A stretch of DNA of 64,000 bases from Leisingera aquaemixtae. Lineage in GTDB: Bacteria; Pseudomonadota; Alphaproteobacteria; Rhodobacterales; Rhodobacteraceae. Positions 1 through 64,000 of the stretch are shown one piece after another; within the stretch, counting starts at the first letter, position 1, and the number at the start of each line of letters is the position of its first letter. The notes beneath the pieces were generated by a model that had not been told where the DNA came from, did no database searches, and saw only the letters and a list, made by a program, of their open reading frames with translations. The position numbers and the translations under genes were made by a program. The DNA lies in contig NZ_CYSR01000040.1 of the NCBI RefSeq assembly GCF_001458395.1, positions 124,001-188,000 on the forward strand, read 5' to 3'.

Positions 1-413
1 AGGCGGTGGGGCTGTTTGCCGTTGCCTGCTGCCTGGTGTTTTCGCTGCTTCTGCTGAAGGGCGCCTATGACTACTGGGCAGTGTTTGCCGACCTGCCGCC
101 CACCTCGGGCCGCTGGTTCCCGACCGGGTTTGACATGAAGGCGCGCAGCCAGAGCTTCTATGAGGTTCAGGACGTGCCGATGGTGGGGATCTTCAAGTTC
201 CTGGAAGACCTGATCAATTACGGCGACTCCTACGAGAAGCTGCCGAAGGTTGTTCCTTACGTGGTGCTGCCGGTGTCGATGCTGCTTCTGGTGTTCCGTT
301 TTACCCAGGCAGCGTTCCAGATTGCCCGCGGCGAGGCGGACCGGCTGGTCGCCAGCCATGAGGTCGAAGACGAAATTGCAGAAGTGCAGGCGCAGCGCGG
401 GGAGCATGACTGA
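1..413 (+). CDS. dctQ: TRAP transporter small permease subunit (DctQ family), 5' truncated
   Basis: The gene enters from the left edge, in frame from base 3, and only its C-terminal 136 residues are present. DctQ is the four-helix membrane subunit that bridges the substrate-binding protein and the large permease in tripartite TRAP importers. A hydrophobic helix opens the visible part and another lies near residues 80-100, followed by a charged cytoplasmic tail. Its TGA stop overlaps the ATG of dctM (TGATG), so the two are translationally coupled. The binding protein that would define the substrate lies outside the window. A GTG at base 6 is an internal codon, not a convincing start. Confidence 0.85.
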   Translation, partial: AVGLFAVACCLVFSLLLLKGAYDYWAVFADLPPTSGRWFPTGFDMKARSQSFYEVQDVPMVGIFKFLEDLINYGDSYEKLPKVVPYVVLPVSMLLLVFRFTQAAFQIARGEADRLVASHEVEDEIAEVQAQRGEHD

Positions 414-1789
414 TGGAAGTGGTAATCCTCTTTGCGATGGTGATCGGCCTATTGCTGATCGGGGTGCCGATTGCGGTGTCCCTGGGCCTCAGCTCCACCA
501 TCTTTCTGCTGATCTATTCCGACAGCTCGCTGGCGTCGGTCGCGGGCACGCTGTTTGAAGCCTTTGAGGGGCATTTCACCCTGCTGGCGATCCCGTTCTT
601 TATCCTGGCCTCCAGCTTCATGACCACGGGCGGCGTGGCGCGGCGGATCATCCGCTTCTCCATCGCTTGCGTGGGCCATCTGCCGGGCGGTCTGGCGATT
701 GCGGGTGTGTTCGCCTGTATGCTGTTTGCGGCGCTGTCCGGGTCGTCGCCGGCCACCGTTGTTGCGATTGGTTCCATCGTGATCGCGGGCATGCGGCAGG
801 TGGGATACACCAAGGAGTTTGCGGCCGGTGTGATCTGTAACGCAGGCACCCTGGGCATCCTGATCCCGCCGTCGATCGTGATGGTGGTCTATGCGGCGGC
901 GGTTGAGGTTTCGGTGGGCCGGATGTTCCTGGCCGGGGTCATCCCGGGCCTGCTGGCGGGCCTGTTCCTGATGGTCACCATCTACGTGATGGCCAAGGTC
1001 AAGAACCTGCCCAAGGGCGAGTGGAGGGGCTGGGGCGAGATCATCACCTCGGGCCGCGAAGCCGGCTGGGGGCTGTTCCTGATCGTGATCATCCTGGGCG
1101 GCATCTATGGCGGCATCTTCACCCCGACCGAGGCGGCGGCGGTTGCGGCAGTGTACGCCTTCCTGATCGCGAGCTTTGTCTACAAGGACATGGGGCCGCT
1201 GTCGAACGGCGAAGGCGCACCGAAGACGCCGCTGATCAAGAAGCCTTATGCGCTGGTCACGGCGTTCTTCCACAGCGACACCAAGCACACGCTGTTCGAG
1301 GCGGGCAAACTGACCGTCACGCTGCTGTTCGTGATCGCCAACGCGCTGATCCTGAAGCATGTGCTGACCGATGAGCAGGTGCCGCAGCATATCGCCAATG
1401 CGATGCTGTCGGCGGGCTTTGGCCCGGTGATGTTCCTGATCGTCGTCAACGTGATCCTGCTGATCGGCGGCCAGTTCATGGAACCCTCGGGCCTGCTGGT
1501 CATCGTAGCGCCCCTGGTGTTCCCGATTGCCATCGAACTGGGCATCGACCCGATCCATCTGGGTATCATCATGGTGGTGAACATGGAGATCGGCATGATC
1601 ACCCCGCCGGTCGGCCTGAACCTGTTTGTGACCTCGGGCGTGGCGGGCATGCCGATGATGGGGGTGGTGCGCGCGGCGCTGCCGTTCCTGGCGGTGCTGT
1701 TCGTCTTCCTGATCCTGATCACCTATGTGCCCTGGCTGTCGACAGTGCTGCCAAATGCGGTGATGGGGCCGGAGATCATAACGAAGTAG
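413..1789 (+). CDS. dctM: TRAP transporter large permease subunit (DctM family)
   Basis: This 458-residue protein is the large permease of a TRAP importer, the helix-rich channel that uses an ion gradient to take up an organic acid or similar solute. It is hydrophobic throughout, with DctM hallmarks: a GVPIAVSLG segment in the first helix, the ASSFMTTGG region, GTLGILIPPSIVMVVYAAA in the middle, and a matching second-half motif MITPPVGLNLFV. A polar loop lies around residues 260-300. It is somewhat longer than the usual DctM of about 430 residues. It overlaps dctQ by one base and ends before a strong intrinsic terminator. The substrate cannot be told from the permease. Confidence 0.93.
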   Translation: MEVVILFAMVIGLLLIGVPIAVSLGLSSTIFLLIYSDSSLASVAGTLFEAFEGHFTLLAIPFFILASSFMTTGGVARRIIRFSIACVGHLPGGLAIAGVFACMLFAALSGSSPATVVAIGSIVIAGMRQVGYTKEFAAGVICNAGTLGILIPPSIVMVVYAAAVEVSVGRMFLAGVIPGLLAGLFLMVTIYVMAKVKNLPKGEWRGWGEIITSGREAGWGLFLIVIILGGIYGGIFTPTEAAAVAAVYAFLIASFVYKDMGPLSNGEGAPKTPLIKKPYALVTAFFHSDTKHTLFEAGKLTVTLLFVIANALILKHVLTDEQVPQHIANAMLSAGFGPVMFLIVVNVILLIGGQFMEPSGLLVIVAPLVFPIAIELGIDPIHLGIIMVVNMEIGMITPPVGLNLFVTSGVAGMPMMGVVRAALPFLAVLFVFLILITYVPWLSTVLPNAVMGPEIITK

Positions 1790-1804
1790 CCTTAAGGCAA
1801 AAAG

Positions 1805-1834
1805 AAACGCCCCGGGAAACCGGGGCGTTTTTCG
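1805..1834 (+). terminator. Rho-independent terminator after dctQM
   Basis: An 11-bp perfect stem (AAACGCCCCGG at 1805-1815 pairing with 1820-1830) closes a GAAA tetraloop and is followed by a T-rich tract. It starts 16 bases after the dctM stop. Confidence 0.9.
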
Positions 1835-1843
1835 TTTCAGGGG

Positions 1844-1955
1844 AGGGGCGCTGCCCCGCAGGTTTGAGTTGGAAGAGGGGCGCTGTCCCGCGGGATTGAA
1901 TTGGAAGAGGGGCGCTGCCCCGCAGGATTGAATTGGAAGAGGGGCGCTGCCCCTC
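1844..1955. repeat. 32-bp tandem repeat, about 3.5 copies
   Basis: The core AGGGGCGCTG recurs at 1844, 1876, 1908 and 1940, an exact 32-bp period. Each unit holds a small GC palindrome (GGGGCGCTGCCCC or a variant) followed by a short A/T-containing linker ending TTGGAA. It is noncoding and lies between dctM and tpiA, which converge. The same GC core also occurs once near 53846. Confidence 0.8.
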
Positions 1956-1970
1956 TTGGCCCTTGGCCAA

Positions 1971-2034
1971 TTCACCCCGGAGTATTTAGGGGAAAGATGA
2001 AGCCCAGGCAGATTTCATCTTTCCAAAAATACTC
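1971..2034. repeat. Convergent-gene spacer repeat, copy A (inverted pair)
   Basis: The motif TTCACCCCGGAGTATTT is followed by GGAAAGATGAA, then a short loop, then the near-complement TTCATCTTTCC and AATACTC at 2014-2034. The arms (1980-2001 and 2014-2034) form a long hairpin between the convergent dctM and tpiA. Related copies occur near 24563, 53883 and 62651. A bidirectional terminator or REP-like role is inferred. Confidence 0.7.
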
Positions 2035-2064
2035 AAATCCAACGCCCGCGCTGCTGCGCGCCGG

Positions 2065-2808
2065 TCAGCTGGCTTCCAGCGCGGTTATGATCGGGGAGAA
2101 ATCTGCGGCCTTGAGGCTGGCGCCGCCCACAAGTGCGCCGTCGACGTTGGAGACGGCAAAGATCTCCGCGGCGTTGGAGGGCTTGACCGAACCGCCGTAG
2201 AGCAGGCGGATGCTGTCTGCGGTCCCAGTGCCGAAGCGGGCGGTGAGCTCGGCGCGCAGGAAATCGTGGACCTCGGCGATCTGTTCCAGCGTCGGCACCT
2301 TGCCGGTGCCGATGGCCCATACCGGTTCATAGGCGATCACGGTATTGGCGCCGGTGGCCGACTCCGGGACGGAGCCTGCGAGCTGGGTGCCGGCCACTTT
2401 CAGCGTGTTGCCGGCTTCGCGTTCGGCCAGGGTTTCGCCGATGCAGATCACCGCGGTGAGGCCTTCGGCCATCGCGGCCTCCGCCTTGGCGCAGACCTGG
2501 GCGTCAGTCTCGCCGTGGTCGGCGCGGCGTTCGGAATGGCCGAGGATCACGGCGGAGGCGCCTGCGTCCTTGAGCATGGCAGCGGACAGATCGCCGGTAT
2601 GGGCGCCGGAGGCCCTTGCGTGGCAGTCCTGGCCGCCGATGGCGATGCCCCGGGCTGCCTCTGCGGCGCGCGACAAGAGGGTTGCGGGCGGGCAGATCAG
2701 GATGTCTGCGGCCGGCGCGGGGTGGCTTTCCGCGAGCGCTGCGAGCTCGGCCAGGGCCGCGCCGGTGCCGTTCATTTTCCAGTTGCCTGCTGCCAGTTTA
2801 CGCCGCAT
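2065..2808 (-). CDS. tpiA: Triosephosphate isomerase
   Basis: This 247-residue cytosolic glycolytic enzyme interconverts dihydroxyacetone phosphate and glyceraldehyde 3-phosphate. The substrate-binding lysine is in GNWKMNG (K11), the catalytic histidine in LGHSERR (H91), the catalytic glutamate in [12 protein letters not shown] (E161), and the phosphate-binding GGSVKP segment is near the C-terminus. Length is normal for the family. The start is the ATG at 2808, which has a GGAGG ribosome site just upstream and precedes the first conserved strand. A terminator at 2899-2923 separates it from the upstream Fe-S genes, so it probably has its own promoter. Confidence 0.97.
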
Positions 2809-2898
2809 GGGGGAGTGCCTCCGAATGTCCTGTCTGGGCGTGACTGGTAGCACCGGCAGCCGGGCGGCGCAATTCGCTTGGGCGGGGCAGGGCGATGC

Positions 2899-2923
2899 AA
2901 AAAGGGCGGGGAAGACCCCGCCC
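2899..2923 (-). terminator. Rho-independent terminator of the Fe-S assembly genes
   Basis: Read on the minus strand, an 8-bp GC stem (GGGCGGGG/CCCCGCCC) with a 4-base loop is followed by five T residues, 26 bases after the stop of the IscA-type gene. Confidence 0.85.
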
Positions 2924-2949
2924 GCCGGTTTCGTCCTGGCAGCATTGGC

Positions 2950-3309
2950 TCAGCTGCCGGGCTGTTCCTTAAAAGAGATCGACTCGCCGCAGCCGCAGGC
3001 CTCGGCCACGTTGGGGTTGTTGAACTTGAAACCGCTTTCCAGAAGCGACACCTCATAGTCGATTTCGGTGCCGAACAGGAACATCTGCGCCATCGGCGCG
3101 ATCAGGATGCGGGCGCCGTCCTGTTCCACCACCTCGTCATTCGGGGCGGGTTCATCGACGTATTCCATGGTGTATTCCATGCCCGCACAGCCGCCTTTCT
3201 TGACGCCGATGCGCAGGCCGGCATGGCCGTCCTTCTGCATCAGCCTGGCGATCTGCGCCGCTGCCTTGGGCGTCATTGTCACAGCTTGCTTGCCGGGAAT
3301 TCCAAACAT
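2950..3309 (-). CDS. A-type iron-sulfur carrier protein (IscA/SufA/ErpA family)
   Basis: This 119-residue protein belongs to the HesB/IscA family, which carries Fe-S clusters or iron to apo-proteins. The three conserved cysteines are visible: one in KKGGCAGM and two in the C-terminal ACGCGES. The chosen start is the ATG at 3309 (MFGIPGK), which has GGAG seven bases upstream; a TTG four codons earlier is less likely. It lies downstream of the SufT-type gene on the same strand, fitting the end of a suf-like cluster. Whether it is SufA, IscA or ErpA cannot be settled here. Confidence 0.93.
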   Translation of the reverse strand: MFGIPGKQAVTMTPKAAAQIARLMQKDGHAGLRIGVKKGGCAGMEYTMEYVDEPAPNDEVVEQDGARILIAPMAQMFLFGTEIDYEVSLLESGFKFNNPNVAEACGCGESISFKEQPGS

Positions 3310-3433
3310 CCGGGTCTCCAAAAGTCGCGCGTTGCTTAGTATCTAGGAGCGCCGTGCCGCGGTCTCAAGGGCGCGCGGGCATCGGACCGGCGCATCAGCG
3401 GCGCCGCCCGGGGGGCGGGCGCGCCCCGAAGGC

Positions 3434-3796
3434 TTACATGAAGCCCAGTTCGAGGCGGGCCTCGTCGGACATCATCTCCATGCCCCAGGGCGGCTCCCAG
3501 GTGAGCTGCACGTCAACGCTTTTGACGCCGGGCACCGGCGACACCGCATCGACGATCCAGCCCGGCATCTCGCCCGCCACCGGGCAGCCCGGCGCGGTCA
3601 GGGTCATGATGATCTTGACGTCGTTCTCGTCGTTGATGCTGATCGTGTAGATCAGCCCCAGTTCGTAGATGTTCACCGGGATTTCCGGGTCATAGACGGT
3701 GCGGCAGGCCTCGGCCACGGCCTCGTACAGCGGGTGGCTGACGGAGGAGGGCGCGATCAGCGGTGCGCCTTCGAGCGGTTCTGAAGGGTTTGTCAT
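3434..3796 (-). CDS. SufT-type Fe-S assembly protein (DUF59/MIP18 family)
   Basis: This 120-residue protein has the DUF59 fold used by SufT, PaaD and eukaryotic MIP18 in maturation of iron-sulfur proteins. The family signature is clear: VYDPEIPVNIYELGLIY near residues 37-53, then MTLTAPGCPVAGEMPGW carrying the conserved cysteine, and LTWEPPWGMEMMSDEARLEL near the end. The start is the ATG at 3796. It sits 124 bases upstream of the A-type carrier gene on the same strand, consistent with a shared role in Fe-S assembly. Confidence 0.92.
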   Translation of the reverse strand: MTNPSEPLEGAPLIAPSSVSHPLYEAVAEACRTVYDPEIPVNIYELGLIYTISINDENDVKIIMTLTAPGCPVAGEMPGWIVDAVSPVPGVKSVDVQLTWEPPWGMEMMSDEARLELGFM

Positions 3797-4038
3797 GATG
3801 GTCCCGGTCTGATTATCCGACGGTTTATATAGGAAATATGCGGCCCGGCGTCCAGAGGCGCTGGGTGCCGCTGGCGGAATGATCTGCCGCCGGGCTGTGC
3901 GGGCGGGTTTGATTTGGCGGGTCTGCGCGCTAAATCGTTGCTTCCCCATAATGAAATTGAAAGCTGCCTGGATGCAGCGGCCGGATGCCGCATGCCGGCC
4001 GGACCGTGGTGCCTGGCAGCAACGGGGGAGGGAGAGCC

Positions 4039-4797
4039 ATGCCTGAGCCGAGTGTGCCCGCACGGGCTGCCGCGATTGCTGGGCCGGCGCTTGCCGCGCT
4101 CCTGGGGACCGCCGCCGCGGCCCAGGATCTGAGCGGCTGGCGCTGGCAGCTGACGCCGTTTGTGCTGGCGCCTTCGGTGGAGAGCACGACAGAGCTGGGC
4201 CGGGCTGCCGGGGATGTGTCATTTGAGGCAAGCGACGTGTTCGATCAGCTGCAGGCGGGCGGAATGCTGCAGTTCGAGGGCGTCCACAGCAGCCGGTTCG
4301 GGTTCCGGCTGCGGTATGCGCTGCTGGATGCCGATGCCACCGGCAGCAGCCCTGCCGGGGCGCTGCCGGTGACCTATGATCAGAATGTGGCGGAAGCGGT
4401 GGTGACCTACAGTTTCGGGCGCGGCCGGGACAGTTTCCAGCTGTTCGGGGGCGTGCGCCACTGGGATGTGGATGTGATTGCCGGCTTGCCCGGCGGCACC
4501 GTGCGGCAGGGGGCGGAATGGACCGACCCGATTGCCGGGCTGCGCTGGCAGCGCCGCGTGTCGCCGGAGTTCAGCATCCTGCTGGAGGGCGACATCGGCG
4601 GCTTCGGCGCCGGGTCGGACCAGAGCTGGTCGGCGATGGGCGGGCTGGTCTATGACCGCTGGGAGCGCGCCTCGATCTATGTGATGTACCGCGGGCTGGG
4701 GGTGGATTACCAGGAGGGCACCCGCGGCACCGGCAGTTTCTTCCGCCATGATGCGGTGACCCATGGCCTGCTGGCGGGCATCGGGTTCAAGTTCTGA
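4039..4797 (+). CDS. Outer-membrane beta-barrel protein, function unknown
   Basis: The 252-residue product has an N-terminal hydrophobic, Ala-rich stretch ending near AAAAQD, consistent with a Sec signal peptide. The remainder consists of alternating hydrophobic and polar strands (for example WRWQLTPFVLAPSVES and FGFRLRYALLD). It ends GIGFKF, with the C-terminal phenylalanine typical of barrels inserted by the BAM complex. The start ATG follows a GGGGGAGGGAGAG ribosome site. It stands alone, with a 240-bp upstream region and a hairpin after its stop. It may be a porin-like or OmpW-like protein; no substrate can be named. Confidence 0.75.
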   Translation: MPEPSVPARAAAIAGPALAALLGTAAAAQDLSGWRWQLTPFVLAPSVESTTELGRAAGDVSFEASDVFDQLQAGGMLQFEGVHSSRFGFRLRYALLDADATGSSPAGALPVTYDQNVAEAVVTYSFGRGRDSFQLFGGVRHWDVDVIAGLPGGTVRQGAEWTDPIAGLRWQRRVSPEFSILLEGDIGGFGAGSDQSWSAMGGLVYDRWERASIYVMYRGLGVDYQEGTRGTGSFFRHDAVTHGLLAGIGFKF

Positions 4798-4825
4798 GGG
4801 CGGGCGGCAGCGCGGCGGCCCGCCC
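4798..4825. terminator. Hairpin between convergent genes
   Basis: GGGCGGGC (4798-4805) pairs with GCCCGCCC (4818-4825) in the 34-bp spacer between the barrel protein and nfeD. There is no clear T tract, so termination is only inferred. Confidence 0.45.
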
Positions 4826-4831
4826 GCCGGA

Positions 4832-5110
4832 TCAGTCGTTGATATCGTGATCGAAGGTTTTGACCTGGCCCTTGGGCAGGGCAAACAGCCGTTTCAGCAG
4901 CAGCCAGGCGGCCAGCGACAGGCCGGCAAAGATCAGCAGCAGCAGGGGCAGGCCCCAGCTGCCGCCGGACACCAGCAGCAGCAGCGCCACAGCGGCGGCG
5001 CCGATGGCGAAGCCGAGGAAGACAAACCCGGGCGCCAGGATTTCGAGGATGCCCAGCACCAGCGCTGCCGCGGCCCAGACCCACCAGAGCGTCCAGAAGC
5101 CATCTGCCAT
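4832..5110 (-). CDS. NfeD family membrane protein
   Basis: This 92-residue protein has two to three hydrophobic segments (about residues 5-25, 30-48 and 52-70) and a short polar C-terminus. It matches the short NfeD form found next to SPFH/stomatin genes. NfeD proteins are thought to anchor or assist stomatin-like proteins in membrane microdomains. Its ATG at 5110 overlaps the TGA of the upstream SPFH gene (TGATG), so the pair is translationally coupled. The usual C-terminal OB domain is very reduced. Confidence 0.85.
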   Translation of the reverse strand: MADGFWTLWWVWAAAALVLGILEILAPGFVFLGFAIGAAAVALLLLVSGGSWGLPLLLLIFAGLSLAAWLLLKRLFALPKGQVKTFDHDIND

Positions 5111-6000
5111 CACTTGCTTCCTTTCAGCAGCTTGAAGGCATCGCCAAAGGCTTCCAGCGCGTGAGCCGGGACCAGAATGGTCTGCTTGCCTTCACCCTTG
5201 CCAAGGGCGTTGAGCGATTCCACCTGTTTGAGCGCCACCTGGTACTGGGCGGCCTCGAGGCCATTTTCGGCAATCGCCTTGGCGACAACCTGGGTCGCGT
5301 AGGCCTCGGCCTCGGCCTGGATGCGGCGGGCCTTGGCGGTCTGCTCGGCGGCGTAAAGCTCGGCATCGGCCTGCAGCTCGACCGCGCGCTTCTGGCCCTC
5401 GGCCTTGGTCACCTCGGCCCGGCGGGCGCGCTCGGCGTTGAGCTGCTGCAGCATGGCGTCGCGGGTGGCCTGGTCGAGGTTCACATCCAGGATCTCGGCG
5501 CGGGTCACTTCGATGCCCCAGTCATCCACCGCGCTTTCGACGCTTTCCTGGATGCGGGAGATCAGCTGGGCGCGGTTCGACTGCACCTCGTCCAGATCCA
5601 TCTTGCCGATCTCGGCGCGCACGATGCCGGCCACGGTGGTGGCAATGGCGCCGTCCACATCGCGGATCCGGTAGACGGTCTTTTCCGGTTCAAGGATGCG
5701 GTAGAACACGGAGGTGTCGATCTGCACCAGCACGTTGTCCTTGGTGATCGCGTCCTGGGTGGCGTTCGGGAGCTGGCGCTCCAGGATCGAGATCTTGTGG
5801 CGGGCCACGTCGAGAAGGGGCACGATGAAGTTGATGCCCGGCCCCAGCACCGAATGCAGGCGGCCGAAACGCTCGACCACGTATTTCTCCGACTGGGGCA
5901 CGATCTTGACCCCTTTGAGCGCGACGATGATCAGCAGGAGGGCGCCCAGCAGATAGAGAAGATTACCGGACAAGAGGTCGAGCAGGTCGTTTTCGGTCAT
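5110..6000 (-). CDS. SPFH domain / band 7 protein (paraslipin type)
   Basis: This 296-residue protein has one N-terminal membrane helix (about residues 12-30), then an SPFH domain beginning VPQSEKYVVERFGR, and a C-terminal Ala/Glu-rich coiled coil (about 190-260) with AKARRIQAEAEAYATQVV. Stomatin/paraslipin proteins oligomerise at the inner membrane and organise membrane domains or membrane proteases. The coupled nfeD gene directly downstream is the classic partner. HflC or QmcA are looser relatives, but pairing with nfeD favours the stomatin-like group. Confidence 0.93.
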   Translation of the reverse strand: MTENDLLDLLSGNLLYLLGALLLIIVALKGVKIVPQSEKYVVERFGRLHSVLGPGINFIVPLLDVARHKISILERQLPNATQDAITKDNVLVQIDTSVFYRILEPEKTVYRIRDVDGAIATTVAGIVRAEIGKMDLDEVQSNRAQLISRIQESVESAVDDWGIEVTRAEILDVNLDQATRDAMLQQLNAERARRAEVTKAEGQKRAVELQADAELYAAEQTAKARRIQAEAEAYATQVVAKAIAENGLEAAQYQVALKQVESLNALGKGEGKQTILVPAHALEAFGDAFKLLKGSK

Positions 6001-6075
6001 GAATCTGCCTTCTGTTTCAAGCTTCTGCGCGCAGGATTGTGCGGGCGCGCGGGGGAGGTCAAGGGGAACCGCAGA

Positions 6076-7482
6076 TCAGGAGGCGGCGGGTTTGAGGCGC
6101 CGCATCGGGGCCGGGCGGACCCGGTCTTCGATCTCGTTATAGATCAGCGCGGCGATGTTCTTGGCGGAGGTCTTTTCGATCCCCTCCAGCCCGGGGGAAG
6201 AGTTCACCTCCAGCACCTTGGGGCCGGTGGCGGACCGCAGCAGGTCGACGCCCGCCACATTGAGGCCGAAGGCGCGGGCGGCGCGCACGGCGGTGCTGCG
6301 CTCTTCCTTGGTGATGCGCACCGGGGTGGCGCTGCCGCCAAGGTGAAGGTTGGAGCGGAAATCGCCCTCGGCACCGGAGCGTTTCATCGCCGCCACCACC
6401 TTGGCGCCGACCACGAAGCAGCGGATGTCCTCGCCCGCGGCTTCCTTGACGAACTGCTGCACCAGGAAGTTGGCCTGGAGGCCGCGGAAGGCGGTGATCA
6501 CGCTTTCGGCGGCCTTCTTGGTTTCCGCCAGCACCACGCCTTTTCCTTGCGTGCTCTCCAACAGCTTGACGATCAAGGGCGCGCCGCCGGCGATGCCGAT
6601 CAGGTTGGCGGTGTCCTTGGGCGAGGCGGCAAAGGCGGTGGCGGGCATGCCGATCTTGTTGCGGGCCAGCACCTGATGCGCGTGCAGCTTGTCGCGGCTG
6701 GCGGTGATGCCTTCGGAGCCGTTGACGCAGAAGGTGCCGAGCGCCTCGAACTGGCGCAGGAGCGCGGTGCCGTATTGGGTGACCGAGGCGCCGACGCGCG
6801 GGATCACCGCGTCATAGCGGGGCAGGCGCTTGCCGTCATAGTGGATTTCCGGCGCCAGCGCGTTGATCGCCATGTAGCAGCGGGTGGTGTTGATCACCTC
6901 GACCGTGTGGCCGCGCTTTTCGCCCTCTTCGACCAGGCGGCGGGTGGAGTAATTGTCCTCGCGGCTGAGCACAGCGATGCGCAGGGCGCGTTTGGGGGCG
7001 GTCTTGCGGATGCTGGCGGAGGAATAGACCGAGTAGTCTAGCTGCGGCTGGCAGAAGCGTTCGCCCGGCACCACGGTCATGTTTTCGGTCAGCGCCTGGC
7101 GGCCCAGCAGCATGTGTTTGGCCATGCCGCGCCGGTCGGTCAGCGTGAGTTCAACCGTCCAGGTCTGGCCCGCAACCTCCAGCTTGGTCTGGATCACGTA
7201 GCGCATTTCCTTTTCGCCGTTGGACGAGGTGACTTCGCGGCGGTCGGTGATCGGGGCGGAGCAGGGGATCTCCAGATCGTACTGGCCGGGGATCGGGTGC
7301 ACCATGAAGCGCACCTTGGGGGCGTTCTGCGGCCCGAAGGTTTCGATCTCAGTGGCGTGCAGCGAGGAGGTGCGGGCCCCGGTGTCGACCTTGGCGCGCA
7401 GCGCGGGCAGCCCCAGTTCCGGCAGGCTGACCCACTCCTCCCACCCGAGTTTCAGTTGCGGCGCCGGGTCTGCTGTGGACAT
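6076..7482 (-). CDS. RimB-RimK fusion: retropepsin-like domain plus ATP-grasp glutamate ligase
   Basis: The 468-residue protein combines two domains. Residues about 10-145 form an ATP-dependent zinc protease/RimB-like domain with the aspartic-protease motif [13 protein letters not shown]. Residues about 165-455 form a RimK-type ATP-grasp ligase, with a preATP-grasp half ([20 protein letters not shown]), the ATP-binding region [16 protein letters not shown] and the metal-binding end [14 protein letters not shown]. RimK adds glutamate residues to the C-terminus of ribosomal protein S6 or makes poly-glutamate; RimB is the partner protein in Pseudomonas. The start at 7482 precedes the first domain. 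It is divergent from tgt. Confidence 0.9.
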
Positions 7483-7552
7483 GCGCGGGGCTCCTTGGCA
7501 TTAGGGGGAATCGCCGCCTTTCAAATGCGGCAGAGAAGCGCAGGAATACGAT

Positions 7553-8683
7553 ATGGCTACCCTTTTCAACTTCGAAATGAAAGCAACGGACGGGAAAGCG
7601 CGCACCGGCGTGATCCAGACGCCGCGCGGCGAGATCCGCACGCCTGCCTTCATGCCGGTTGGCACGGCTGCGACCGTGAAGGCGATGATGCCGGAAAGCG
7701 TGCGCGCGACCGGGGCCGACATCCTGCTGGGCAATACCTATCACCTGATGCTGCGCCCAACGGCGGAGCGGATCGACCGGCTGGGCGGCCTGCACAAGTT
7801 CATGAACTGGGAACGCCCGATCCTGACCGACTCGGGCGGGTTCCAGGTGATGTCGCTGGCGGGCCTGCGCAAGCTGACCGAGAAGGGCGTGACGTTCAAA
7901 TCCCATATCGACGGCTCCCGGCATGAGCTGACGCCGGAACGCTCGATGGAGATCCAGCGGCTTTTGGGGTCTGACATCGTGATGTGTTTCGACGAATGCC
8001 CGGCGCTGCCGGCGGACCGCGACCGGATTGCTGAAAGCATGCGGCTGTCGATGCGCTGGGCGGAGCGGTCGCGCGAGACCTTCGGAGACCGTCCGGGGCA
8101 CGCGCTTTTCGGCATCCAGCAGGGCGGGCTGGAGCGGGATTTCCGCGAGGAAAGCGCCGAGGCGCTGAAGGCCATCGGCTTTGACGGCTATGCCGTCGGC
8201 GGCCTGGCGGTGGGCGAAGGGCAGGAGGCGATGTTCGGCTGCCTGGACTTTGCGCCGGACATGCTGCCGGAGGACAAACCGCGCTACCTGATGGGCGTGG
8301 GCAAGCCTGACGATATCGTCGGCGCGGTGGCGCGCGGCATCGACATGATGGACTGCGTGCTGCCGTCGCGCTCGGGGCGCACCGGGCAGGCGTTCACCCG
8401 CTATGGCGTGGTGAACATCAAGAACGCCCGCCACCAGGACGACCCGCGGCCGCTGGATGAGCAGTGCAGCTGCCCGGCCTGCTCGAACTACTCCCGCGCC
8501 TACCTGCACCATGTATTCCGTTCGAACGAGATGATCTCGGGCATGCTGCTGACCTGGCACAACCTGCATTATTTCCAGGAGATCATGGGAGGAATGCGGG
8601 AGGCGATTGCCGCGGGCACGTTTGACGCCTGGCAGAAGGACTTCCACGACACCCGCGCGCAAGGCGATATCGAGCGGTTGTGA
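7553..8683 (+). CDS. tgt: Queuine tRNA-ribosyltransferase (tRNA-guanine transglycosylase)
   Basis: This 376-residue enzyme exchanges G34 of Asp, Asn, His and Tyr tRNAs for the queuosine precursor preQ1. The first catalytic aspartate is in [12 protein letters not shown], the second in [12 protein letters not shown], the substrate pocket has GIQQGG, and zinc is bound by [16 protein letters not shown] near residues 304-319. Length matches bacterial Tgt. The start ATG follows AGAGAAGCGCAGGAATACGAT, with an AGGA ribosome site. One of its substrates, tRNA-Asp(GTC), is encoded in triplicate at 16.6 kb in this window. Confidence 0.97.
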
Positions 8684-8821
8684 ACGGGCACGGTTGAACA
8701 GTCACTGTGCGCGGGCGGGCAGGTTCTGTGGCTGACGCCCGGTTGAAAGCGCAGGGCGGAATGCTCAGGTCATTCCGGCAACGTTCCTGTTGCTGGACAC
8801 TTTGACCGGAGGGACATCCCC

Positions 8822-9904
8822 GTGAGCCAAGAACTGTTTTCCGCCACCACCGCTGGCGCAATCGCGTTGAGCAACCGCATTGTCATGGCGCCGCTGACCC
8901 GCAACCGGGCTGATGACGAAACCGGCGAGGTGCTGGACCGGCATGCGGAATATTATGCCCAGCGGGCGGGCGCCGGCCTGATCATCACCGAGGGCAGCCA
9001 GATCAGCCCCGAGGGCAAGGGGTATATCCAGACCCCCGGCATCCACACGGCGGCGCAGGCTGCGGCCTGGCGCAAGGTCACGGATGCTGTCCACGCCAAG
9101 GGCGGCAAGATCGTCATTCAGCTGTGGCATGTCGGGCGGATCACACATGACTCGCTGCTGCCCGAGGGCACTAAGGCTGTGTCCTCGACCGATGCCGCGG
9201 CAGAGGCGCAGACGTTCACCCATGAAGGGTTCGTGCCGACGGCCAAGCCGCAGGCGCTGAGCGCGGAAGGCATCCAGCGGGTGATTGGCGACTTTGTGCA
9301 GGCCGCAAAATACGCCAAAGACGCGGGGTTCGACGGAGTCGAGCTGCATGCGGCCAACGGCTATCTTCTGGAGCAGTTCCTGAAGGACGGGGTGAACACC
9401 CGCACCGATGCCTATGGCGGCTCCCCGGAAAACCGCGCCCGCATCGTTTTCGAGATTCTCGACGCGCTGCAGACGGTCTGGGAGGCCGGCCGCATCGGCC
9501 TGCGCCTGTCGCCGTTTGCCACCTTCAACGATGTGTCCGACAGCGATCCCGTGGGCCATTACACGCCGGTCATCCAGAAATTGAACAGCTATGGCCTGGC
9601 CTATTTGCACATGGTCGAAGGCGAGACCGGCGGCGCAAGGGACGGGGATTTTGACACCCTGCGGAAGATGTATACCGGCACCTATATGGCCAACAACGGC
9701 TATGACCGCGATACCGCGCTGGCGCGGACCGCCTCGGGCGAGGCTGACCTGGTGGCCTTCGGCCGCCCCTTCATCGCCAACCCGGATCTGGTGGACCGGC
9801 TGGCAGCAAACGCGCCGCTAAACGAAGGCGATCCGGACACTTTCTATGGCGGCGGAGATGAGGGGTACACCGACTACCCGGTGATGCAGCAGGCGGCTGA
9901 ATAG
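8822..9904 (+). CDS. Old yellow enzyme family alkene reductase (NemA-like)
   Basis: The 360-residue FMN flavoprotein has a TIM barrel and reduces activated C=C bonds of enones, maleimides or nitrate esters using NAD(P)H. The OYE signature is present: NRIVMAPLTRNRADDETGEVLDRHA at the N-terminus, QLWHVGRITH, DGVELHAANGYLLEQFL (about 172-188), TDAYGGSPENRARIV, and LVAFGRPFIANPDLV at the end. Translation starts at a GTG (8822) preceded by GGAGG. No divergent regulator is adjacent. Its physiological substrate is unknown; a detoxification role is typical of the family. Confidence 0.93.
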   Translation: MSQELFSATTAGAIALSNRIVMAPLTRNRADDETGEVLDRHAEYYAQRAGAGLIITEGSQISPEGKGYIQTPGIHTAAQAAAWRKVTDAVHAKGGKIVIQLWHVGRITHDSLLPEGTKAVSSTDAAAEAQTFTHEGFVPTAKPQALSAEGIQRVIGDFVQAAKYAKDAGFDGVELHAANGYLLEQFLKDGVNTRTDAYGGSPENRARIVFEILDALQTVWEAGRIGLRLSPFATFNDVSDSDPVGHYTPVIQKLNSYGLAYLHMVEGETGGARDGDFDTLRKMYTGTYMANNGYDRDTALARTASGEADLVAFGRPFIANPDLVDRLAANAPLNEGDPDTFYGGGDEGYTDYPVMQQAAE

Positions 9905-10044
9905 CGCTGCTGCCCTGATCAGGCACCGGCGGCGGGGCAGCGAACGCCCGGCCGCCGGTGCCATTTCAGCGGGTTTCGGTGCGCCCGTTCACCTGTTGTG
10001 AAGACCCTGTCTGCTACCCTCGCGCAAAAGCGGGGAGGATGGCG

Positions 10045-10704
10045 ATGACCTGGTTGCGCGCATTTGTTCTGGCGGTTCTGCTGGGCAGCTCTCCGGCGGC
10101 TGAGGCTCAGACTGAGGACGCCGCCCGCTCTCCCGGATCGCTGGCGGAGGCATCGGGTTTTTTCAAGGCGCCGCCGCTGGATGGCTGCACGCTCACGCTG
10201 GAGGAACTGGTCAAGGGCAAGTCCAGCGCCTTGCGCGGGCGCTGGATCATGAAAAAGGGACCGGGCGAAATGGGTCTGGTCTCGGCCGGGCGGGTCGAAA
10301 TGCAGCCGATGCCGCAGCGCAGCGGTGAAATTCTGTCGCTGGATTTCAGGAACGGCCGGCTGGTGGCGGGATCGCCCGTGCTGGGGTTCATGCCGGTTGC
10401 GGTTGAGGACCGCGCGCCGCCGGCGCCGGGCAGCGGGCTGCGGGCCGAAAGCGCCGGCCGCGGCGACCTGCCGGACGATGCGGAGGTGTTTCTGGACGAG
10501 ATCGCCCTGGGCCCCTTGCCCTGCGGACCGGATCAGCTGCTGCGGCTGAACATTCAGGCGCAGCAGGACACCGGAACGGGGCATGTTTTGCAGCAGACAT
10601 ACCGATTGTTCTTGATCGATCAGTCGCGAATGAGCGGCACCTACAGCGAGACCGGGGCACCAGGCCGCATAGAGCGCGGCCTGGTGACGCTGGAGCGGCG
10701 CTGA
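10045..10704 (+). CDS. Secreted hypothetical protein
   Basis: The 219-residue product starts with a clear signal peptide (TWLRAFVLAVLLGSS, cleavage likely after AEAQ). The rest has no motif I recognise: a Cys near CTLTLEEL, a mostly beta-like composition, and a second Cys in LGPLPCGPD. I chose the ATG at 10045 because GGGGAGGATG places a ribosome site six to seven bases upstream; the ATG at 10039 lies directly on that site. It is a single gene between the old yellow enzyme and lon. It may be a periplasmic or outer-membrane-associated protein. Confidence 0.7.
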   Translation: MTWLRAFVLAVLLGSSPAAEAQTEDAARSPGSLAEASGFFKAPPLDGCTLTLEELVKGKSSALRGRWIMKKGPGEMGLVSAGRVEMQPMPQRSGEILSLDFRNGRLVAGSPVLGFMPVAVEDRAPPAPGSGLRAESAGRGDLPDDAEVFLDEIALGPLPCGPDQLLRLNIQAQQDTGTGHVLQQTYRLFLIDQSRMSGTYSETGAPGRIERGLVTLERR

Positions 10705-10843
10705 ATGGCGGAATCCGCCATGCTGACTGGCCGGATCCGGCGCCTGCTCAGGCGCGTTAGCGCTTTGGTCACCCTCCGGTCATTTGCGCCTTGTGGTCCG
10801 GGCGCGCTGCGGGCAAGGTGGGGCCAACCAAGCGGCGGGCAGG

Positions 10844-10869
10844 TTGAAAATCATTAACCATCCCCCCAG
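10844..10869 (+). promoter_or_regulatory. Heat-shock (RpoH-type) promoter candidate for lon
   Basis: TTGAAA at 10844-10849 and CCCCAG at 10864-10869 (within a run CCCCCCAGAT) are separated by 14 bases, close to the sigma-32 pattern CTTGAA-N13/14-CCCCAT. It lies about 80 bases before the lon start. lon is a known heat-shock gene in many bacteria. Confidence 0.5.
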
Positions 10870-10948
10870 ATAAAGACATCCAATGAGGAGACGCGCCAAG
10901 TGCTGCCGGGACCGGGGCCGGGCCGTCTTGCCAAGCAAAGGACCGAGT

Positions 10949-13360
10949 ATGCAAGAGCCACTCAATTCCTCCTATCCCGTGCTGCCGCTGCGCGATATCG
11001 TGGTGTTCCCCCACATGATCGTGCCGCTGTTCGTGGGCCGGGAAAAATCGGTGCGCGCCCTGGAAGAGGTGATGGCGGACGACAAGCAGATCCTGCTGTC
11101 GAGCCAGATCGACCCCTCCGAGGACGACCCGGAAACCGATAGCATTTACACCGTCGGCGTGCTGGCCAATGTGCTGCAGCTGCTGAAGCTGCCCGATGGC
11201 ACCGTCAAGGTGCTGGTCGAGGGCCAGACCCGGGTCAAGATCACCGAATTCCTGGAAAACGACGACTACTTCGAGGCGAAGGCCGAGGAGCTGGCGGAAA
11301 TGCCTGGCGACGTCACCACCACCGAGGCGCTGGTGCGCACCGTGGGCGACGAGTTCGAGCGCTATGCCAAGGTGCGCAAGAACATCCCCGAGGAAGCGCT
11401 GTCTGCCGTGGGCGAAACCGCCGAGCCGGCCAAGTTGGCCGATCTGGTGGCGGGCCACCTGGGCATTGACGTCGACCGCAAGCAGGAGCTTTTGGAAACC
11501 CTCTCCGTCAGCGAGCGGCTGGAGAAGGTCTATGGCCTGATGCAGGGCGAGCTGTCGGTTCTGCAGGTCGAAAAGAAGATCAAGACCCGCGTCAAATCCC
11601 AGATGGAGAAGACCCAGCGCGAGTACTATCTGAATGAGCAGATGAAGGCCATTCAGAAGGAGCTGGGCGACGGCGAGGAAGGCGCAGGCGAAATCGCCGA
11701 GCTGGAAGAGAAGATCGCCGCGACCAAACTGTCGAAAGAGGCGCGCGAAAAGGCCGATGCGGAGCTGAAGAAGCTCAAGAACATGTCGCCGATGTCGGCG
11801 GAAGCCACGGTGGTGCGCAACTACCTCGACTGGATGCTGTCGATCCCGTGGGGCACCAAGTCGCGCGTCAAGAAAGACCTGAACAAGGCGCAGGAGATCC
11901 TGGACGCGGATCACTACGGGCTGGAGAAGGTCAAGGAGCGGATCGTCGAATATCTGGCGGTGCAGCAGCGCTCGGCCAAGCTGAAGGGGCCGATCCTGTG
12001 CCTCGTCGGCCCGCCGGGCGTGGGTAAGACCAGCCTGGGTAAATCGGTTGCCAAAGCCACCGGGCGCGAGTTCATCCGCATCAGCCTGGGCGGCGTGCGC
12101 GACGAGTCCGAGATCCGCGGCCACCGCCGCACCTATATCGGTTCGATGCCCGGCAAGATCATCCAGGCGCTGAAGAAGGCAAAGACCACCAACCCGCTGA
12201 TCCTGCTCGATGAAATCGATAAGATGGGCCAGGATTTCCGCGGCGACCCGGCCTCGGCGATGCTGGAGGTGCTGGATCCGGAACAGAACAACACTTTCAT
12301 GGATCACTACCTGGAGGTTGAATACGACCTGTCGAACGTCATGTTCCTGACCACCTCGAACAGCTACAACATGCCTGGGCCGCTCCTGGACCGGATGGAG
12401 ATCATTCCGCTGTCCGGCTACACCGAGGACGAAAAGCGCGAGATCGCCAAGCAGCACCTGATTTCCAAGCAGGTGAAGAACCACGGCCTGAAGGCCAAGG
12501 AGTTCGAGCTGACAGAGGACGCGGTGACCGCGATGATCCGCACCTACACCCGCGAGGCGGGGGTGCGGAACCTGGAGCGCGAGATCGCCAAGGTGGCGCG
12601 CAAGTCGCTGACCAAGATCGTCAAGAAAGAGGCGGAGACCGTCACTGTCACGCCGGACAACCTCGACGAGTTCCTGGGCGTGCCTAAGTACCGGTTCGGC
12701 CTGGCCGAGAAGGAAGACCAGGTCGGTGTGGTCACCGGTCTGGCCTATACCTCCGTCGGCGGCGAGCTGCTGTCGATCGAGGCGCTGCGGCTGCCGGGCA
12801 AGGGCCGGATGAAGACCACCGGCAAGCTGGGCGATGTGATGAAGGAATCGATCGAGGCGGCGTCGTCTTATGTGCGCTCGGTCTCGCCGAAACTGGGCAT
12901 CAAGCCGACGAAGTTCGACCATTGGGACATCCACGTGCACGTGCCGGAAGGCGCGACGCCCAAGGACGGTCCCTCGGCGGGCCTCGCGATGGTGACCTCC
13001 ATCGTGTCGGTGCTGACCCAGATCCCGGTCCGCAAGGACATTGCGATGACCGGCGAGGTGACCCTGCGCGGCAACGCGCTGGCCATCGGCGGGCTCAAGG
13101 AGAAGCTGCTGGCGGCGCTGCGCGGCGGCATCAAGACGGTGCTGATCCCGCAGGAAAACGAAAAGGACCTGCCGGAGATTCCGGACAATGTGAAGGAAGG
13201 TCTGGAGATCATCCCGGTGTCGCATGTCTCCGAAGTGCTGATGCACGCGCTGGTCTCGCAGCCTGAGCCCATCGAATGGGATGAAGCGGCTGAGGAGGCT
13301 GCCGCGGCCAAGGCGGCGCTGAAAGGCTCTGACGAGGGGGCGGGGGCAACCGCCCACTGA
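10949..13360 (+). CDS. lon: ATP-dependent protease Lon
   Basis: The 803-residue Lon protease degrades misfolded and specific regulatory proteins in the cytoplasm. The N-terminal substrate-binding domain opens with [15 protein letters not shown], followed by a long coiled segment (about 180-300), the AAA+ module with Walker [14 protein letters not shown] (from about residue 354) and Walker [11 protein letters not shown], and the protease domain with the catalytic serine in PKDGPSAG (S676) and the lysine in [10 protein letters not shown]. The length is usual for LonA. The start ATG at 10949 lies directly before the conserved N-terminus. A candidate RpoH promoter precedes the gene and a strong terminator follows. 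Confidence 0.97.
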
Positions 13361-13387
13361 TCCCGGCCTCAGCTTGCTGGAAAATAG

Positions 13388-13417
13388 AAAGGGCGGTCCC
13401 GCGGGGCCGCCCTTTTT
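13388..13417 (+). terminator. Rho-independent terminator of lon
   Basis: AAAGGGCGG (13388-13396) pairs with CCGCCCTTT (13407-13415), followed by further T residues. It begins 28 bases after the lon stop. Confidence 0.9.
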
Positions 13418-13490
13418 CAGGTGTTCTCTTCCGTTCCGGCCCTTCTGAGCGGGGCTGTTATGTCACTGGCACACCGGGCGCGCGCTCAGG

Positions 13491-13572
13491 CAGTCCTCCC
13501 GCCCGTTGCCGGATGCGCGAGGGCGCATCCGCTCCCGTTGGGCGTGGCGCCGCACCCGGGGTGCGGCGCGCG
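13491..13572 (+). repeat. Dispersed hairpin-rich repeat, family 2, copy 1
   Basis: In the 322-base gap between the convergent lon and amino-acid dehydrogenase genes, the cores CTCCCGCCCGT and CTCCCGTTGGGC followed by TGGCGCCGC are each joined to a hairpin (CGGATGCGC/GCGCATCCG near 13510, and GCGCCGCACC/GGTGCGGCGC near 13549). The same cores in the same order occur inverted at 18868-18930. The rest of the gap (13573-13680) is GC-rich with further short palindromes and no supportable gene. Confidence 0.6.
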
Positions 13573-13682
13573 GCCTGCCCGGAAGGGCCAGGCCGCCAGG
13601 CCCAAAGGCAGGATGGGGTCCGGCCGCAGGCCGGGGACCGTTCAGCCGCGGGAGTGCCCCGCGGCCGCGCCGGACTAAGGGA

Positions 13683-14738
13683 TCAGGCGGCCTTGCTGGC
13701 CTTCTCCATCTTGGCCTGCACGGTGGCGATGGCCATTTCCGCCGGGCTGACGTCCGCCGCCTGGGCCTGGGTCAGGATCGCTGCCATGGTCTCATCCAGC
13801 GCCCGCAGCTTCTCGGCGACAAAGCCCTCGCGGTCCTTGATCTTCTGGATCTCGGTGGCGACGTTGATGATGCCGCCGCCGTTGGCCACGAAGTCGGGCG
13901 CATAGAGGATGCCGCGGGCATGCAGCGCCGCGCCGTCCTCTGCCGTGGCCAGCTGGTTGTTGGCGCCGCCTGCGACGATGTCTGCCTGCAGCTGGGGGAT
14001 GGTCTGGGCGTTCAGGATGCCGCCTATGGCACAGGGGGCAAAGACGTCCGCCTCGGCGCCGTAGATCTCCGCCAGCGGCACTGCCTTGGCACCGAACTCT
14101 TCGATCGCCCGCTCCACACGGCTCTCGTCGATGTCGGTGACAACCAGTTTGGCGCCGGCCTCGTGCAGGAACTGGCAGAGGTACCAGCCGACGTGGCCCA
14201 GGCCCTGCACCGACACGGTGACGCCGGACAGGTCGCGGCTGCCGTGCTTGCGGGCGCGGGTGGTGCGGATGGCGTTGAAGATACCGCGTGCGGTGATCGG
14301 CGAGGGGTCGCCGCTGGCGAACTCGCCGTCCGCGAGGCCCGCCACAAAGCGGGTTTCCTCCGCCAGGACGGCCATATCCGCCGGGCTCATGCCCATGTCC
14401 TCGGCGGTGATGTAGCGGCCGTCCAGGCTCTCGATGGCGCGGGCAAAGGCGCGCAGCAGCTCAGGCGTCTTGTGCTTGGCGGGATCGCCGATGATCACAG
14501 CCTTGCCGCCGCCCAGCGTCAGCCCCGCGGCCGCGTTCTTGTAGGTCATGCCTTCGCTGAGGCGTTTGACGTCGGTCAGCGCTTCGTCTTCGCTGGCGTA
14601 GGGCCGCATGCGCAGGCCGCCGGCGGCCGGGCCCAGGCGGGTGGAATGCACGGCGATAAAGCCCAGGAGGCCAACGGACGGCTCCTCGACGCGGTAAATC
14701 TCTTCATGGCTGCTGGATGCGACGGCAGTCACTGTCAT
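13683..14738 (-). CDS. Leucine/valine/phenylalanine-type amino-acid dehydrogenase
   Basis: This 351-residue protein belongs to the Glu/Leu/Phe/Val dehydrogenase family, which reversibly deaminates amino acids to 2-oxo acids with NAD. The glycine-rich catalytic-lysine segment LTLGGGKAVIIGDP (about 81-94), the catalytic-aspartate segment ITAEDMGMSP, and the Rossmann motif VQGLGHVGWYLCQFL are all present. Length and the short N-terminus fit the leucine dehydrogenase subgroup rather than glutamate dehydrogenase. The start ATG at 14738 has GGAGG upstream. The gene diverges from an Lrp-family regulator 133 bp away, which suggests amino-acid-responsive control. Confidence 0.9.
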   Translation of the reverse strand: MTVTAVASSSHEEIYRVEEPSVGLLGFIAVHSTRLGPAAGGLRMRPYASEDEALTDVKRLSEGMTYKNAAAGLTLGGGKAVIIGDPAKHKTPELLRAFARAIESLDGRYITAEDMGMSPADMAVLAEETRFVAGLADGEFASGDPSPITARGIFNAIRTTRARKHGSRDLSGVTVSVQGLGHVGWYLCQFLHEAGAKLVVTDIDESRVERAIEEFGAKAVPLAEIYGAEADVFAPCAIGGILNAQTIPQLQADIVAGGANNQLATAEDGAALHARGILYAPDFVANGGGIINVATEIQKIKDREGFVAEKLRALDETMAAILTQAQAADVSPAEMAIATVQAKMEKASKAA

Positions 14739-14871
14739 TTGGTTTGATCCTCCTAAACCTTCCCGGAATAATAGCGGGCCCGCAGCGCCGGTTTTCACCA
14801 AAAAGCGGTGCGGGAATCGGCTGTTTTGGTGGTAACCTCCAACAAGGGCGTCACGTTTAGGGAAAACCGCC

Positions 14872-15327
14872 ATGGATTCGATTGACCGCAAGATTGTCGC
14901 CGCGCTTCAGCGCAACGGGCGGCTGAAGATTTCGGAACTGTCCGGCATGGTCGGGCTGTCGCCCACGCCCTGCGCCCGCCGGGTCGCCAGCCTGGAGGAG
15001 AGCGGCGTGATCTCCGGCTATTCCGCCCGCGTCGATCAGGCCAAGCTGGGGCTGCCTGTCACCATCTTTGTGGCTGTGGAACTGGACAGGCAATCCACCG
15101 AAGCGCTCAGCGCCTTTGAAAACGCGGTTCGCCGGTTCGATCAGGTGATGGAATGCTATTTGATGACCGGCACCCGGGATATCCTCTTGCGGGTGGTGGC
15201 CGAGGATCTGCCGGATTTCGACCGGTTCCTGGAAGACAAGCTGATGCGGGTGCCGGGTATCCGCAACACGCGCTCCAGCTTTACTCTGCGCACGATGATC
15301 CAGCGCGACGCGCTGCCCGCCTGCTGA
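14872..15327 (+). CDS. Lrp/AsnC family transcriptional regulator
   Basis: The 151-residue regulator has an N-terminal winged helix-turn-helix (LQRNGRLKISELSGMVGLSP, recognition helix TPCARRVASLEESG) and a C-terminal RAM/ligand-binding domain ending in a beta strand (NTRSSFTLRTMI). Lrp-family proteins bind amino acids and act as octamers or hexadecamers. It diverges from the leucine-type dehydrogenase, so it most likely senses a branched-chain or aromatic amino acid and controls that gene and itself. This resembles BkdR and LdhR arrangements. The target is inferred from position only. Confidence 0.93.
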   Translation: MDSIDRKIVAALQRNGRLKISELSGMVGLSPTPCARRVASLEESGVISGYSARVDQAKLGLPVTIFVAVELDRQSTEALSAFENAVRRFDQVMECYLMTGTRDILLRVVAEDLPDFDRFLEDKLMRVPGIRNTRSSFTLRTMIQRDALPAC

Positions 15328-15450
15328 GCAAGTCACGGCGCCGTCCGCGGGCGGCTGCAACCGCGCGTGAAGAAAATACGCGCGAGGGGCAAAAATCTTC
15401 TGCCGGCCCTCTTGCGGAGCCTGCATCCGGGCGTTAAAAGCCTGCCTCAC

Positions 15451-15525
15451 GGGTGATTAGCTCAGTGGTAGAGCGCTTCGTTCACATCGAAGATGTCAGG
15501 AGTTCAAATCTCTTATCACCCACCA
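15451..15525 (+). tRNA. tRNA-Val (anticodon CAC)
   Basis: A full cloverleaf with acceptor GGGTGAT/ATCACCC, anticodon stem CTTCG/CGAAG enclosing TTCACAT (anticodon CAC), T-loop GTTCAAATC, discriminator A and an encoded CCA at 15523-15525. It decodes GUG. Confidence 0.97.
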
Positions 15526-15534
15526 TTTTTCCGG

Positions 15535-15569
15535 AAAGGCGCTCCCTGCGAAGGTTGAGCGCCTTTTTC
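15535..15569 (+). terminator. Terminator after tRNA-Val(CAC)
   Basis: AAAGGCGCTC (15535-15544) pairs perfectly with GAGCGCCTTT (15557-15566), followed by more T residues, nine bases after the tRNA CCA end. Confidence 0.9.
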
Positions 15570-15640
15570 CGTTTCCGGGGTTTCGCTGGCGGCGGCTTGC
15601 GGCTACCAATTTGCCCGAGAAACCGGGCAGGGGGCGCGTG

Positions 15641-16210
15641 ATGCAATTTCCGAAAATCTGGCTGCTGCGGCATGGGCAGACCGAATGGAACGCCGAGCGG
15701 CGCATCCAGGGCCAGCTGGAATCGCCGCTTACGCCGCTGGGGGTTCAGCACGCCCGCCGGCAGGCTGCGCTGATGGCGCCGGTGATGGAACAGGCCCCGG
15801 CCTGTTATGCCTCGCCCCTGGGCCGGGCGCAGCAGACGGCGGATATTGCCCTGGGCGGCGCGCCATTTGTGACCGATCCCCGCCTGGCGGAAGCCTTTGC
15901 CGGAGATTTCCAGGGCATGACGCTGGCAGAGGTTGCAGCTCAGTACCCGCAAATCCACGGGGAGAACCCGTACAATCTGGACCTGTTCTGCGAAGCGCCC
16001 GGCGGCGAGGGGTATGACAGCTTCCATGGCCGCATCCTGGACTTCATGCAGTCGCTGACCGGCCCGTCGGTGGTGGTGGCGCATGGGCTGTTGGGGCAGG
16101 TGATGCGCGGTATCGTCTGCGGGCTGAGCCGGGACCGGATGGCGGCGCTGCCGAACGGGCAGGGCTGTGTCTATGTGCTGGAAAACGGGGCGGAGACGGT
16201 TCTGGAGTGA
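15641..16210 (+). CDS. Histidine phosphatase family protein (phosphoglycerate mutase-like)
   Basis: The 189-residue protein has the branch signature LLRHGQTEWNAERRIQGQ, which holds the phosphohistidine, then the second catalytic region VVVAHGLLGQVMRGIV with the other histidine. It belongs to the dPGM-like phosphatases (GpmB/CobC/PhoE group); the substrate is unknown. The ATG at 15641 directly precedes the first strand and follows CAGGGGG. It lies alone between two tRNA-Val genes. Its length is typical of the small phosphatases, and it lacks the extra segments of true glycolytic mutases. Confidence 0.9.
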   Translation: MQFPKIWLLRHGQTEWNAERRIQGQLESPLTPLGVQHARRQAALMAPVMEQAPACYASPLGRAQQTADIALGGAPFVTDPRLAEAFAGDFQGMTLAEVAAQYPQIHGENPYNLDLFCEAPGGEGYDSFHGRILDFMQSLTGPSVVVAHGLLGQVMRGIVCGLSRDRMAALPNGQGCVYVLENGAETVLE

Positions 16211-16285
16211 CCGGGCCGGGCTGGTCGAAAAATCTGCTTTTTGCTCTTGAACTGCCGGGCGGCTTTGTCTAAATCCCCGCTCATC

Positions 16286-16361
<76 letters not shown>

Positions 16362-16494
16362 TCCCCCCTTGCAGCACAAGATCGAAGTTCGCCCATGAGG
16401 CGGTGCTGATAAGGTGTTTTTCCTGCCGTTTCAGGGGGTTGTCTGGCGCAGGTCATTTTTTTTCCGGAAAGTTCGGAAAAAGGCAAAACACGGC

Positions 16495-16523
16495 TTGACG
16501 GCTTAGGGGGGTGGGAATATTAC
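16495..16523 (+). promoter_or_regulatory. Sigma-70 promoter candidate for the tRNA-Asp array
   Basis: TTGACG (16495-16500) and TATTAC (16518-16523) are separated by 17 bases, ending 37 bases before the first tRNA-Asp. An AT-rich imperfect hairpin (TTTTTCCG/CGGAAAAA, 16459-16481) just upstream may end the preceding tRNA-Val transcript. Confidence 0.5.
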
Positions 16524-16560
16524 AGCCCAACATTCAGCAGCGATGCTGGATTTGCAGCGG

Positions 16561-16637
16561 GCGGTTGTAGCTCAGTTGGTTAGAGTACCGGCCTGTCACG
16601 CCGGGGGTCGCGGGTTCGAGCCCCGTCAACCGCGCCA
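16561..16637 (+). tRNA. tRNA-Asp (anticodon GTC), copy 1
   Basis: Acceptor GCGGTTG/CAACCGC, anticodon stem CCGGC/GCCGG enclosing CTGTCAC (anticodon GTC), discriminator G and encoded CCA. It is the first of three identical copies at a 159-bp period. Its GUN anticodon makes it a substrate of Tgt, encoded at 7.5 kb. Confidence 0.97.
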
Positions 16638-16719
16638 CTGCTGCACCCCATCCTGGGGTCAATCAGGATCCGCCCCGGAGGGGAACCGGACCGGAGACGG
16701 TCCGCCGCAAGGCGAAAAT

Positions 16720-16796
16720 GCGGTTGTAGCTCAGTTGGTTAGAGTACCGGCCTGTCACGCCGGGGGTCGCGGGTTCGAGCCCCGTCAACCGCGCCA
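16720..16796 (+). tRNA. tRNA-Asp (anticodon GTC), copy 2
   Basis: Identical in sequence to copy 1, with the same encoded CCA end. The spacer in front is also identical to the one behind. Confidence 0.97.
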
Positions 16797-16878
16797 CTGC
16801 TGCACCCCATCCTGGGGTCAATCAGGATCCGCCCCGGAGGGGAACCGGACCGGAGACGGTCCGCCGCAAGGCGAAAAT

Positions 16879-16955
16879 GCGGTTGTAGCTCAGTTGGTTA
16901 GAGTACCGGCCTGTCACGCCGGGGGTCGCGGGTTCGAGCCCCGTCAACCGCGCCA
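16879..16955 (+). tRNA. tRNA-Asp (anticodon GTC), copy 3
   Basis: Identical to copies 1 and 2. The sequence after its CCA departs at once from the spacer (CTTTCCCCTTTTC), marking the end of the tandem array. Confidence 0.97.
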
Positions 16956-16999
16956 CTTTCCCCTTTTCTAATGATGCCTCTACCAGGCAATGCTGGACG

Positions 17000-17401
17000 T
17001 CATTCGTGCATCCTGCCCCCTGTTTCCGGGGTGTCCTGGCTGAATGTGTTGAGCCACTTCCCGCCTTCTTTCTCCCAGAGTGACGATATCAGCATTACCT
17101 TCCATTCCGCAGAGCCTGATGACCGGTAGGACGCGCGGTAGGAGAGCAGTGCAGCAGCATTGCCGATGCAGCGCAGGCGGGCGCTGCTCAGCCTGTATTC
17201 GGCCACCACTGGCCCGTCCTTGAGCTGCTCGCAGTGATCGGCTTTGCCTGCAAAGCCGCTGGGGTAGACGCCCAGAAAGCTGTCAGCGAGGACTTGCGCG
17301 TCTAAATGCCGGTCGCCGAGAACCATGGCCTCCCAAACGCTGGTCTCCAGGGTGAGGATTTCGTTCAGTTGCGGGCCGTCAGTCGGAATCATTTGTGTCA
17401 T
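17000..17401 (-). CDS. DUF4440 / NTF2-like protein
   Basis: The 133-residue protein fits the small NTF2-like (DUF4440) fold: an N-terminal helical LNEILTLETSVWEAMVLGD, the LADSFLGVYPSGFAGK region, and strands ending WKVMLISSLWEKEGGKWLNTFSQDTP. Such proteins bind small ligands or act as simple enzymes such as isomerases; no catalytic residues can be assigned here. The start is the ATG at 17401. It lies 59 bases downstream of a 73-codon gene on the same strand, possibly in one transcript. Confidence 0.75.
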   Translation of the reverse strand: MTQMIPTDGPQLNEILTLETSVWEAMVLGDRHLDAQVLADSFLGVYPSGFAGKADHCEQLKDGPVVAEYRLSSARLRCIGNAAALLSYRASYRSSGSAEWKVMLISSLWEKEGGKWLNTFSQDTPETGGRMHE

Positions 17402-17460
17402 GACGCCAGCCTGACCGCGGGAGGCAGGTCAGGCAAGCGGCCGGTTTGCAGCAGCGGCCT

Positions 17461-17682
17461 TCAGAGCGCAGGCGGCACCGGTTCCGCGCTAGTGTCGTGG
17501 CGCCAGCCGGTCAGCTCGGCGTTCACCCACTTCTTGATGTGGTCCAGATCGGGTTTGGGATTGGCCTCCAGGTAGCGCAGCAGGACGCGGGTGCCGTGCT
17601 GATAGCCGGCGCGGTAGCTTTCCTCCGGGTCGGTCTGGTTGCCCTCGAATCCGGAAGGCCGTTTGAACCTGCTTTGAACCAT
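17461..17682 (-). CDS. Small conserved-type hypothetical protein
   Basis: This 73-residue protein is hydrophilic, with a central motif-like stretch ESYRAGYQHGTRVLLRYLEA and a C-terminal HIKKWVNAELTGWR. It has no signal or membrane segment. The ATG at 17682 has GGAG nine bases upstream, and base use resembles the neighbours. The YxxGYxxG-type helix followed by an acidic/aromatic helix is seen in small Rhodobacteraceae hypotheticals, but I do not recognise a function. Confidence 0.6.
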   Translation of the reverse strand: MVQSRFKRPSGFEGNQTDPEESYRAGYQHGTRVLLRYLEANPKPDLDHIKKWVNAELTGWRHDTSAEPVPPAL

Positions 17683-17810
17683 CTGCTGTCTCCGTCTGTA
17701 AGGTCTTGCGTGCTACCGGGCAGGCTAGGCCAAGAGCGATAAGCAAGTCTTAATCCGCGTGCGTAAAACGAACGCAAATTGCGGCGGAGAGGTGCCGCGC
17801 TGCGGGGCGG

Positions 17811-18689
17811 TTACAGGGGCGGCAGAGGGCTGAGGAACTCCAGCAGTGCGGCGGCGGTTTCGCGGGCGCTGCTGTCGATGAAGAAATGCCCGCCGGGGAT
17901 GCCTCGCGCGGTCATGTCCTGCAGGTGCGGCGCCCAGGTTGCGGCGACGTCATAGGCCCTGGCCATGGCGCCGTCTGCCCCGTAAAGCACCAGCGCCGGG
18001 CAGTGCACCTTGCGGCCCAGGTCGCGGGCATCGTGGTGGAAATCGACGTCGATGGCGGCGCGGTAATCGTTGCACATGGCGTGGACGCAGGCCGGATCCG
18101 CCCAGGCGCGGCGGTAGGCCGCCAGCGCCGGCGCCGGGAAATCAGACAGGGAGGCGCCGCCCCAGCCCAGCAGGCAGCTTTCGAAATAGGCCTGCGGATC
18201 GGCGCCGATCATCCGCTCCGGCAGCGGCGCGGGCTGGGCCAGGAAAAACCAGTGGTAATAGGCGCGGGCCACCTTCTGCGTCAGCTGGTCCAGCAGCAGG
18301 TGGGTCGGGATAATGTCCATCACCGTGAGGCTGGCCACCGCCTCTGGCGCGTCGAGCGCCAGCCGGTGCGCAGTGCGCCCGCCGCGGTCGTGGCCCGCCA
18401 GGTGAAAGCGGGGGAAGCCCAGGGAGCGCATCAGCGCCAGCTGGTCGGCGGCCATGTTGCGGAAGCTCATGGCCTCCACACCTTCGGGTTTGGAGCTGAC
18501 GCCGTAGCCGCGCAGATCCGCCGTCACCACGGTGAAGCGGCGGGCGAGGGCGGGGGCGGCCTCCTCCCACATTTCCTTGGTCTGCGGGAAGCCGTGCAGC
18601 AAAAGCAGCGGCGGGCCGTCGCCGCGCAGAGTATAGGCGATCTGCTGGCCGTTCACCTGCAAGGTGCCGGATTGAGGCGATGCTGGCAT
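17811..18689 (-). CDS. Alpha/beta hydrolase, haloacetate (fluoroacetate) dehalogenase-like
   Basis: The 292-residue protein has the oxyanion-hole motif LLLLHGFPQT and the nucleophile elbow AGHDRGGRTAHRLALD, giving D101 as nucleophile and R102/R105 in the positions that bind the substrate carboxylate in fluoroacetate dehalogenase. D125 (VMDIIPTH), H146-W147 (YYHWFFLAQP), Y209 (MCNDYR) and H268 (GGHFFID) line up with the acid, halide pocket and base residues. Spacing is close to that of the Rhodopseudomonas enzyme RPA1163 as I recall it. The ATG at 18689 follows GGGAGAAG. Epoxide hydrolases share the fold, but the HW pair favours a dehalogenase. Confidence 0.85.
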   Translation of the reverse strand: MPASPQSGTLQVNGQQIAYTLRGDGPPLLLLHGFPQTKEMWEEAAPALARRFTVVTADLRGYGVSSKPEGVEAMSFRNMAADQLALMRSLGFPRFHLAGHDRGGRTAHRLALDAPEAVASLTVMDIIPTHLLLDQLTQKVARAYYHWFFLAQPAPLPERMIGADPQAYFESCLLGWGGASLSDFPAPALAAYRRAWADPACVHAMCNDYRAAIDVDFHHDARDLGRKVHCPALVLYGADGAMARAYDVAATWAPHLQDMTARGIPGGHFFIDSSARETAAALLEFLSPLPPL

Positions 18690-18867
18690 GGTCTTCTCCC
18701 TTCGCGGCGGCGGGTTTCCGGGATTGGACCCTGCCGGCGGCTCAGGATCAAGCCTGCCGCTGCGTTTTGGCACCGGGGAGGGGGCTCCCGCGCCTTGGCG
18801 CCGCATCAAAGATGCAGCCCCACAAGCCTTGGGCCCGGCGCCGTGCTGGCGCACGGCGCGCGCCGCG

Positions 18868-18930
18868 CCAGCGGCGCCATGCCCAACGGGAAGAGGGCCT
18901 TGCCAGAGGCCCGATGACGGGCGGGAGCGT
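18868..18930 (-). repeat. Dispersed hairpin-rich repeat, family 2, copy 2
   Basis: Read on the minus strand, CTCCCGCCCGT, a hairpin (GGGCCTC/GAGGGCC type), then TCCCGTTGGGC and TGGCGCCGC appear in the same order as at 13491-13572. It lies in the 311-base gap between the dehalogenase-like gene and the M20 peptidase. The rest of that gap is GC-rich with palindromes (for example GCGCCGTGC/GCACGGCGC near 18838) and no gene. Confidence 0.6.
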
Positions 18931-19000
18931 TCGCTTGCGCGGCTTCAGCCCGGGAACTGCGGCACGGGCGGAGCGCGGAGAAGCGTCCGCCCGCGGTTCA

Positions 19001-20392
19001 TCACTTCGCGGTCAGGGCGTCCAGGACACGGGCCCAGGAGCGGATGCCCTTGTGGAAGCTTTTCAGGTCGTATTTCTCGTTCGGGGAATGGATGGCGTCG
19101 TCATCATTGGCAAAGCCGATCAGCATCGCGTCCATGTCGAGGATCGACTTGAAGTAGCCGGCGATCGGGATCGAGCCGCCCATGCCGCAGAACACCGCCT
19201 CGCGCTGCCACTCGTCCGACAGCGCGCCGCGGGCGGCTTCGAATTCGGGCCGGGAGATGTTCATCACCGAGGCGGGCGAGCCTTCCAGGTCGTTGTCCCA
19301 GCGCACCGCGGCATCCACCGGCAGGCGGTCCTCGACGTGTTTGCGGATCTTGCTGCGCAGCGCGTCCGGATCCATGTCGCCGACCAGGCGGCAGGTGATT
19401 TTGCAGTGCGCTTCCGACGGAATCACGGTCTTTGAGCCGGCGCCGTTGTAGCCGCCCCAGAGGCCGTTCACCTCCAGCGTCGGGCGGGCCCATTGCTGTT
19501 CCAGGGTGGAATAGGCGGTTTCGCCGTGCGGGCGGGTGTAGCCGACGGAATTCAGGTACTCGGCCTCGTCAAAGCCGCAGGTCTGCCACTGGCGCAGCTG
19601 GTCTTCCGGCACCTCATGCACGCCTTCATAGAAGCCTTCCACCGCGACGCGCCCGGTGTCGTTGTCATAGAAGGAGGCAACCACTTCGGACAGCACCCGC
19701 AGCGGGTTCAGGCCGGGACCGCCGTAATGGCCGGAGTGCAGGTCGATGCGCGGGCCAATAATGGTGAATTCATCCTTCAGCATGCCGCGCAGCTGCGAGG
19801 AGATCGACGGCACTCCGCGCGACACCATCGACGTGTCGCAGATCAGCGCGATGTCGGCTTTAAGCTCCTCGGCGTTGGCCTCCATGAAGGGGATCAGCGA
19901 GGGGGAGCCGCTCTCCTCTTCGCCTTCGAAGAAAAAGGTGATGCGGCAGGGCAGGGAGCCGTTCACGTCCTTCCAGGCGCGGCAGGCCTCGACAAAGGTC
20001 ATCAGCTGGCCCTTGTCGTCCGACGCGCCGCGGCCGCGGATCACGGTGCCGTTCGGAGTGTCCTCCAGCTGCGGCTCAAACGGCGGTGTCTTCCACAGGT
20101 CCAGCGGGTCGACCGGCTGCACATCGTAATGGCCGTAAAACAGCACATGCGGGACATCGGTATTCTCCTCGCCCACGTGGCCCACCACCATCGGATGGCC
20201 CGGGGTTGCGCGTTTCTCCGCCTTGATCCCGATGGATTTCAAATCCTCAACCAGCCAGCCGGCGGCCTGGTCGCACTCTGCCTTATAGGCCGGATTGGTG
20301 GAAATCGACTGGATGCGCAACAGCTCCATCAGCCGCCCGGTGGCGGCGTCCAGCTCTGCGTCGATCCGGTCCAGAACGTCATTCAGTGCCAT
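19001..20392 (-). CDS. M20 family metallopeptidase (dipeptidase/carboxypeptidase type)
   Basis: The 463-residue cytosolic metalloenzyme has the M20 zinc motifs: FYGHYDVQPVDP (first His and general-base Asp), RGASDDKGQLMTFVEA (bridging Asp), FFFEGEEESGSPSL (catalytic Glu and zinc Glu), LICDTSMVS, and the dimerisation/His region IDLHSGHYGG. It matches the M20 group acting on dipeptides (CNDP-like, DUF-free form). The ATG at 20392 has GGAG upstream. It stands alone, with the 366-base hemA upstream region beyond it. The exact peptide or amide substrate is unknown. Confidence 0.92.
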   Translation of the reverse strand: MALNDVLDRIDAELDAATGRLMELLRIQSISTNPAYKAECDQAAGWLVEDLKSIGIKAEKRATPGHPMVVGHVGEENTDVPHVLFYGHYDVQPVDPLDLWKTPPFEPQLEDTPNGTVIRGRGASDDKGQLMTFVEACRAWKDVNGSLPCRITFFFEGEEESGSPSLIPFMEANAEELKADIALICDTSMVSRGVPSISSQLRGMLKDEFTIIGPRIDLHSGHYGGPGLNPLRVLSEVVASFYDNDTGRVAVEGFYEGVHEVPEDQLRQWQTCGFDEAEYLNSVGYTRPHGETAYSTLEQQWARPTLEVNGLWGGYNGAGSKTVIPSEAHCKITCRLVGDMDPDALRSKIRKHVEDRLPVDAAVRWDNDLEGSPASVMNISRPEFEAARGALSDEWQREAVFCGMGGSIPIAGYFKSILDMDAMLIGFANDDDAIHSPNEKYDLKSFHKGIRSWARVLDALTAK

Positions 20393-20603
20393 CTCATGCT
20401 CTCCTGTTTGCCGGGGGAAGGCCCGGAATTTGGACCAATTTGCCGCGGACCCTAGCAGTGCCCTCGGCAAGGGGCCAGAGGGGGCAGCGCAGGATTTCTG
20501 CTGTCTCGTCCGGGCTGCCGCTGCTGGAATGCGCACGGAACACGACGTAAACGGACGCAGGTTGGCCGCAGCTGTCCTTGCCCGTCCTTTGATTAAGTTC
20601 TAT

Positions 20604-20617
20604 TTGACCTGCATCAA
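20604..20617 (+). promoter_or_regulatory. FnrL/FNR-type box upstream of hemA
   Basis: TTGACCTGCATCAA matches the FNR consensus TTGAT-N4-ATCAA at nine of ten bases. It lies 142 bases before the hemA start within the 366-base gap between the M20 peptidase and hemA. FnrL control of hemA under low oxygen is known in Rhodobacter. The rest of the gap shows no gene. Confidence 0.65.
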
Positions 20618-20758
20618 TGTTGCGCACCCTTGCCTGCGGGTATGCAGTTGATCGAAGGGGAGGCCTGCGGTAACCATTCCTGAACGTGAATGTGGTTTAA
20701 TTGCCGGACGGCCAAGCCCTTTACACAGCCCGCGTGCTTCGAAGGAGCACAATTAGCT

Positions 20759-21994
20759 ATGGAGATGCCGGTGGACTATACCGCGAAACTGGATGCTGCA
20801 ATTGGCAGCCTGCACCAAGAGGGACGCTACCGGACCTTCATCGACATCGAGCGCAAGAAGGGCCATTTCCCGCATGCGGTGTGGAACCGGCCTGATGGCA
20901 GCAAGCAGGACATCACTGTCTGGTGCGGTAACGACTACCTCGGCATGGGCCAGAATCCGGTGGTGCTGGACGCGATGCATGACGCCATCAACGCAACCGG
21001 CGCAGGCTCCGGCGGCACCCGCAACATTTCCGGCACCACGGTCTATCACAAGCAGCTGGAGGCCGAACTGGCCGATCTGCACGGCAAGGAAGCGGCGCTG
21101 CTGTTCACCTCTGCCTATATCGCCAACGACGCGACGCTGAGCACGCTGCCCAAGCTGTTTCCGGGGCTGATCATCTATTCCGACGCGCTGAACCATGCCT
21201 CGATGATCGAAGGCGTGCGCCGCAATGGCGGTGCCAAGCGCATCTTCCGCCACAATGACGTGGCGCATCTGCGTGAGCTGCTGGAGGCCGATGACCCCAG
21301 CGCGCCCAAGCTGATTGCCTTTGAATCGGTTTATTCGATGGACGGCGACTTTGGCCCGATTGCGGAAATCTGCGACCTGGCCGAGGAATTCGGCGCGCTC
21401 ACCTATATCGACGAGGTGCATGCGGTCGGCATGTACGGCCCTCGCGGCGGCGGCGTGACCGAGCGTGACCAGCTGGCGCACCGGATCGACATCATCAACG
21501 GCACCCTCGCCAAGGCATACGGCGTGATGGGCGGCTATATCGCGGCTTCGGCCAAGATGTGCGACGCCATCCGCTCCTATGCGCCGGGCTTCATCTTCAC
21601 CACTTCGCTGGCGCCTGCGGTGGCGGCAGGGGCGGCGGCCTCGGTTGCCTACCTGAAGGGGGCGCAGGACCTGCGCGACAAGCATCAGGACCAGGCCAAG
21701 GTGCTGAAACTGCGGCTTAAGGGGCTGGGTCTGCCGATCATCGACCATGGCAGCCACATCGTGCCGGTGATTGTCGGCAACCCGGTCCATACCAAGGTAC
21801 TCTCCGACCACTTGCTGGAAGACTACGGCATCTACGTGCAGCCGATCAATTTCCCCACCGTGCCGCGCGGCACCGAGCGCCTGCGCTTTACGCCGTCGCC
21901 CGTGCACGGCCCCAAGGAGATTGACGCGCTGGTCAAGGCGATGGACTCATTATGGTCGCATTGTGCGCTGAATCGTGCCGAACTTGCCGGGTAA
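20759..21994 (+). CDS. hemA: 5-aminolevulinate synthase
   Basis: The 411-residue PLP enzyme condenses glycine and succinyl-CoA to 5-aminolevulinate, the first step of the C4 tetrapyrrole pathway of alphaproteobacteria. It matches Rhodobacter HemA closely: [68 protein letters not shown], and the PLP lysine in [15 protein letters not shown]. The ATG at 20759 is chosen with AAGGAG 14 bases upstream; ATG 20765 or GTG 20771 would give the canonical VDY start and may be the real one. An FnrL box upstream suggests oxygen control. Confidence 0.97.
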
Positions 21995-22031
21995 CATACT
22001 GATCAGTGTAAATTAACGCTGAGTGTGTTAC
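21991..22031 (+). terminator. Imperfect hairpin after hemA
   Basis: GTAACATACTGATCAGTG and CGCTGAGTGTGTTAC are imperfect complements around an A/T-rich loop; the left arm overlaps the hemA stop codon. No U tract follows, so termination is uncertain. Confidence 0.4.
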
Positions 22032-22122
22032 GCTGCTGTCAACCAATGAGTGGATCTGAGTCGCGACTGTGATTCCTTCACCACTCTGAAACGAGGCGGC
22101 AGGCATTTATGGGACGGCAGGC

Positions 22123-23328
22123 ATGATCGGGCGCTTCACCCAGCGCAAGCAGGAAGAGCATGGCGAAACAGCAGAGCCCAAGGGTTTTGATGATTTCGAA
22201 CTGAAGCTTGGCGACGTGATGCGCGGCGAGCGGGCGACAATGGGAAAATCCCTGCTCGACGTCCAGCGCGAATTGCGGATCAAGGCCTCCTACATCGCCG
22301 CCATCGAAAACTCCGACCCTTCCGCGTTTGACACGCCCGGCTTCATCGCAGGCTACGTGCGCTCCTACGCGCGTTACCTCAATATGGATGCCGAGCAGGC
22401 GTTCCAGGATTTCTGCCAGGAAAGCGGGTTTTCCGTCGCCCACGGCATGTCTGCCGAGGCGTCCAGCCGCAGCAAGACCGGCGCGGCGCCGGCCGCCAAG
22501 TCCACCGGGCTGGGCGGCGATGCGTTTGCCTCGCCCAATACACCGTTCATTCCCGCGCCCAGCAGTTTCCTCAGCCAGATCGAACCGCGCGCGGTCGGGT
22601 CGCTGATGGTACTGACGGCGCTGATCGGCGGCATCACCTATGGCGGCTGGGCCGTCCTGAAGGAGGTGCAGCAGGTGCAATTTGCGCCGGTGGATCAGAC
22701 CCCGGCGGTGCTGGCGGATCTCGACCCGCTCAGCAGCGCGGTGCTGGAAACCGCCGAAGGCAGCCAGGACCCGGCGGCCGAGGCGCTTGACCGGCTTTAC
22801 CGCCCGCAGGCGCTGGATGTGCCGGTGCTGATCGCCCGCGATGCGCCGATTTCGACCCTGGACCCCTCCACCATCGGCAACTTCGCCGCGCCGGAGCTGC
22901 CCAGCGTCGCCCTGGCCGACGCCAGCATGAGCTACGGGGAAGACGCGCTGTCACAGCCGGTGCCGCAGGTGGTGGCCGAGGTTGAACCGGGCGTGGAAAT
23001 GGTGGCGGTGCGACCGTCCTGGGTGCAGGTCACCGCAGCCGACGGCAGCGTGATTCTGGAAACCATCATGGATGCGGGCCAGCGGTTCGAAGTGCCGATG
23101 ACCGAGGATGCACCGCGTCTGCGCACCGGGGAAAGCAGCGCCATCTATTTTGCGGTGAACGGCGAGCATTTCGGCCCGGTTGGAAAGCGCGGCCAGGTGT
23201 CCAAGAACATCGATCTGTCGATGGAGGCGATCACCGGCCGGTTCGAGCTGGCCGACCTGCAGGATGGCCGCAACGAGGCGCTGGCCACCCTGGTGGCACA
23301 GCTGCAGCCTGCGCCGCCCGCCGAATAA
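22123..23328 (+). CDS. RodZ-like helix-turn-helix membrane protein (DUF4115)
   Basis: The 401-residue protein has a cytoplasmic HTH_25 domain (about 28-100; GKSLLDVQRELRIKASYIAA and TPGFIAGYVRSYARYL), a disordered linker, one membrane helix (about 158-180) and a periplasmic part ending in a DUF4115-like beta domain (PSWVQVTAADGSVILE). This is the architecture of RodZ, which links MreB to the elongation machinery and helps set rod shape. The periplasmic region is longer and more acidic than in E. coli RodZ. It precedes ispG, a gene order seen in many proteobacteria. Confidence 0.88.
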   Translation: MIGRFTQRKQEEHGETAEPKGFDDFELKLGDVMRGERATMGKSLLDVQRELRIKASYIAAIENSDPSAFDTPGFIAGYVRSYARYLNMDAEQAFQDFCQESGFSVAHGMSAEASSRSKTGAAPAAKSTGLGGDAFASPNTPFIPAPSSFLSQIEPRAVGSLMVLTALIGGITYGGWAVLKEVQQVQFAPVDQTPAVLADLDPLSSAVLETAEGSQDPAAEALDRLYRPQALDVPVLIARDAPISTLDPSTIGNFAAPELPSVALADASMSYGEDALSQPVPQVVAEVEPGVEMVAVRPSWVQVTAADGSVILETIMDAGQRFEVPMTEDAPRLRTGESSAIYFAVNGEHFGPVGKRGQVSKNIDLSMEAITGRFELADLQDGRNEALATLVAQLQPAPPAE

Positions 23329-23428
23329 TCCCCCTCCGTTTCCTCTTTGAACCGGGCGCCAGCCATTGCAGGGCGGCGCTGCTGCGCGTATCTAGGCGCT
23401 AACAGGATCCAGCCGGGACACGAACCTC

Positions 23429-24550
23429 ATGTCGATGAACCACATCCGCCCCTGGCGCCATATCGAGCGCCGCAAAAGCCGCCAGATCCATGTCGGCAAC
23501 GTGCCCGTCGGCGGCGATGCCCCGATTGCGGTACAGACGATGACCAACACGCTGACCACCGATGTGGCGGCGACCGTGGCGCAGGTGCAGGCCGCGGCAG
23601 AGGCGGGCGCCGGTCTGGTGCGGGTCTCGGTGCCGGATGAGGCGTCCTCCAGGGCGCTGAAGGAGATCGTGCGCGAAAGCCCGGTGCCGATCGTCGCCGA
23701 CATCCACTTCCACTACAAGCGCGGCATCGAGGCCGCCGAGGCCGGCGCCGCCTGCCTGCGCATCAACCCGGGCAACATCGGCGACGAGAAACGCGTGGCC
23801 GAGGTGATCAAGGCCGCCCGCGACCACAATTGCGCGATCCGGATCGGGGTGAATGCGGGCAGCCTGGAAAAGCACCTTCTGGAAAAATACGGCGAACCCT
23901 GCCCGGAGGCGATGGTGGAGTCAGGCCTTGACCACATCCGGATCCTGCAGGACCACGACTTCCACAACTTCAAGATCTCGGTGAAGGCTTCCGACGTGTT
24001 CATGTCCGCCGCCGCCTATCAGCAGCTGGCGGACGCCACCGACGCGCCGATCCACCTCGGCATTACCGAGGCGGGCGGCTTTGTCTCCGGCACCATCAAA
24101 TCGGCAATCGGCCTGGGCCAGCTGTTGTGGATGGGCATCGGCGACACCCTGCGCGTCAGCCTCTCGGCCGATCCGGTGGAGGAGGTGAAGGTGGGCTTTG
24201 AGATCCTCAAGTCCCTTGGCCTGCGCCACCGCGGCGTCAACATCATCTCCTGCCCCAGCTGTGCGCGGCAGGGGTTCGACGTGATCAAGACGGTGGAAGC
24301 GCTGGAAGAACGGCTGGCGCATATCCACACCCCGATGAGCCTCAGCATCATCGGCTGCGTGGTAAACGGCCCGGGCGAGGCGCTGATGACGGATGTCGGC
24401 TTCACCGGCGGCGGCGCGGGTTCCGGCATGGTCTATCTGGCGGGCAAGGCCAGCCACAAGATGTCCAACGCGCAGATGGTCGACCACATCGTCGAAGAGG
24501 TCGAGAAAAAAGCCGCCCAGATCGAGGCGGCCCAGGAGGCGGCGGAGTAA
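23429..24550 (+). CDS. ispG: 4-hydroxy-3-methylbut-2-enyl-diphosphate synthase (flavodoxin)
   Basis: The 373-residue 4Fe-4S enzyme (GcpE) performs the penultimate step of the MEP isoprenoid pathway. The N-terminal TIM barrel starts [19 protein letters not shown], continues with [18 protein letters not shown] and [17 protein letters not shown], and the C-terminal cluster domain has the three cysteine ligands in [12 protein letters not shown] and [12 protein letters not shown]. The start is ATG 23429 or 23435. It is collinear with the RodZ-like gene and ends at a convergent spacer repeat. Confidence 0.97.
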
Positions 24551-24562
24551 AGCTCCAGCTGC

Positions 24563-24606
24563 TTCATCTTTCCAAAAGCACTCCGGGGTCCGGGGCAGAG
24601 CCCCGG
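24563..24606. repeat. Convergent-gene spacer repeat, copy B
   Basis: TTCATCTTTCC and AAGCACTCCGGGG are followed by a GC hairpin (CCGGGGC/GCCCCGG, 24590-24606). It fills the 78-bp spacer between the convergent ispG and DsbA-like genes and is related to copies at 1971, 53843 and 62651. Confidence 0.7.
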
Positions 24607-24628
24607 TTCCGCCGGTCCGGCAGGAACC

Positions 24629-25393
24629 TCAGCTCTGCTTCTCGCGGATCTCCGCCACCATGATCTCCATCTGGTCAGCAGGCAGGTAGCCGCGCAGCAG
24701 TTCGGTGCCCAGCACGAATGTCGGGGTGCCTGAGATCGCCATCTTCTGCGCCAGCTCGCGGGTTTGGCGCAGTTCGGCGGTCACTTCCTCGCTGTCCATT
24801 CTGGCAAAGATCGGGTCTGCATCCAGCGACAGCCCTTCGGCCAGGCGGCGCAGGGCCACTTCATTCGGCTCGCCGCCAAACGCGATCAGCGCGTCATGCA
24901 CCTGCTTGTAGGCGTCGTCCCCGGCCACCTGCTTGGTTGCGACCGCAAAGCGCGAGGACAGCACCGAGGCTTCGCCGAGGATCGGGAATTCCTTGATCAC
25001 CAGGCGGATATTGCCGTCGCTTTCCAAAAGCTTCTCCACTTCCGGCGCGGCGCGGCGGCAGTAGCCGCAGCGGTAGTCCATGAACTCGACCAGGGTGATA
25101 TCGCCATCTGGGTTGCCGCCCACCCAGGAATAGCCGTCGTTCTGCAGCTCTTCCAGGTTATCGGCAACCAGGACGTCATCGCGGGCGGCCTCCGCCTGCT
25201 GCTGGCGCTCCTCCAGGAGGTCGACCGCCTCCAGGATCAGCTCGGGGTTCGCCAGGATGTATTCGCGCACTTGCTCGCCAAAGGCCTCGCGCTCGGCATC
25301 CGACATGGCGTTGATGTCAAAGGCCTGCGCCGGGGCGCCCAGCAGGGCAAGGGCAGCGGCTGCCGCGGTGGCGGTGCGGGTGAAAGGGGTCAT
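24629..25393 (-). CDS. DsbA family thiol-disulfide protein (Com1-like)
   Basis: The 254-residue periplasmic protein has a signal peptide (cleavage near GAPAQAF), an N-terminal helical extension rich in Glu/Gln (about 30-85), then a thioredoxin-fold domain with the redox motif CGYC (C109-C112) in FMDYRCGYCRRAAPEVEKL and a cis-Pro loop SGTPTFVLG. It resembles the Com1/ScsC-like DsbA group that introduces or isomerises disulfides. Its ATG overlaps the TGA of the M48-TPR gene by four bases (ATGA), so both belong to one operon. This suggests shared envelope quality control. Confidence 0.92.
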   Translation of the reverse strand: MTPFTRTATAAAAALALLGAPAQAFDINAMSDAEREAFGEQVREYILANPELILEAVDLLEERQQQAEAARDDVLVADNLEELQNDGYSWVGGNPDGDITLVEFMDYRCGYCRRAAPEVEKLLESDGNIRLVIKEFPILGEASVLSSRFAVATKQVAGDDAYKQVHDALIAFGGEPNEVALRRLAEGLSLDADPIFARMDSEEVTAELRQTRELAQKMAISGTPTFVLGTELLRGYLPADQMEIMVAEIREKQS

Positions 25394-26745
25394 TTTCTTC
25401 TCTTTCTCTTCTGAGCTTGTTCATAGGCCGACAGCACATCCTGCGCCCGCCGGGCGGCGGGGGATCCTGCTGGCAGCTGGGCCACGGCCCGTTTGGCGTG
25501 AATGCCGGCGTCATCCAGACGCCCTTGCAAGGCATAGCGTTCGGCGGTGACCAGGGCGGCCATCCCGGTCTGTCCGGTCTGGGCATAGGCCAGCGACATG
25601 TCGCGCAGCAGCACCGGGTTGCGGAAGTCGATGGCGCGGGCGCGCTCCATGGATTTGAGCGCGGCCTTGGGCTGGCCCGCGGCCAGCTGCGCGCGCCCGT
25701 ATCCGGTCAGGATCAGCGCGTCGCTGGGGGCCAGGCTGACGGCCTTGCCATAGGCGGCGAGCGCAGCGTTCCACTGGCGGTTTTCGATCAGGATCTGGCC
25801 CTTCAGCTCATGGTAGAAGGGATCGGAGGGGCGCACGGCCAGGGCGCTGTTCACCGCTGACAGCGCTTTCTTCAGGCTGTTCTGCCGGTGATAGGCCGCG
25901 GCCTCGCGCATCAGGCGGACATCCTTGTACTGCTCCTCGCGCACCCGGCGCAGGGTCCATTTCGGAGCCCGGGTGAAGGCCGACAGCTTGCCGCGGACGC
26001 GGGCAAACCAGTATCGCGCCTCCGGACTGGCCTGGCCGCTGTCGCCATGCGCTGCCAGATACGCCTGGGCAGCGCGGATGCGGTCGCGGCTGAGCGGGTG
26101 GGAGCGGGTATAAGGGTCCTGGCTGCCGGCGCTCAGCACCTCTTGGCCGGCAAAGGTGCGGTGCAGGTCGACCAGGCCCTGCGGGCTGATGCCTGCGCGG
26201 TTGAGGTAATCGGCGGCGGAGCGGTCGGCAGAGCTTTCTTCGGCCCGCGTATGAGCCAGAAAACTGCGCAGCGCGGAATTCTGGCTGCCGATGGCGATGC
26301 CGGCGGCGGCTTCCCCGCTGCCGGCCGCGGCGGCCAGCACCGACAGCGCCAGGCCCAGCCCCGCAGCGCTGTTGGCAGAGCGCAGGTTCTGCATCCGCCG
26401 CGCCAGGTGGCCATTGGTGATATGGGCGGCCTCATGGGCGATCACCGCCTGCAGCATTTCCGGGCTGGTGACCTTCAGGATCAGCCCGTAATGCACGAAA
26501 ATCGTTCGTGAATCCAAAACGAACGCGTTGAAGGAGGAATCGTTGACCAGCAGGATCCGCATCCGCGCGGCGTTCAGCCCGGCAGCGCGCAGAACAGGGG
26601 CGGCCAGCCGGTTCAGACCGTGTTCGATATCCGGGTCCCGCAGCAGCGAAATCGACGCCGCCTGCGCGGCCGCTGCAAATTGCAGCAGCGCGCAAACCAC
26701 AAGAGCCGGGATTGACGCCAGCCGGAAGAAACGGTCAAAACTCAT
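25390..26745 (-). CDS. Periplasmic M48 metalloprotease with TPR repeats (BepA-like)
   Basis: The 451-residue protein has a signal peptide (VVCALLQFAAAAQA) and an M48 zinc-protease domain with HEAAH (H104, E105, H108) and the third ligand in EESSADRSAADYL. The C-terminal half is TPR-like (for example LKGQILIENRQWNAALAAYGKA and DALILTGYGRAQLAAGQP). BepA-type proteins repair or degrade misfolded outer-membrane proteins, including LptD, whose disulfides need DsbA, so the coupled dsbA-like gene makes sense. The start ATG at 26745 is only 22 bp from the start of the divergent aminotransferase. Confidence 0.92.
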   Translation of the reverse strand: MSFDRFFRLASIPALVVCALLQFAAAAQAASISLLRDPDIEHGLNRLAAPVLRAAGLNAARMRILLVNDSSFNAFVLDSRTIFVHYGLILKVTSPEMLQAVIAHEAAHITNGHLARRMQNLRSANSAAGLGLALSVLAAAAGSGEAAAGIAIGSQNSALRSFLAHTRAEESSADRSAADYLNRAGISPQGLVDLHRTFAGQEVLSAGSQDPYTRSHPLSRDRIRAAQAYLAAHGDSGQASPEARYWFARVRGKLSAFTRAPKWTLRRVREEQYKDVRLMREAAAYHRQNSLKKALSAVNSALAVRPSDPFYHELKGQILIENRQWNAALAAYGKAVSLAPSDALILTGYGRAQLAAGQPKAALKSMERARAIDFRNPVLLRDMSLAYAQTGQTGMAALVTAERYALQGRLDDAGIHAKRAVAQLPAGSPAARRAQDVLSAYEQAQKRKRRK

Positions 26746-26767
26746 GCGCGCACCATGGGAGATCAGA

Positions 26768-27913
26768 ATGCGAAACTCAAGCCGCTCCAGTGTTGATCCG
26801 TTTATTGTGATGGATGTGATGGAGGCCGCCCGCAAGGCTGAGGAGGCCGGCCGCCACATCATCCATATGGAGGTCGGGCAGCCCTCGACCGGGGCGCCCG
26901 CCGGGGCGCTCAGGGCGTTGGGGAACGCGCTGGAAAACAACGCGTTGGGGTACACCGTTGCGCTTGGCCTGCCGGAGCTGCGCAAGCGAATCGCGCGGCT
27001 CTACGGTGACTGGTACAACGTCGATCTGAACCCGGAGCGGGTGATTGTGACGCCGGGCTCCTCGGGCGCCTTTCTGCTCAGCTTCACGGCGCTGTTCGAC
27101 AGCGGCGACCGGGTGGGCATCGGCGCGCCGGGCTATCCGTCTTACCGGCAGATCCTGAAGGCGCTGGGGCTGACCCCGGTGGACATCCAGACTGCCCCTG
27201 AAAACCGGTTGCAGCCGGTGACAGCAGACCTCAAGGGGCAGAAGCTGGCCGGGCTGATGGTGGCCTCGCCCGCCAACCCGACCGGCACCATGCTGGACCA
27301 CGCGGCGATGGGGGCGCTGATCGATGCCGCTCAGGCGGAAGGCGCCAGCTTCATCTCCGACGAGATCTATCACGGGCTGGAGTATGAGGCGAAGGCGGTG
27401 ACCGCGCTGGAGCTGACGGATGAATGCTACGTGATCAACTCCTTCTCCAAGTTCTTCTCGATGACCGGCTGGCGGGTGGGCTGGATGGTGGTGCCGGAGG
27501 ACCATGTGCGGGTGGTGGAGCGGATTGCCCAGAACATGTTCATCTGCGCGCCACACGCCAGCCAGGTGGCGGCGCTGGCCGCACTCGATTGCGAAGACGA
27601 GCTGCGGGAGAACCTAGCTGTCTACGCAAGGAACCGCCAGCTGATGCTGGAGGGGCTGCCCAAGGCCGGTTTCACCAAAATCGCGCCGCCAGACGGGGCG
27701 TTCTATGTCTATGCGGATGTGTCGGACCTGACCAGTGACAGCCGCAGCTTTGCCGCGGAAATCCTTGAAAAGGCTGGCGTTGCAGTGACGCCGGGTCTGG
27801 ATTTCGACCCCGTCCGCGGTGCCACCACGCTGCGGTTCTCCTATGCGCGCTCCACCGCGGATATCGAGGAGGGGCTGGCGCGTCTGGCGCTTTACATGGC
27901 GTCCAGGGACTGA
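26768..27913 (+). CDS. Class I/II PLP-dependent aminotransferase
   Basis: The 381-residue fold-type I enzyme has the family signatures HMEVGQPSTGAP, YTVALGLPELRKRIARLY, SPANPTGTML, ISDEIYHGLEY and the PLP-lysine motif NSFSKFFSMTGWRVGW, plus the C-terminal arginine in TTLRFSYAR. It is an aspartate/aromatic-type aminotransferase; the amino-acid substrate is not predictable. I chose the ATG at 26768 with GGGAG upstream and conserved sequence soon after. Its promoter must overlap the 5' region of the divergent M48 gene. A hairpin follows the stop. Confidence 0.92.
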   Translation: MRNSSRSSVDPFIVMDVMEAARKAEEAGRHIIHMEVGQPSTGAPAGALRALGNALENNALGYTVALGLPELRKRIARLYGDWYNVDLNPERVIVTPGSSGAFLLSFTALFDSGDRVGIGAPGYPSYRQILKALGLTPVDIQTAPENRLQPVTADLKGQKLAGLMVASPANPTGTMLDHAAMGALIDAAQAEGASFISDEIYHGLEYEAKAVTALELTDECYVINSFSKFFSMTGWRVGWMVVPEDHVRVVERIAQNMFICAPHASQVAALAALDCEDELRENLAVYARNRQLMLEGLPKAGFTKIAPPDGAFYVYADVSDLTSDSRSFAAEILEKAGVAVTPGLDFDPVRGATTLRFSYARSTADIEEGLARLALYMASRD

Positions 27914-27932
27914 GCCGGGGATAACTGCAGAA

Positions 27933-27952
27933 GGCGGATTTCCTAATCCGCC
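27933..27952 (+). terminator. Hairpin after the aminotransferase gene
   Basis: GGCGGATT and AATCCGCC form a perfect 8-bp stem with a TCCT loop, 19 bases past the stop. No T run follows, so it may be a weak or factor-assisted terminator. Confidence 0.5.
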
Positions 27953-28006
27953 GGAATTGCCTAGTCTGCCCGGCAAAAGGCCAGAAAGGCCGGGCAAGAG
28001 GCGCGC

Positions 28007-29224
28007 ATGGGCAGACTGTTTTCATTTTCCGCACTGATTTGGCTGCTGGCCGCAGCCGCTTGGGCGCAAGGCTTCAGCGGCCTGGCCCGCATCGACGCAG
28101 AGGCCAGCCGGGTGCGCGATGCCGGGCAGGGGGCGGAGATGACGCTGGGCCTCAGCCAGGGGGTGCCGTACCGGCTGTTTACCCTGGACGGCCCGCCGCG
28201 GCTGGTGCTGGATTTCCAGGAGGTCGACTGGACCGGGCTGACGGCGGACAAGCTGGTGCAGGGCGGTCAGATTACCGCTGCGCAGTTCGGCACTTACGTG
28301 CCGGGCTGGTCGCGTCTGGTGCTGCAGCTGGCGCAGCCGATGAAGGTCTCATCGGCGGCGATGCGCATTGATCAGGTGACCGCCGCTGCGCGTCTGGCGG
28401 TGTCGCTGGAGCCCGCCACGGCAGAGGAGTTCGCCGCCAGCGCCGGCGCCCCGCAGGATCCGCGCTGGGATTTGCCCGCGCCGCAGGAGATGCAGGGCAG
28501 GGCCGCGCGGGATGAAAACGCGCCGCTTCTGGTGATGCTGGATCCGGGCCATGGCGGCATTGATCCGGGGGCAGAGACAGAGGTTGTCATCGAGAAGCAC
28601 CTGATGCTGCAATTCGCCCGCGAGCTGGGCGAGGCGCTGCTGCGCTCCGGCCAGTTCACCGTGATGATGACCCGCGACGATGACTATTTCGTCTCGCTGG
28701 AGCGCCGCATCGCAATGGCGCATCAGGCCGGCGCCGATGTGTTCATATCGCTGCATGCGGATACGATCTCGGAGGGGCGCGCGCATGGCTCCACCGTCTA
28801 CACGCTGTCCCGGGAGGCTTCCGATGCGGCCTCGGCCAAACTGGCGGAGCGGCATTTGCGCGGGGACCTGCTGTCTGGCACTGACCTCAGCCAGGCGGAC
28901 GACCGGGTGACCGGCGTGATGCTGGACCTGGCCCGGCAGGAGACCCAGCCGCGCAGCGACGCGCTGGCGGCGGCGCTGATTGACGGGCTTCGCGCGCAAG
29001 GCAAGCCGATCAACAACCGGCCGCTGCGCTCTGCCGGGTTTTCGGTGCTGAAGTCAGCCGATATTCCCTCGGTGCTGGTGGAGATCGGTTTTCTGTCCAG
29101 CAAGCGCGACCTGAAAAACCTGGTGGATGCGGACTGGCGCGCCAAGGCGGCCCGCGGCATCCTGAACGGGCTGATCACCTGGCGTGCCCAGGATGACGCC
29201 CGCCGCGCGCTGGTGCGGAAGTAG
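28007..29224 (+). CDS. N-acetylmuramoyl-L-alanine amidase (AmiC type)
   Basis: The 405-residue periplasmic zinc amidase splits stem peptides from peptidoglycan during daughter-cell separation. It has a signal peptide (ALIWLLAAAAWAQG), an AMIN domain (about 25-130) that targets it to the septum or cell wall, and an Amidase_3 domain with zinc ligands in LDPGHGGIDPGA, IEKHLML and FISLHAD and the catalytic Glu in VLVEIGFLSS. The tail is short, without LysM or SPOR. It probably works with PBP1A, encoded 1.8 kb downstream. Confidence 0.95.
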   Translation: MGRLFSFSALIWLLAAAAWAQGFSGLARIDAEASRVRDAGQGAEMTLGLSQGVPYRLFTLDGPPRLVLDFQEVDWTGLTADKLVQGGQITAAQFGTYVPGWSRLVLQLAQPMKVSSAAMRIDQVTAAARLAVSLEPATAEEFAASAGAPQDPRWDLPAPQEMQGRAARDENAPLLVMLDPGHGGIDPGAETEVVIEKHLMLQFARELGEALLRSGQFTVMMTRDDDYFVSLERRIAMAHQAGADVFISLHADTISEGRAHGSTVYTLSREASDAASAKLAERHLRGDLLSGTDLSQADDRVTGVMLDLARQETQPRSDALAAALIDGLRAQGKPINNRPLRSAGFSVLKSADIPSVLVEIGFLSSKRDLKNLVDADWRAKAARGILNGLITWRAQDDARRALVRK

Positions 29225-29279
29225 CACGCAGACGCAGTCGGACCGCTGCACCCGGGGCCGGGCTGATGGGGTCTCTTCG

Positions 29280-30683
29280 TTAGCCAGCCTTGGCTTCGGC
29301 CTTGGCCAGCGCCTTTTCGATCTCGCGCTCCAGCGCCTGCTTGTGCGGCGCCAGGAGGTCACCGGCGGCCTTGGCCATCAGCCCCTGCTTTTCCAGGCCG
29401 GCGGCGATGCAGTCCATCAGCTGCCCCTCGGCCTTGCTTTTCTCCATGCAGGAGCTGACGATTTTCTCCAATTCAGCCATGTAGTTGGTCAACGCCTTGG
29501 CGATGGCCCGCCCGGTGAAGAATTTATGCGCCATCCGCAGGACGGTCTGCAGGGCGATCTCGGCCCCGATCTTGCGTGGAATAGCGGTGAAGCGGCCCAG
29601 GATGATCTCGATTTCCTTGCCGCCCCAGCGCGCCGCCGTGCTCCACAGGTATTTGCTGAGCCAGCTGGAATTGACCATGCGGCTGGCCAGCCGCTCGCCG
29701 ACGCCTTTCATGATCATCTGCCCGGCCTTGGCGCCCAGCCAGCCTGAAAAGCCGCCCGCTACAGCCGCAAAGGTGATGCGCTTGAAGGACCCGGCCACGC
29801 CGCCGGCCTTGACCCATTGACCCTTGAGGATGACGCCGTTGGCGATCTCCTGAACCGTGTTCTTGCTCGCCGCGACAACGGCGCCGGCGGTGGCGGGGTT
29901 CACCCCGTTGGTAACCAGGATCAGCTGCACGATGTCGGCGGCGCCATCGCGCAGGTCGACAGAGATTTCCTCGCAGATCTTGGCGCTTTGGCCCAGTTCC
30001 TTGGACAGCATGTTCAGATCAAGCGCCACCGCGTCGAGCAGGATCTTGGTCTGCTTCATCTGCTTGAACGACGCCAGCAGGCTTTTCTTGTTCTTGCCAT
30101 AGGTCATGTCGACCAGCTTGCCGATCGCGGCGTCGGCCTTCTTCAGCGATTTCGCCGGGCGGTCGATGTCGGCATTCGGGGTCACCATCTTCACGAAGAA
30201 GGTCCAGAACCCCTTTTGCATCTCGCGGTACTGGTCCTGGTAATTCCGCAGCGTGCTCATGAACGCCAGGGTCTCGGTGTGCAGGCGGCTCTGGATGGCG
30301 TCCACGGCATCGCCCATGTCGTCCTCGGTGAACCAGTGGGTCTTGCCCCGCCATTTCACCTCATAGACCTTGCCCTTGGCCGGCAGCGGCCTGCCGCCCT
30401 GTGCCTTGGCAAACTGTTCGGCGACCTTGACCGGGGAACTGTCCAGCATCTTGAACGTCTTCGAGCCGGGTTCGACCAGGCTGGTCACCTTGGTCTTCAC
30501 CACCTGCTGCTGGAACTGGCCGATGGCGAGGATCGTCGGCTGCCCCACCTTGCCGTTGGTCGGCACCCGCTTGTAGCCGACGGTCGCCGCGTGTTCGTTG
30601 AGCATCTTCTGGACCAGCACAACGTCCTTGGGGTCGTTCACCGCGGTCTTGCCGCCGCCGACCGGAGCACTGAGTTTGGCCAT
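29280..30683 (-). CDS. Unrecognised 467-residue protein with peptidoglycan-binding-like N-terminus
   Basis: The start ATG follows GGAGGAGACAGCT, a strong ribosome site. The first 100 residues (VNDPKDVVLVQKMLNEH, then TNGKVGQPTILAIGQFQQQV) look like the PG_binding_1 three-helix fold in the form often fused to secreted effectors. Residues about 100-250 are helical and Lys-rich. About 255-345 are Ala/Gly/Val-rich with possible membrane-active helices (SFKRITFAAVAGGFSGWLG). The last 110 residues are helical with two Cys (SSCMEK, MDCIAA) and end in an Ala/Lys/Glu coil. There is no signal peptide. It stands alone, convergent with amiC. It may be an effector or colicin-like protein; no function is assigned. 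Confidence 0.8.
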   Translation of the reverse strand: MAKLSAPVGGGKTAVNDPKDVVLVQKMLNEHAATVGYKRVPTNGKVGQPTILAIGQFQQQVVKTKVTSLVEPGSKTFKMLDSSPVKVAEQFAKAQGGRPLPAKGKVYEVKWRGKTHWFTEDDMGDAVDAIQSRLHTETLAFMSTLRNYQDQYREMQKGFWTFFVKMVTPNADIDRPAKSLKKADAAIGKLVDMTYGKNKKSLLASFKQMKQTKILLDAVALDLNMLSKELGQSAKICEEISVDLRDGAADIVQLILVTNGVNPATAGAVVAASKNTVQEIANGVILKGQWVKAGGVAGSFKRITFAAVAGGFSGWLGAKAGQMIMKGVGERLASRMVNSSWLSKYLWSTAARWGGKEIEIILGRFTAIPRKIGAEIALQTVLRMAHKFFTGRAIAKALTNYMAELEKIVSSCMEKSKAEGQLMDCIAAGLEKQGLMAKAAGDLLAPHKQALEREIEKALAKAEAKAG

Positions 30684-30949
30684 AGCTGTCTCCTCCACCT
30701 TTCGGGCTGCCGGGTAAAACCTGATAAGGCACGCGCCGCGGCTGGCGGGCAGGGGTGGGGAGGCAGGCCAAAACGGCGGTCGGGTGCGCGTGCGTTCAGC
30801 CTGCCCGCCGCTTGCGCCGAACCGCGGCAAGCATTGGGAAAAGGGGCAGCCGCTGTTAGTATTGCCGGGTCAGGATACATCACGGACGGCGCAAAACCAA
30901 TTCTTGGGACGGCAGATTTCAAGACAGCACACTTTCGCCGCCGCATGCT

Positions 30950-30978
30950 TTGACCCCGGACACCGCCGCGCATATATA
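30950..30978 (+). promoter_or_regulatory. Sigma-70 promoter for PBP1A
   Basis: TTGACC (30950-30955) and TATATA (30973-30978) are separated by exactly 17 bases, ending 30 bases before the GTG start. The remaining 325-base divergent gap (30684-31008) shows no gene. Confidence 0.65.
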
Positions 30979-31008
30979 GGCGGCACCTCGCGAGAAAGGC
31001 CAAACCCC

Positions 31009-33510
31009 GTGCTCAGGTTCATACTCTCCTTCTTCGGCTCCATTTTCAGCACCATCACCCTTGGCGTGGCGATGGTGGCGCTGACCATCGGGGCGGTGTT
31101 CTGGATCTACGGGCGCGACCTGCCGAGCCATGAGTCGCTGGCCCAGTACCAGCCGCCGACCATCAGCCGGATTTATTCGGGCGAAGGCTATCTGATTGAC
31201 GAGTTCGCCAAGGAACGCCGCCTGTTCACGCCGTCGCATGAGATCCCGGACCTGGTGAAACAGGCCTTTATCTCGGCCGAGGACAAGAACTTCTACAGCC
31301 ATTCCGGCTATGATGCCCGCGGTATCGCCGCTGCCGCGATCGAGGCAGTGCAGTCGCGCGGGGAGAACGTGCGCGGCGCCTCGACCATCACTCAGCAGGT
31401 GATGAAGAACTTCCTGCTGTCCGGCGACCGCCGGGCTGAGCGCAAGATCAAGGAGATCATCCTCGCCACCCGGTTGGAGGAGACGCTCGACAAGGAACGG
31501 ATCCTGGAGCTGTACCTGAACGAAATCTTCCTGGGCCAGAACTCCTATGGCGTGACCGCCGCCGCGCAGACCTATTTCAACAAAACGCTGAGCGACCTGG
31601 CCCCGCACGAGGCCGCCACCCTTGCCGCGATGCCCAAGGCGCCGTCGGATTACCATCCGGTGCGCCAGAAGGACCGGCTGCTGGCGCGGCGCGATTACGT
31701 GCTGCGGGAAATGCGCGAGAACGGATATATCTCCGCCGATGTCTATGAGGTGGAGGTCGCGCAGCCGCTGCGCTCGGTGCAGAACGGCGATTTTGAGGCG
31801 TTCCGCACCGCGCTGCCGCCGCGGGATTATTTCACCGACGAAATCCGCCGCCAGCTGACGCAGAATTTCGGTGAGGGCGAATTCTTCACCGGCGGTTTCA
31901 CCGTGCGCGCAACTCTCGACCACGAGATGCAGGCCGAAGCGGCGCTGGCGCTGCGCGGCGGGCTGGAGAAGTACGACCGCTCCCGCGGGAAATGGCGCGG
32001 CACCGGCGTGCAGTTGGAGGAAGCCCAACTGGCGGATGAGACCACCTGGCGCGCTGCGCTGGCAGATGCCGATGTCCCGCGCGATATCGTGCTGGGCGGC
32101 AGATGGTATCCGGCGGTGGTGCTGGAGGTTGGCAGCGAGTCGCTGACCGTGGGGGTTGAGCACAGCAAGGGCACCGGGTCGGTGCCGCGCGCCGACATCA
32201 AGTGGATGAAGGGCAGCTTTGCCGAAAACTTCACCCGCGGCGACGTGGTGCTGGTGCGGGCCGAGAAGAAGGACGGCGAATTCAGCCACTGGTCGCTGCG
32301 GCAGGTGCCGGAAGTGCAGGGCGGCTTTGTCGCGATGGATGTGAACTCCGGCCGGGTTCTGGCGATGCAGGGCGGTTTCTCCTATCAGCATTCGGTGTTC
32401 AACCGCGCCACCCAGGCGCTGCGCCAGCCGGGTTCCAGCTTTAAGCCGTTTGTCTATGCGGCGGCGCTGGACAGCGGTTACAGCCCGGCGACCATCGTGG
32501 TGGACGCCCCGATCGAGATCGACACACCGCAGGGCCTGTGGCGGCCCAAGAACTCCTCGAACAAGTTCTACGGGCCCACGCCGCTGCGGACCGGCATTGA
32601 GATGAGCCGGAACCTGATGACCATCCGCCTGGCGCAAGAGGTGGGGATGCCGGTGGTTGCGGGCTATGCCGAACGCTTTGGCGTCTACGACAACATGGGC
32701 GCCTTCCTGGCCAACTCGCTGGGGGCGGAGGAGACCACGCTCTACAAGATGGTTGCGGCCTATGCGATGTTTGCCAATGGCGGCGAGCGGGTGCAGCCGA
32801 CGCTGGTGGATCGCGTGCAGGACCGTTTCGGGCGCACCATCTACCGCCATGATGACCGTGATTGCGTGGATTGTTCCGACCCGTCACTGGCTGCGGGGCA
32901 GGCGCCGCGCATCGTCACCGACCGCGAGCGGGTGATGGACCCTGTCACCGCCTACCAGCTCACCTCGATGATGAAGGGCGTGGTCGACCGCGGCACCGCC
33001 TCCAGCGTGATCAACCTGCCGGTGCCCACCGCGGGCAAGACCGGCACCACCAACGATTCGCGCGATGTCTGGTTCGTCGGCTTCACGTCGAACATTGTGG
33101 CGGGCTGCTACATGGGCTTTGACCAGCCCCGCCCGATGGGCCGCGGCGCCTATGGCGGCACCATGTGCGGCCCGGTGTTCCAGCAGTTCATGACCAAGGC
33201 GGTGGAGAAATTCGGGGGCGGCCCGTTTGAGGTGCCGGAAGGCGGCCATTTCATCAAGATCGACCGCTACACCGGCGCGCGGCTGCCGGACGATGCTTCC
33301 GGCCCCTATGTGGTGGCGGAGTATTTCCGCGACGGCGCCGAGCCGATCTTCGGCCTGACCTATGACGGCGGCTTTGCGATGGGGTCGAACCTGCCGCTGG
33401 TCGAGGAGGTGCAGCAGTCCGGCCGCAAGGTCACGACGTCCAGCGGCGGTACTGCGGTGCTGGGGCCCAAGGCCACTTTCGGCACCGTCAGCTCAGGCGG
33501 GCTGTACTAG
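31009..33510 (+). CDS. Penicillin-binding protein 1A (bifunctional glycosyltransferase/transpeptidase)
   Basis: The 833-residue class A PBP polymerises and cross-links peptidoglycan. After an N-terminal membrane anchor ([18 protein letters not shown]) comes the GT51 domain with the catalytic Glu in [14 protein letters not shown] and [13 protein letters not shown], an OB/ODD-like insert (about 320-450), and the transpeptidase domain with S476-S-F-K, SRN (MSRNLMT) and [13 protein letters not shown]. Translation probably begins at the GTG at 31009, which directly precedes the anchor; a well-placed promoter lies 30 bases upstream. Its TAG stop shares the CTAG palindrome with the convergent Hint gene. 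Confidence 0.96.
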
Positions 33511-35486
33511 GCCCCCAGCAGCACAGCCTCATGGCGCGTCAGGCACTGGCGCGCCGTGGCGCCATAGGTGCCGGGGCACCAGCGCAAATCCGGCATGATC
33601 CGGAAAAGCTCCTCCCGCACCGGCGCGTTGAGCGCCGACACCGCCTGACTGCCGGGGTGGAAGCTTTCGGACGGCGCGCCTTCGGCATAGATGATTTCGT
33701 GCCGGTCAAACAGCAGATGCACATAGGTCACCCTGCCGCCGGGCTGCTGGCGGATGCTGCTGCCGTTGACCAGATGCAGGGCGGACACCAGCACCTCTTG
33801 CGCGCCGCACAGCAGGGCGGCGGCCGGCCCGGTGTACAGCATCCGGTGCTGCGGCGAGACCAGCAGGTCGCGTTCCGCCCCGAACAGGCCCGCGGGAATG
33901 CGCACCGGTGCCAGATTTCCCGTGGCGGGCACTGCCGACTGGCTGATCCAGCGCACCGGCTGCAGCCCGTTGTCCCGTGTGATCACCTGATCGCCCGGCC
34001 GCAGGGTTTCGATGGCGCGCAGGCCCGCCGCGGTGGCAATTCTGGTGCCGGCCGCGAAGCATATGATCTGCTCGATGCCCGAGAAGCTGACCACGCTGCC
34101 ATCCAGCAGCACCGCGGTGCCGGTCAGGCTGCCGCCGGTGTTGTCGGTGATGGTCAGCGTGCCCTTGTCGAGCTGGCCGTTGAAATCCAGCGTGTCGCCG
34201 GTTGTCTGCCCGCCGTCGCCGCCCGAGATGGTGATGTTGTTGCTGCCGCTGTCGCCGGTGTCGACGATGGTGAAGGTGTCGTCGCCGTCGCCGCCGGCGG
34301 CGGAGTCGCCTTCGCCAACGATGAGACTGTCATTCCCGGCACCGCCCTCCAGCGTGTCGGCGCCGCTGCCGCCCTGCAGGGTGTCGTTGCCGCCCTGGCC
34401 GTAAATCACATCGTCGCCATCCCCGCCGGAGAGGCTGTCATCGCCGTCCGCGGGCGTTTCCGGCGGCACCGTGAAGGTGATGTTCGAAACCGTGTAATCG
34501 GAACCGTCGGTGCCGTCGGTCTGCAGGTTGGCAGAGAGCACCAGCTGGTCGAACTCCCCATAGCCGCTGATGCTGACCGTGCCGGCGCCGGTGCCCGCAG
34601 TAGTCTCGGTAAAGTCGCCCTCGGCAATCAGAACCCCGTCCTTGTAGATCGCCCAATGGCCTTCTTCGCCGAACCCGTCGGTATACAGATGCTTGTAGGA
34701 GAAGCTGGCCTCGGTGGTGTTCTGGCCGAAATCTACGATCAGTTCCTCGGAAATGCCTGAAGCCTTGTCATAGCCGATCTGGGCGTCGACGCCGCTGTCT
34801 GAATCCGAAATCGCCCCGGCCACACCAAAAGCGCCGTCGTAATAGTCAATGTTGGCAGCACTTGCGTTCCCGGCCAGATCCCGGGCGGTGACGGTGAAGC
34901 CGCTGCTGGTATCGGTGACGTTTGAATCGTCGATGTGCTGCTGCGAGTTGCCCAGCCCCGCTTCGGTGCTGCTGTCGCCATAGATCGTGTCGTCGCCGCT
35001 GCCGCCCTCAATGCTGTCGCCGCCAGCGCCGCCCAGCACCAGGTCGTTGTCCGCGCCGGCATCCACGGTGTCGTCGCCTGCGCCGGCCTCCACCGTGTCC
35101 TGGTTGCCCGACACGCCGCCGCCGCTGCCGTTGTCGATCTGGTCGCCATCGCTGTCGGTGTAGCTGCTGCCGATCGTGTCGGCGCCGCTGGTGCCCTCGA
35201 CCGGGCCATCCATGTCGGTGTAGGCGGGAGGGGTGTCTGCGCTGGCCGAACTGAAGCTGTCGGGCGGGCCGTAGTCCGGCACAAAATAGACGTTTCCGTC
35301 TGTGGCCAGGTAATATACGCCCGGTTCAATCTCATCGGTGTAGGGCGTGCCGCCATGCGAGCCGGTCCAGCTCCAGTTGCCGGCGCCCAGGTTCTGATCC
35401 GTCGTGAAGGCGGCGTAGGTGGCGGTAATCGTGTCGCCGTGGTCGAGCGATCCGTCTCCAAGCTGGACAAGATATCCGCTAGGCAT
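33507..35486 (-). CDS. Hint domain protein with RTX calcium-binding repeats
   Basis: The 659-residue protein is acidic and built for export. RTX-type nonapeptides ([19 protein letters not shown] near 130-145 and [20 protein letters not shown] near 330-350) flank a beta-rich middle domain. A Hint (hedgehog/intein) domain follows, with the nucleophilic cysteine at about C476 in [17 protein letters not shown], and the block-B-like VSPQHRML. There is no C-terminal HN pair, so it is a self-cleaving Hint domain rather than a splicing intein. There is no N-terminal signal, and type I secretion is likely. The ATG at 35486 has only a weak ribosome site. Such proteins are common in Roseobacters. Confidence 0.88.
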
Positions 35487-35721
35487 GATCCAGGTCCCCA
35501 GGTACAGTGGCGGCCGCCCGCCGGCAAACAATACGGGAACAAGACTTAACCGCACGGCGTTAAAGCCGCGTTTTTGCAACCCGAAATCTGCGCCGCATTT
35601 TAGGATGTTTTTCTGCAGCACCTTCGGCAGCGGCGCGCGGCGTGGCGGCTTGCGAGCGGCGCAAGGGTGGTTTATCACGCAGGCCTGACCTGAGATTGCC
35701 CGGATATTGCAAGGATACCCC

Positions 35722-36849
35722 ATGCGCGCGGAAACCCAGAACATCGTGGCGGAGATCGAGAAGTCGCTGGAGCTGCTGGCCCAGCGATTGAATTGGGAAA
35801 CCGCCGAATTCCGCCTGGAGGAATTCAATGCGCGGGTCGAGGATCCGAACCTTTGGGACGACCCGGAGGCGGCGCAGAAGCTGATGCGCGAACGCCAGGC
35901 GCTGGTGGATTCCATCAATACTTACAAGGGCATCAAGCAGGATCTGTCTGACAATATCGAGCTCATCGAGCTGGGCGAGATGGAAGAGGACGCCGAGGTC
36001 GTCAAGGACGCCGAGGAGTCGCTGAAGACGCTGAAGGACAAGGCTGCCGAGAAGGAACTGGAAGCGCTGCTCGATGGCGAGGCCGATGCCAACGACACCT
36101 TCCTGGAAATCAACGCGGGCGCCGGCGGCACCGAAAGCTGCGACTGGGCCTCGATGCTGGCGCGGATGTATGTCCGCTGGGCGGAGAAGAAGGGCTACAA
36201 GGTCGAGCTGCAGTCCGAAAGCGCGGGCGACGAGGCGGGCATCAAATCCGCCGCCTACAAGATTTCCGGCCACAACGCCTATGGCTGGCTGAAGTCCGAG
36301 TCCGGCGTGCACCGGCTGGTGCGGATCTCGCCCTATGACTCGGCGGCCAAGCGGCACACCTCCTTCAGCTCTGTCTGGGTATACCCCGTGGTGGATGACA
36401 ACATCGAGATCGAGGTGAACCCGGCCGACATCCGCGTCGACACCTACCGCTCCTCCGGCGCGGGCGGCCAGCACGTGAACACCACCGACTCGGCGGTGCG
36501 GATCACCCACATTCCGACCGGCATCGTGGTGACCTCGTCCGAGAAATCGCAGCACCAGAACCGCGACATCGCCATGAAGGCGCTGAAATCGCGCCTGTAT
36601 CAGCAGGAACTGGACCGCCGCCACGCCGAGATCAACGCCGCCCACGAGGCCAAGGGCGATGCCGGATGGGGCAACCAGATCCGCTCTTACGTGCTGCAGC
36701 CCTACCAGATGGTGAAAGACCTGCGCACCGGGCATGAGACCTCGGATACCAAGGGCGTTCTGGATGGTGATCTGGACGGCTTCATGGCTGCGACCCTGGC
36801 CATGAATGTTTCCGGCAAGAGCCGCTCCGAGGCCCAGGGCGAGGATTGA
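35722..36849 (+). CDS. prfB: Peptide chain release factor 2
   Basis: The 375-residue RF2 ends translation at UGA and UAA. Domain 1 is helical and acidic (about 1-115); [20 protein letters not shown] and [19 protein letters not shown] follow, and the peptidyl-hydrolysis loop is [19 protein letters not shown]. The codon-reading tripeptide is SPY where E. coli has SPF. The reading frame is uninterrupted from the ATG at 35722, so the programmed +1 frameshift of E. coli prfB is absent. An AAGGA site precedes the start and a terminator follows. Confidence 0.97.
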
Positions 36850-36908
36850 TCTGCGCCGCCGGTCCTGCCCTGGCGGCAGCGGCACACTGCATCTGCTGAG
36901 TGAATTGC

Positions 36909-36940
36909 AAGCTCCGGCCGTATCAGCCGGAGCTTATTTC
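36909..36940 (+). terminator. Rho-independent terminator of prfB
   Basis: AAGCTCCGGC (36909-36918) pairs perfectly with GCCGGAGCTT (36926-36935) around a 7-base loop, followed by ATTTC and TTT, 60 bases after the prfB stop. Confidence 0.85.
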
Positions 36941-37049
36941 TTTGGCGCCGCTGCGGGCAAGCTATCGAAATCGCCACCTTGCCGATGGGGCCCGAACGCC
37001 CTTTGCTAAGACCTGCCAAGGCTGGTTTTCGTGGCTTGGGGGGAGTGTC

Positions 37050-38453
37050 ATGGCACGGGTCAATCTGAATCTCGTATTTGACGGTGAAACAGCCATTCCC
37101 CTGCTTGATGGCCTAAGCAGCGTTAAGTGGTTCGACCGCTTTTTGAACACCTACAACGTCTTTGAAAGCAATGCGGACAACAGGCTGGTGGCAGATGTCG
37201 GCCTCACCGGGCAGGACTGGACGGCCAAGATCGTCCGGTTCGGCGGCGCAGCGGAAAACAACCTGACCAGGATCACCGATCTGGACGGCGGAACCGGCCG
37301 CCGGATCGACTATCTGGAGCTGGGCTACAACTCCAGCGTGGTTCTGGACAGCACCCGCGCGCGGCAAATCAACGGATGGGACGGAAAGAAGCATGAGGTC
37401 ACGCTGGGAGAAAACCAGCAGGACAGCACCTTTTCCATCCATCTGTTTGCCGAAGAAAACTTTGTCACCACCGGCAGCGCGTTTGTGTTCAACATCGAGA
37501 CCGGCCTTGGCGGCAGCGACGCGGACAGGGCCAAGGGGGATGTGATCACCATTGGCAGCGGCGGCGCGGGCACCGTGCGCACCAGCGCCGGCGATGACAA
37601 GGTTGTGGTCCGCAAGGGGTTTGCGGAATTTGTCAGCACCTCCGGCGGTGACGATACCGTTGTGGTTGGCAACAGCGGTGCTGGCGTTGTTCGCACCGGC
37701 GGCGGCAACGACACTGTCCGCACCGGGAATGCGTTTGTCGAGCTGATCTCCACCGGCAATGGCATTGACACCGCAGAGGTCGGCGCCGGCGGTGCCGCTT
37801 TGGTCCGGCTGGGCAGCGGGCGGGATATCGTCAGGCTCTCGGAAACCGGTCCCGGCACTGGGGTGCAGATCAGCGGCGGCGATGGCAGAGACACGGTTGA
37901 TTTCTCGAAGATCTCAAGCGGGGTGGTGTTTTCGCTTAACCTGGATGGAGCGTGGCAGAACCCCGGCGCGCCAGGCGGCAGGCTGGGCGCGGAGGGCACC
38001 GGGTTTGTGCAGGCCACCTCGGTCGAGAACCTGACCGGCACCGCCAAGGGCGACCGGCTGACGGGGGACGGCGGCGCGAACCTGCTTGCGGGGAAGGGCG
38101 GCAATGACCGCCTGGCCGGGCTGGCCGGGCCGGACAGGCTGAACGGCGGCGGCGGCAACGACCGGCTGGCCGGCGGCGGCGGCAACGACACCCTCAAGGG
38201 CGGCAGCGGCAATGACACGCTGACCGGCGGCAAGGGGGCTGACACCTTTGTCTTTAAATGCGGCGATGACCTGGTCCGGGACTTCGAAGAAGGCAGCGAC
38301 ATCCTGCAGATCAGCGGCCACAGCGGCGGCTTTTCCAGCCTCAGCATCACTGACAGTGCGGGCAGCCGCCTGATCACCCATGATGGCGGAACGGTCCGCC
38401 TGGACGGTGAGGCGGGGCTTGCTCTGAGCGCGGACGATTTTGTCTTCGTTTAA
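37050..38453 (+). CDS. RTX-type calcium-binding protein with variant beta-solenoid repeats
   Basis: The 467-residue acidic protein has no N-terminal signal. Residues about 1-165 form a unique domain (start VNLNLVFDGETAIPL). Residues about 170-280 carry five repeats of about 20 residues built on V-R/S-T-x-x-G-x-D (VRTSAGDDKVVV, VSTSGGDDTVVV, VRTGGGNDTV, ISTGNGIDTAEV, VRLGSGRDIV). Canonical RTX nonapeptides follow at about 345-400 (GGAGG- and GGNDRL-type turns such as GGGGNDTLKGGSGNDTL). The ATG at 37050 has GGGGGAG upstream. It is probably exported by a type I system and binds calcium outside the cell. It lies one gene away from the Hint-RTX protein. Confidence 0.85.
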   Translation: MARVNLNLVFDGETAIPLLDGLSSVKWFDRFLNTYNVFESNADNRLVADVGLTGQDWTAKIVRFGGAAENNLTRITDLDGGTGRRIDYLELGYNSSVVLDSTRARQINGWDGKKHEVTLGENQQDSTFSIHLFAEENFVTTGSAFVFNIETGLGGSDADRAKGDVITIGSGGAGTVRTSAGDDKVVVRKGFAEFVSTSGGDDTVVVGNSGAGVVRTGGGNDTVRTGNAFVELISTGNGIDTAEVGAGGAALVRLGSGRDIVRLSETGPGTGVQISGGDGRDTVDFSKISSGVVFSLNLDGAWQNPGAPGGRLGAEGTGFVQATSVENLTGTAKGDRLTGDGGANLLAGKGGNDRLAGLAGPDRLNGGGGNDRLAGGGGNDTLKGGSGNDTLTGGKGADTFVFKCGDDLVRDFEEGSDILQISGHSGGFSSLSITDSAGSRLITHDGGTVRLDGEAGLALSADDFVFV

Positions 38454-38482
38454 CCGCACGCCGCCTGACATATGCCTATAAG

Positions 38483-38506
38483 GACGGGCGTGACAGCCCG
38501 TCTTTT
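38483..38506 (+). terminator. Terminator after the RTX gene
   Basis: GACGGGC (38483-38489) pairs with GCCCGTC (38496-38502) around GTGACA, followed by TTTT. Confidence 0.75.
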
Positions 38507-38640
38507 GTGTTCTGCAAGGGCCGCTGGCTACTGTGCGGCGGGCCCCGCGCAAGTATTTAAACATGTATCTGAAAAGTATTTTTTGATGCCGGGTTCGCGG
38601 CTAGGCTGGCGCAAACAGGCATTTGAGAGGACTTACCGCG

Positions 38641-39411
38641 ATGACCACAGAAAAGCCCTTTGGGGTGCCGCAACTGCGGCCTGCTGCCATGCCCATGCTG
38701 TTCGAGGCACTGCGCCGCGGTTGGGCCGACTTCCGGGCCAAGCCGCTGTTCGGGCTGTTCTTTGCGGGGTTTTATGTTCTGGCTGGCTGGGCCATGGCCT
38801 GGGTCACCGTGCAAACCGGCACCACCTACTGGCTGGTTCTGGCTGCCATCGGCTTTCCGCTGATCGGCCCGTTTGCCGCAGTGGGCCTGTACGAGGTTTC
38901 GCACCGGCTGGAACAGGGGCAGCCGATTGCCTTTGGCGGCATCCTTGGGGTGGTGCTGCAGCAAAGCCGCCGCCAACTGCCCTCAATCTGCGCCATCATC
39001 ATTGTGGTGTTTCTGTTCTGGTTTTTCCTCGGCCACATGATCTTTGCCCTGTTTATGGGGCATGCGACGATGACCAATGTTTCCAGCTCTGCCGAGGTGT
39101 TCCTGACCGCCAACGGGCTGACGATGCTGGCGGTGGGCACCGTGGTAGGCGCGCTTTTTGCGCTGCTGCTCTATATGATTACGGTGATTTCTCTGCCGCT
39201 GTTGCTGGACCGCGAAGTGGATTTCGTCACTGCGATGATCACCAGCTTCCAGTATGTGCAGCAGAACTTCCTGGTGATGATGGTCTGGGCCGGGCTGATT
39301 GCCGCCGCCACTTTCGCCGCGCTGCTGCCCTGGTTCCTGGGATTGTTCCTGGTGCTGCCGCTGCTGGGCCACGCCACCTGGCACATCTACCGCCAGGCCG
39401 CCGCGCAATAG
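38641..39411 (+). CDS. DUF2189 family membrane protein
   Basis: The 256-residue integral membrane protein has about six hydrophobic helices (about 35-60, 66-85, 118-142, 160-182, 205-235 and 238-252). It begins with the DUF2189 signature [30 protein letters not shown] and has [22 protein letters not shown]. The function of DUF2189 is unknown, although it often sits near respiratory genes in Rhodobacteraceae. The ATG at 38641 follows GAGAGGACTTACCGCG. It ends two bases short of the stop of the convergent HTH gene. Confidence 0.88.
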
Positions 39412-39413
39412 CG

Positions 39414-40211
39414 TCAGCGGAAGGGCTGGCCGGCGTGCAGCAGGCGGCGGTGGAAGGGCAGCAGGTCCGCTGCGTCGGCAAAGCCTGCACTGCGCGCTGC
39501 GGCCAGCACCTGTCCGGTATCGCGGCCCAGGTGTTCATAAACCATCCGGGTAACCCGCTCGCCGGTCTGGCCTTCGCGCACGGTGCGGGCCACGTAGCCG
39601 GACCAGAAATTGTTCTCCAGAGAGGCTTCGCGGGCCAGATAGTTGAAGGAATACGTCATCGCCCTGCGCCGCGCGATGACAAAGGCGACGCCGTCCTCGT
39701 GGCCGCTGACGTAGCCGCGGAATTCGCGCGCCGCCGGGGTGGCTGGCAGCCCCTGGCTGTACATCGCCTCCTTGGCTTCAAAGCCCTTGATGTAAGTCAC
39801 GCCCGCGTCCCGGAACACATAGGTCAGGCCGATCACGAATTTATCGTCATTGATGAAGCTGCGGCGGGTAAAACGGTAAAACCCGGACGGGAAAAAATCC
39901 TGGCTCAGCTGCTGCACGCCCCGGCCCAGGAAATCCGCCAGAAATGCGCCGTTTATCACCTGACCGGCCTTGGACAGTTTTTCCACCGGGTCCAGGAGAA
40001 TACGCGCATCAACATCGAAAAAGCGGCAGATACGGTCCAGCACATCCGGGCGCGGAAAACTTTCACCGGACAGGTAGCGGTTGAATTGGGTGCGGTTGAT
40101 GCCAAGCTGGCGGGACAGTTCGGAAACCGACGGGTATTGCCGCGACAATTGACGCAGATTGGCGCCGAACATGTTCCTCAAATCAGCTGGTGAGCGGTTC
40201 TGACTGGTCAT
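39414..40211 (-). CDS. XRE-type helix-turn-helix regulator with unknown C-terminal domain
   Basis: The 265-residue protein has an N-terminal lambda-repressor-like HTH (about 10-65: LRQLSRQYPSVSELSRQLGI, then NRTQFNRYLSGESFPRP), typical of operator-binding regulators. A C-terminal domain of about 190 residues is rich in aromatic and Arg residues (FYRFTRRSFINDDKFVIGL) and could sense a ligand. ATG 40211 is favoured; a later in-frame ATG (MFGANLRQ) is possible. It diverges from a small gene at 40448, a likely target. The 236-bp shared upstream region shows no clear operator by eye. Confidence 0.85.
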   Translation of the reverse strand: MTSQNRSPADLRNMFGANLRQLSRQYPSVSELSRQLGINRTQFNRYLSGESFPRPDVLDRICRFFDVDARILLDPVEKLSKAGQVINGAFLADFLGRGVQQLSQDFFPSGFYRFTRRSFINDDKFVIGLTYVFRDAGVTYIKGFEAKEAMYSQGLPATPAAREFRGYVSGHEDGVAFVIARRRAMTYSFNYLAREASLENNFWSGYVARTVREGQTGERVTRMVYEHLGRDTGQVLAAARSAGFADAADLLPFHRRLLHAGQPFR

Positions 40212-40447
40212 CTTTGGCCCTGATGGTTCAAATTTTCGCGATGCAGTTGCGGCGCTTGCAAACTGATTGTGCAAGACTTTTGCGGTGAGAAGCGAGCGGC
40301 CGCTGCCGTTCTGCGTCATGGCTGGTGCTATTCCACGTCAGAAGGCTAGTCAAGCCGACACAAAATGCAATAGCCCAGTGCGCATTTTACCATGTTGGCG
40401 TCACCCCAATTGTTTCAAAATTGGTGAGCGGCAATGCGAGGGCTGGT

Positions 40448-40801
40448 ATGATTGGAGTCGTTTTGTGGCGGGATGAAACCCTGACTAAAGCCGTAATCTG
40501 GTGTGAAGATCAGGGGGATCTCGCTTTTTATACAAAAGAAGCTGGGGCGGAGTTTCCGGAATTCAATCCAGGCGATTGGGTTGAATTCGACCTGGCCATC
40601 AGCGGAAATGTCAGGATTGCCGGAAACCTTTCGGTCCTAATCGAACAGGGCAGCCCGGATTTGGCAGACCGGCTGTCAGCAGAGGCCTGCGGGCGGGATT
40701 CCGGCGCAGAGGGCCAGACCCGCGGCACGGTGGTTCCTTTTCCGGTGCAATCCGCAAAAAAGCGGGGCGTTTCCGCACCGCTTCAGGCCACCCGGACCTG
40801 A
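40448..40801 (+). CDS. Small hypothetical protein, OB-fold-like N-terminus
   Basis: The 117-residue protein begins with a beta-rich stretch (IGVVLWRDETLTKAVIWCED, LAFYTKEAG, FNPGDWVEFDLAI) whose pattern of short strands, an aromatic pair and a GDWVEFDL segment recalls a cold-shock-like OB barrel. The RNP motifs of true Csp proteins are missing. The last 45 residues are polar, disordered and net basic. The ATG at 40448 has GCGAGGG upstream. It is divergent from the XRE-type regulator and convergent with ilvN, separated by a perfect hairpin. No function is known to me. Confidence 0.65.
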   Translation: MIGVVLWRDETLTKAVIWCEDQGDLAFYTKEAGAEFPEFNPGDWVEFDLAISGNVRIAGNLSVLIEQGSPDLADRLSAEACGRDSGAEGQTRGTVVPFPVQSAKKRGVSAPLQATRT

Positions 40802-40803
40802 GC

Positions 40804-40825
40804 GCCGGCCTGTTTCCAGGCCGGC
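40804..40825. terminator. Hairpin between convergent genes (small gene and ilvN)
   Basis: GCCGGCCTG and CAGGCCGGC form a perfect 9-bp stem around TTTC in the 31-bp spacer. Neither side has a strong T tract. Confidence 0.55.
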
Positions 40826-40832
40826 AGCAAAA

Positions 40833-41393
40833 TTAGTTTCCGCGCAGCAGCGCGGCGACTCCGGTGCGGGCAATCTCGGCCAGGCCAAGCGGCCGCATGA
40901 GTTCGGCAAAGGCATCGATCTTGTCCGGCGCGCCGGTGATTTCAAAAACGAAACTGTTCAGCGTGCTGTCGACAACATTGGCGCGGAAGATATCCGCCAG
41001 CCGCAGCGCTTCGACCCGCTTGTCGCCGTCGCCCGCCACTTTCAGGATCGCCAGTTCCCGTTCCACCGCGACGCCTTCGACCGTCAGGTCGTGCACATCG
41101 CGGACTGAAACGATGCGGCCCAGCTGCGCCTTGATCTGCTCAATCACCTGCGGGGTGCCGGTGGTGACGATGGTAATCCGCGACAGATGGCCGGTGTGGT
41201 CCACTTCGGCCACGGTCAGGCTTTCAATGTTGTAGCCGCGGCCCGAGAACAAGCCGATGACACGGGCCAGAACCCCGGGTTCGTTTTCCACCAGCACCGC
41301 AATGGTGTGGCGTTCCTGCACGTCCGAAAACGTCGGGCGCAGGTTGTAGGCGGAATGGCGGGTGGAGCCTTTTTTGATATGCAGGGCAGACAT
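40833..41393 (-). CDS. ilvN: Acetolactate synthase small (regulatory) subunit
   Basis: The 186-residue subunit activates acetolactate synthase and confers valine feedback inhibition. An ACT domain spans about residues 28-100 (HTIAVLVENEPGVLARVIGLF, GYNIESLTVAEVDH, SRITIVTTG), and the C-terminal domain ends LAEIARTGVAALLRGN. The ATG at 41393 has GAGAGGAAG upstream. It lies 85 bases downstream of ilvB on the same strand; two hairpins fill the spacer. It belongs to the attenuated ilvBN operon. Confidence 0.96.
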   Translation of the reverse strand: MSALHIKKGSTRHSAYNLRPTFSDVQERHTIAVLVENEPGVLARVIGLFSGRGYNIESLTVAEVDHTGHLSRITIVTTGTPQVIEQIKAQLGRIVSVRDVHDLTVEGVAVERELAILKVAGDGDKRVEALRLADIFRANVVDSTLNSFVFEITGAPDKIDAFAELMRPLGLAEIARTGVAALLRGN

Positions 41394-41419
41394 TCGTGGT
41401 CTTCCTCTCGTATGTCGCT

Positions 41420-41463
41420 GCCAGGAAATTCGAATTTCCTGGCAAATTTCTCCGAAGAAATTT
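41420..41463 (-). repeat. Two adjacent palindromes in the ilvB-ilvN spacer
   Basis: GCCAGGAAATTC/GAATTTCCTGGC is a perfect 24-bp palindrome (41420-41443). It touches a second hairpin, AAATTTCT-CCGA-AGAAATTT (41444-41463). Both would form in the ilvBN mRNA just ahead of the ilvN ribosome site. mRNA processing or stability is a possible role. Confidence 0.8.
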
Positions 41464-41478
41464 GCGGCGCTGCCGCGG

Positions 41479-43230
41479 TTACACCAGCACTGCGCCGCCG
41501 GCCTGGATGACGCCCTGGGTCTCGGCTTCGCCCAGCAGCATCTCGTTATGCGCCTTGCCCGAGGGGATCATCGGGAAGCAGTTCTCGTGCTTCTCGACCA
41601 GGCAGTCGAAGATCACCGGCCCGTCGTAGTCGATCATTTCCATGATCGCATCATCCAGATCGGCGGGATCGCTGATGCAGATGCCCTTGCAGCCGAAGGC
41701 CTCGGCGAGCTTCACGAAATCGGGCAGCGCCTCGGACCAGCTGTGGCTGTAGCGCTCGCCGTGCAGCAGTTCCTGCCACTGGCGCACCATGCCCAGGCGC
41801 TCGTTGTTCAGGATGAACTGTTTCACCGGCAGGCGGAACTGCACTGCGGTGCCCATCTCCTGCATGTTCATCAGCCACGATGCCTCGCCCGCGACGTTGA
41901 TCACCAGCGCCTCCGGATGCGCCATCTGCGCACCGATCGAGGCCGGGAAGCCATAGCCCATGGTGCCGAGGCCGCCGGAAGTCATCCAGCGGTTCGGGTC
42001 CTCAAAGCCCAGGTACTGGGCCGCCCACATCTGGTGCTGGCCGACCTCGGTGGTGACATAGCGGTCGCGGCCCTTGGTCAGCGCCTCAAGGCGCTGCAGC
42101 GCGTATTGCGGCTTGATGGTCTTTTCCGAGTTCTTGAACGACAGGCAGTTCACCGCGCGCCATTCGTCGATCTGCTTTTGCCATTTGGCCAGCGCCTCGC
42201 GGTTCACCTTGCGGCCGCGCGATTTCCAGACCTTCAGGATGTCTTCCAGCACATGGGCGACGTCGCCGACAATCGGGATATCGACCCGGATCACCTTGTT
42301 GATCGAGGAGGGGTCGATGTCGATATGCGCCTTTTTCGATTTCGGGCTGAAGGCGTCGATGCGGCCGGTGATCCGGTCGTCGAACCGGGCGCCGATGTTG
42401 ATCATCAGGTCGCAGCCGTGCATCGCCATGTTGGCCTCGTACAGCCCGTGCATTCCCAGCATGCCCAGCCAGTTCTTGCCGGACGCAGGGTAGGCGCCCA
42501 GGCCCATCAGGGTCGAGGTGACCGGAATGCCGGTGCCGTCCACCAGCTCGCGCAGCAGCTGGCTGGCCGCGGTGCCGGAGTTGATGACGCCGCCGCCGGT
42601 ATAGAACACCGGGCGCTTGGCCTTTTCGATGGCCTCGACCAGCTCGGTGATCGCCTCCATGTCGCCTTTGACCTGCGGCTGGTAATGCGAGGCCGAGGGT
42701 TTCGGCCCTTGGTAGGTGCCGCTGGCGAATTGGACGTCCTTGGGAATGTCGACCAGAACCGGGCCGGGGCGGCCGGACTTGGCGACGTGGAAGGCCTCAT
42801 GCAGGGTGCGGGCCAGCGCGTCGGTATCCTTGACCAGCCAGTTGTGCTTGGTGCAGGGGCGGGTGATGCCCACGGTGTCGGCCTCCTGGAAGGCGTCGGA
42901 GCCGATCATGAAGGTCGGCACCTGGCCGGTCAGCACCACGATCGGGATCGAGTCCAAAAGCGCGTCGGTGAGGCCGGTGACCGCATTGGTGGCACCGGGG
43001 CCGGAAGTCACCAGAACCACGCCGGGTTTGCCGGTGGAGCGGGCATAGCCTTCCGCCGCGTGGACCGCGCCCTGTTCGTGACGGACCAGAACGTGGCGGA
43101 TGTCATTTTGCAGAAAGATCTCGTCATAGATCGGCAGCACGGCGCCGCCAGGGTATCCGAAGACCACATCCACCCCCTGATCCTTCAGGGCCTGAACAAC
43201 CATTTTCGCGCCGGTCATCTCACGTGTCAT
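41479..43230 (-). CDS. ilvB: Acetolactate synthase large (catalytic) subunit
   Basis: The 583-residue ThDP enzyme makes acetolactate or acetohydroxybutyrate, the first common step of valine, leucine and isoleucine synthesis. The N-terminal domain has GYPGGAVLPIYDE and the catalytic Glu in LVRHEQGAVHAAEGYAR, then VTSGPGATNAVTGL; the C-terminal ThDP/Mg motif reads VAGEASWLMNMQEM, with GEA in place of the usual GDG. I chose the ATG at 43230, with GGAG ten bases upstream; an ATG at 43269 lies right after the attenuator T run. Expression is probably governed by the leader at 43270-43378. Confidence 0.96.
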   Translation of the reverse strand: MTREMTGAKMVVQALKDQGVDVVFGYPGGAVLPIYDEIFLQNDIRHVLVRHEQGAVHAAEGYARSTGKPGVVLVTSGPGATNAVTGLTDALLDSIPIVVLTGQVPTFMIGSDAFQEADTVGITRPCTKHNWLVKDTDALARTLHEAFHVAKSGRPGPVLVDIPKDVQFASGTYQGPKPSASHYQPQVKGDMEAITELVEAIEKAKRPVFYTGGGVINSGTAASQLLRELVDGTGIPVTSTLMGLGAYPASGKNWLGMLGMHGLYEANMAMHGCDLMINIGARFDDRITGRIDAFSPKSKKAHIDIDPSSINKVIRVDIPIVGDVAHVLEDILKVWKSRGRKVNREALAKWQKQIDEWRAVNCLSFKNSEKTIKPQYALQRLEALTKGRDRYVTTEVGQHQMWAAQYLGFEDPNRWMTSGGLGTMGYGFPASIGAQMAHPEALVINVAGEASWLMNMQEMGTAVQFRLPVKQFILNNERLGMVRQWQELLHGERYSHSWSEALPDFVKLAEAFGCKGICISDPADLDDAIMEMIDYDGPVIFDCLVEKHENCFPMIPSGKAHNEMLLGEAETQGVIQAGGAVLV

Positions 43231-43269
43231 CTGCTTTTTGCTCCAATTGGCGGCATCGTCATTACGCAT

Positions 43270-43299
43270 AAAAAAAGCCCCCGATTTCAAGTCGGAGGC
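43270..43299 (-). terminator. ilvBN attenuator (intrinsic terminator)
   Basis: On the minus strand, GCCTCCGA (43299-43292) pairs with TCGGGGGC (43284-43277, one G-U) around a 7-base loop, followed by a run of seven T residues. It lies between the leader peptide stop and the ilvB start, so it decides whether ilvBN is transcribed. Confidence 0.9.
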
Positions 43300-43340
43300 G
43301 CATGGGTTCGATTATGGTCAACCGTCACCGGCCCATGCGC
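43298..43340 (-). promoter_or_regulatory. ilvBN antiterminator pairing
   Basis: GCGCATGGG (43340-43332, inside the last leader codons) is a perfect complement of CCCATGCGC (43306-43298), whose end overlaps the 5' arm of the terminator by two bases. When the ribosome stalls at the upstream Leu/Val/Ile codons this pairing can form and disfavour the terminator; when it reads through to the stop it covers the first segment and the terminator forms. Confidence 0.75.
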
Positions 43341-43378
43341 TTGGTTCCTACGATTACGACTAGGGTGGTCACGTCCAC
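43325..43378 (-). CDS. ilvL: ilvBN leader peptide (attenuation control)
   Basis: A GTG start preceded by GAGGAG opens a 17-codon reading frame whose product reads MDVTTLVVIVGTKRMGR and ends in TGA. Five consecutive codons are for branched-chain residues (Leu-Val-Val-Ile-Val), preceded by Val and two Thr, exactly the amino acids made by the pathway it precedes. The run is placed just before the first antiterminator segment. The peptide itself need have no function; translation speed is the signal. The gene is far below usual length cut-offs, so it is easily missed. Confidence 0.85.
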   Translation of the reverse strand: MDVTTLVVIVGTKRMGR

Positions 43379-43404
43379 AGGCTCCTCATTGCGTTGCAGC
43401 GGAC

Positions 43405-43431
43405 ATTATGGGCGGCGGACAGGGGCGTCAA
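43405..43431 (-). promoter_or_regulatory. Promoter candidate for the ilvBN leader
   Basis: On the minus strand, TTGACG (43431-43426) and CATAAT (43410-43405) are 15 bases apart, short but with good hexamers. Transcription would start near 43398, about 20 bases before the leader GTG. A perfect TTGACA also occurs slightly upstream, near 43446. Confidence 0.45.
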
Positions 43432-43635
43432 CCGGCAAACGTGTCAAAAAGGACGCTCCCGGAGACATTTTCTTGCTTGCGCCCCGGGGTGCGGCGAAAT
43501 TTCCGCGAAAGCGGCGGCCCGCTGAGGCGGGAAATCGTTCAAATCCGGCACGCCCGTGTCCCGTTTGTGCCAGATCGGTGCTCCCGCAGCAGGCAAGCTC
43601 AGCCTCAGCAAAGGATAGAAGGGAAGGAAGCGGAC

Positions 43636-44487
43636 ATGGTTCAACTCTCCGATCTGGTGGATCTCGGACGCTATCCCATCGACCGGCCCGGCTCCAGCGC
43701 CTGCGCCCGGCTGATCGCGGATCTGCAGCGCGATCTTGCAGCGGACGGCTGTGCGGTGCTGCCCGGGTTCGTGCATCAGGACGGCGTTGCCAGGCTGGTG
43801 GCGGAGGCCGATGCGGTGGCAGGCCAGGGGCACAGGTCCTTCAGCCGCACCAATCCCTATTTCTCCCAGGACGACAGCACCCTGCCGGAAACCCATCCGG
43901 TGCGGCAGTTTTTCGGCCGCTCCAACGCCTTTGTCCCTGCGGACAACTTTGGCCCGGACAGCCCGCTGCGCGCGATCTACGAGCACCCCGGATTCATGCC
44001 GTTTGTCCGCGAAGCGCTGGGAGAGCCGGAGGACCGGTTCTTCCGCTATGACGATCCGCTGGCCGATGTGATCATCAACATGGTCGAGGCGGGGCAGGGC
44101 TTCCCCTGGCATTTCGATACCAACAATTACACCGTGACGCTGGCGATCCAGAACGGCGAGAGCGGCGGCGCGTTCGAATACGTGCCAATGCTGCGCACCC
44201 CGGCGGATGAGAATTTCGAGGGCGTTGCGCGGGTGCTGGCGGGCGGCTCGCCGCTGCTGCGCAGGCTGGTGCTGCGGCCCGGCGACCTGCAGATCTTCCG
44301 GGGCCGCTATTCGTTGCACCGGGTGGCCCCGGTCGAGGGGGCGCGCAGGCGCTATGTCGGGATCTTCTCCTTTGTCGAGCAGGAGGGCATGTGCGGCGGG
44401 GTAGAGCGCACCCGGCAGCTTTATGGCAGGGTCCTGCCGCGCCATTACGAGCGTGAGGGACTGCGTGCCGACGCGCTGCGGGATTAA
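43636..44487 (+). CDS. Fe(II)/2-oxoglutarate-type oxygenase of the HalD/BesD-like family
   Basis: The 283-residue protein has the iron facial triad of 2-oxoglutarate oxygenases: H159-F-D161 in FPWHFDTNNYTVTLAIQ and a distal histidine H228 in FRGRYSLHRVAPV, followed by an Arg-rich strand (EGARRRYVGIFSF) that can bind 2-oxoglutarate. The NNYTVTLAIQ and GGAFEYVPMLR segments resemble BesD/HalD amino-acid halogenases. Those halogenases replace the Asp with Gly to bind chloride; here Asp is kept, so hydroxylation is more likely. The ATG at 43636 follows GGGAAGGAAG. It diverges from the ilvBN leader and is collinear with a glycosyltransferase-like gene 78 bp away. Confidence 0.8.
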   Translation: MVQLSDLVDLGRYPIDRPGSSACARLIADLQRDLAADGCAVLPGFVHQDGVARLVAEADAVAGQGHRSFSRTNPYFSQDDSTLPETHPVRQFFGRSNAFVPADNFGPDSPLRAIYEHPGFMPFVREALGEPEDRFFRYDDPLADVIINMVEAGQGFPWHFDTNNYTVTLAIQNGESGGAFEYVPMLRTPADENFEGVARVLAGGSPLLRRLVLRPGDLQIFRGRYSLHRVAPVEGARRRYVGIFSFVEQEGMCGGVERTRQLYGRVLPRHYEREGLRADALRD

Positions 44488-44564
44488 CCGGGCCTGCGTC
44501 AGGGGGCTGGACCTGCCGCGCGGGATCGGGATACTCATTTGCAGTATTCCGCAGGAAGCCGCCG

Positions 44565-45566
44565 GTGCCCAAAGTCATTATCCATCTGCGCAAAAAGCAT
44601 ATTGAGAGCGACCTTTCACGCGGCTTCCTGCAGCTTTTCGGCGTGATTCAGAAAATGCTGGCGGCAGAGGGGATCGGCTGTGACATCCGCGCCTTGGACG
44701 CCGGCATCACCAGCCGCATGCGGCAGGTTCCCGGGGATTGCTTCGCGGACGGCAATCTGCACATTCTGGATGACCGCAGCGTGCAGATGCCGAATGTGCT
44801 GAATGCGGCCTTGGCGTATCTGGACGGTTTCTGGCATCTGGACCCGGAGGGAACCCGCGGGTTCAGCTCCATCGCGGCCCGGGATTTCCGGGAGGACATG
44901 ATCCCTTACCAGTACGCCAAGCAGTTCTTCGGGCGGCTGCAACGGACGTGGAAGGACGCCCGCCGGACCCGGTACAGCGCGCCAAGGGAGCGGGAGGATA
45001 TTCCGCAGGGGTGTATTTCGGTATTTTTCCAGGGGTCTTACCCGGTCCGGACCGGGGCAACAGAATTTACCGATATCGCGATGCTGCAGGATGTGCTGCA
45101 GGGGGCAGGACACCGGACCGTGCTGGTCAAGCCGCATCCCTTGCTGGCGAGCATCGCCACCATGGCGGAGTTGGCAGAGATCGCGGCCGGGGACAGACGG
45201 GTGGTGATCAGTGGCGCCAACATCCACGATATTCTCGCCGCCAGCTGCGTGACGGTCTCGATCAACTCGACTGCGGCGATGGAAGGGTTCCTGCACCGGA
45301 CGCCTGCCATTCTCTACGGCACGTCCGATTTTCACCACATGGCGGAAACCATCACCGGGCCGGGGCAGTTCGCCGGGGCGCTGCAACGGGCGCTGGCGCG
45401 CAAAGGCGGCTATGCGCAGTTCCTGACCTGGTATTTCCGCAAGAACTGCCTGGAAATCGGCGCGCCGGACGTGGAGCAGCGGATCTGGGAGATCTTTGGC
45501 CGCGCAGGCTTCCCGCGGGCGCGCTTCACGGCCGAACGGCCACCGGACCGGCTGGCAGGGCGCTAG
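44565..45566 (+). CDS. Capsule-polysaccharide (KpsC/KpsS-type) transferase-like protein
   Basis: The 333-residue protein starts at a GTG. Its C-terminal half has a GT-B-like nucleotide-sugar site of the capsule biosynthesis group: TVLVKPHPLLASIATMAELAE, then ISGANIHDILAASCVTVSIN and STAAMEGFLHRTPAILYG, the pattern found in Kdo and glycerol-phosphate transferases (KpsC, KpsS, TagF). The N-terminal half is less conserved (HIESDLSRGFLQLFGVIQKM). It has no membrane helix. Its neighbour is the HalD/BesD-like oxygenase, and no other capsule genes are near, so its acceptor and donor are unknown. It may modify a surface glycan. Confidence 0.7.
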   Translation: MPKVIIHLRKKHIESDLSRGFLQLFGVIQKMLAAEGIGCDIRALDAGITSRMRQVPGDCFADGNLHILDDRSVQMPNVLNAALAYLDGFWHLDPEGTRGFSSIAARDFREDMIPYQYAKQFFGRLQRTWKDARRTRYSAPREREDIPQGCISVFFQGSYPVRTGATEFTDIAMLQDVLQGAGHRTVLVKPHPLLASIATMAELAEIAAGDRRVVISGANIHDILAASCVTVSINSTAAMEGFLHRTPAILYGTSDFHHMAETITGPGQFAGALQRALARKGGYAQFLTWYFRKNCLEIGAPDVEQRIWEIFGRAGFPRARFTAERPPDRLAGR

Positions 45567-45688
45567 GGCGGCAGGTCTTCGCTCTGGCGCTATTCCGGAC
45601 CTTGGCGGCCCGCGCTGTTTCTGGCAGCCTGTCCTGCAAAGGCCCTGCTGCACAAGGCAGGCGGCAATCAGCAGAACGGGCAGATAAC

Positions 45689-46834
45689 ATGAACATCACA
45701 CGGCGTCATTTCGGGTTTGGTCTTGCAGCGTTTGGGCTTACGGCCTGCAGCAGCACGGTTCCGGCCGGGGGCAGCTCCCGCAGCACCGGCCTGCCGGCGG
45801 ATCTGCGGCCGGTGCCCAATGCCGGATATGACCGGTGGGTGGCGGCCTTCCGGTCCCGGGCTGAGGCCATGGGCATTTCCCAATCCACCCTGCGCGCCGC
45901 GTTTCGCGGGGCGGGGTATCTGCCGGGGGTCATCAAGCGCGACCGCAACCAGACCGAGTTCAAGCGCTCGCTGGAGGATTACCTGTCCATCGCCGTCTCG
46001 GACGAGCGGCTGGCCAAGGGCCGCGCCGCCTTTGCCCGCCACGGCGCCACCCTGCAGGCGCTGGAGCGGGCCTATGGCGTTGATGCGGAAATCATCTGCG
46101 CCATCTGGGGGCTGGAAAGCTTCTTTGGCGAGCGCCGCGGTGACGTGCCGGTGATTTCCGCCACCTCGACGCTGGCCTACGACGGGCGGCGCGGGGCGTT
46201 TTTTGAAAAGCAGCTGCTGGCGGCGCTGAAGATCCTGCAAAGCGGTGACATCACCCCCGCCCGGATGACCGGCAGCTGGGCTGGCGCCATGGGGCATACC
46301 CAGTTCATTCCGACCTCCTACCAGGCCTTTGCGGTGGATTTCACCGGCGACGGGCGGCGCGATATCTGGTCGGAGGATCCCAGCGACGCGCTGGCGTCCA
46401 CAGCCGCGTATCTGCAAAGGAACGGCTGGACCCGCGGGCTGAAATGGGGCGGCGAGGCCGGGGCGCCCGGCACCCCCGCAGGCCGCATCCTCCAGCCGCA
46501 GGCGGGCGGGCCGAAGTTTGCCGTCACCAGCAATTTCAACGCCATCAAGCGCTACAACAACTCGGATGCCTACGCGATCGGGGTGGGCCACCTGGCCGAC
46601 CGTATTGCCGGAGGCGGCCCGCTGCGAGCGGGCTTCCCGCCGGACACATACGGTCTGACCAAGGATGACCGCATCCTGCTGCAGAAACGCCTGACGGCCA
46701 AAGGCTTCGATACCGGCGGTGCCGACGGCGTGCTGGGCCCGAAAAGCCGCGCTGCGATCAGCGGCTACCAGTCCAGCCGCGGCCTGCCGGCGACGGGCGA
46801 TCCGTCCCCGGCGCTGCTGGCCAGCCTGAACTAG
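45689..46834 (+). CDS. Lytic murein transglycosylase, MltB type, lipoprotein
   Basis: The 381-residue protein cuts peptidoglycan glycan strands to 1,6-anhydro products. A signal sequence with a lipobox (FGLTACSS) predicts a lipid-anchored Cys near residue 18. The SLT_2/MltB domain (about 45-300) has the catalytic Glu in IWGLESFFGERRGDVPV and GAMGHTQFIPTSYQAFAVDF. A C-terminal PG_binding_1 domain (about 320-380) has VLGPKSRAAISGYQSSRGL. The ATG at 45689 directly precedes the signal. It ends 12 bases from the convergent response-regulator stop. Confidence 0.94.
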   Translation: MNITRRHFGFGLAAFGLTACSSTVPAGGSSRSTGLPADLRPVPNAGYDRWVAAFRSRAEAMGISQSTLRAAFRGAGYLPGVIKRDRNQTEFKRSLEDYLSIAVSDERLAKGRAAFARHGATLQALERAYGVDAEIICAIWGLESFFGERRGDVPVISATSTLAYDGRRGAFFEKQLLAALKILQSGDITPARMTGSWAGAMGHTQFIPTSYQAFAVDFTGDGRRDIWSEDPSDALASTAAYLQRNGWTRGLKWGGEAGAPGTPAGRILQPQAGGPKFAVTSNFNAIKRYNNSDAYAIGVGHLADRIAGGGPLRAGFPPDTYGLTKDDRILLQKRLTAKGFDTGGADGVLGPKSRAAISGYQSSRGLPATGDPSPALLASLN

Positions 46835-46846
46835 GGGCAGGGAGGA

Positions 46847-47491
46847 TCAGAACGCGGCGCCGGTGCCCTGCAGCACCCCATGCTCCAGCGCATAGCGGGT
46901 GAGGCCGGCGGTGGAGGATATGCCCAGCTTGCGCTTGATGTTCTTGCGGTGAGTTTCGACGGTTCTGACAGAGATATCAAGCGCTTGGGCGACTTCCTTG
47001 TTGGATTTGCCCTGCGCCAGCTCCAGCAGGATGGTCTGCTCGCGCCCGGTCAGCGCCTCGCGGGCGCCGTTATCCTTGGGCTTCAGGGAGCCAGCCGCAC
47101 CGGTGCAGAGATAGGTCTGCCCCTCCATTACCGCGTCGATGGCCTGCTTGATCTCATCGGTCGGGACATCCTTCAGCACATAGCCCATCGCGCCGTGGCT
47201 CAGCGCGGTGGAGATATATTCGGCGCTGTCATGCATCGACAGGATCAGGATGCGGGTGCCGGGGTGCTGTTCCAGAATGATCTCGGTGGCGCTGAGGCCG
47301 CCCAGCTTGGGCATGTTCAGGTCCATCAGCACCACGTCGGGCGCCAGCCTGCCCATCTGGTTCACCGCATCGCGGCCATCGGTCAGCGAGCCGACCACCT
47401 GGATGTCGTCATAGCTCTCAAGGATCGACTGGATGCCTTCGGCCACCATCGGGTGGTCATCCACGATCAGAACCTTTACCGGATCAGCCAT
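46847..47491 (-). CDS. NarL/FixJ family response regulator
   Basis: The 214-residue regulator has a receiver domain (phospho-acceptor D57 in DVVLMDLNM, acidic pair DD at 11-12, Lys in YVLKDVP) and a C-terminal LuxR HTH (ALTGREQTILLELAQGKSNK and DISVRTVETHRKNIKRKL). The start is ATG 47491 or 47494, with GGGGG just upstream. It follows the sensor kinase on the same strand with a 61-base gap and diverges, as a pair, from the TRAP operon at 49.2 kb. It is the likely activator or repressor of that operon. Confidence 0.95.
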   Translation of the reverse strand: MADPVKVLIVDDHPMVAEGIQSILESYDDIQVVGSLTDGRDAVNQMGRLAPDVVLMDLNMPKLGGLSATEIILEQHPGTRILILSMHDSAEYISTALSHGAMGYVLKDVPTDEIKQAIDAVMEGQTYLCTGAAGSLKPKDNGAREALTGREQTILLELAQGKSNKEVAQALDISVRTVETHRKNIKRKLGISSTAGLTRYALEHGVLQGTGAAF

Positions 47492-47552
47492 CATTCCCCC
47501 AATGCAGCATTCCATTGCCCGGGAGCCTCGCACCTTGCCGCATCCTCCCCGG

Positions 47553-48980
47553 TCACGGCAGCTGTGCAGGCGTTCCCTCCTCGCCCGGCGGCAGCAAATG
47601 GCTGAGAGGCAGGCTTGCCTCGATCACCGTGCCGCTTTGGGTGCCCCGTGATGACAGAATGCGCAAGGTGCCGTCAAGCTGCTCGATCCGCTCCTGCATG
47701 TTGCGCAACCCGATCCCGGGGCCGGTGCGGGCATCCCTGGGCGGCAGGCCGCGGCCATTGTCGGTGATCCGCATGGTGGCGCCCTTGGTATGGCCGCGCA
47801 GGTCGATGCTGACCTTGGTAGCCTCGGCATGGCGTTCGATATTGGTCAGCGCCTCCTGGGCGATGCGGTAAAGCGCAATCTTGGAGTCTTGGTCCAGCCG
47901 GTTGCGGAACACCACGGTGGAGAACGCCGTCTCGATCCCTGTGCGGGCCGCGAAATCATCGGTCAGCGCCTTCAGCGCCGGGCCCAGCCCGAGGTCGTCC
48001 AGCACGCCCGGGCGCAGGTCGCGGCTGATCCGGCGCACTTCGGTGATGGCGGTCAGCAGGCTTTCGGTGCCTTTCTCCAGGGGCGCCGCCGCGCCCTCGC
48101 CATCGCCGCGGGTCAGGCGGCGGCGGGTGTTGTCCAGCGCATAGCGCACCCCGACCAGCAGCTGGCTGATCCCGTCATGCAGCTCCCGCGCCACCCGGCC
48201 GCGCTCCTCCTCCTGGGCGTCGAACACGCGCTGGGTCAGCTCCTTCAGCTTGGCATCTGCCAGCCGCCGCTCGCGGATGTTCAGGAACATGCCGGAGGCA
48301 AAGACCAGCCCCAGCGAAATCAGCGTGATCGCCCCGATGTAAAAGAAGGTGCGCCGCACCCGCGCCTCCACCTCCGCCCGTGAGGCGGCGACGGTGGCCA
48401 GCACATCGTCGATGAACACGCCGGTGCCGATCGCCCATTGCCAGTCCTGCAGCCCCAGCACATAGGCGATCATCTGCGCCTCCTCGCCGGTGGAGGGCTT
48501 TTCCCAGGTGAAGCTGTGCCAGCCAGCCCCGTCGCGCGCCAGGCGGATGAACTCATCCACCACCGGCACGCCGGCGCTGTCGGTCAGGCCCGCCCAATTG
48601 CGGTTGATGAACTCGGTCTGCCGCGGGCTGACCAGATTGGTGCCGTCGTAGTCGTAGACAAAGAAGAACCCGTCCTTGCCGTAGATCATCGCGCTGAGGA
48701 TCTGCGCCACCTGTTCCTTGGCCTCTGCATCATCGGGTGCTGCCAGGCCATAGATATGGGCAAAGCCGTTGCGGGCCTGGGTCACGTAGTTGCGCAGCTC
48801 CGCCTTCTTGGCGGCCAGCAGTTGCATCTCCAGCGCCTGGATCTCGCGCTCTGCCAGGGCGCGCGACTGATAGCCCACCAGAACCGCAATCGCCGTGCCT
48901 GCCACAATCAGCGGCAAGGTCATCAAAAGCGACAGTTTCTGCGCGTAGGTCGGGCGCAAAAGGGTTTGGAACAGACGCAT
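47553..48980 (-). CDS. NarX-type sensor histidine kinase with a periplasmic Cache domain
   Basis: The 475-residue kinase has a membrane helix (about 15-38), a periplasmic single-Cache domain (about 40-190; GFFFVYDYDGTNLVSPRQ, then WEKPSTGEEAQMIAYVLG and WAIGTGVFIDDV), a second helix (about 205-225), a HisKA_3 helix with the phospho-His in RVARELHDGISQLLVG, and a HATPase domain with DNGRGLPP and GIGLRNMQERIEQL. The start at 48980 precedes the first helix; 49022 is an alternative. sCache sensors often bind organic acids. Its place beside a TRAP importer suggests it senses the same solute in the periplasm. Confidence 0.93.
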   Translation of the reverse strand: MRLFQTLLRPTYAQKLSLLMTLPLIVAGTAIAVLVGYQSRALAEREIQALEMQLLAAKKAELRNYVTQARNGFAHIYGLAAPDDAEAKEQVAQILSAMIYGKDGFFFVYDYDGTNLVSPRQTEFINRNWAGLTDSAGVPVVDEFIRLARDGAGWHSFTWEKPSTGEEAQMIAYVLGLQDWQWAIGTGVFIDDVLATVAASRAEVEARVRRTFFYIGAITLISLGLVFASGMFLNIRERRLADAKLKELTQRVFDAQEEERGRVARELHDGISQLLVGVRYALDNTRRRLTRGDGEGAAAPLEKGTESLLTAITEVRRISRDLRPGVLDDLGLGPALKALTDDFAARTGIETAFSTVVFRNRLDQDSKIALYRIAQEALTNIERHAEATKVSIDLRGHTKGATMRITDNGRGLPPRDARTGPGIGLRNMQERIEQLDGTLRILSSRGTQSGTVIEASLPLSHLLPPGEEGTPAQLP

Positions 48981-49262
48981 CAATGGGGTCCCGGAATTGG
49001 TCAAAAACTTGTACCGAATCATTGCCCGGCCGCCCAGAGGAATCAAAGGCACGCGACACATTTGCGCCCCAGGCGTGTGCCGACATTCAGCGATTCGCGC
49101 CAAAAATGCGCCAACTGACCCGGTGCAGCCGCGAAAAACGTGCCGTTCTACGCAGTACTTGGTATTCACATAAAATTCGCCGCCGCTAGGCTGGCCCCAC
49201 TCGAACCGATCCGCCCGGGGGGACCTTCCGGGCAATCCGAATGATTATGGGAGGAAAACTTT

Positions 49263-50345
49263 ATGGATCGCCGTTCTTTCTTGAAAACGTCCGCACTGGG
49301 CGGCTCCGCCGCAGCAGCCAGCACCCTGGCCGCACCGGCATATGCCCAGGGCAAGCGCACCCTGACCATGGTTACCACCTGGGGCCGCGGTCTGGCCGGT
49401 GTGCATGATTCTGCACAATATGTTGCCGACTCCATCACGGCCATGTCCGGTGGCGACCTGACCGTTGACGTCAAAGCCGCAGGCGAGTTGGTTGGCGCGT
49501 TCGAAGTGTTCGACGCCGTGACCGCCGGCCAGGCCGACATGTACCACGCTGCCGACTATTATTTCGTCAGCCAGCACCCGGGCTATGCGTATTTCACCGC
49601 GGTGCCCTTTGGCATGACCCCGCAGGAACTGACCAACTGGTACTACCACGGCGAAGGCATGGCGCTGCATGATGAACTGGGCCAGATCTTTGGCCTGAAG
49701 TCTTTCATCGGCGGCAACACCGGCCCGCAGTCCGGCGGCTGGTTCAACAAGGAAATCTCTGGCCCCGAAGACTTCAACGGCCTGAAGTTCCGGATGCCGG
49801 GCCTGGGCGGCAAGGCGCTGGGCAAGCTGGGCGCCTCGGTGCAGAACATTCCGGGTTCCGAAGTGTATCAGGCGCTGTCCTCCGGCGCCATCGACGGCAC
49901 CGAGTGGATCGGCCCCTGGGCGGACGAGAAGGCTGGTTTCCAGGAAATCACCAAGACCTACTACACCGCGGGCTTCCACGAGCCGGGCGCGGCGCTGTCG
50001 GTTGCCACCAACCGCGAAGTGTTCGAAAGCCTGTCGCCGGCCCATCAGAAGATCATCGAGATGGCATCGGCCGCCGGCCACCAGTGGAGCCTGGCGCAGT
50101 TCATGAACAACAACGGTGCAGCGCTGCAGCGCCTGCAGTCCGGCGGCGTCAAGACCCTGGAATTCCCGGACAGCGTCTGGGACGCCTTCGGCAAGGCCAC
50201 CAAGGAAACCCTGGACGAGTTCATGGGCGACGAGCTGTTCGCGAAAATCCGCGGCAGCGTCGAATCCTCGATGAAAGCCTCCTCCGGCTGGATCACCAAA
50301 TCCGAAGGCGCCTACCGCGTTCAGCGCGACCGCGTCCTGGCCTGA
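49263..50345 (+). CDS. dctP: TRAP transporter substrate-binding protein (DctP family, TakP-like)
   Basis: The 360-residue periplasmic binding protein has a Tat-type signal (MDRRSFLKTSALGG, cleavage near APAYAQ). It has the DctP core with FRMPGLGGKALGKLGAS, holding the conserved Arg that salt-bridges the carboxylate of the solute, and IDGTEWIGPWADEKAG. The overall pattern resembles TakP of Rhodobacter (2-oxo acids) and the group called mannitol/chloroaromatic-type. The first gene of the complete dctPQM operon, it is preceded by a 240-bp region shared with the two-component system. Ligand: most likely a carboxylic acid. Confidence 0.94.
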   Translation: MDRRSFLKTSALGGSAAAASTLAAPAYAQGKRTLTMVTTWGRGLAGVHDSAQYVADSITAMSGGDLTVDVKAAGELVGAFEVFDAVTAGQADMYHAADYYFVSQHPGYAYFTAVPFGMTPQELTNWYYHGEGMALHDELGQIFGLKSFIGGNTGPQSGGWFNKEISGPEDFNGLKFRMPGLGGKALGKLGASVQNIPGSEVYQALSSGAIDGTEWIGPWADEKAGFQEITKTYYTAGFHEPGAALSVATNREVFESLSPAHQKIIEMASAAGHQWSLAQFMNNNGAALQRLQSGGVKTLEFPDSVWDAFGKATKETLDEFMGDELFAKIRGSVESSMKASSGWITKSEGAYRVQRDRVLA

Positions 50346-50366
50346 TCCGCCTGACCGTCATTAACC

Positions 50367-50393
50367 GGATCCCCCGCCGCAGGCGGGGGGTCC
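50367..50393 (+). promoter_or_regulatory. Intercistronic stem-loop between dctP and dctQ
   Basis: GGATCCCCCGCC (50367-50378) pairs over 12 bp (one G-U) with GGCGGGGGGTCC (50382-50393) around a 3-base loop, with no T run. In a 141-base dctP-dctQ gap it could stabilise dctP mRNA or cause partial termination, raising the binding protein over the permease. Confidence 0.7.
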
Positions 50394-50486
50394 ATATGCA
50401 GTTGCCCTTAGCGCGGGCCGGCCGGCCAGCAGCGCCGTGTGCCCAGCCCTCAGCCGCAACTTCGCAGCAATCTTCCCGGGGGAAAC

Positions 50487-51413
50487 ATGCAGGAAGAGAG
50501 TGGCATCACCTTCTTTGGCGCAATCTGGGGCGGACTTGTCTGGCTGATCCAGAACATCGCCGGCGCCTTTTATAATCTCGGCTACGCCGTCACCCATCCG
50601 CAGCTTTGGCTCGACTGGTCCGACAAGGCTTCGATCATGCGCTTCGTCTACTATGGCGGCTCGGTCGAATTCTTCTTTGTCGTGTTCACCACCTTCCTGG
50701 TGCTGACCGCCATCGGCCTCTATTTCCGCAGCTTCATGTGGGCCATGGTCCGCGGGCTGGAGGGGATGGCCAACACCATTGGCCGCTTCTTTGCCTGGGC
50801 GGGGCTTCTGATGGTGGTGCAGCAGATCATCATCGTCTTCCTGCAGCGCGTGTTCGCGCGGCCCGACATCAGCTTCGGCTTTGGCATCCCGTTCAGCCAG
50901 GACATCAGCTGGTTTGCGGAGGAATTGAAGTTTTACAATGCCTTGGTGGTCTGCCTTTGCGTGACTTACACCTTTGTGCAGGGCGGCCATGTGCGGGTGG
51001 ACCTGATCTATTCCGGCATCAGCTTCCGCGCCAAAAAGGTGGTGGACATGATCGGCTCGCTGATCTTCATGATGCCCGCCGCGGTGCTGACGTGGATGTA
51101 CGGCTGGTTCTTCCTGTGGCGGCACCTGATCGTGCCGAACCCCTCGGCTTCGGACACGCTGGAGCGGCTGGTGATGAAATCCCGCGCCCTGCGGTGGAAC
51201 GTGGAAACCATCGGCTTCAGCCCCAACGGGTTCAACGCCTACTTCCTGTTCAAGATCCTGCTGATCGCCTTCGCGGGCCTCGTGTTCCTGCACGCCATCG
51301 CCTTCTTCTACCGCTCCTTCCTGGAGTTCGTCGAAGGCCAGGGCAGCGAAAACAAATACCTCGACAAGGACAGCCTTGGAGAGGGTGAAGAAGCCTACGA
51401 AGGCACGCATTAA
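50487..51413 (+). CDS. dctQ: TRAP transporter small permease (DctQ family, long form)
   Basis: The 308-residue protein keeps the DctQ four-helix core (about 65-90, 100-125, 155-180 and 195-220) but is far longer than the usual 160-200 residues. Extra N-terminal sequence contains ITFFGAIWGGLVWLIQN, and there is a C-terminal helix (FLFKILLIAFAGLVFLHAIA) with an acidic tail. The long form matches its long DctM partner. The ATG at 50487 follows GGGGGAAAC. It lies 14 bases from dctM. Confidence 0.92.
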   Translation: MQEESGITFFGAIWGGLVWLIQNIAGAFYNLGYAVTHPQLWLDWSDKASIMRFVYYGGSVEFFFVVFTTFLVLTAIGLYFRSFMWAMVRGLEGMANTIGRFFAWAGLLMVVQQIIIVFLQRVFARPDISFGFGIPFSQDISWFAEELKFYNALVVCLCVTYTFVQGGHVRVDLIYSGISFRAKKVVDMIGSLIFMMPAAVLTWMYGWFFLWRHLIVPNPSASDTLERLVMKSRALRWNVETIGFSPNGFNAYFLFKILLIAFAGLVFLHAIAFFYRSFLEFVEGQGSENKYLDKDSLGEGEEAYEGTH

Positions 51414-51427
51414 GGGACGTCGGAAAC

Positions 51428-53782
51428 ATGCTATTTGGACTTGATGGCGTCGAGATCGGCCTGCTCATCGTATTTTTCTGCCTCTTCGGGGGCATTCTCT
51501 CCGGCTTTCCGGTGGCCTTTGCCATCGGCGGCGCCGGGATCATCTCCTTCGGGATCATCGCCGCGCTGGACAGCGCGGGCATCCTGATCCACCAGGCCAT
51601 CGACACCTCGTCGCAGGCCTACCGCGACCTGGTGAACTCGGGCGTCAGGCCGGACAAGGTCTCAGTCTTCCGGTACCCGGATTTGCCAAGGATGGCGGAA
51701 CCGGTGTTCGTCCAGGGCTGGGAAGTGGCGCTGGACCGCAACGTCTCCTTCATCGTCAACCGGATGAACGAGCGGGTTCTGGCGGGCGCGTCGATTGAAA
51801 CCCTGCTGGCGGTGCTGATGTTCGTTCTGATGGGCATCACTCTGGAACGCTCGAAGATCGCCAACGACCTGCTGACCACCATGGCGCGCGTCTTTGGCCC
51901 GCTGCCCGGCGGCCTGGCGGTGTCGATCGTGGTTGTGGGCGCGTTCCTTGCGGCCTCCACCGGCATCGTCGGCGCGACCGTGGTGACCATGGGCCTGCTG
52001 GCGCTGCCTACCATGCTGCGCAACAACTACTCGCCGGAGCTGGCAACCGGCGTGATCGCCGCCTCCGGCACCCTGGGCCAGATCATTCCGCCGTCCATCG
52101 TGATCGTTCTTTTGGGCACCCTGGCGGGCGACCTTTATTCCACCGCGCAGGAAACCCGCGCGATGGAGGCGGGCTGCTCTGACGCGCTGACGTATCTGGG
52201 CGAGCCGGCGGTGGTGTCGGTCGGCACCTTGTTCCAGGCGGCGCTGCTGCCGGGCATCCTGCTGGCGATCCTCTATGCCACCTATGCCTTTGGCTATGCG
52301 CTGCTGAACCCGCACAAGGCGCCCGCGGTCGCCATCGAAGGCGGCACCGGCGAAGTGATCACCCGCAACGAAGGCCTGACCTGGTTCCTGGCGGTTCCGG
52401 CCGCGCTGATCGGCGGCGCGATCCTGCTGTCGAGCTTTAACGTGATCGGCAGCCAGAACATCACCGTCTCGACCTTCTCGGATGCTGGTGAAACCGCCTC
52501 GCTGCGCACCACTGTCGGGCCGCAGTGCAAGGAGGCCATGATCGAGCTGCACGGGCAGGACGCCTGGGATGCCGCCGTGGCGGAGCAGGAAGCCATCGAC
52601 GCGGCTGGCGGCGTGGCTCTGTCTGCGAAGCTCAGCGAAGAGCAAATCGCCGCTGCCCGCGAAGCCAAGATCGCCGCTGCGGCACCGATTGGCACCGGCA
52701 TCAGCGTGATCATGATCGTGCTGGGCCTGGTGCTGGCGTTCGGCCGCGGCGTGGCGCCTTCGCGTGATGCCAAACCGCTGATCCTGGGCGCAATCGGGGT
52801 TCTGCTGATTGCGCTGGTGGATCTGGTGGCGATTGCGCCGACCACCTCGGCGGGCGTGACCGTTCTGTGGATTGCGCTGCCGCTGCTGCTGGCGCTGTGG
52901 GGCTGCCGCGAGGCCGCCGCGCGCTGCGCGGGCAACGATCTGATCCGGGTGGTGTTCCCGCCGCTGGTGCTGATCGTTGCGGTGCTGGGCTCGATCCTGG
53001 GCGGCATCACCAACCCGACGCCGGCCGCGGCGCTGGGGGCAGGCGGCGCCATCATGCTGGCGGCCTACCGCAAGCTGAAGGATGAAGGCCGCTCCGGCAG
53101 CATCATCATCTGGTCCACCTTTGCGGTGATGCTGTGCATCCTGGTCGGCATGAACTTCGACCTGCGGGTGAACCAGGGCGGCGTCAGCGTCGAAAGCTGG
53201 ATTGCCTTCCTCGTGGCCTACGCCGCCTATCTCTATGCGCTGTTCGGGCTGCTCTATGGCTGCTGGGTTCTGTTCCGCTCCGGCGTGCTGACCCCGGTGG
53301 TGCGGGAAACCGCCAAGGTGACCTCGATGGTCTTCACCATCCTGATCGGCTCGCAGCTGCTCAATCTGGTGGTGATCTCCTTCGGCGGGGAGCACTACAT
53401 CCAGCAGTTCCTGAAGAGCTTCGACAACGAGATGACGGTCTTCCTGATCGTGATGCTGGTGCTGTTCTTCCTGGGCTTCGTTCTGGACTTCCTGGAGATC
53501 ATCTACATCGTGATCCCGATTGTGGGGCCGGTGATCTATGGCGGGTCGTTCGATCCGAAATGGGTGACCATCATGGTGGCGGTGAACCTGCAGACCTCGT
53601 TCCTGACACCGCCCTTCGGCTTTGCGCTGTTCTACCTGCGCGGGGTCGCCCCCAAGGAGGTGACGACGGCCCATATCTATCGCGGGATCGTGCCCTTCGT
53701 GCTGATCCAGGTGGTGGGGATCGCCATCCTGTGGGCCTTCCCGTCGATCGTGACCATCGTGCCGGCGCTGATCCCGAACTGA
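51428..53782 (+). CDS. dctM: TRAP transporter large permease (DctM family), 784-residue long form
   Basis: The protein carries the usual DctM helices but is almost twice normal length. Inserts are visible: about 50-120 (polar, FRYPDLPRMAEPVFVQGWEV) and about 340-420 (FSDAGETASLRTTVG, then an Ala/Glu helical stretch), plus extra helices at about 425-600. DctM motifs include SGTLGQIIPPSIVIVLLGTL (about 213-232) and LTPPFGFALFYLRG near the end. This form is typical of the mannitol/chloroaromatic-type TRAP group. Last gene of dctPQM, followed by a strong terminator. Confidence 0.93.
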   Translation: MLFGLDGVEIGLLIVFFCLFGGILSGFPVAFAIGGAGIISFGIIAALDSAGILIHQAIDTSSQAYRDLVNSGVRPDKVSVFRYPDLPRMAEPVFVQGWEVALDRNVSFIVNRMNERVLAGASIETLLAVLMFVLMGITLERSKIANDLLTTMARVFGPLPGGLAVSIVVVGAFLAASTGIVGATVVTMGLLALPTMLRNNYSPELATGVIAASGTLGQIIPPSIVIVLLGTLAGDLYSTAQETRAMEAGCSDALTYLGEPAVVSVGTLFQAALLPGILLAILYATYAFGYALLNPHKAPAVAIEGGTGEVITRNEGLTWFLAVPAALIGGAILLSSFNVIGSQNITVSTFSDAGETASLRTTVGPQCKEAMIELHGQDAWDAAVAEQEAIDAAGGVALSAKLSEEQIAAAREAKIAAAAPIGTGISVIMIVLGLVLAFGRGVAPSRDAKPLILGAIGVLLIALVDLVAIAPTTSAGVTVLWIALPLLLALWGCREAAARCAGNDLIRVVFPPLVLIVAVLGSILGGITNPTPAAALGAGGAIMLAAYRKLKDEGRSGSIIIWSTFAVMLCILVGMNFDLRVNQGGVSVESWIAFLVAYAAYLYALFGLLYGCWVLFRSGVLTPVVRETAKVTSMVFTILIGSQLLNLVVISFGGEHYIQQFLKSFDNEMTVFLIVMLVLFFLGFVLDFLEIIYIVIPIVGPVIYGGSFDPKWVTIMVAVNLQTSFLTPPFGFALFYLRGVAPKEVTTAHIYRGIVPFVLIQVVGIAILWAFPSIVTIVPALIPN

Positions 53783-53807
53783 TCCGGCGGCAGTGTAGGT
53801 AAACGGA

Positions 53808-53836
53808 AAAGGGGCCCCAAGCGGGCCCCTTTGCTT
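53808..53836 (+). terminator. Rho-independent terminator of dctPQM
   Basis: AAAGGGGCCC (53808-53817) pairs perfectly with GGGCCCCTTT (53823-53832) around CAAGC, followed by GCTTTT. Confidence 0.9.
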
Positions 53837-53842
53837 TTCTTG

Positions 53843-53912
53843 CCGGGTTAGGGGCGCTGCCCCTCTGCGCGCGCGGGGCGCATTCACCCCGGGATATTTT
53901 CAGCCAGATGAA
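53843..53912. repeat. Convergent-gene spacer repeat, copy C
   Basis: TTAGGGGCGCTGCCCCT (a GC palindrome like that in the 1.9-kb tandem array) is followed by TTCACCCCGGGATATTTT and CAGATGAAC. It lies between the convergent dctM and VOC genes and matches copy A in order. Confidence 0.6.
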
Positions 53913-53952
53913 CAGGGGATCCTTGCGCAGACGGTCCGGCCCGCGGGCCGGC

Positions 53953-54336
53953 TCAGGCGAACTGGATCAGGTCCCAGCGGTTGCCGAAGGGGTCGCGCCA
54001 GACCGCTACGGTGCCATAAGACTCATGCCGGGGGTCCTCTTCGAAGGTGACGCCCTGAGCCAGCATCGCGGCGTGGTCGCGGGCGAAATCATCGCTGGCC
54101 AGGAACAGCCCGACGCGGCCGCCGAACTGGTTGCCGATGGCGGCTTCCTGCGCGGCACCTTCGGCGCGGGCCAGCACCAGGCTGCCCTGCGCAGCGCCCG
54201 GCGGCAGGATCCGCACCCAGCGCTTGGCTCCCTGATCAATATCCTCGGCCAGCTGCCAGCCAAGCTGGCCGCAGTAAAAGGCGATGGCGGCGTCATAATC
54301 CGGCACCACCAGCGAGACGGCGTGGAGATGCTGCAT
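53953..54336 (-). CDS. VOC (glyoxalase/bleomycin-resistance) family protein
   Basis: The 127-residue protein has two beta-alpha-beta-beta-beta modules of the vicinal oxygen chelate fold (HAVSLVVPDYDAAIAFYCGQ at the N-terminus; VFRDPFGN-like VAVWRDPFGNRWDLIQF at the end). Members bind a metal and act as isomerases, dioxygenases or resistance proteins; a substrate cannot be assigned. Its ATG overlaps the TGA of bpt by one base (TGATG), so it is translationally coupled to it. Confidence 0.92.
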   Translation of the reverse strand: MQHLHAVSLVVPDYDAAIAFYCGQLGWQLAEDIDQGAKRWVRILPPGAAQGSLVLARAEGAAQEAAIGNQFGGRVGLFLASDDFARDHAAMLAQGVTFEEDPRHESYGTVAVWRDPFGNRWDLIQFA

Positions 54337-55160
54337 CAGCGGCTGCGGTGGATGGGCTGTTCTGGCAGCTGGATATTGGCGACCTGTTCGGCAATCGGAT
54401 CGGTCGACAGCGGATGGCTGGCAGCCGCGAACTCAGACGGGTTGGTCATTTTCGTCCAGCTGCTTTGGTGATAGATCTCAAGGCCGGAGAACTTGGCCTT
54501 GTATCCCATCTTCTGGCTGCCGGGGACCCAATAGCCCAGATAGACGTAGGGCAGGCCGGCCTCCCGCGCGATCTGGATATGATCCAGGATCATGAAGGTG
54601 CCGAGCGAATTCTTCGGCTGGTCCGGCGCATAAAACGAGTAGACCATGCTGAGGCCGTCCTCCAGCACATCCGTAAGCGATACCGCGGTCAGCCGGTTGC
54701 TGCCCGCCTCGGCATACTCCACCACCCGGCTGCGCACCGGGGTTTCCTCGATCATTGCGGCGTATTCGAACACGTCCATGTCGGCCATGCCGCCATCCGC
54801 GTGGCGGCTGTCCAGATAACTGCGGAACAGGGCAAACTGGTCCTCGGTCGCCCAGGGCGACGTCGCCCGCCGCTCCAGATGGGCGTTGCGTTTCAGGGTG
54901 CGTTTCTGGCTGCGGGTGGGGGAGAAGGCCGCCACGTCGATCCGGGCCGACAGACAGGCCGAGCATTCCGAGCAGGAGGGCCGGTACAGAACGTTCTGCG
55001 AGCGCCGGAAGCCCTGCTGGCTGAGACTGTTGTTGAGCTGCTCCACCCCGTCGCCCTGCAGTGCGGTGAACAGCTTCCGTTCCATCCGGCCGTCCAGATA
55101 GGGGCAGGGCTGCGGCGCTGTCACGTAAAACTGCGGTGCAATGGGAAGGGTATGGCGCAT
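54336..55160 (-). CDS. bpt: Arginyl/leucyl-tRNA-protein transferase (Ate/Bpt family)
   Basis: The 274-residue protein adds an amino acid from aminoacyl-tRNA to N-terminal acidic residues, marking proteins for ClpAP in the N-degron pathway. The N-terminal ATE domain has the Cys cluster [15 protein letters not shown], and the C-terminal GNAT-like domain has [17 protein letters not shown] and [18 protein letters not shown]. Bacterial Bpt uses leucine; the alphaproteobacterial enzymes are often labelled arginyltransferase, and sequence alone does not settle this. The start at 55160 precedes the ATE domain. It belongs to a possible operon with the genes upstream (RDD, DUF2852) and VOC downstream. 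Confidence 0.93.
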
Positions 55161-55290
55161 CGGAACTCTTCAGCGGTTTCGCGGGAAAAACGGAACAAGC
55201 GGCAGCTACTTCGGGTGATGATAGCAACGCGGTTCCGGTGCGCCAAGTAGCGTTGTGGAAAATGGTTTAACGGTCGCTTGCGGTTTTCAT

Positions 55291-55722
55291 TCAAACCCGC
55301 CGGTTCAGCATGACGGTGCCGAGGAAATGGTCCGTGAGGCCCTGGCCGCGCGGCGAGGTCAGCATCAGGATGATCGAGATCACCTGCAGCACCGGGAAGC
55401 CCAGGGACAGCGAATAGCCCGCGGTGTGCAGCGCTGCCATGCCGCTGTCGAGCCGCTGGCCCGCACTGTCGCGCAGCTCAATCCCGGCAAAGCGCATCCC
55501 CCAGGTGGCGGAGCCGTTGGCAATGGTCACGGTCCGGTAGGCAAAGCCCACCGCCAGATACAGCAGCGGCCAGACCAGGAGCCCGGTGAACGCGGTCAGC
55601 AGCACTGCGCCGGCGCTGAGCGTAAAGATCAGGATGCTGTCGATGACCCAGGCGATCAGCCGCTTGGCGGGTACAGACGCATAGAATTCTGCCTGGTAGT
55701 CGGGATCGGGCAGGGCGGTCAT
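55291..55722 (-). CDS. RDD family membrane protein
   Basis: The 143-residue protein has three hydrophobic helices (about 24-45, 48-68 and 105-130). It shows the RDD family pattern: a conserved Arg-x-x-Ala-W-x-I-D start (LIAWVIDSILIF), the GMRFAGIELRD motif in the loop, and QRLDSGMAAL. The family role is poorly known; some members act as small-molecule or cation transport components. It lies 84 bases downstream of the DUF2852 gene and 130 bases upstream of bpt on the same strand. Confidence 0.9.
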   Translation of the reverse strand: MTALPDPDYQAEFYASVPAKRLIAWVIDSILIFTLSAGAVLLTAFTGLLVWPLLYLAVGFAYRTVTIANGSATWGMRFAGIELRDSAGQRLDSGMAALHTAGYSLSLGFPVLQVISIILMLTSPRGQGLTDHFLGTVMLNRRV

Positions 55723-55806
55723 GTATGGGATCCTTTGCTAAAGGAAGAGACAGGAAGCGGAAGCCCCGCCCGGACGGGGGCGGGGCAGCCGGAGGAGGGG
55801 CGGGGC

Positions 55807-56268
55807 TTAGCGGCGCTTGGGTTCGCCGCCGGCTTCGTCCTCATCCTCCGCGTCATCGCCGTGATCGGCGGTGCGGGCGCGGTCATCCATGAACTGGTCG
55901 AACTCGGCCTTGTCCTTGGCGTCGCGCAGGCGCTCCAGGAAGGCTTCGAAGTCATGCTGCTCCTGCTCCAGGCGGCGCAGCGTGTCGGCCTTGTAGGCAT
56001 CAAAGGCGCTGTTGCCCGAGGGTTTCATCGCCGAGAAGCCGTGGCGCGCCCAGGTTTTGCTTTTGTGGCTGCAGGAGAATTTGCTGAACATGCGTTTGCT
56101 CCAGATCATGTAGAAGAGAAGGGCCAGACCCACCGGCCAGAAGAACACAAAGCCAAGCACCATGACGGCAATCCAGGCGCCTTTGCCCTTGCTGTCCAGC
56201 CAGGCTTCGCTGCGGGAAAACCAGCCCTGCACCGGTGTGTGGGGGGCGGTTGGGGTGAAACTCGTCAT
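55807..56268 (-). CDS. DUF2852 family membrane protein
   Basis: The 153-residue protein has one or two hydrophobic helices (about 32-57: WIAVMVLGFVFFWPVGLALL), then a basic stretch, then an acidic coiled coil (AFDAYKADTLRRLEQEQHDF and RLRDAKDKAEFDQFMDDR). This is the DUF2852 arrangement of alphaproteobacteria; function unknown. Two palindromic sites lie in the divergent region toward glnE, and the nearer begins 25 bases upstream of this start codon. Confidence 0.9.
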   Translation of the reverse strand: MTSFTPTAPHTPVQGWFSRSEAWLDSKGKGAWIAVMVLGFVFFWPVGLALLFYMIWSKRMFSKFSCSHKSKTWARHGFSAMKPSGNSAFDAYKADTLRRLEQEQHDFEAFLERLRDAKDKAEFDQFMDDRARTADHGDDAEDEDEAGGEPKRR

Positions 56269-56292
56269 CGGGGTCCTCCAGGTTGCGGGTGT

Positions 56293-56311
56293 ATGTAAAT
56301 CCCTTTCACAT
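56293..56311. promoter_or_regulatory. Palindromic operator candidate 1
   Basis: ATGTAAATCCCTTTCACAT: half-sites ATGTAAA and TTCACAT around five bases, one mismatch from perfect symmetry. It is repeated 59 bp away as site 2. The factor is unknown. Confidence 0.6.
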
Positions 56312-56351
56312 TACTGCATATCGGAAGCCGCAGCGGGGGTTTCAAGCCCGT

Positions 56352-56370
56352 ATGTGAATCTTTTTCACAT
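56352..56370. promoter_or_regulatory. Palindromic operator candidate 2
   Basis: ATGTGAATCTTTTTCACAT: perfect 7-bp half-sites ATGTGAA/TTCACAT around five bases. It lies 66 bases upstream of glnE and shares its consensus with site 1. Confidence 0.65.
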
Positions 56371-56435
56371 GGTCTCCGCCATGCGCGGCATTTCGGCCAT
56401 TGACGCGGCGGTGCCGCAGGAACAGTGTCGGGAGC

Positions 56436-59240
56436 ATGACGACCGCCCTGCAGATCACCCGCATTCCCCGCCCCTTTGACCCTGAGCTTGGCGCCGAAGC
56501 GCGCGGGCTGGTGCCTTCCCTGTCCGGCGATCTGGCCGGTCTGGTGGCCGGGGCCTGCGGCTCAAGCCCCTATCTCAAGGAACTCACCGCGCGGGAGGCG
56601 GACTGGCTGCCGGAGGCGCTGCAGGACCCCGGCGCGGCGCTGGAAGCCGTTCTGGCAGACTGCCGCGCGCTGGAGGGCGCGCAGCTGAAGCCCGGCCTGC
56701 GCCAGGCCAAGCGGCGCCTGGCGCTGCTGACCGCGCTGTGCGACCTCAGCGGCGGCTGGAGCCTGGAGCAGGTGACCGGCGCGCTGACCGATTTCGGGGC
56801 GCTGTGCGCAGATGTGGCCATCAAGGCGGAAATCGCCAATCTGATCCGCCGCAGGAAACTGCCGGGCCTGACGGAGGATGACATCGAGACCGCGGGCGGC
56901 CTCTCCATTCTGGCGATGGGCAAGATGGGCGCGCATGAGCTGAACTACAGTTCCGACATCGACCTGATCTGCCTGTTCGACGAGACCCGGTTCGACCCGG
57001 ATGATTTCTATGAGGCGCGCCAGGGCATGGTGCGGGCGACCAAGAACATGTGCGCCGCGCTCAGCGACCGCACCGGCGACGGCTATGTGTTCCGCACCGA
57101 CCTGCGGCTGCGCCCGGACCCGGCGGTGACGCCCGTCTGCCTGGCGATGGAGGCGGCGGAGCGCTATTACGAAAGCCTCGGCCGCACCTGGGAGCGCGCC
57201 GCCTATATCAAGGCCCGCCCCTGTGCCGGCGACATCGCCGCAGGGGAGCGGTTCCTGAACACGTTGCGGCCCTTTGTCTGGCGGCGGCACCTGGATTTTG
57301 CCGCCATTCAGGACGCCCATGACATCCGCTTGCGCATCCGGGAAAGCAAGGGCACCGGCGGCGCGCTGAGCGTGCCGGGGCACGACATGAAACTGGGCCG
57401 CGGCGGCATCCGCGAAATCGAGTTCTTCACCCAGACCCGGCAGCTGATCGCGGGCGGGCGCGATGAATCCCTGCGCCTGCGCGGCACCGTCGAGGGGCTG
57501 GCGGCGCTGGCGGACAAGGGCTGGGTGCCGCAGGACGCGGCAGAGCAGCTGGCCGCCCATTACCGCGCCCACCGCGAGGTCGAGCACCGGATCCAGATGG
57601 TGCATGACGCCCAGACCCACCGGATGCCGAAATCCGAAGACGGCATCGCCCGCATCGCCTGCCTGATGGACCGCGACCCGGAACCGCTGATGGCGGACAT
57701 CAGGGAGCGCCTGGAACAGGTGCACGCGCTGACCGAAGGGTTCTTCTCTGGGGGCGCCGCGCCGCGGCCTGCGGCGCTGCCCGAGGAGACGGCAGAGCTT
57801 GACGGCGCCGTCATCGCCCGCTGGCCGACCTACCCGGCGCTGCGCTCCGCCCGCGGCGCGCAGATCTTCGAACGGCTCAAGCCGGAGCTGCTGGCCCGCG
57901 TTGCCAGAACGGCCAAGCCAGGCGAAACCCTGCTGGCGCTCGATGGCTTCCTGGCCGGGCTGCCTGCCGGGGTGCAGCTGTTTTCGCTGTTCGGCGCCAA
58001 TCCGCAGCTCATTGACCTGCTGGTCGACATCGCCGGCACCTCCCGCGAGCTGGCCGGTTTTCTGTCGCGCAATTCCGCCGTGTTCGACGCGGTGATCGGC
58101 GGGTCCTTCTTTGATCCCTGGCCCGGGGCGGGCCGGCTGAAGGCGGGACCGGCCCCCCGCCCGGCCCTGGAAGACGATTACGAACCCCGCCTCGACACCA
58201 CCCGCCGCTGGTGCAAGGAATGGCACTTCCGCATCGGGGTGCACCACTTGCGCGGGCTGACCGACGGCCAGCAGGCCGGGGCGCAATACGCCGAACTGGC
58301 CGAAGTTGTGATCGCCGGGATCACCCCCGAGGTGGTGGATCATTTCGCCCGCAAGCACGGCCCCGCGCCGGGCCGCGGCGCCGCAGTTCTGGCGATGGGC
58401 TCGCTTGGGGCGGGGCAGATCCATGCGCAATCCGATCTCGACATCATCGTGATCTACGACCCTGGCACGGCGGAGATGTCGGAGGGCAAGCGCCCGCTGG
58501 CCACGCGCCCCTATTACGCCCGTCTTACCCAGGCCTTTGTAACCGCGCTGTCGGCGCCGATGTCGCAGGGCCGCCTCTATGAGGTCGACATGCGGCTGCG
58601 CCCCTCCGGCACCCAGGGTCCGGTGGCGGTCAGCCTGGCGGGCTTCACCCTCTACCAGCAGAACGAGGCCTGGGTGTGGGAGCATCTTGCGCTGACCCGC
58701 GCCCGGGTGGTCGCCGGGGAGGACAGCCTGGCCGCAGAGATCGAGGACTTCCGCGCGGGCCTCCTGGAGCAGCCGCGGGAGCGCGGCAAGGTGCTGCAGG
58801 AGGTGGCGCAGATGCGCGCGCGCCTGGCTGCCGCCAAGACGCCGGCAGGGGTCTGGGACGCCAAGAACGGACCCGGGCGGATGATGGATGTGGAGCTGAT
58901 CTCGCAGGCGGGCGCGCTGACCTCCGGCTCCGGCGCGCGCGATGTGGCTGCGGGCCTGGCGGGGGCTGTCGCTGCCGGATGGCTGAATGACGCGGATGCG
59001 GAATACCTCGGCGCCAGTTACCGGCTATTCTGGTCAGTGCAATGCGCGGCGCGGCTGCTCTCCGGCAAGGCCATCGAGGCCGATGCCATCGGCGAGGGCG
59101 GGGCGCAGTTCCTCTGCCGCACCACCGGCTATGCCCGGCTGGACGCGCTGGAGCAGGAGCTGCAGGCCCGCTACAGCGGCTGCGCTGCGATCATAGCGGA
59201 CGCCGTGCAAGGGGAAGGAACGGATGAAGGGCAGCAGTGA
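56436..59240 (+). CDS. glnE: Bifunctional glutamine synthetase adenylyltransferase/adenylyl-removing enzyme
   Basis: The 934-residue enzyme adenylylates or deadenylylates glutamine synthetase in response to PII and glutamine, adjusting nitrogen assimilation. Two nucleotidyltransferase domains are visible: the deadenylylating half with AMGKMGAHELNYSSDIDLI (about 167-185) and the adenylylating half with AMGSLGAGQIHAQSDLDIIV (about 652-671), each with the D-x-D metal pair. Each is followed by a GlnD-uridylyltransferase-associated helical segment. The ATG at 56436 directly follows GGGAG. A small gene overlaps its 3' end by 17 bases. Confidence 0.96.
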   Translation: MTTALQITRIPRPFDPELGAEARGLVPSLSGDLAGLVAGACGSSPYLKELTAREADWLPEALQDPGAALEAVLADCRALEGAQLKPGLRQAKRRLALLTALCDLSGGWSLEQVTGALTDFGALCADVAIKAEIANLIRRRKLPGLTEDDIETAGGLSILAMGKMGAHELNYSSDIDLICLFDETRFDPDDFYEARQGMVRATKNMCAALSDRTGDGYVFRTDLRLRPDPAVTPVCLAMEAAERYYESLGRTWERAAYIKARPCAGDIAAGERFLNTLRPFVWRRHLDFAAIQDAHDIRLRIRESKGTGGALSVPGHDMKLGRGGIREIEFFTQTRQLIAGGRDESLRLRGTVEGLAALADKGWVPQDAAEQLAAHYRAHREVEHRIQMVHDAQTHRMPKSEDGIARIACLMDRDPEPLMADIRERLEQVHALTEGFFSGGAAPRPAALPEETAELDGAVIARWPTYPALRSARGAQIFERLKPELLARVARTAKPGETLLALDGFLAGLPAGVQLFSLFGANPQLIDLLVDIAGTSRELAGFLSRNSAVFDAVIGGSFFDPWPGAGRLKAGPAPRPALEDDYEPRLDTTRRWCKEWHFRIGVHHLRGLTDGQQAGAQYAELAEVVIAGITPEVVDHFARKHGPAPGRGAAVLAMGSLGAGQIHAQSDLDIIVIYDPGTAEMSEGKRPLATRPYYARLTQAFVTALSAPMSQGRLYEVDMRLRPSGTQGPVAVSLAGFTLYQQNEAWVWEHLALTRARVVAGEDSLAAEIEDFRAGLLEQPRERGKVLQEVAQMRARLAAAKTPAGVWDAKNGPGRMMDVELISQAGALTSGSGARDVAAGLAGAVAAGWLNDADAEYLGASYRLFWSVQCAARLLSGKAIEADAIGEGGAQFLCRTTGYARLDALEQELQARYSGCAAIIADAVQGEGTDEGQQ

Positions 59241-59493
59241 ACACGACCCGCGCGGTCTGATCTATGAATCCTACCGGATCGACGGCATCACCGGCGCGCA
59301 ATGCCGCAGCATCTTCTTTGACTGGGCGCTGGGTATGGACGCCGCCCGTGACAGCCGCGCCGACATCCAGGCGCTGCTGGAGCTTTACGGCAAGGACCAG
59401 CCGGACCACCCGATGACGGCGGTTCTGCGCGATGGCCTGCAGGGAACGGAAAAGCCGCGCCGCCGCGGCGGCTGGCGCTCGCGCACGCGCTAA
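59224..59493 (+). CDS. Small hypothetical protein overlapping glnE
   Basis: The 89-residue product begins inside the last 17 bases of glnE, with AAGGGGAAGGA just upstream as ribosome site. It has a compact helical core (YRIDGITGAQCRSIFFDWAL and ADIQALLELYGKDQPDHP) and an Arg-rich tail. The FDWAL and DHPM segments suggest a conserved Rhodobacteraceae family; no function is known to me. The overlap implies translational coupling with glnE. Confidence 0.75.
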   Translation: MKGSSEHDPRGLIYESYRIDGITGAQCRSIFFDWALGMDAARDSRADIQALLELYGKDQPDHPMTAVLRDGLQGTEKPRRRGGWRSRTR

Positions 59494-59575
59494 GGACCAC
59501 AAAACCATCAGCGGACGCGCTTTCTGCGGACTGGCGCCGCAGGCGGCGGCCCTGCGGCGTTTTGCGCGACGGGCC

Positions 59576-59604
59576 TTGAATATATCCCTAACTAGGGGTA
59601 TATC
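59576..59604 (+). promoter_or_regulatory. Promoter of the marR operon (probably leaderless mRNA)
   Basis: TTGAAT (59576-59581) and TATATC (59599-59604) are 17 bases apart. A start seven bases after the -10 falls on the ATG at 59611, so the mRNA would have little or no 5' leader. No ribosome site is visible before this ATG. Confidence 0.6.
59580..59603. promoter_or_regulatory. MarR operator candidate
   Basis: ATATATCCCTA (59580-59590) and TAGGGGTATAT (59593-59603) are inverted repeats with one mismatch around AC. The palindrome fills the space between the -35 and -10 boxes, the expected place for autorepression by the MarR protein encoded next. Confidence 0.65.
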
Positions 59605-59610
59605 GGCGCC

Positions 59611-60069
59611 ATGACACAGGATAACCGCAACCGGGAAAACCAGACTCTTGTGCTGGCGCTGCTGCGCAGCCACCAGCGGTTCATGCGCGCGGTGGGGCCG
59701 GTGTTCCGCTCGGCAGGCCTGACCGCGCCGCAATGGGACGTTCTGGAAACGCTCGGCACCAAGGGAGCGCTGTCGGTCAACCAGCTGATGCAGCTCACGC
59801 TTTCGACCTCGGGCAATCTGGATGTTGTGGTCAAGAACCTGATCCAGGCCGGCCTTGCCGAAAAGACGGTCGATGAAAAGGACAAACGGGCGCGGGTGCT
59901 GCGCCTGACGGAAGCCGGACGCGCCAAGGTGGCGGAGTTCATGCCGGTGCACAACCAGGCGCTGGAGCAGGTTTTTTCGGGGATCAGCCGGCAAGAGCAG
60001 CGCCAGACCATTACGGCACTCAACCAGCTGCGCAGAAAACTGCCGCAGCCGCAGAAAGACGGAACATGA
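59611..60069 (+). CDS. MarR family transcriptional regulator
   Basis: The 152-residue winged-helix regulator has an N-terminal dimerisation helix, then LTAPQWDVLETLGTKGALSV with NQLMQLTLSTSGNLDVVVKN (recognition helix about 62-80), the wing LAEKTVDEKDKRARVLRLTE, and a C-terminal helical pair. MarR proteins usually repress their own operon until a phenolic or oxidising ligand binds. A near-perfect palindrome lies within its promoter. Its TGA overlaps the next gene (ATGA). Confidence 0.93.
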   Translation: MTQDNRNRENQTLVLALLRSHQRFMRAVGPVFRSAGLTAPQWDVLETLGTKGALSVNQLMQLTLSTSGNLDVVVKNLIQAGLAEKTVDEKDKRARVLRLTEAGRAKVAEFMPVHNQALEQVFSGISRQEQRQTITALNQLRRKLPQPQKDGT

Positions 60070-60443
60070 CCAGCAAGACCTTCCTCACCGCGCATGCTGC
60101 GGTCTATATCTTCTTCGCCCTCGCGCTATTCCTCGCACCGCAACTCCTCTGGCCGCAGTACGGGCTGCAGGTGAATGACCACTATGCGGTGTTCCTGTCG
60201 CAGCACAATTCGATCTTTCTGGGCGGCATCGGGATCATCAGCTTCCTGTTCCGCACGGCGGAACCAGGCAGCGATGCCGCCCGCACCATCCTGACGGGCC
60301 TGATGTGGACCAATGTTCTGGGCGCCGCCGTCACGCTGTACGCCTGCATTGCGGGCCTCTTCACCGGCTTCGGCTGGTCCGACCCGGTCTTCTTTGCGCT
60401 GCTTGCGGTTCTATGCGCTGCACAGCTCCGCAAAAACGGCTGA
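60066..60443 (+). CDS. Small four-helix membrane protein in the marR operon
   Basis: The 125-residue protein has four hydrophobic helices (about 5-25, 40-60, 75-95 and 102-120) with short loops and no enzyme motif. It overlaps marR by four bases. The pattern WPQYGLQVNDHYAVFLSQHN with a central helix IFLGGIGIISFLF resembles small integral proteins of unknown role found beside stress-related genes. It is likely repressed together with marR and the monooxygenase downstream. Confidence 0.75.
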   Translation: MTSKTFLTAHAAVYIFFALALFLAPQLLWPQYGLQVNDHYAVFLSQHNSIFLGGIGIISFLFRTAEPGSDAARTILTGLMWTNVLGAAVTLYACIAGLFTGFGWSDPVFFALLAVLCAAQLRKNG

Positions 60444-60474
60444 AATCCTCTCGCCTTCCCACAGGAGAACGAAC

Positions 60475-60789
60475 ATGAGCACACAGAAAATCTGGGACCT
60501 GCATATGACCTATGACGGCCCCGTCACCGAAGAGTTCCTGGAAGGGACCAAGGAGCTCGCCCGGAGCATCGCCGGAGAACCGGGGATCCTCTGGAAAATC
60601 TGGACCATTGAAGAGGGCACCTCCCGCTTTGGCTCCACCTATCTGTTCCGCAGCCGGGAGGATCTCGACACCTACCGGGAGATGCACCTGAAACGCCTGG
60701 CGTCCATTGGCATAACGGTGGCGTCGGACCACATCTTCGACATCATGGAGGAGGTGAGCGCGATCACCCGCGCGCCGCTTTCGGCTTAA
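60475..60789 (+). CDS. YdhR-type putative monooxygenase
   Basis: The 104-residue protein fits the dimeric ferredoxin-like YdhR family, related to antibiotic biosynthesis monooxygenases. Visible pieces are LHMTYDGPVTEEFLEGTKEL, GILWKIWTIEEGTSRFGSTYLF and the helix REDLDTYREMHLKRLASIGI. Substrates are unknown; small aromatic compounds are plausible given the MarR regulator. The ATG at 60475 follows CAGGAGAAC. It is 31 bases after the membrane gene in the same operon. Confidence 0.9.
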   Translation: MSTQKIWDLHMTYDGPVTEEFLEGTKELARSIAGEPGILWKIWTIEEGTSRFGSTYLFRSREDLDTYREMHLKRLASIGITVASDHIFDIMEEVSAITRAPLSA

Positions 60790-60879
60790 GGTTCCGGCCC
60801 TGGCAGAACAGCACCGGGCAGCCGCGCCGCCGCGTGGCTGCCTCTTCCCCTGCGCAGCACTTGCGGCTAAGAGGGCCTC

Positions 60880-62094
60880 ATGACAGCCTCCCCTGATGCG
60901 CTCCAGCGCCCCCGCGTGAAAATGAAGCCCAAGTCCAACGCCCGCGCCATCCGGCACGGGTTTCCCTGGGTTTATGCCAACGAACTGGTGACCGACCGCC
61001 GCACCCGCAAGCTGGCGCCGGGCACCCTGGCGGTGCTGGAGGATGAGGCGCAGCGCCCGCTGGGGCTGGTCTCGGTCAACCCCGAAAGCAAGATCATTGC
61101 CCGGATGCTCGACCGCGACCCGGAAGCGGTGATTGATCAGGCCTGGTTCGCCGCCCGCCTGTCCCGCGCGCTGGAGATGCGCGAGCGCCTGTATGATGCG
61201 CCCTTCTACCGGCTGGTCCACGCGGAATCCGACGGGCTGCCCGGCGTGGTGATCGACCGTTTCGGCGCGGCCTGCGTGGTGCAGCCCAACGCCGCCTGGG
61301 CCGAAGCGCATCTGGACATGCTCACCGCCGCTCTGGCCGAGGTGACCGGCGCCGAAGTCATCCTGAAAAACGCCTCCGGCCGCACCCGCTCCCTGGAAGG
61401 GCTGGACGATCAGAACCAGACTCTTCTGGGCGAGGCCCCCGCCGCGCCGGTGCCGGTCCAAATGAACGGCGCCACCTATATGGCTGATCTCACCGGCGGC
61501 CAGAAAACCGGCCTGTTCTTCGACCAGCGCGAAAACCACGCCTTCGCCGCGCGGCTGACCGCGCCCGGCGCCCGGGTGCTGGATGTGTTCTCCCACGTCG
61601 GCGGCTTCGGCCTTGCCATGCTGGCAGGCGGGGCAGGGCAGGCGACCTGCGTGGACGGCTCCGCCGCTGCGCTGGAACTGGCCGCCCAGGGCGCCGGGGC
61701 CGGCGGTTTCCAGGACAAATTCACCGCCCGCCAGGGCGACGCCTTCGATGTGCTGACGGCGCTGGGGGAAGAGGGCGAAAGCTTCGACGTTGTGATCTGC
61801 GACCCGCCCGCCTTTGCCCCCTCGAAACAGGCGCTGGAGGCGGGCCTGCGCGCCTATGAACGCGTTGCCAAACTGGCGGCCCCCTTGGTGAAACCCGGCG
61901 GTTACCTCGGCCTCTGCTCCTGCTCGCACGCCGCCGATCTCGCCAGGTTCCGCAACGCCTCTGCCCGTGGCATCGGCAAGGCGGGCCGCCGCGGCCAGCT
62001 CATCCACACCGGATATGCAGGCCCCGACCACCCGCAGCTGCCGCAGCTGGCCGAAAGCGGCTATCTGAAGGCCGTGTTCTTCCGGCTGGACTGA
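60880..62094 (+). CDS. Class I SAM-dependent 23S rRNA methyltransferase (RlmI family)
   Basis: The 404-residue enzyme has an N-terminal PUA-like domain (RAIRHGFPWVYANELV, LVSVNPESKIIARML), a linker domain, and a C-terminal Rossmann methyltransferase with DLTGGQKTGLFFDQRENH, the SAM motif VLDVFSHVGGFGLAML and the catalytic region FDVVICDPPAFAPS, where the DPP motif and LCSCSH are typical of cytosine C5 methylases. RlmI methylates C1962 of 23S rRNA in E. coli. Length matches the family. A PIN-domain gene starts six bases after its stop. Confidence 0.93.
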   Translation: MTASPDALQRPRVKMKPKSNARAIRHGFPWVYANELVTDRRTRKLAPGTLAVLEDEAQRPLGLVSVNPESKIIARMLDRDPEAVIDQAWFAARLSRALEMRERLYDAPFYRLVHAESDGLPGVVIDRFGAACVVQPNAAWAEAHLDMLTAALAEVTGAEVILKNASGRTRSLEGLDDQNQTLLGEAPAAPVPVQMNGATYMADLTGGQKTGLFFDQRENHAFAARLTAPGARVLDVFSHVGGFGLAMLAGGAGQATCVDGSAAALELAAQGAGAGGFQDKFTARQGDAFDVLTALGEEGESFDVVICDPPAFAPSKQALEAGLRAYERVAKLAAPLVKPGGYLGLCSCSHAADLARFRNASARGIGKAGRRGQLIHTGYAGPDHPQLPQLAESGYLKAVFFRLD

Positions 62095-62100
62095 TCCGGG

Positions 62101-62643
62101 GTGAAGCTGCTCCTCGATACGTGCGTCCTCTATCCGACGGTGATGCGGGAAATGCTCCTGGGCGCGGCGCGCCTGGGCCATTTCACCCCGCTCTGGTCCG
62201 CCCGGATCCTGGGCGAATGGGAACGTGCGGCGCTGAAGCTCGGCCCCGAAGGCGCGGCGCAGGCCAAGGCAGAGACCGCGCTGGCCCGCGCGCACTGGCC
62301 CAAGGCCGAAGTTGCCCCCGCACCGGGCATAGAAACCCGCCTCTGGCTGCCCGACAGCGCCGACATTCACGTGCTGGCCGCCGCCATCGCAGGCCATGCC
62401 GACGCTATCGTGACGGTCAACAACAAGGACTTCCCCCGTCACACCCTGGCCGAAGAAGGGCTGGAGCGCCTTGGCCCGGACGAGCTCCTCTACCGCTTCT
62501 GGCTTGAGGACAGCGCCGGCATGGATGCCCTCGGTGCGCAAGTGCTGGCTGAGGCCAACCGTCTATCCGGGGGCCGCTGGGAAATCCGCCCGTTGCTCAA
62601 GAAAGCCCGCCTGCCGCGGCTGGCCAAGGCCCTGGCGGGCTGA
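62101..62643 (+). CDS. PIN domain protein (RSP_2648-like), orphan
   Basis: The 180-residue protein opens with the PIN strand MKLLLDTCVLYPTVMREMLL (first acidic residue D6), then a Glu in ILGEWERAALKL, and DSADIHVLAAAIAGHADAIVT and NNKDFPRHTL with the C-terminal acidic residues. PIN domains are RNases of toxin-antitoxin systems or RNA processing. There is no antitoxin gene nearby. It starts at GTG six bases after the rlmI-like stop, so it is probably co-transcribed. The long C-terminal region (about 130-180) is uncommon for small VapC toxins. Confidence 0.85.
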   Translation: MKLLLDTCVLYPTVMREMLLGAARLGHFTPLWSARILGEWERAALKLGPEGAAQAKAETALARAHWPKAEVAPAPGIETRLWLPDSADIHVLAAAIAGHADAIVTVNNKDFPRHTLAEEGLERLGPDELLYRFWLEDSAGMDALGAQVLAEANRLSGGRWEIRPLLKKARLPRLAKALAG

Positions 62644-62650
62644 CCGGTGT

Positions 62651-62698
62651 TTCATCTTTCCTGAAATACTCCGGGGAGTTTGAGGGGCCGGCCCCTCA
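62651..62698. repeat. Convergent-gene spacer repeat, copy D
   Basis: TTCATCTTTCC, AAATACTCCGGGG and a perfect GC palindrome (TGAGGGGCC/GGCCCCTCA, 62681-62698) fill most of the spacer between the convergent PIN and M48 genes. Matches copy B in orientation. Confidence 0.7.
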
Positions 62699-62718
62699 AT
62701 CCCGCCCTTGCCGCAGGC

Positions 62719-63405
62719 TCAGCCCCTGGACCATTTCGCTTCCAGCCGCTCCAGCGCGGCCATGCGCTCATCGGTCTTGGGATGGCTCATCAGCCAGGCC
62801 GGCGCCATGCCGGCGCGCGCCTGCGTCAGCTCTTCCAGCTTGGCAAACAGGCTTTTCTGCGGCGCCAGGCCGATCCCCGCCTTGGTCAGCAGCGCCGCGG
62901 CATATTCATCCGCTTCGTATTCATCGCCGCGCGACAGCCGCGCCGCCAGCAGCGAGGTCAGCGCCCCGGCAATCCAGGGGCCGATGAAGGGAACGTACCG
63001 GCCCAAGATCAGCATCAGCGCCGTGCGCAGCGCATTCTGCCCGGAGAAATCGACCATCCGCTTGCGCGCATGCCCCAGCGCCACATGGCCCAGCTCATGC
63101 GCAATCACCGAGGCCAGTTCCTCTGCGCTCACCTCGCCATTCTGGTACTTGCGGTAAAAGCCGCGGGTGATGAAGATCCGCCCGTCCGGCGCCGCCAGCC
63201 CGTTGACCGGATCGACCTCATAGATGTGGACAGGGATACGCGCGATGTTCAGCGCCGCCGCCAGCCGGTCGGTCAGCCGCTTCAGCCGCGGGTCCGCCAG
63301 CTCGGTCGAGCGCTGATCCAGCTCGCGATTGGTGCGCCAGACGGATATCCGGTACATCACAAGGCCATAAAGCACGGCCAGCAGAATTGGCATGAAGCGC
63401 AGCAT
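62719..63405 (-). CDS. M48 family metalloprotease, membrane anchored
   Basis: The 228-residue protein has an N-terminal hydrophobic anchor (LPILLAVLYGLVMY-like, about 2-18) and a compact M48 domain with VIAHELGHVALGH (HExxH) and the third ligand Glu in SRGDEYEADEYAAAL. It lacks the TPR repeats of the M48 gene at 25.4 kb. Relatives process or degrade membrane and envelope proteins (HtpX/LoiP-like). It is divergent from the ThrE-like gene, 161 bp away. Confidence 0.92.
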   Translation of the reverse strand: MLRFMPILLAVLYGLVMYRISVWRTNRELDQRSTELADPRLKRLTDRLAAALNIARIPVHIYEVDPVNGLAAPDGRIFITRGFYRKYQNGEVSAEELASVIAHELGHVALGHARKRMVDFSGQNALRTALMLILGRYVPFIGPWIAGALTSLLAARLSRGDEYEADEYAAALLTKAGIGLAPQKSLFAKLEELTQARAGMAPAWLMSHPKTDERMAALERLEAKWSRG

Positions 63406-63566
63406 GCTTCAGATATGGGCCGAAACCGCGCCGCCAGCAAGAGGCAGCGGCCGCGAAGCCTTGCACCCAGCGCAGGCCGCCATGCAAAATCCGCACTCGC
63501 CGCCGCGCGCCGCATCCATTAAGGGGGCTGAACCCCAAGGCACCCCAGAACAACGGCATCCGGCAC

Positions 63567-64000
63567 ATGGCACTCCTGTCTCAGCTCCGCAACATCGCCG
63601 ACACAGGCGAGACCCTGCACCGCAGCGGCTGTGCGCCCTACAAGATCGAGAAATACCTGCAGTTCTATGCCAGAAAGCAGGGCATCAACGTGATCGTGCA
63701 GGCCACCCCCACATCGATCTCCTGCCAGTTCCCGGACGAGGACAACCAGTTCATCATCCGCCGCCTGGAGCCCGCCCAGATCAACCTCAGCCTGCTGGCG
63801 CGCACCATCATCCGCATCAACGCGGTGGAGGATCCGGGGATCGAGGAGCCGGGCCGGTACCCTGCCTGGCTGATCATGGTGGCCAATATCGCCATACCGC
63901 CGGCCTTCCTCACCCTGATCGGCAGCGCGCTGACGACAATTGCGCTGTCGGCGGTGCTGGGCTTCCTGGTCTGGCTCTGCCAGCTGTTCTGCCGCGGTGA
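63567..64000 (+). CDS. ThrE-like threonine/serine exporter, 3' truncated
   Basis: An ATG at 63567 opens an uninterrupted frame that runs off the right edge (144 codons seen). The N-terminal part (LRNIADTGETLHRSGCAPYK, then NVIVQATPTSISCQF) matches the cytoplasmic half of ThrE exporters, which normally begins with a GxLLxxxG segment and a Thr-Pro-Thr strand. A first membrane region follows (about 110-140: YPAWLIMVANIAIPPAFLTL). ThrE exports threonine and serine. The ribosome site is weak, so the start is uncertain. Confidence 0.75.
   Translation, partial: MALLSQLRNIADTGETLHRSGCAPYKIEKYLQFYARKQGINVIVQATPTSISCQFPDEDNQFIIRRLEPAQINLSLLARTIIRINAVEDPGIEEPGRYPAWLIMVANIAIPPAFLTLIGSALTTIALSAVLGFLVWLCQLFCRG

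Follow-up and report, generated by a model that had tools for sequence, protein, structure and literature searches.

Ribosome-mediated attenuators of the trp/ilv type combine a translated, codon-rich leader with an intrinsic terminator and an antiterminator that excludes it, and transcription reads through upon shortage. A leader peptide upstream of ilvB in Alphaproteobacteria has already been described (Vitreschak et al. 2004, as cited by Corbino et al. 2005, PMC1273637). It belongs to the same gene and class as the element described here and, as far as the citation tells, may be the very same element. The ilvBN operon of Caulobacter crescentus is subject to attenuation (Tarleton, Malakooti and Ely 1994, cited by Schrader et al. 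2014, PMC4117421), and its attenuator, which we liken to ours by its description, is of the same class and has Ile and Val codons in tandem together with a terminator. Some attenuators have been reported to 'hop' from gene to gene (Naville and Gautheret 2010, PMC2965389), and a leader-ORF motif has been described before cysS in Rhodobacterales (PMC8632094). The initial annotation of this locus, which stated that attenuation is established for branched-chain operons of other proteobacteria, was right and even understated the matter, as such control is in print, in the form cited above, for alphaproteobacterial ilvB itself. An attenuator function was expected and had been guessed rightly, and this type of switch for ilvBN is already known. 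What goes further is that near-identical leaders precede a transporter gene, and that there is a likeness to the Rfam RNA Atu_C8 (RF02502); the set of leaders is wider and odder than had been supposed. In the literature on Atu_C8 and on transporter leaders that was within reach, which includes two papers on Agrobacterium and few subscription papers, the link proposed below was not found, which is no proof of novelty.

The features of the locus, all on the reverse strand of the window (the whole analysed stretch of 64,000 nucleotides from Leisingera aquaemixtae), are collected in Table 1. The parts that the initial annotation assigned to an ilvBN attenuator are all present: a frame behind a GAGGAG site that opens with GTG 43378, reads MDVTTLVVIVGTKRMGR and ends in TGA (43327-43325); five consecutive branched-chain codons; a perfect 9-bp complement between GCGCATGGG and CCCATGCGC; a terminator stem with seven T before ilvB; and a 2-nt overlap of the antiterminator and terminator arms (43299-43298). 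The attenuator stands as the best reading, with a peptide that is most likely shorter and with helices that are predicted to compete only in part.

Table 1. Features of the ilvBN leader region, in coordinates of the window
Feature	Position	Strand	Basis and remarks
-35-like hexamer TTGACG	43426..43431	-	strand reading
-10-like hexamer TAATGT	43403..43408	-	17 nt from TTGACG; 3/6 match to TATAAT
Ribosome-binding site AGGAG	43382..43386	-	strand reading; 9 nt before GTG 43372, 3 nt before GTG 43378
Leader ORF MTTLVVIVGTKRMGR + TGA	43325..43372	-	start codon at homologous place in 64/72 sequences
Control codons CTA GTC GTA ATC GTA (Leu-Val-Val-Ile-Val)	43349..43363	-	I/L/V conservation in 66 leaders
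Long helix, 5' arm GCGCATGGG	43332..43340	-	folding and pair counts
Small hairpin CCG-GTGA-CGG, stop codon inside loop	43322..43331	-	pair counts; stem survey of ilvB leaders
Long helix, 3' arm CCCATGCGC	43298..43306	-	folding and pair counts; last 2 nt common to terminator
Terminator stem-loop	43277..43299	-	8 pairs (43299-43292/43284-43277), loop of 7
Seven-T run (U in RNA)	43270..43276	-	strand reading
ilvB, acetolactate synthase large subunit	41479..43230	-	NCBIfam NF006581 (acetolactate synthase 3 large subunit), 1139 bits, cut-off 974
ilvN, acetolactate synthase small subunit	40833..41393	-	Pfam PF10369 (ALS_ss_C) and ACT domains

Judged by the position of the promoter-like pair, the RNA would start near 43396. 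A simple pattern of TTGAC, a gap of 16 to 17 nt and a TAnnnT-like hexamer occurs in 68 of 80 upstream extracts (the window's own extract began one base late), and a consensus promoter scan of the window region did not list the TTGACG/TAATGT pair. The divergent neighbour on the forward strand (43636-44484), whose start lies about 200 nt from this pair, matches the Pfam family HalD (Halogenase D) with 45.1 bits at a cut-off of 26.

Between 43000 and 43700, one terminator-like site was found and 0.6 were expected, so the terminator by itself is not beyond chance. This would suit a plain upstream ORF followed by a terminator, with no switching, an idea that we find scarcely credible, as the codon class, the spacer and both helix arms are conserved. 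The element as a whole does exceed chance, because R1, a covariance model built from 66 ilvB leaders, recovers it in 245 of 295 genomes of the host's family, the Rhodobacteraceae (hereafter family genomes), and in 221 of the 260 that are of good quality. Plain DNA similarity recovers the stretch in 200 of the 295 genomes, and R1 finds the element in 102 of 111 genomes of another sample that is drawn entirely from the same family. The window's own genome holds a single copy (96.7 bits); the next match there, at 23.7 bits, sets the background of R1. Among 80 named genomes with a similar IlvB, three, all of Paracoccus, are without the leader, which was missing in each of the three Paracoccus loci fetched (L100, L101, L102), and one contig was too short (L061). 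The start of the window's IlvB is identical to that of two Leisingera proteins.

Start codons were counted in 80 extracts (the window and 79 relatives). A motif filter passed 72 of these and set eight aside, five with the element in a changed form and three from Paracoccus. The homologue of 43372, which lies 12 codons ahead of the ATG of RMG, is a start codon in 64 of the 72 sequences, as against 9 of 72 for the homologue of 43378. Because a start codon is conserved there and GGAG lies 9 nt away (the distance to the first GTG being 3 nt), the true start is most likely the second GTG, giving a predicted peptide MTTLVVIVGTKRMGR of 15 residues rather than 17. The 17-residue form, which starts with an extra MD and has V for the next GTG, was rejected on this conservation. 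The correction bears on a small peptide found in most members of a large family that is mainly marine.

The leader ORF is rich in codons for the amino acids of the pathway, as an attenuator requires, and its conservation suggests that it is translated. In the 66 ilvB leaders, 306 of the 330 codons at positions 4-8 stand for I, L or V, with varied synonyms, as against 10 of 198 in the three-codon spacer at positions 9-11; residue totals for these leaders are V 171, L 88 and I 71. Codons that are rare in the 36 ORFs of the window (CTA, 1.5% of Leu; GTA, 8.1% of Val) are frequent in the leaders, where CTA occupies position 4 in 28 of 66 and GTA position 8 in 36 of 66. Given the size of the ribosome footprint, the length of the spacer fits a stalled ribosome that just frees the 5' arm of the long helix.

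Counts of paired cells in 66 sequences support the long helix together with the stop-codon hairpin (97.5% of cells paired, with 0 of 500 shuffles as high, and four pairs with two-sided changes). The small hairpin accounts for most of the covariation signal; both arms of the long helix hardly vary, and two-sided changes occur there in only two cells. The intrinsic terminator, which lies between the leader and the first gene, covaries as well (0 of 500 shuffles as high on cells paired), and in one relative (L085) the base common to helix and terminator has changed together with both of its partners. The consensus stem of the stop-codon hairpin, CCG/CGG, is replaced in relatives by CGG/CCG (L065), TCG/CGA (L105), TCTC/GAGA (L088) and CCGG/CCGG (L110). 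A stem of at least three pairs surrounds the stop codon in 64 of 66 ilvB leaders and in 17 of 22 of the transporter leaders described below. The observed mean stop-stem was never reached when each sequence's own 3' side was shuffled (0 of 1000 in both leader sets), and was reached in 3 of 2000 trials for ilvB leaders and 134 of 2000 for transporter leaders when 3' sides were dealt among sequences. These comparisons argue well for the hairpin in ilvB leaders and modestly for it in transporter leaders. The 66 ilvB leaders end in TAA (51), TGA (14) or TAG (1), and the 36 ORFs of the window in TAA (10), TGA (18) or TAG (8). TAA and TGA each give the hairpin a GNRA loop; such a loop as a rule fails where the stop codon is TAG (for example L156, L170, L171, L268 and L275).

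The overlap of the two arms had been taken to make the choice between helix and terminator exclusive. That view was rejected, as in the predicted folds the two compete only in part, over the lowest pairs of the terminator. When the RNA is folded from the ribosome's edge to the last base of the stem, the window's two lowest terminator pairs are predicted at 0.47 and 0.65 with the 5' arm free, versus 0.98 and 1.00 with the arm covered. Of the 66 leaders, 57 have a lowest pair below 0.5 when the arm is free, and none has when it is covered. In the best predicted structure, 7 pairs of the helix and 8 of the terminator coexist. In full-length folds the terminator stays at 0.90 or above with the ribosome A site at the last Val codon, and its base falls to 0.04-0.12 with the A site at codons 4-7, a drop that we discount, as it comes largely from long-range pairing of the U run. 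We likewise set aside a long-range pairing between AGGAG and the 3' arm and U run of the terminator, because AGGAG can pair with CUUUU in any such leader and because the U run would still sit in the RNA-DNA hybrid. As the folds predict only partial competition, classical antitermination by competing helices is a plausible mechanism and nothing firmer.

The coexistence of helix and terminator in the best structure, the near-invariance of both arms and the covariation of the stop-codon hairpin would also suit a design in which the ribosome is sensed mainly by other means than base competition, with the helix and stop hairpin acting as a folded unit next to the terminator, on RNA polymerase or as a pause signal. 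The five Atu_C8-type leaders discussed below, in which helix and terminator do not compete, point the same way. We nevertheless regard this design as rather unlikely for the window's element, as in the host's family the arm overlaps the stem and weakens its base pairs in the great majority of leaders, L085 changes all partners of the shared base, and we know of no model for such an action here.

We return to the attenuator, which is the best reading because the peptide is conserved under synonymous change and because of the spacer, the promoter-like pair and the terminator; that the element is a ribosome-sensing transcription attenuator of ilvBN seems to us fairly likely. Transcription would begin at the position given above, and the 15-residue leader would be translated. 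With charged Leu-, Val- and Ile-tRNAs, the ribosome would reach the stop codon and cover the 5' arm, so that the terminator would fold fully and the RNA end near 43270. Under low charging, the ribosome would stall within the five control codons and, owing to the three-codon spacer, leave the 5' arm uncovered. The helix GCGCAUGGG/CCCAUGCGC, with the stop-codon hairpin as its cap, would then take the base of the terminator stem, and transcription would proceed into ilvBN.

Leaders closely resembling this one occur outside ilvBN. We took the 16 best R1 matches in a class sample of 385 genomes and examined the gene downstream. Five are in family genomes, all before ilvB. The other eleven are from other families (41.9-75.8 bits) and have no ilvB within their flanks; an MFS transporter gene lies 14-50 nt downstream of the leader in all eleven. 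Seven of these transporters were scanned, and TIGR00710 (Bcr/CflA efflux) was the best match for each, above its cut-off in five cases and just below it in two. Weaker loci in the class sample number 14 (L138-L151, 25.2-37.4 bits); for these the analysis covered the sequence and a tblastn comparison with IlvB. A search with one such transporter gave 17 places of at least 51% identity with loci, of which 12 have the leader (at least 24.6 bits with R1) and 5 do not, although this count is not an independent sample because R1 had already found 11 of the 12. One more place, at 50% identity, had no locus and is outside the count. Six remoter transporter paralogues, including that of the window's genome, gave no leader match. 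Twenty family genomes picked for weak or double matches contain 25 places, of which 19 are before ilvB, 5 before the transporter and 1 before neither, and both kinds of leader occur together in three family genomes. A weak second copy in genome G126 (L267, 40.2 bits) adjoins neither gene, has no leader ORF by our filter and is perhaps a relic.

Models built from either set of leaders alone recognize the other set. R2, for which only transporter leaders were used (19 of them), finds the element at 76 of the 79 family ilvB loci (34.4-86.0 bits; 72.3 bits for the window), and R1 gives 67-78 bits to the transporter leaders of three roseobacter plasmids. As a negative set we used 60 ilvB upstream regions of other families, chosen by hand from a listing. 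Their best scores are 19.3 bits with R1 and 25.3 bits with R2, and none of the 60 reaches any Rfam cut-off. The latter score belongs to a region of genome G529 (L216), in which ilvB is preceded by a different-looking leader, MNILINSLVNVVVVLLVEVRRA, and a terminator; it is perhaps a remote relative.

The transporter leaders, such as that of Roseobacter denitrificans pTB1 (L272), have the same core and an overlapping terminator, and most have the stop-codon hairpin. They differ from ilvB leaders in the gene that follows and in being rich in Val (V 74, I 12 and L 10 in 22 leaders); VVV occurs in 15 of the 22. A second small hairpin after their stop codon is weak (53.7% of cells paired, with 31 of 500 shuffles as high), and the long helix has no covariation beyond shuffles in 19 of them. 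On a tree of MFS proteins the presence of a leader needs 7 changes on 36 rows (7 of 43 rows were lost to the motif filter).

The name of the transporter, efflux, and the frequency of VVV raise the question whether the window's leader answers slowed translation generally, as caused for example by inhibitors, and not branched-chain supply in particular. We think this very unlikely for a leader whose downstream genes are ilvBN and whose control block encodes all three branched-chain amino acids; it probably senses branched-chain amino-acid supply.

Plasmids also carry the transporter gene. Eight of 26 plasmid records with it were opened, and the leader is present in five and absent in three. The five are from Leisingera caerulea, Phaeobacter piscinae, Roseobacter denitrificans, Rhizobium lusitanum and a betaproteobacterial Burkholderia. 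The L. caerulea plasmid, unnamed1 (L270), is conjugative, and the neighbours of its leader-bearing MFS gene are annotated as GNAT acetyltransferases and a chloramphenicol phosphotransferase family protein. On Agrobacterium tumefaciens plasmid pAt2 (L269), a leaderless relative of the MFS gene is preceded by a TPP riboswitch (2324-2440, 74.6 bits) and directly followed by a NUDIX gene.

The only Rfam family that overlaps the window's element is Atu_C8, at chance level (20.2 bits, E 1.3; curated cut-off 50), and when the whole genome was searched with Atu_C8, the element was absent from the matches with E up to 10. It is not filed under Atu_C8, and we speak of a likeness only. Atu_C8 matches the transporter leaders of R. 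lusitanum (111.5 bits) and L170 (98.8 bits), and in R. etli (96.9 bits) it precedes a gene annotated Bcr/CflA. Nine plasmid records hold at least 80% of the R. lusitanum leader, and their coordinates place the transporter just downstream in all nine; of 17 records matched by this leader, 12 were followed up by coordinates or opened. Atu_C8 also precedes ilvB in Sinorhizobium meliloti (121.1 bits, leader peptide MKNFAVILVVGRRMGRMV) and in Shinella (113.8 bits, MKNLTAIILVVGRRMGRVV). These occurrences before ilvBN make a simple hop of the leader, from the transporter to ilvB within the host's family, less likely.

Although filed as a 'Rhizobiales sRNA', Atu_C8 has the look of a leader that is related to the window's and serves ilvBN or the transporter; it has a peptide containing ...VVGRRMGR..., a helix GGCGCAUGGGC...CCCAUGCGC, a hairpin around the stop codon and a terminator that, unlike the window's, does not overlap the helix. 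Matches of our models in place on Atu_C8-type leaders (R1, 23.8-28.8 bits; R2, 16.6-26.8 bits) are hardly above the 23.7-bit background, and kinship therefore rests more on motif and layout than on score. Shared with the window's element are the motif GCGCATGGGC...CCCATGCGC, an RMGR-like peptide and the stop-codon hairpin, and the genes downstream are the same two. For five Atu_C8-type leaders, folding predicts a terminator that forms equally with the 5' arm free or covered; there the helix would not be an antiterminator by competition.

A likely relative that is filed as a small RNA, and the precedent of rnTrpL in Sinorhizobium, as far as we could consult its literature, might suggest that the terminated leader RNA is chiefly a trans-acting regulator. 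This is highly improbable as its main role, in view of its position directly before ilvB in the family and of a conserved frame that appears to be translated, and a role in trans and attenuation are not mutually exclusive.

A broader proposal can be made only tentatively, and we hold it to be possible rather than probable. The window's element would belong, as one branch, to an RNA family of Alphaproteobacteria that also takes in Atu_C8, leads ilvBN and a Bcr/CflA-type MFS gene in at least two orders, and senses the position of the ribosome by a junction around the stop codon more than by helix exclusion of the trp style. If so, the MFS transporter would not be a plain drug pump; it would have its place in the physiology of branched-chain amino acids (perhaps valine), or else slowed translation would induce it. 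The comparison suggests what the Rfam small RNA Atu_C8 is likely to be, namely the leader of ilvBN or of a transporter gene, and it connects a group of MFS proteins, at present called 'multidrug efflux' on grounds of similarity, with control by leaders rich in valine. It also raises the question of how the conserved helix acts where it does not overlap the terminator.

Two observations on records with Atu_C8 deserve mention. In Rhizobium etli pRetIE4803c (L305, about 2478-2600), the frame of an Atu_C8 leader before a transporter gene runs past the usual place of the stop codon. A record titled Sinorhizobium meliloti plasmid pSymB (CP090106.1, L304) is 3.7 Mb long and holds ilvBN, and may be a mislabelled chromosome.
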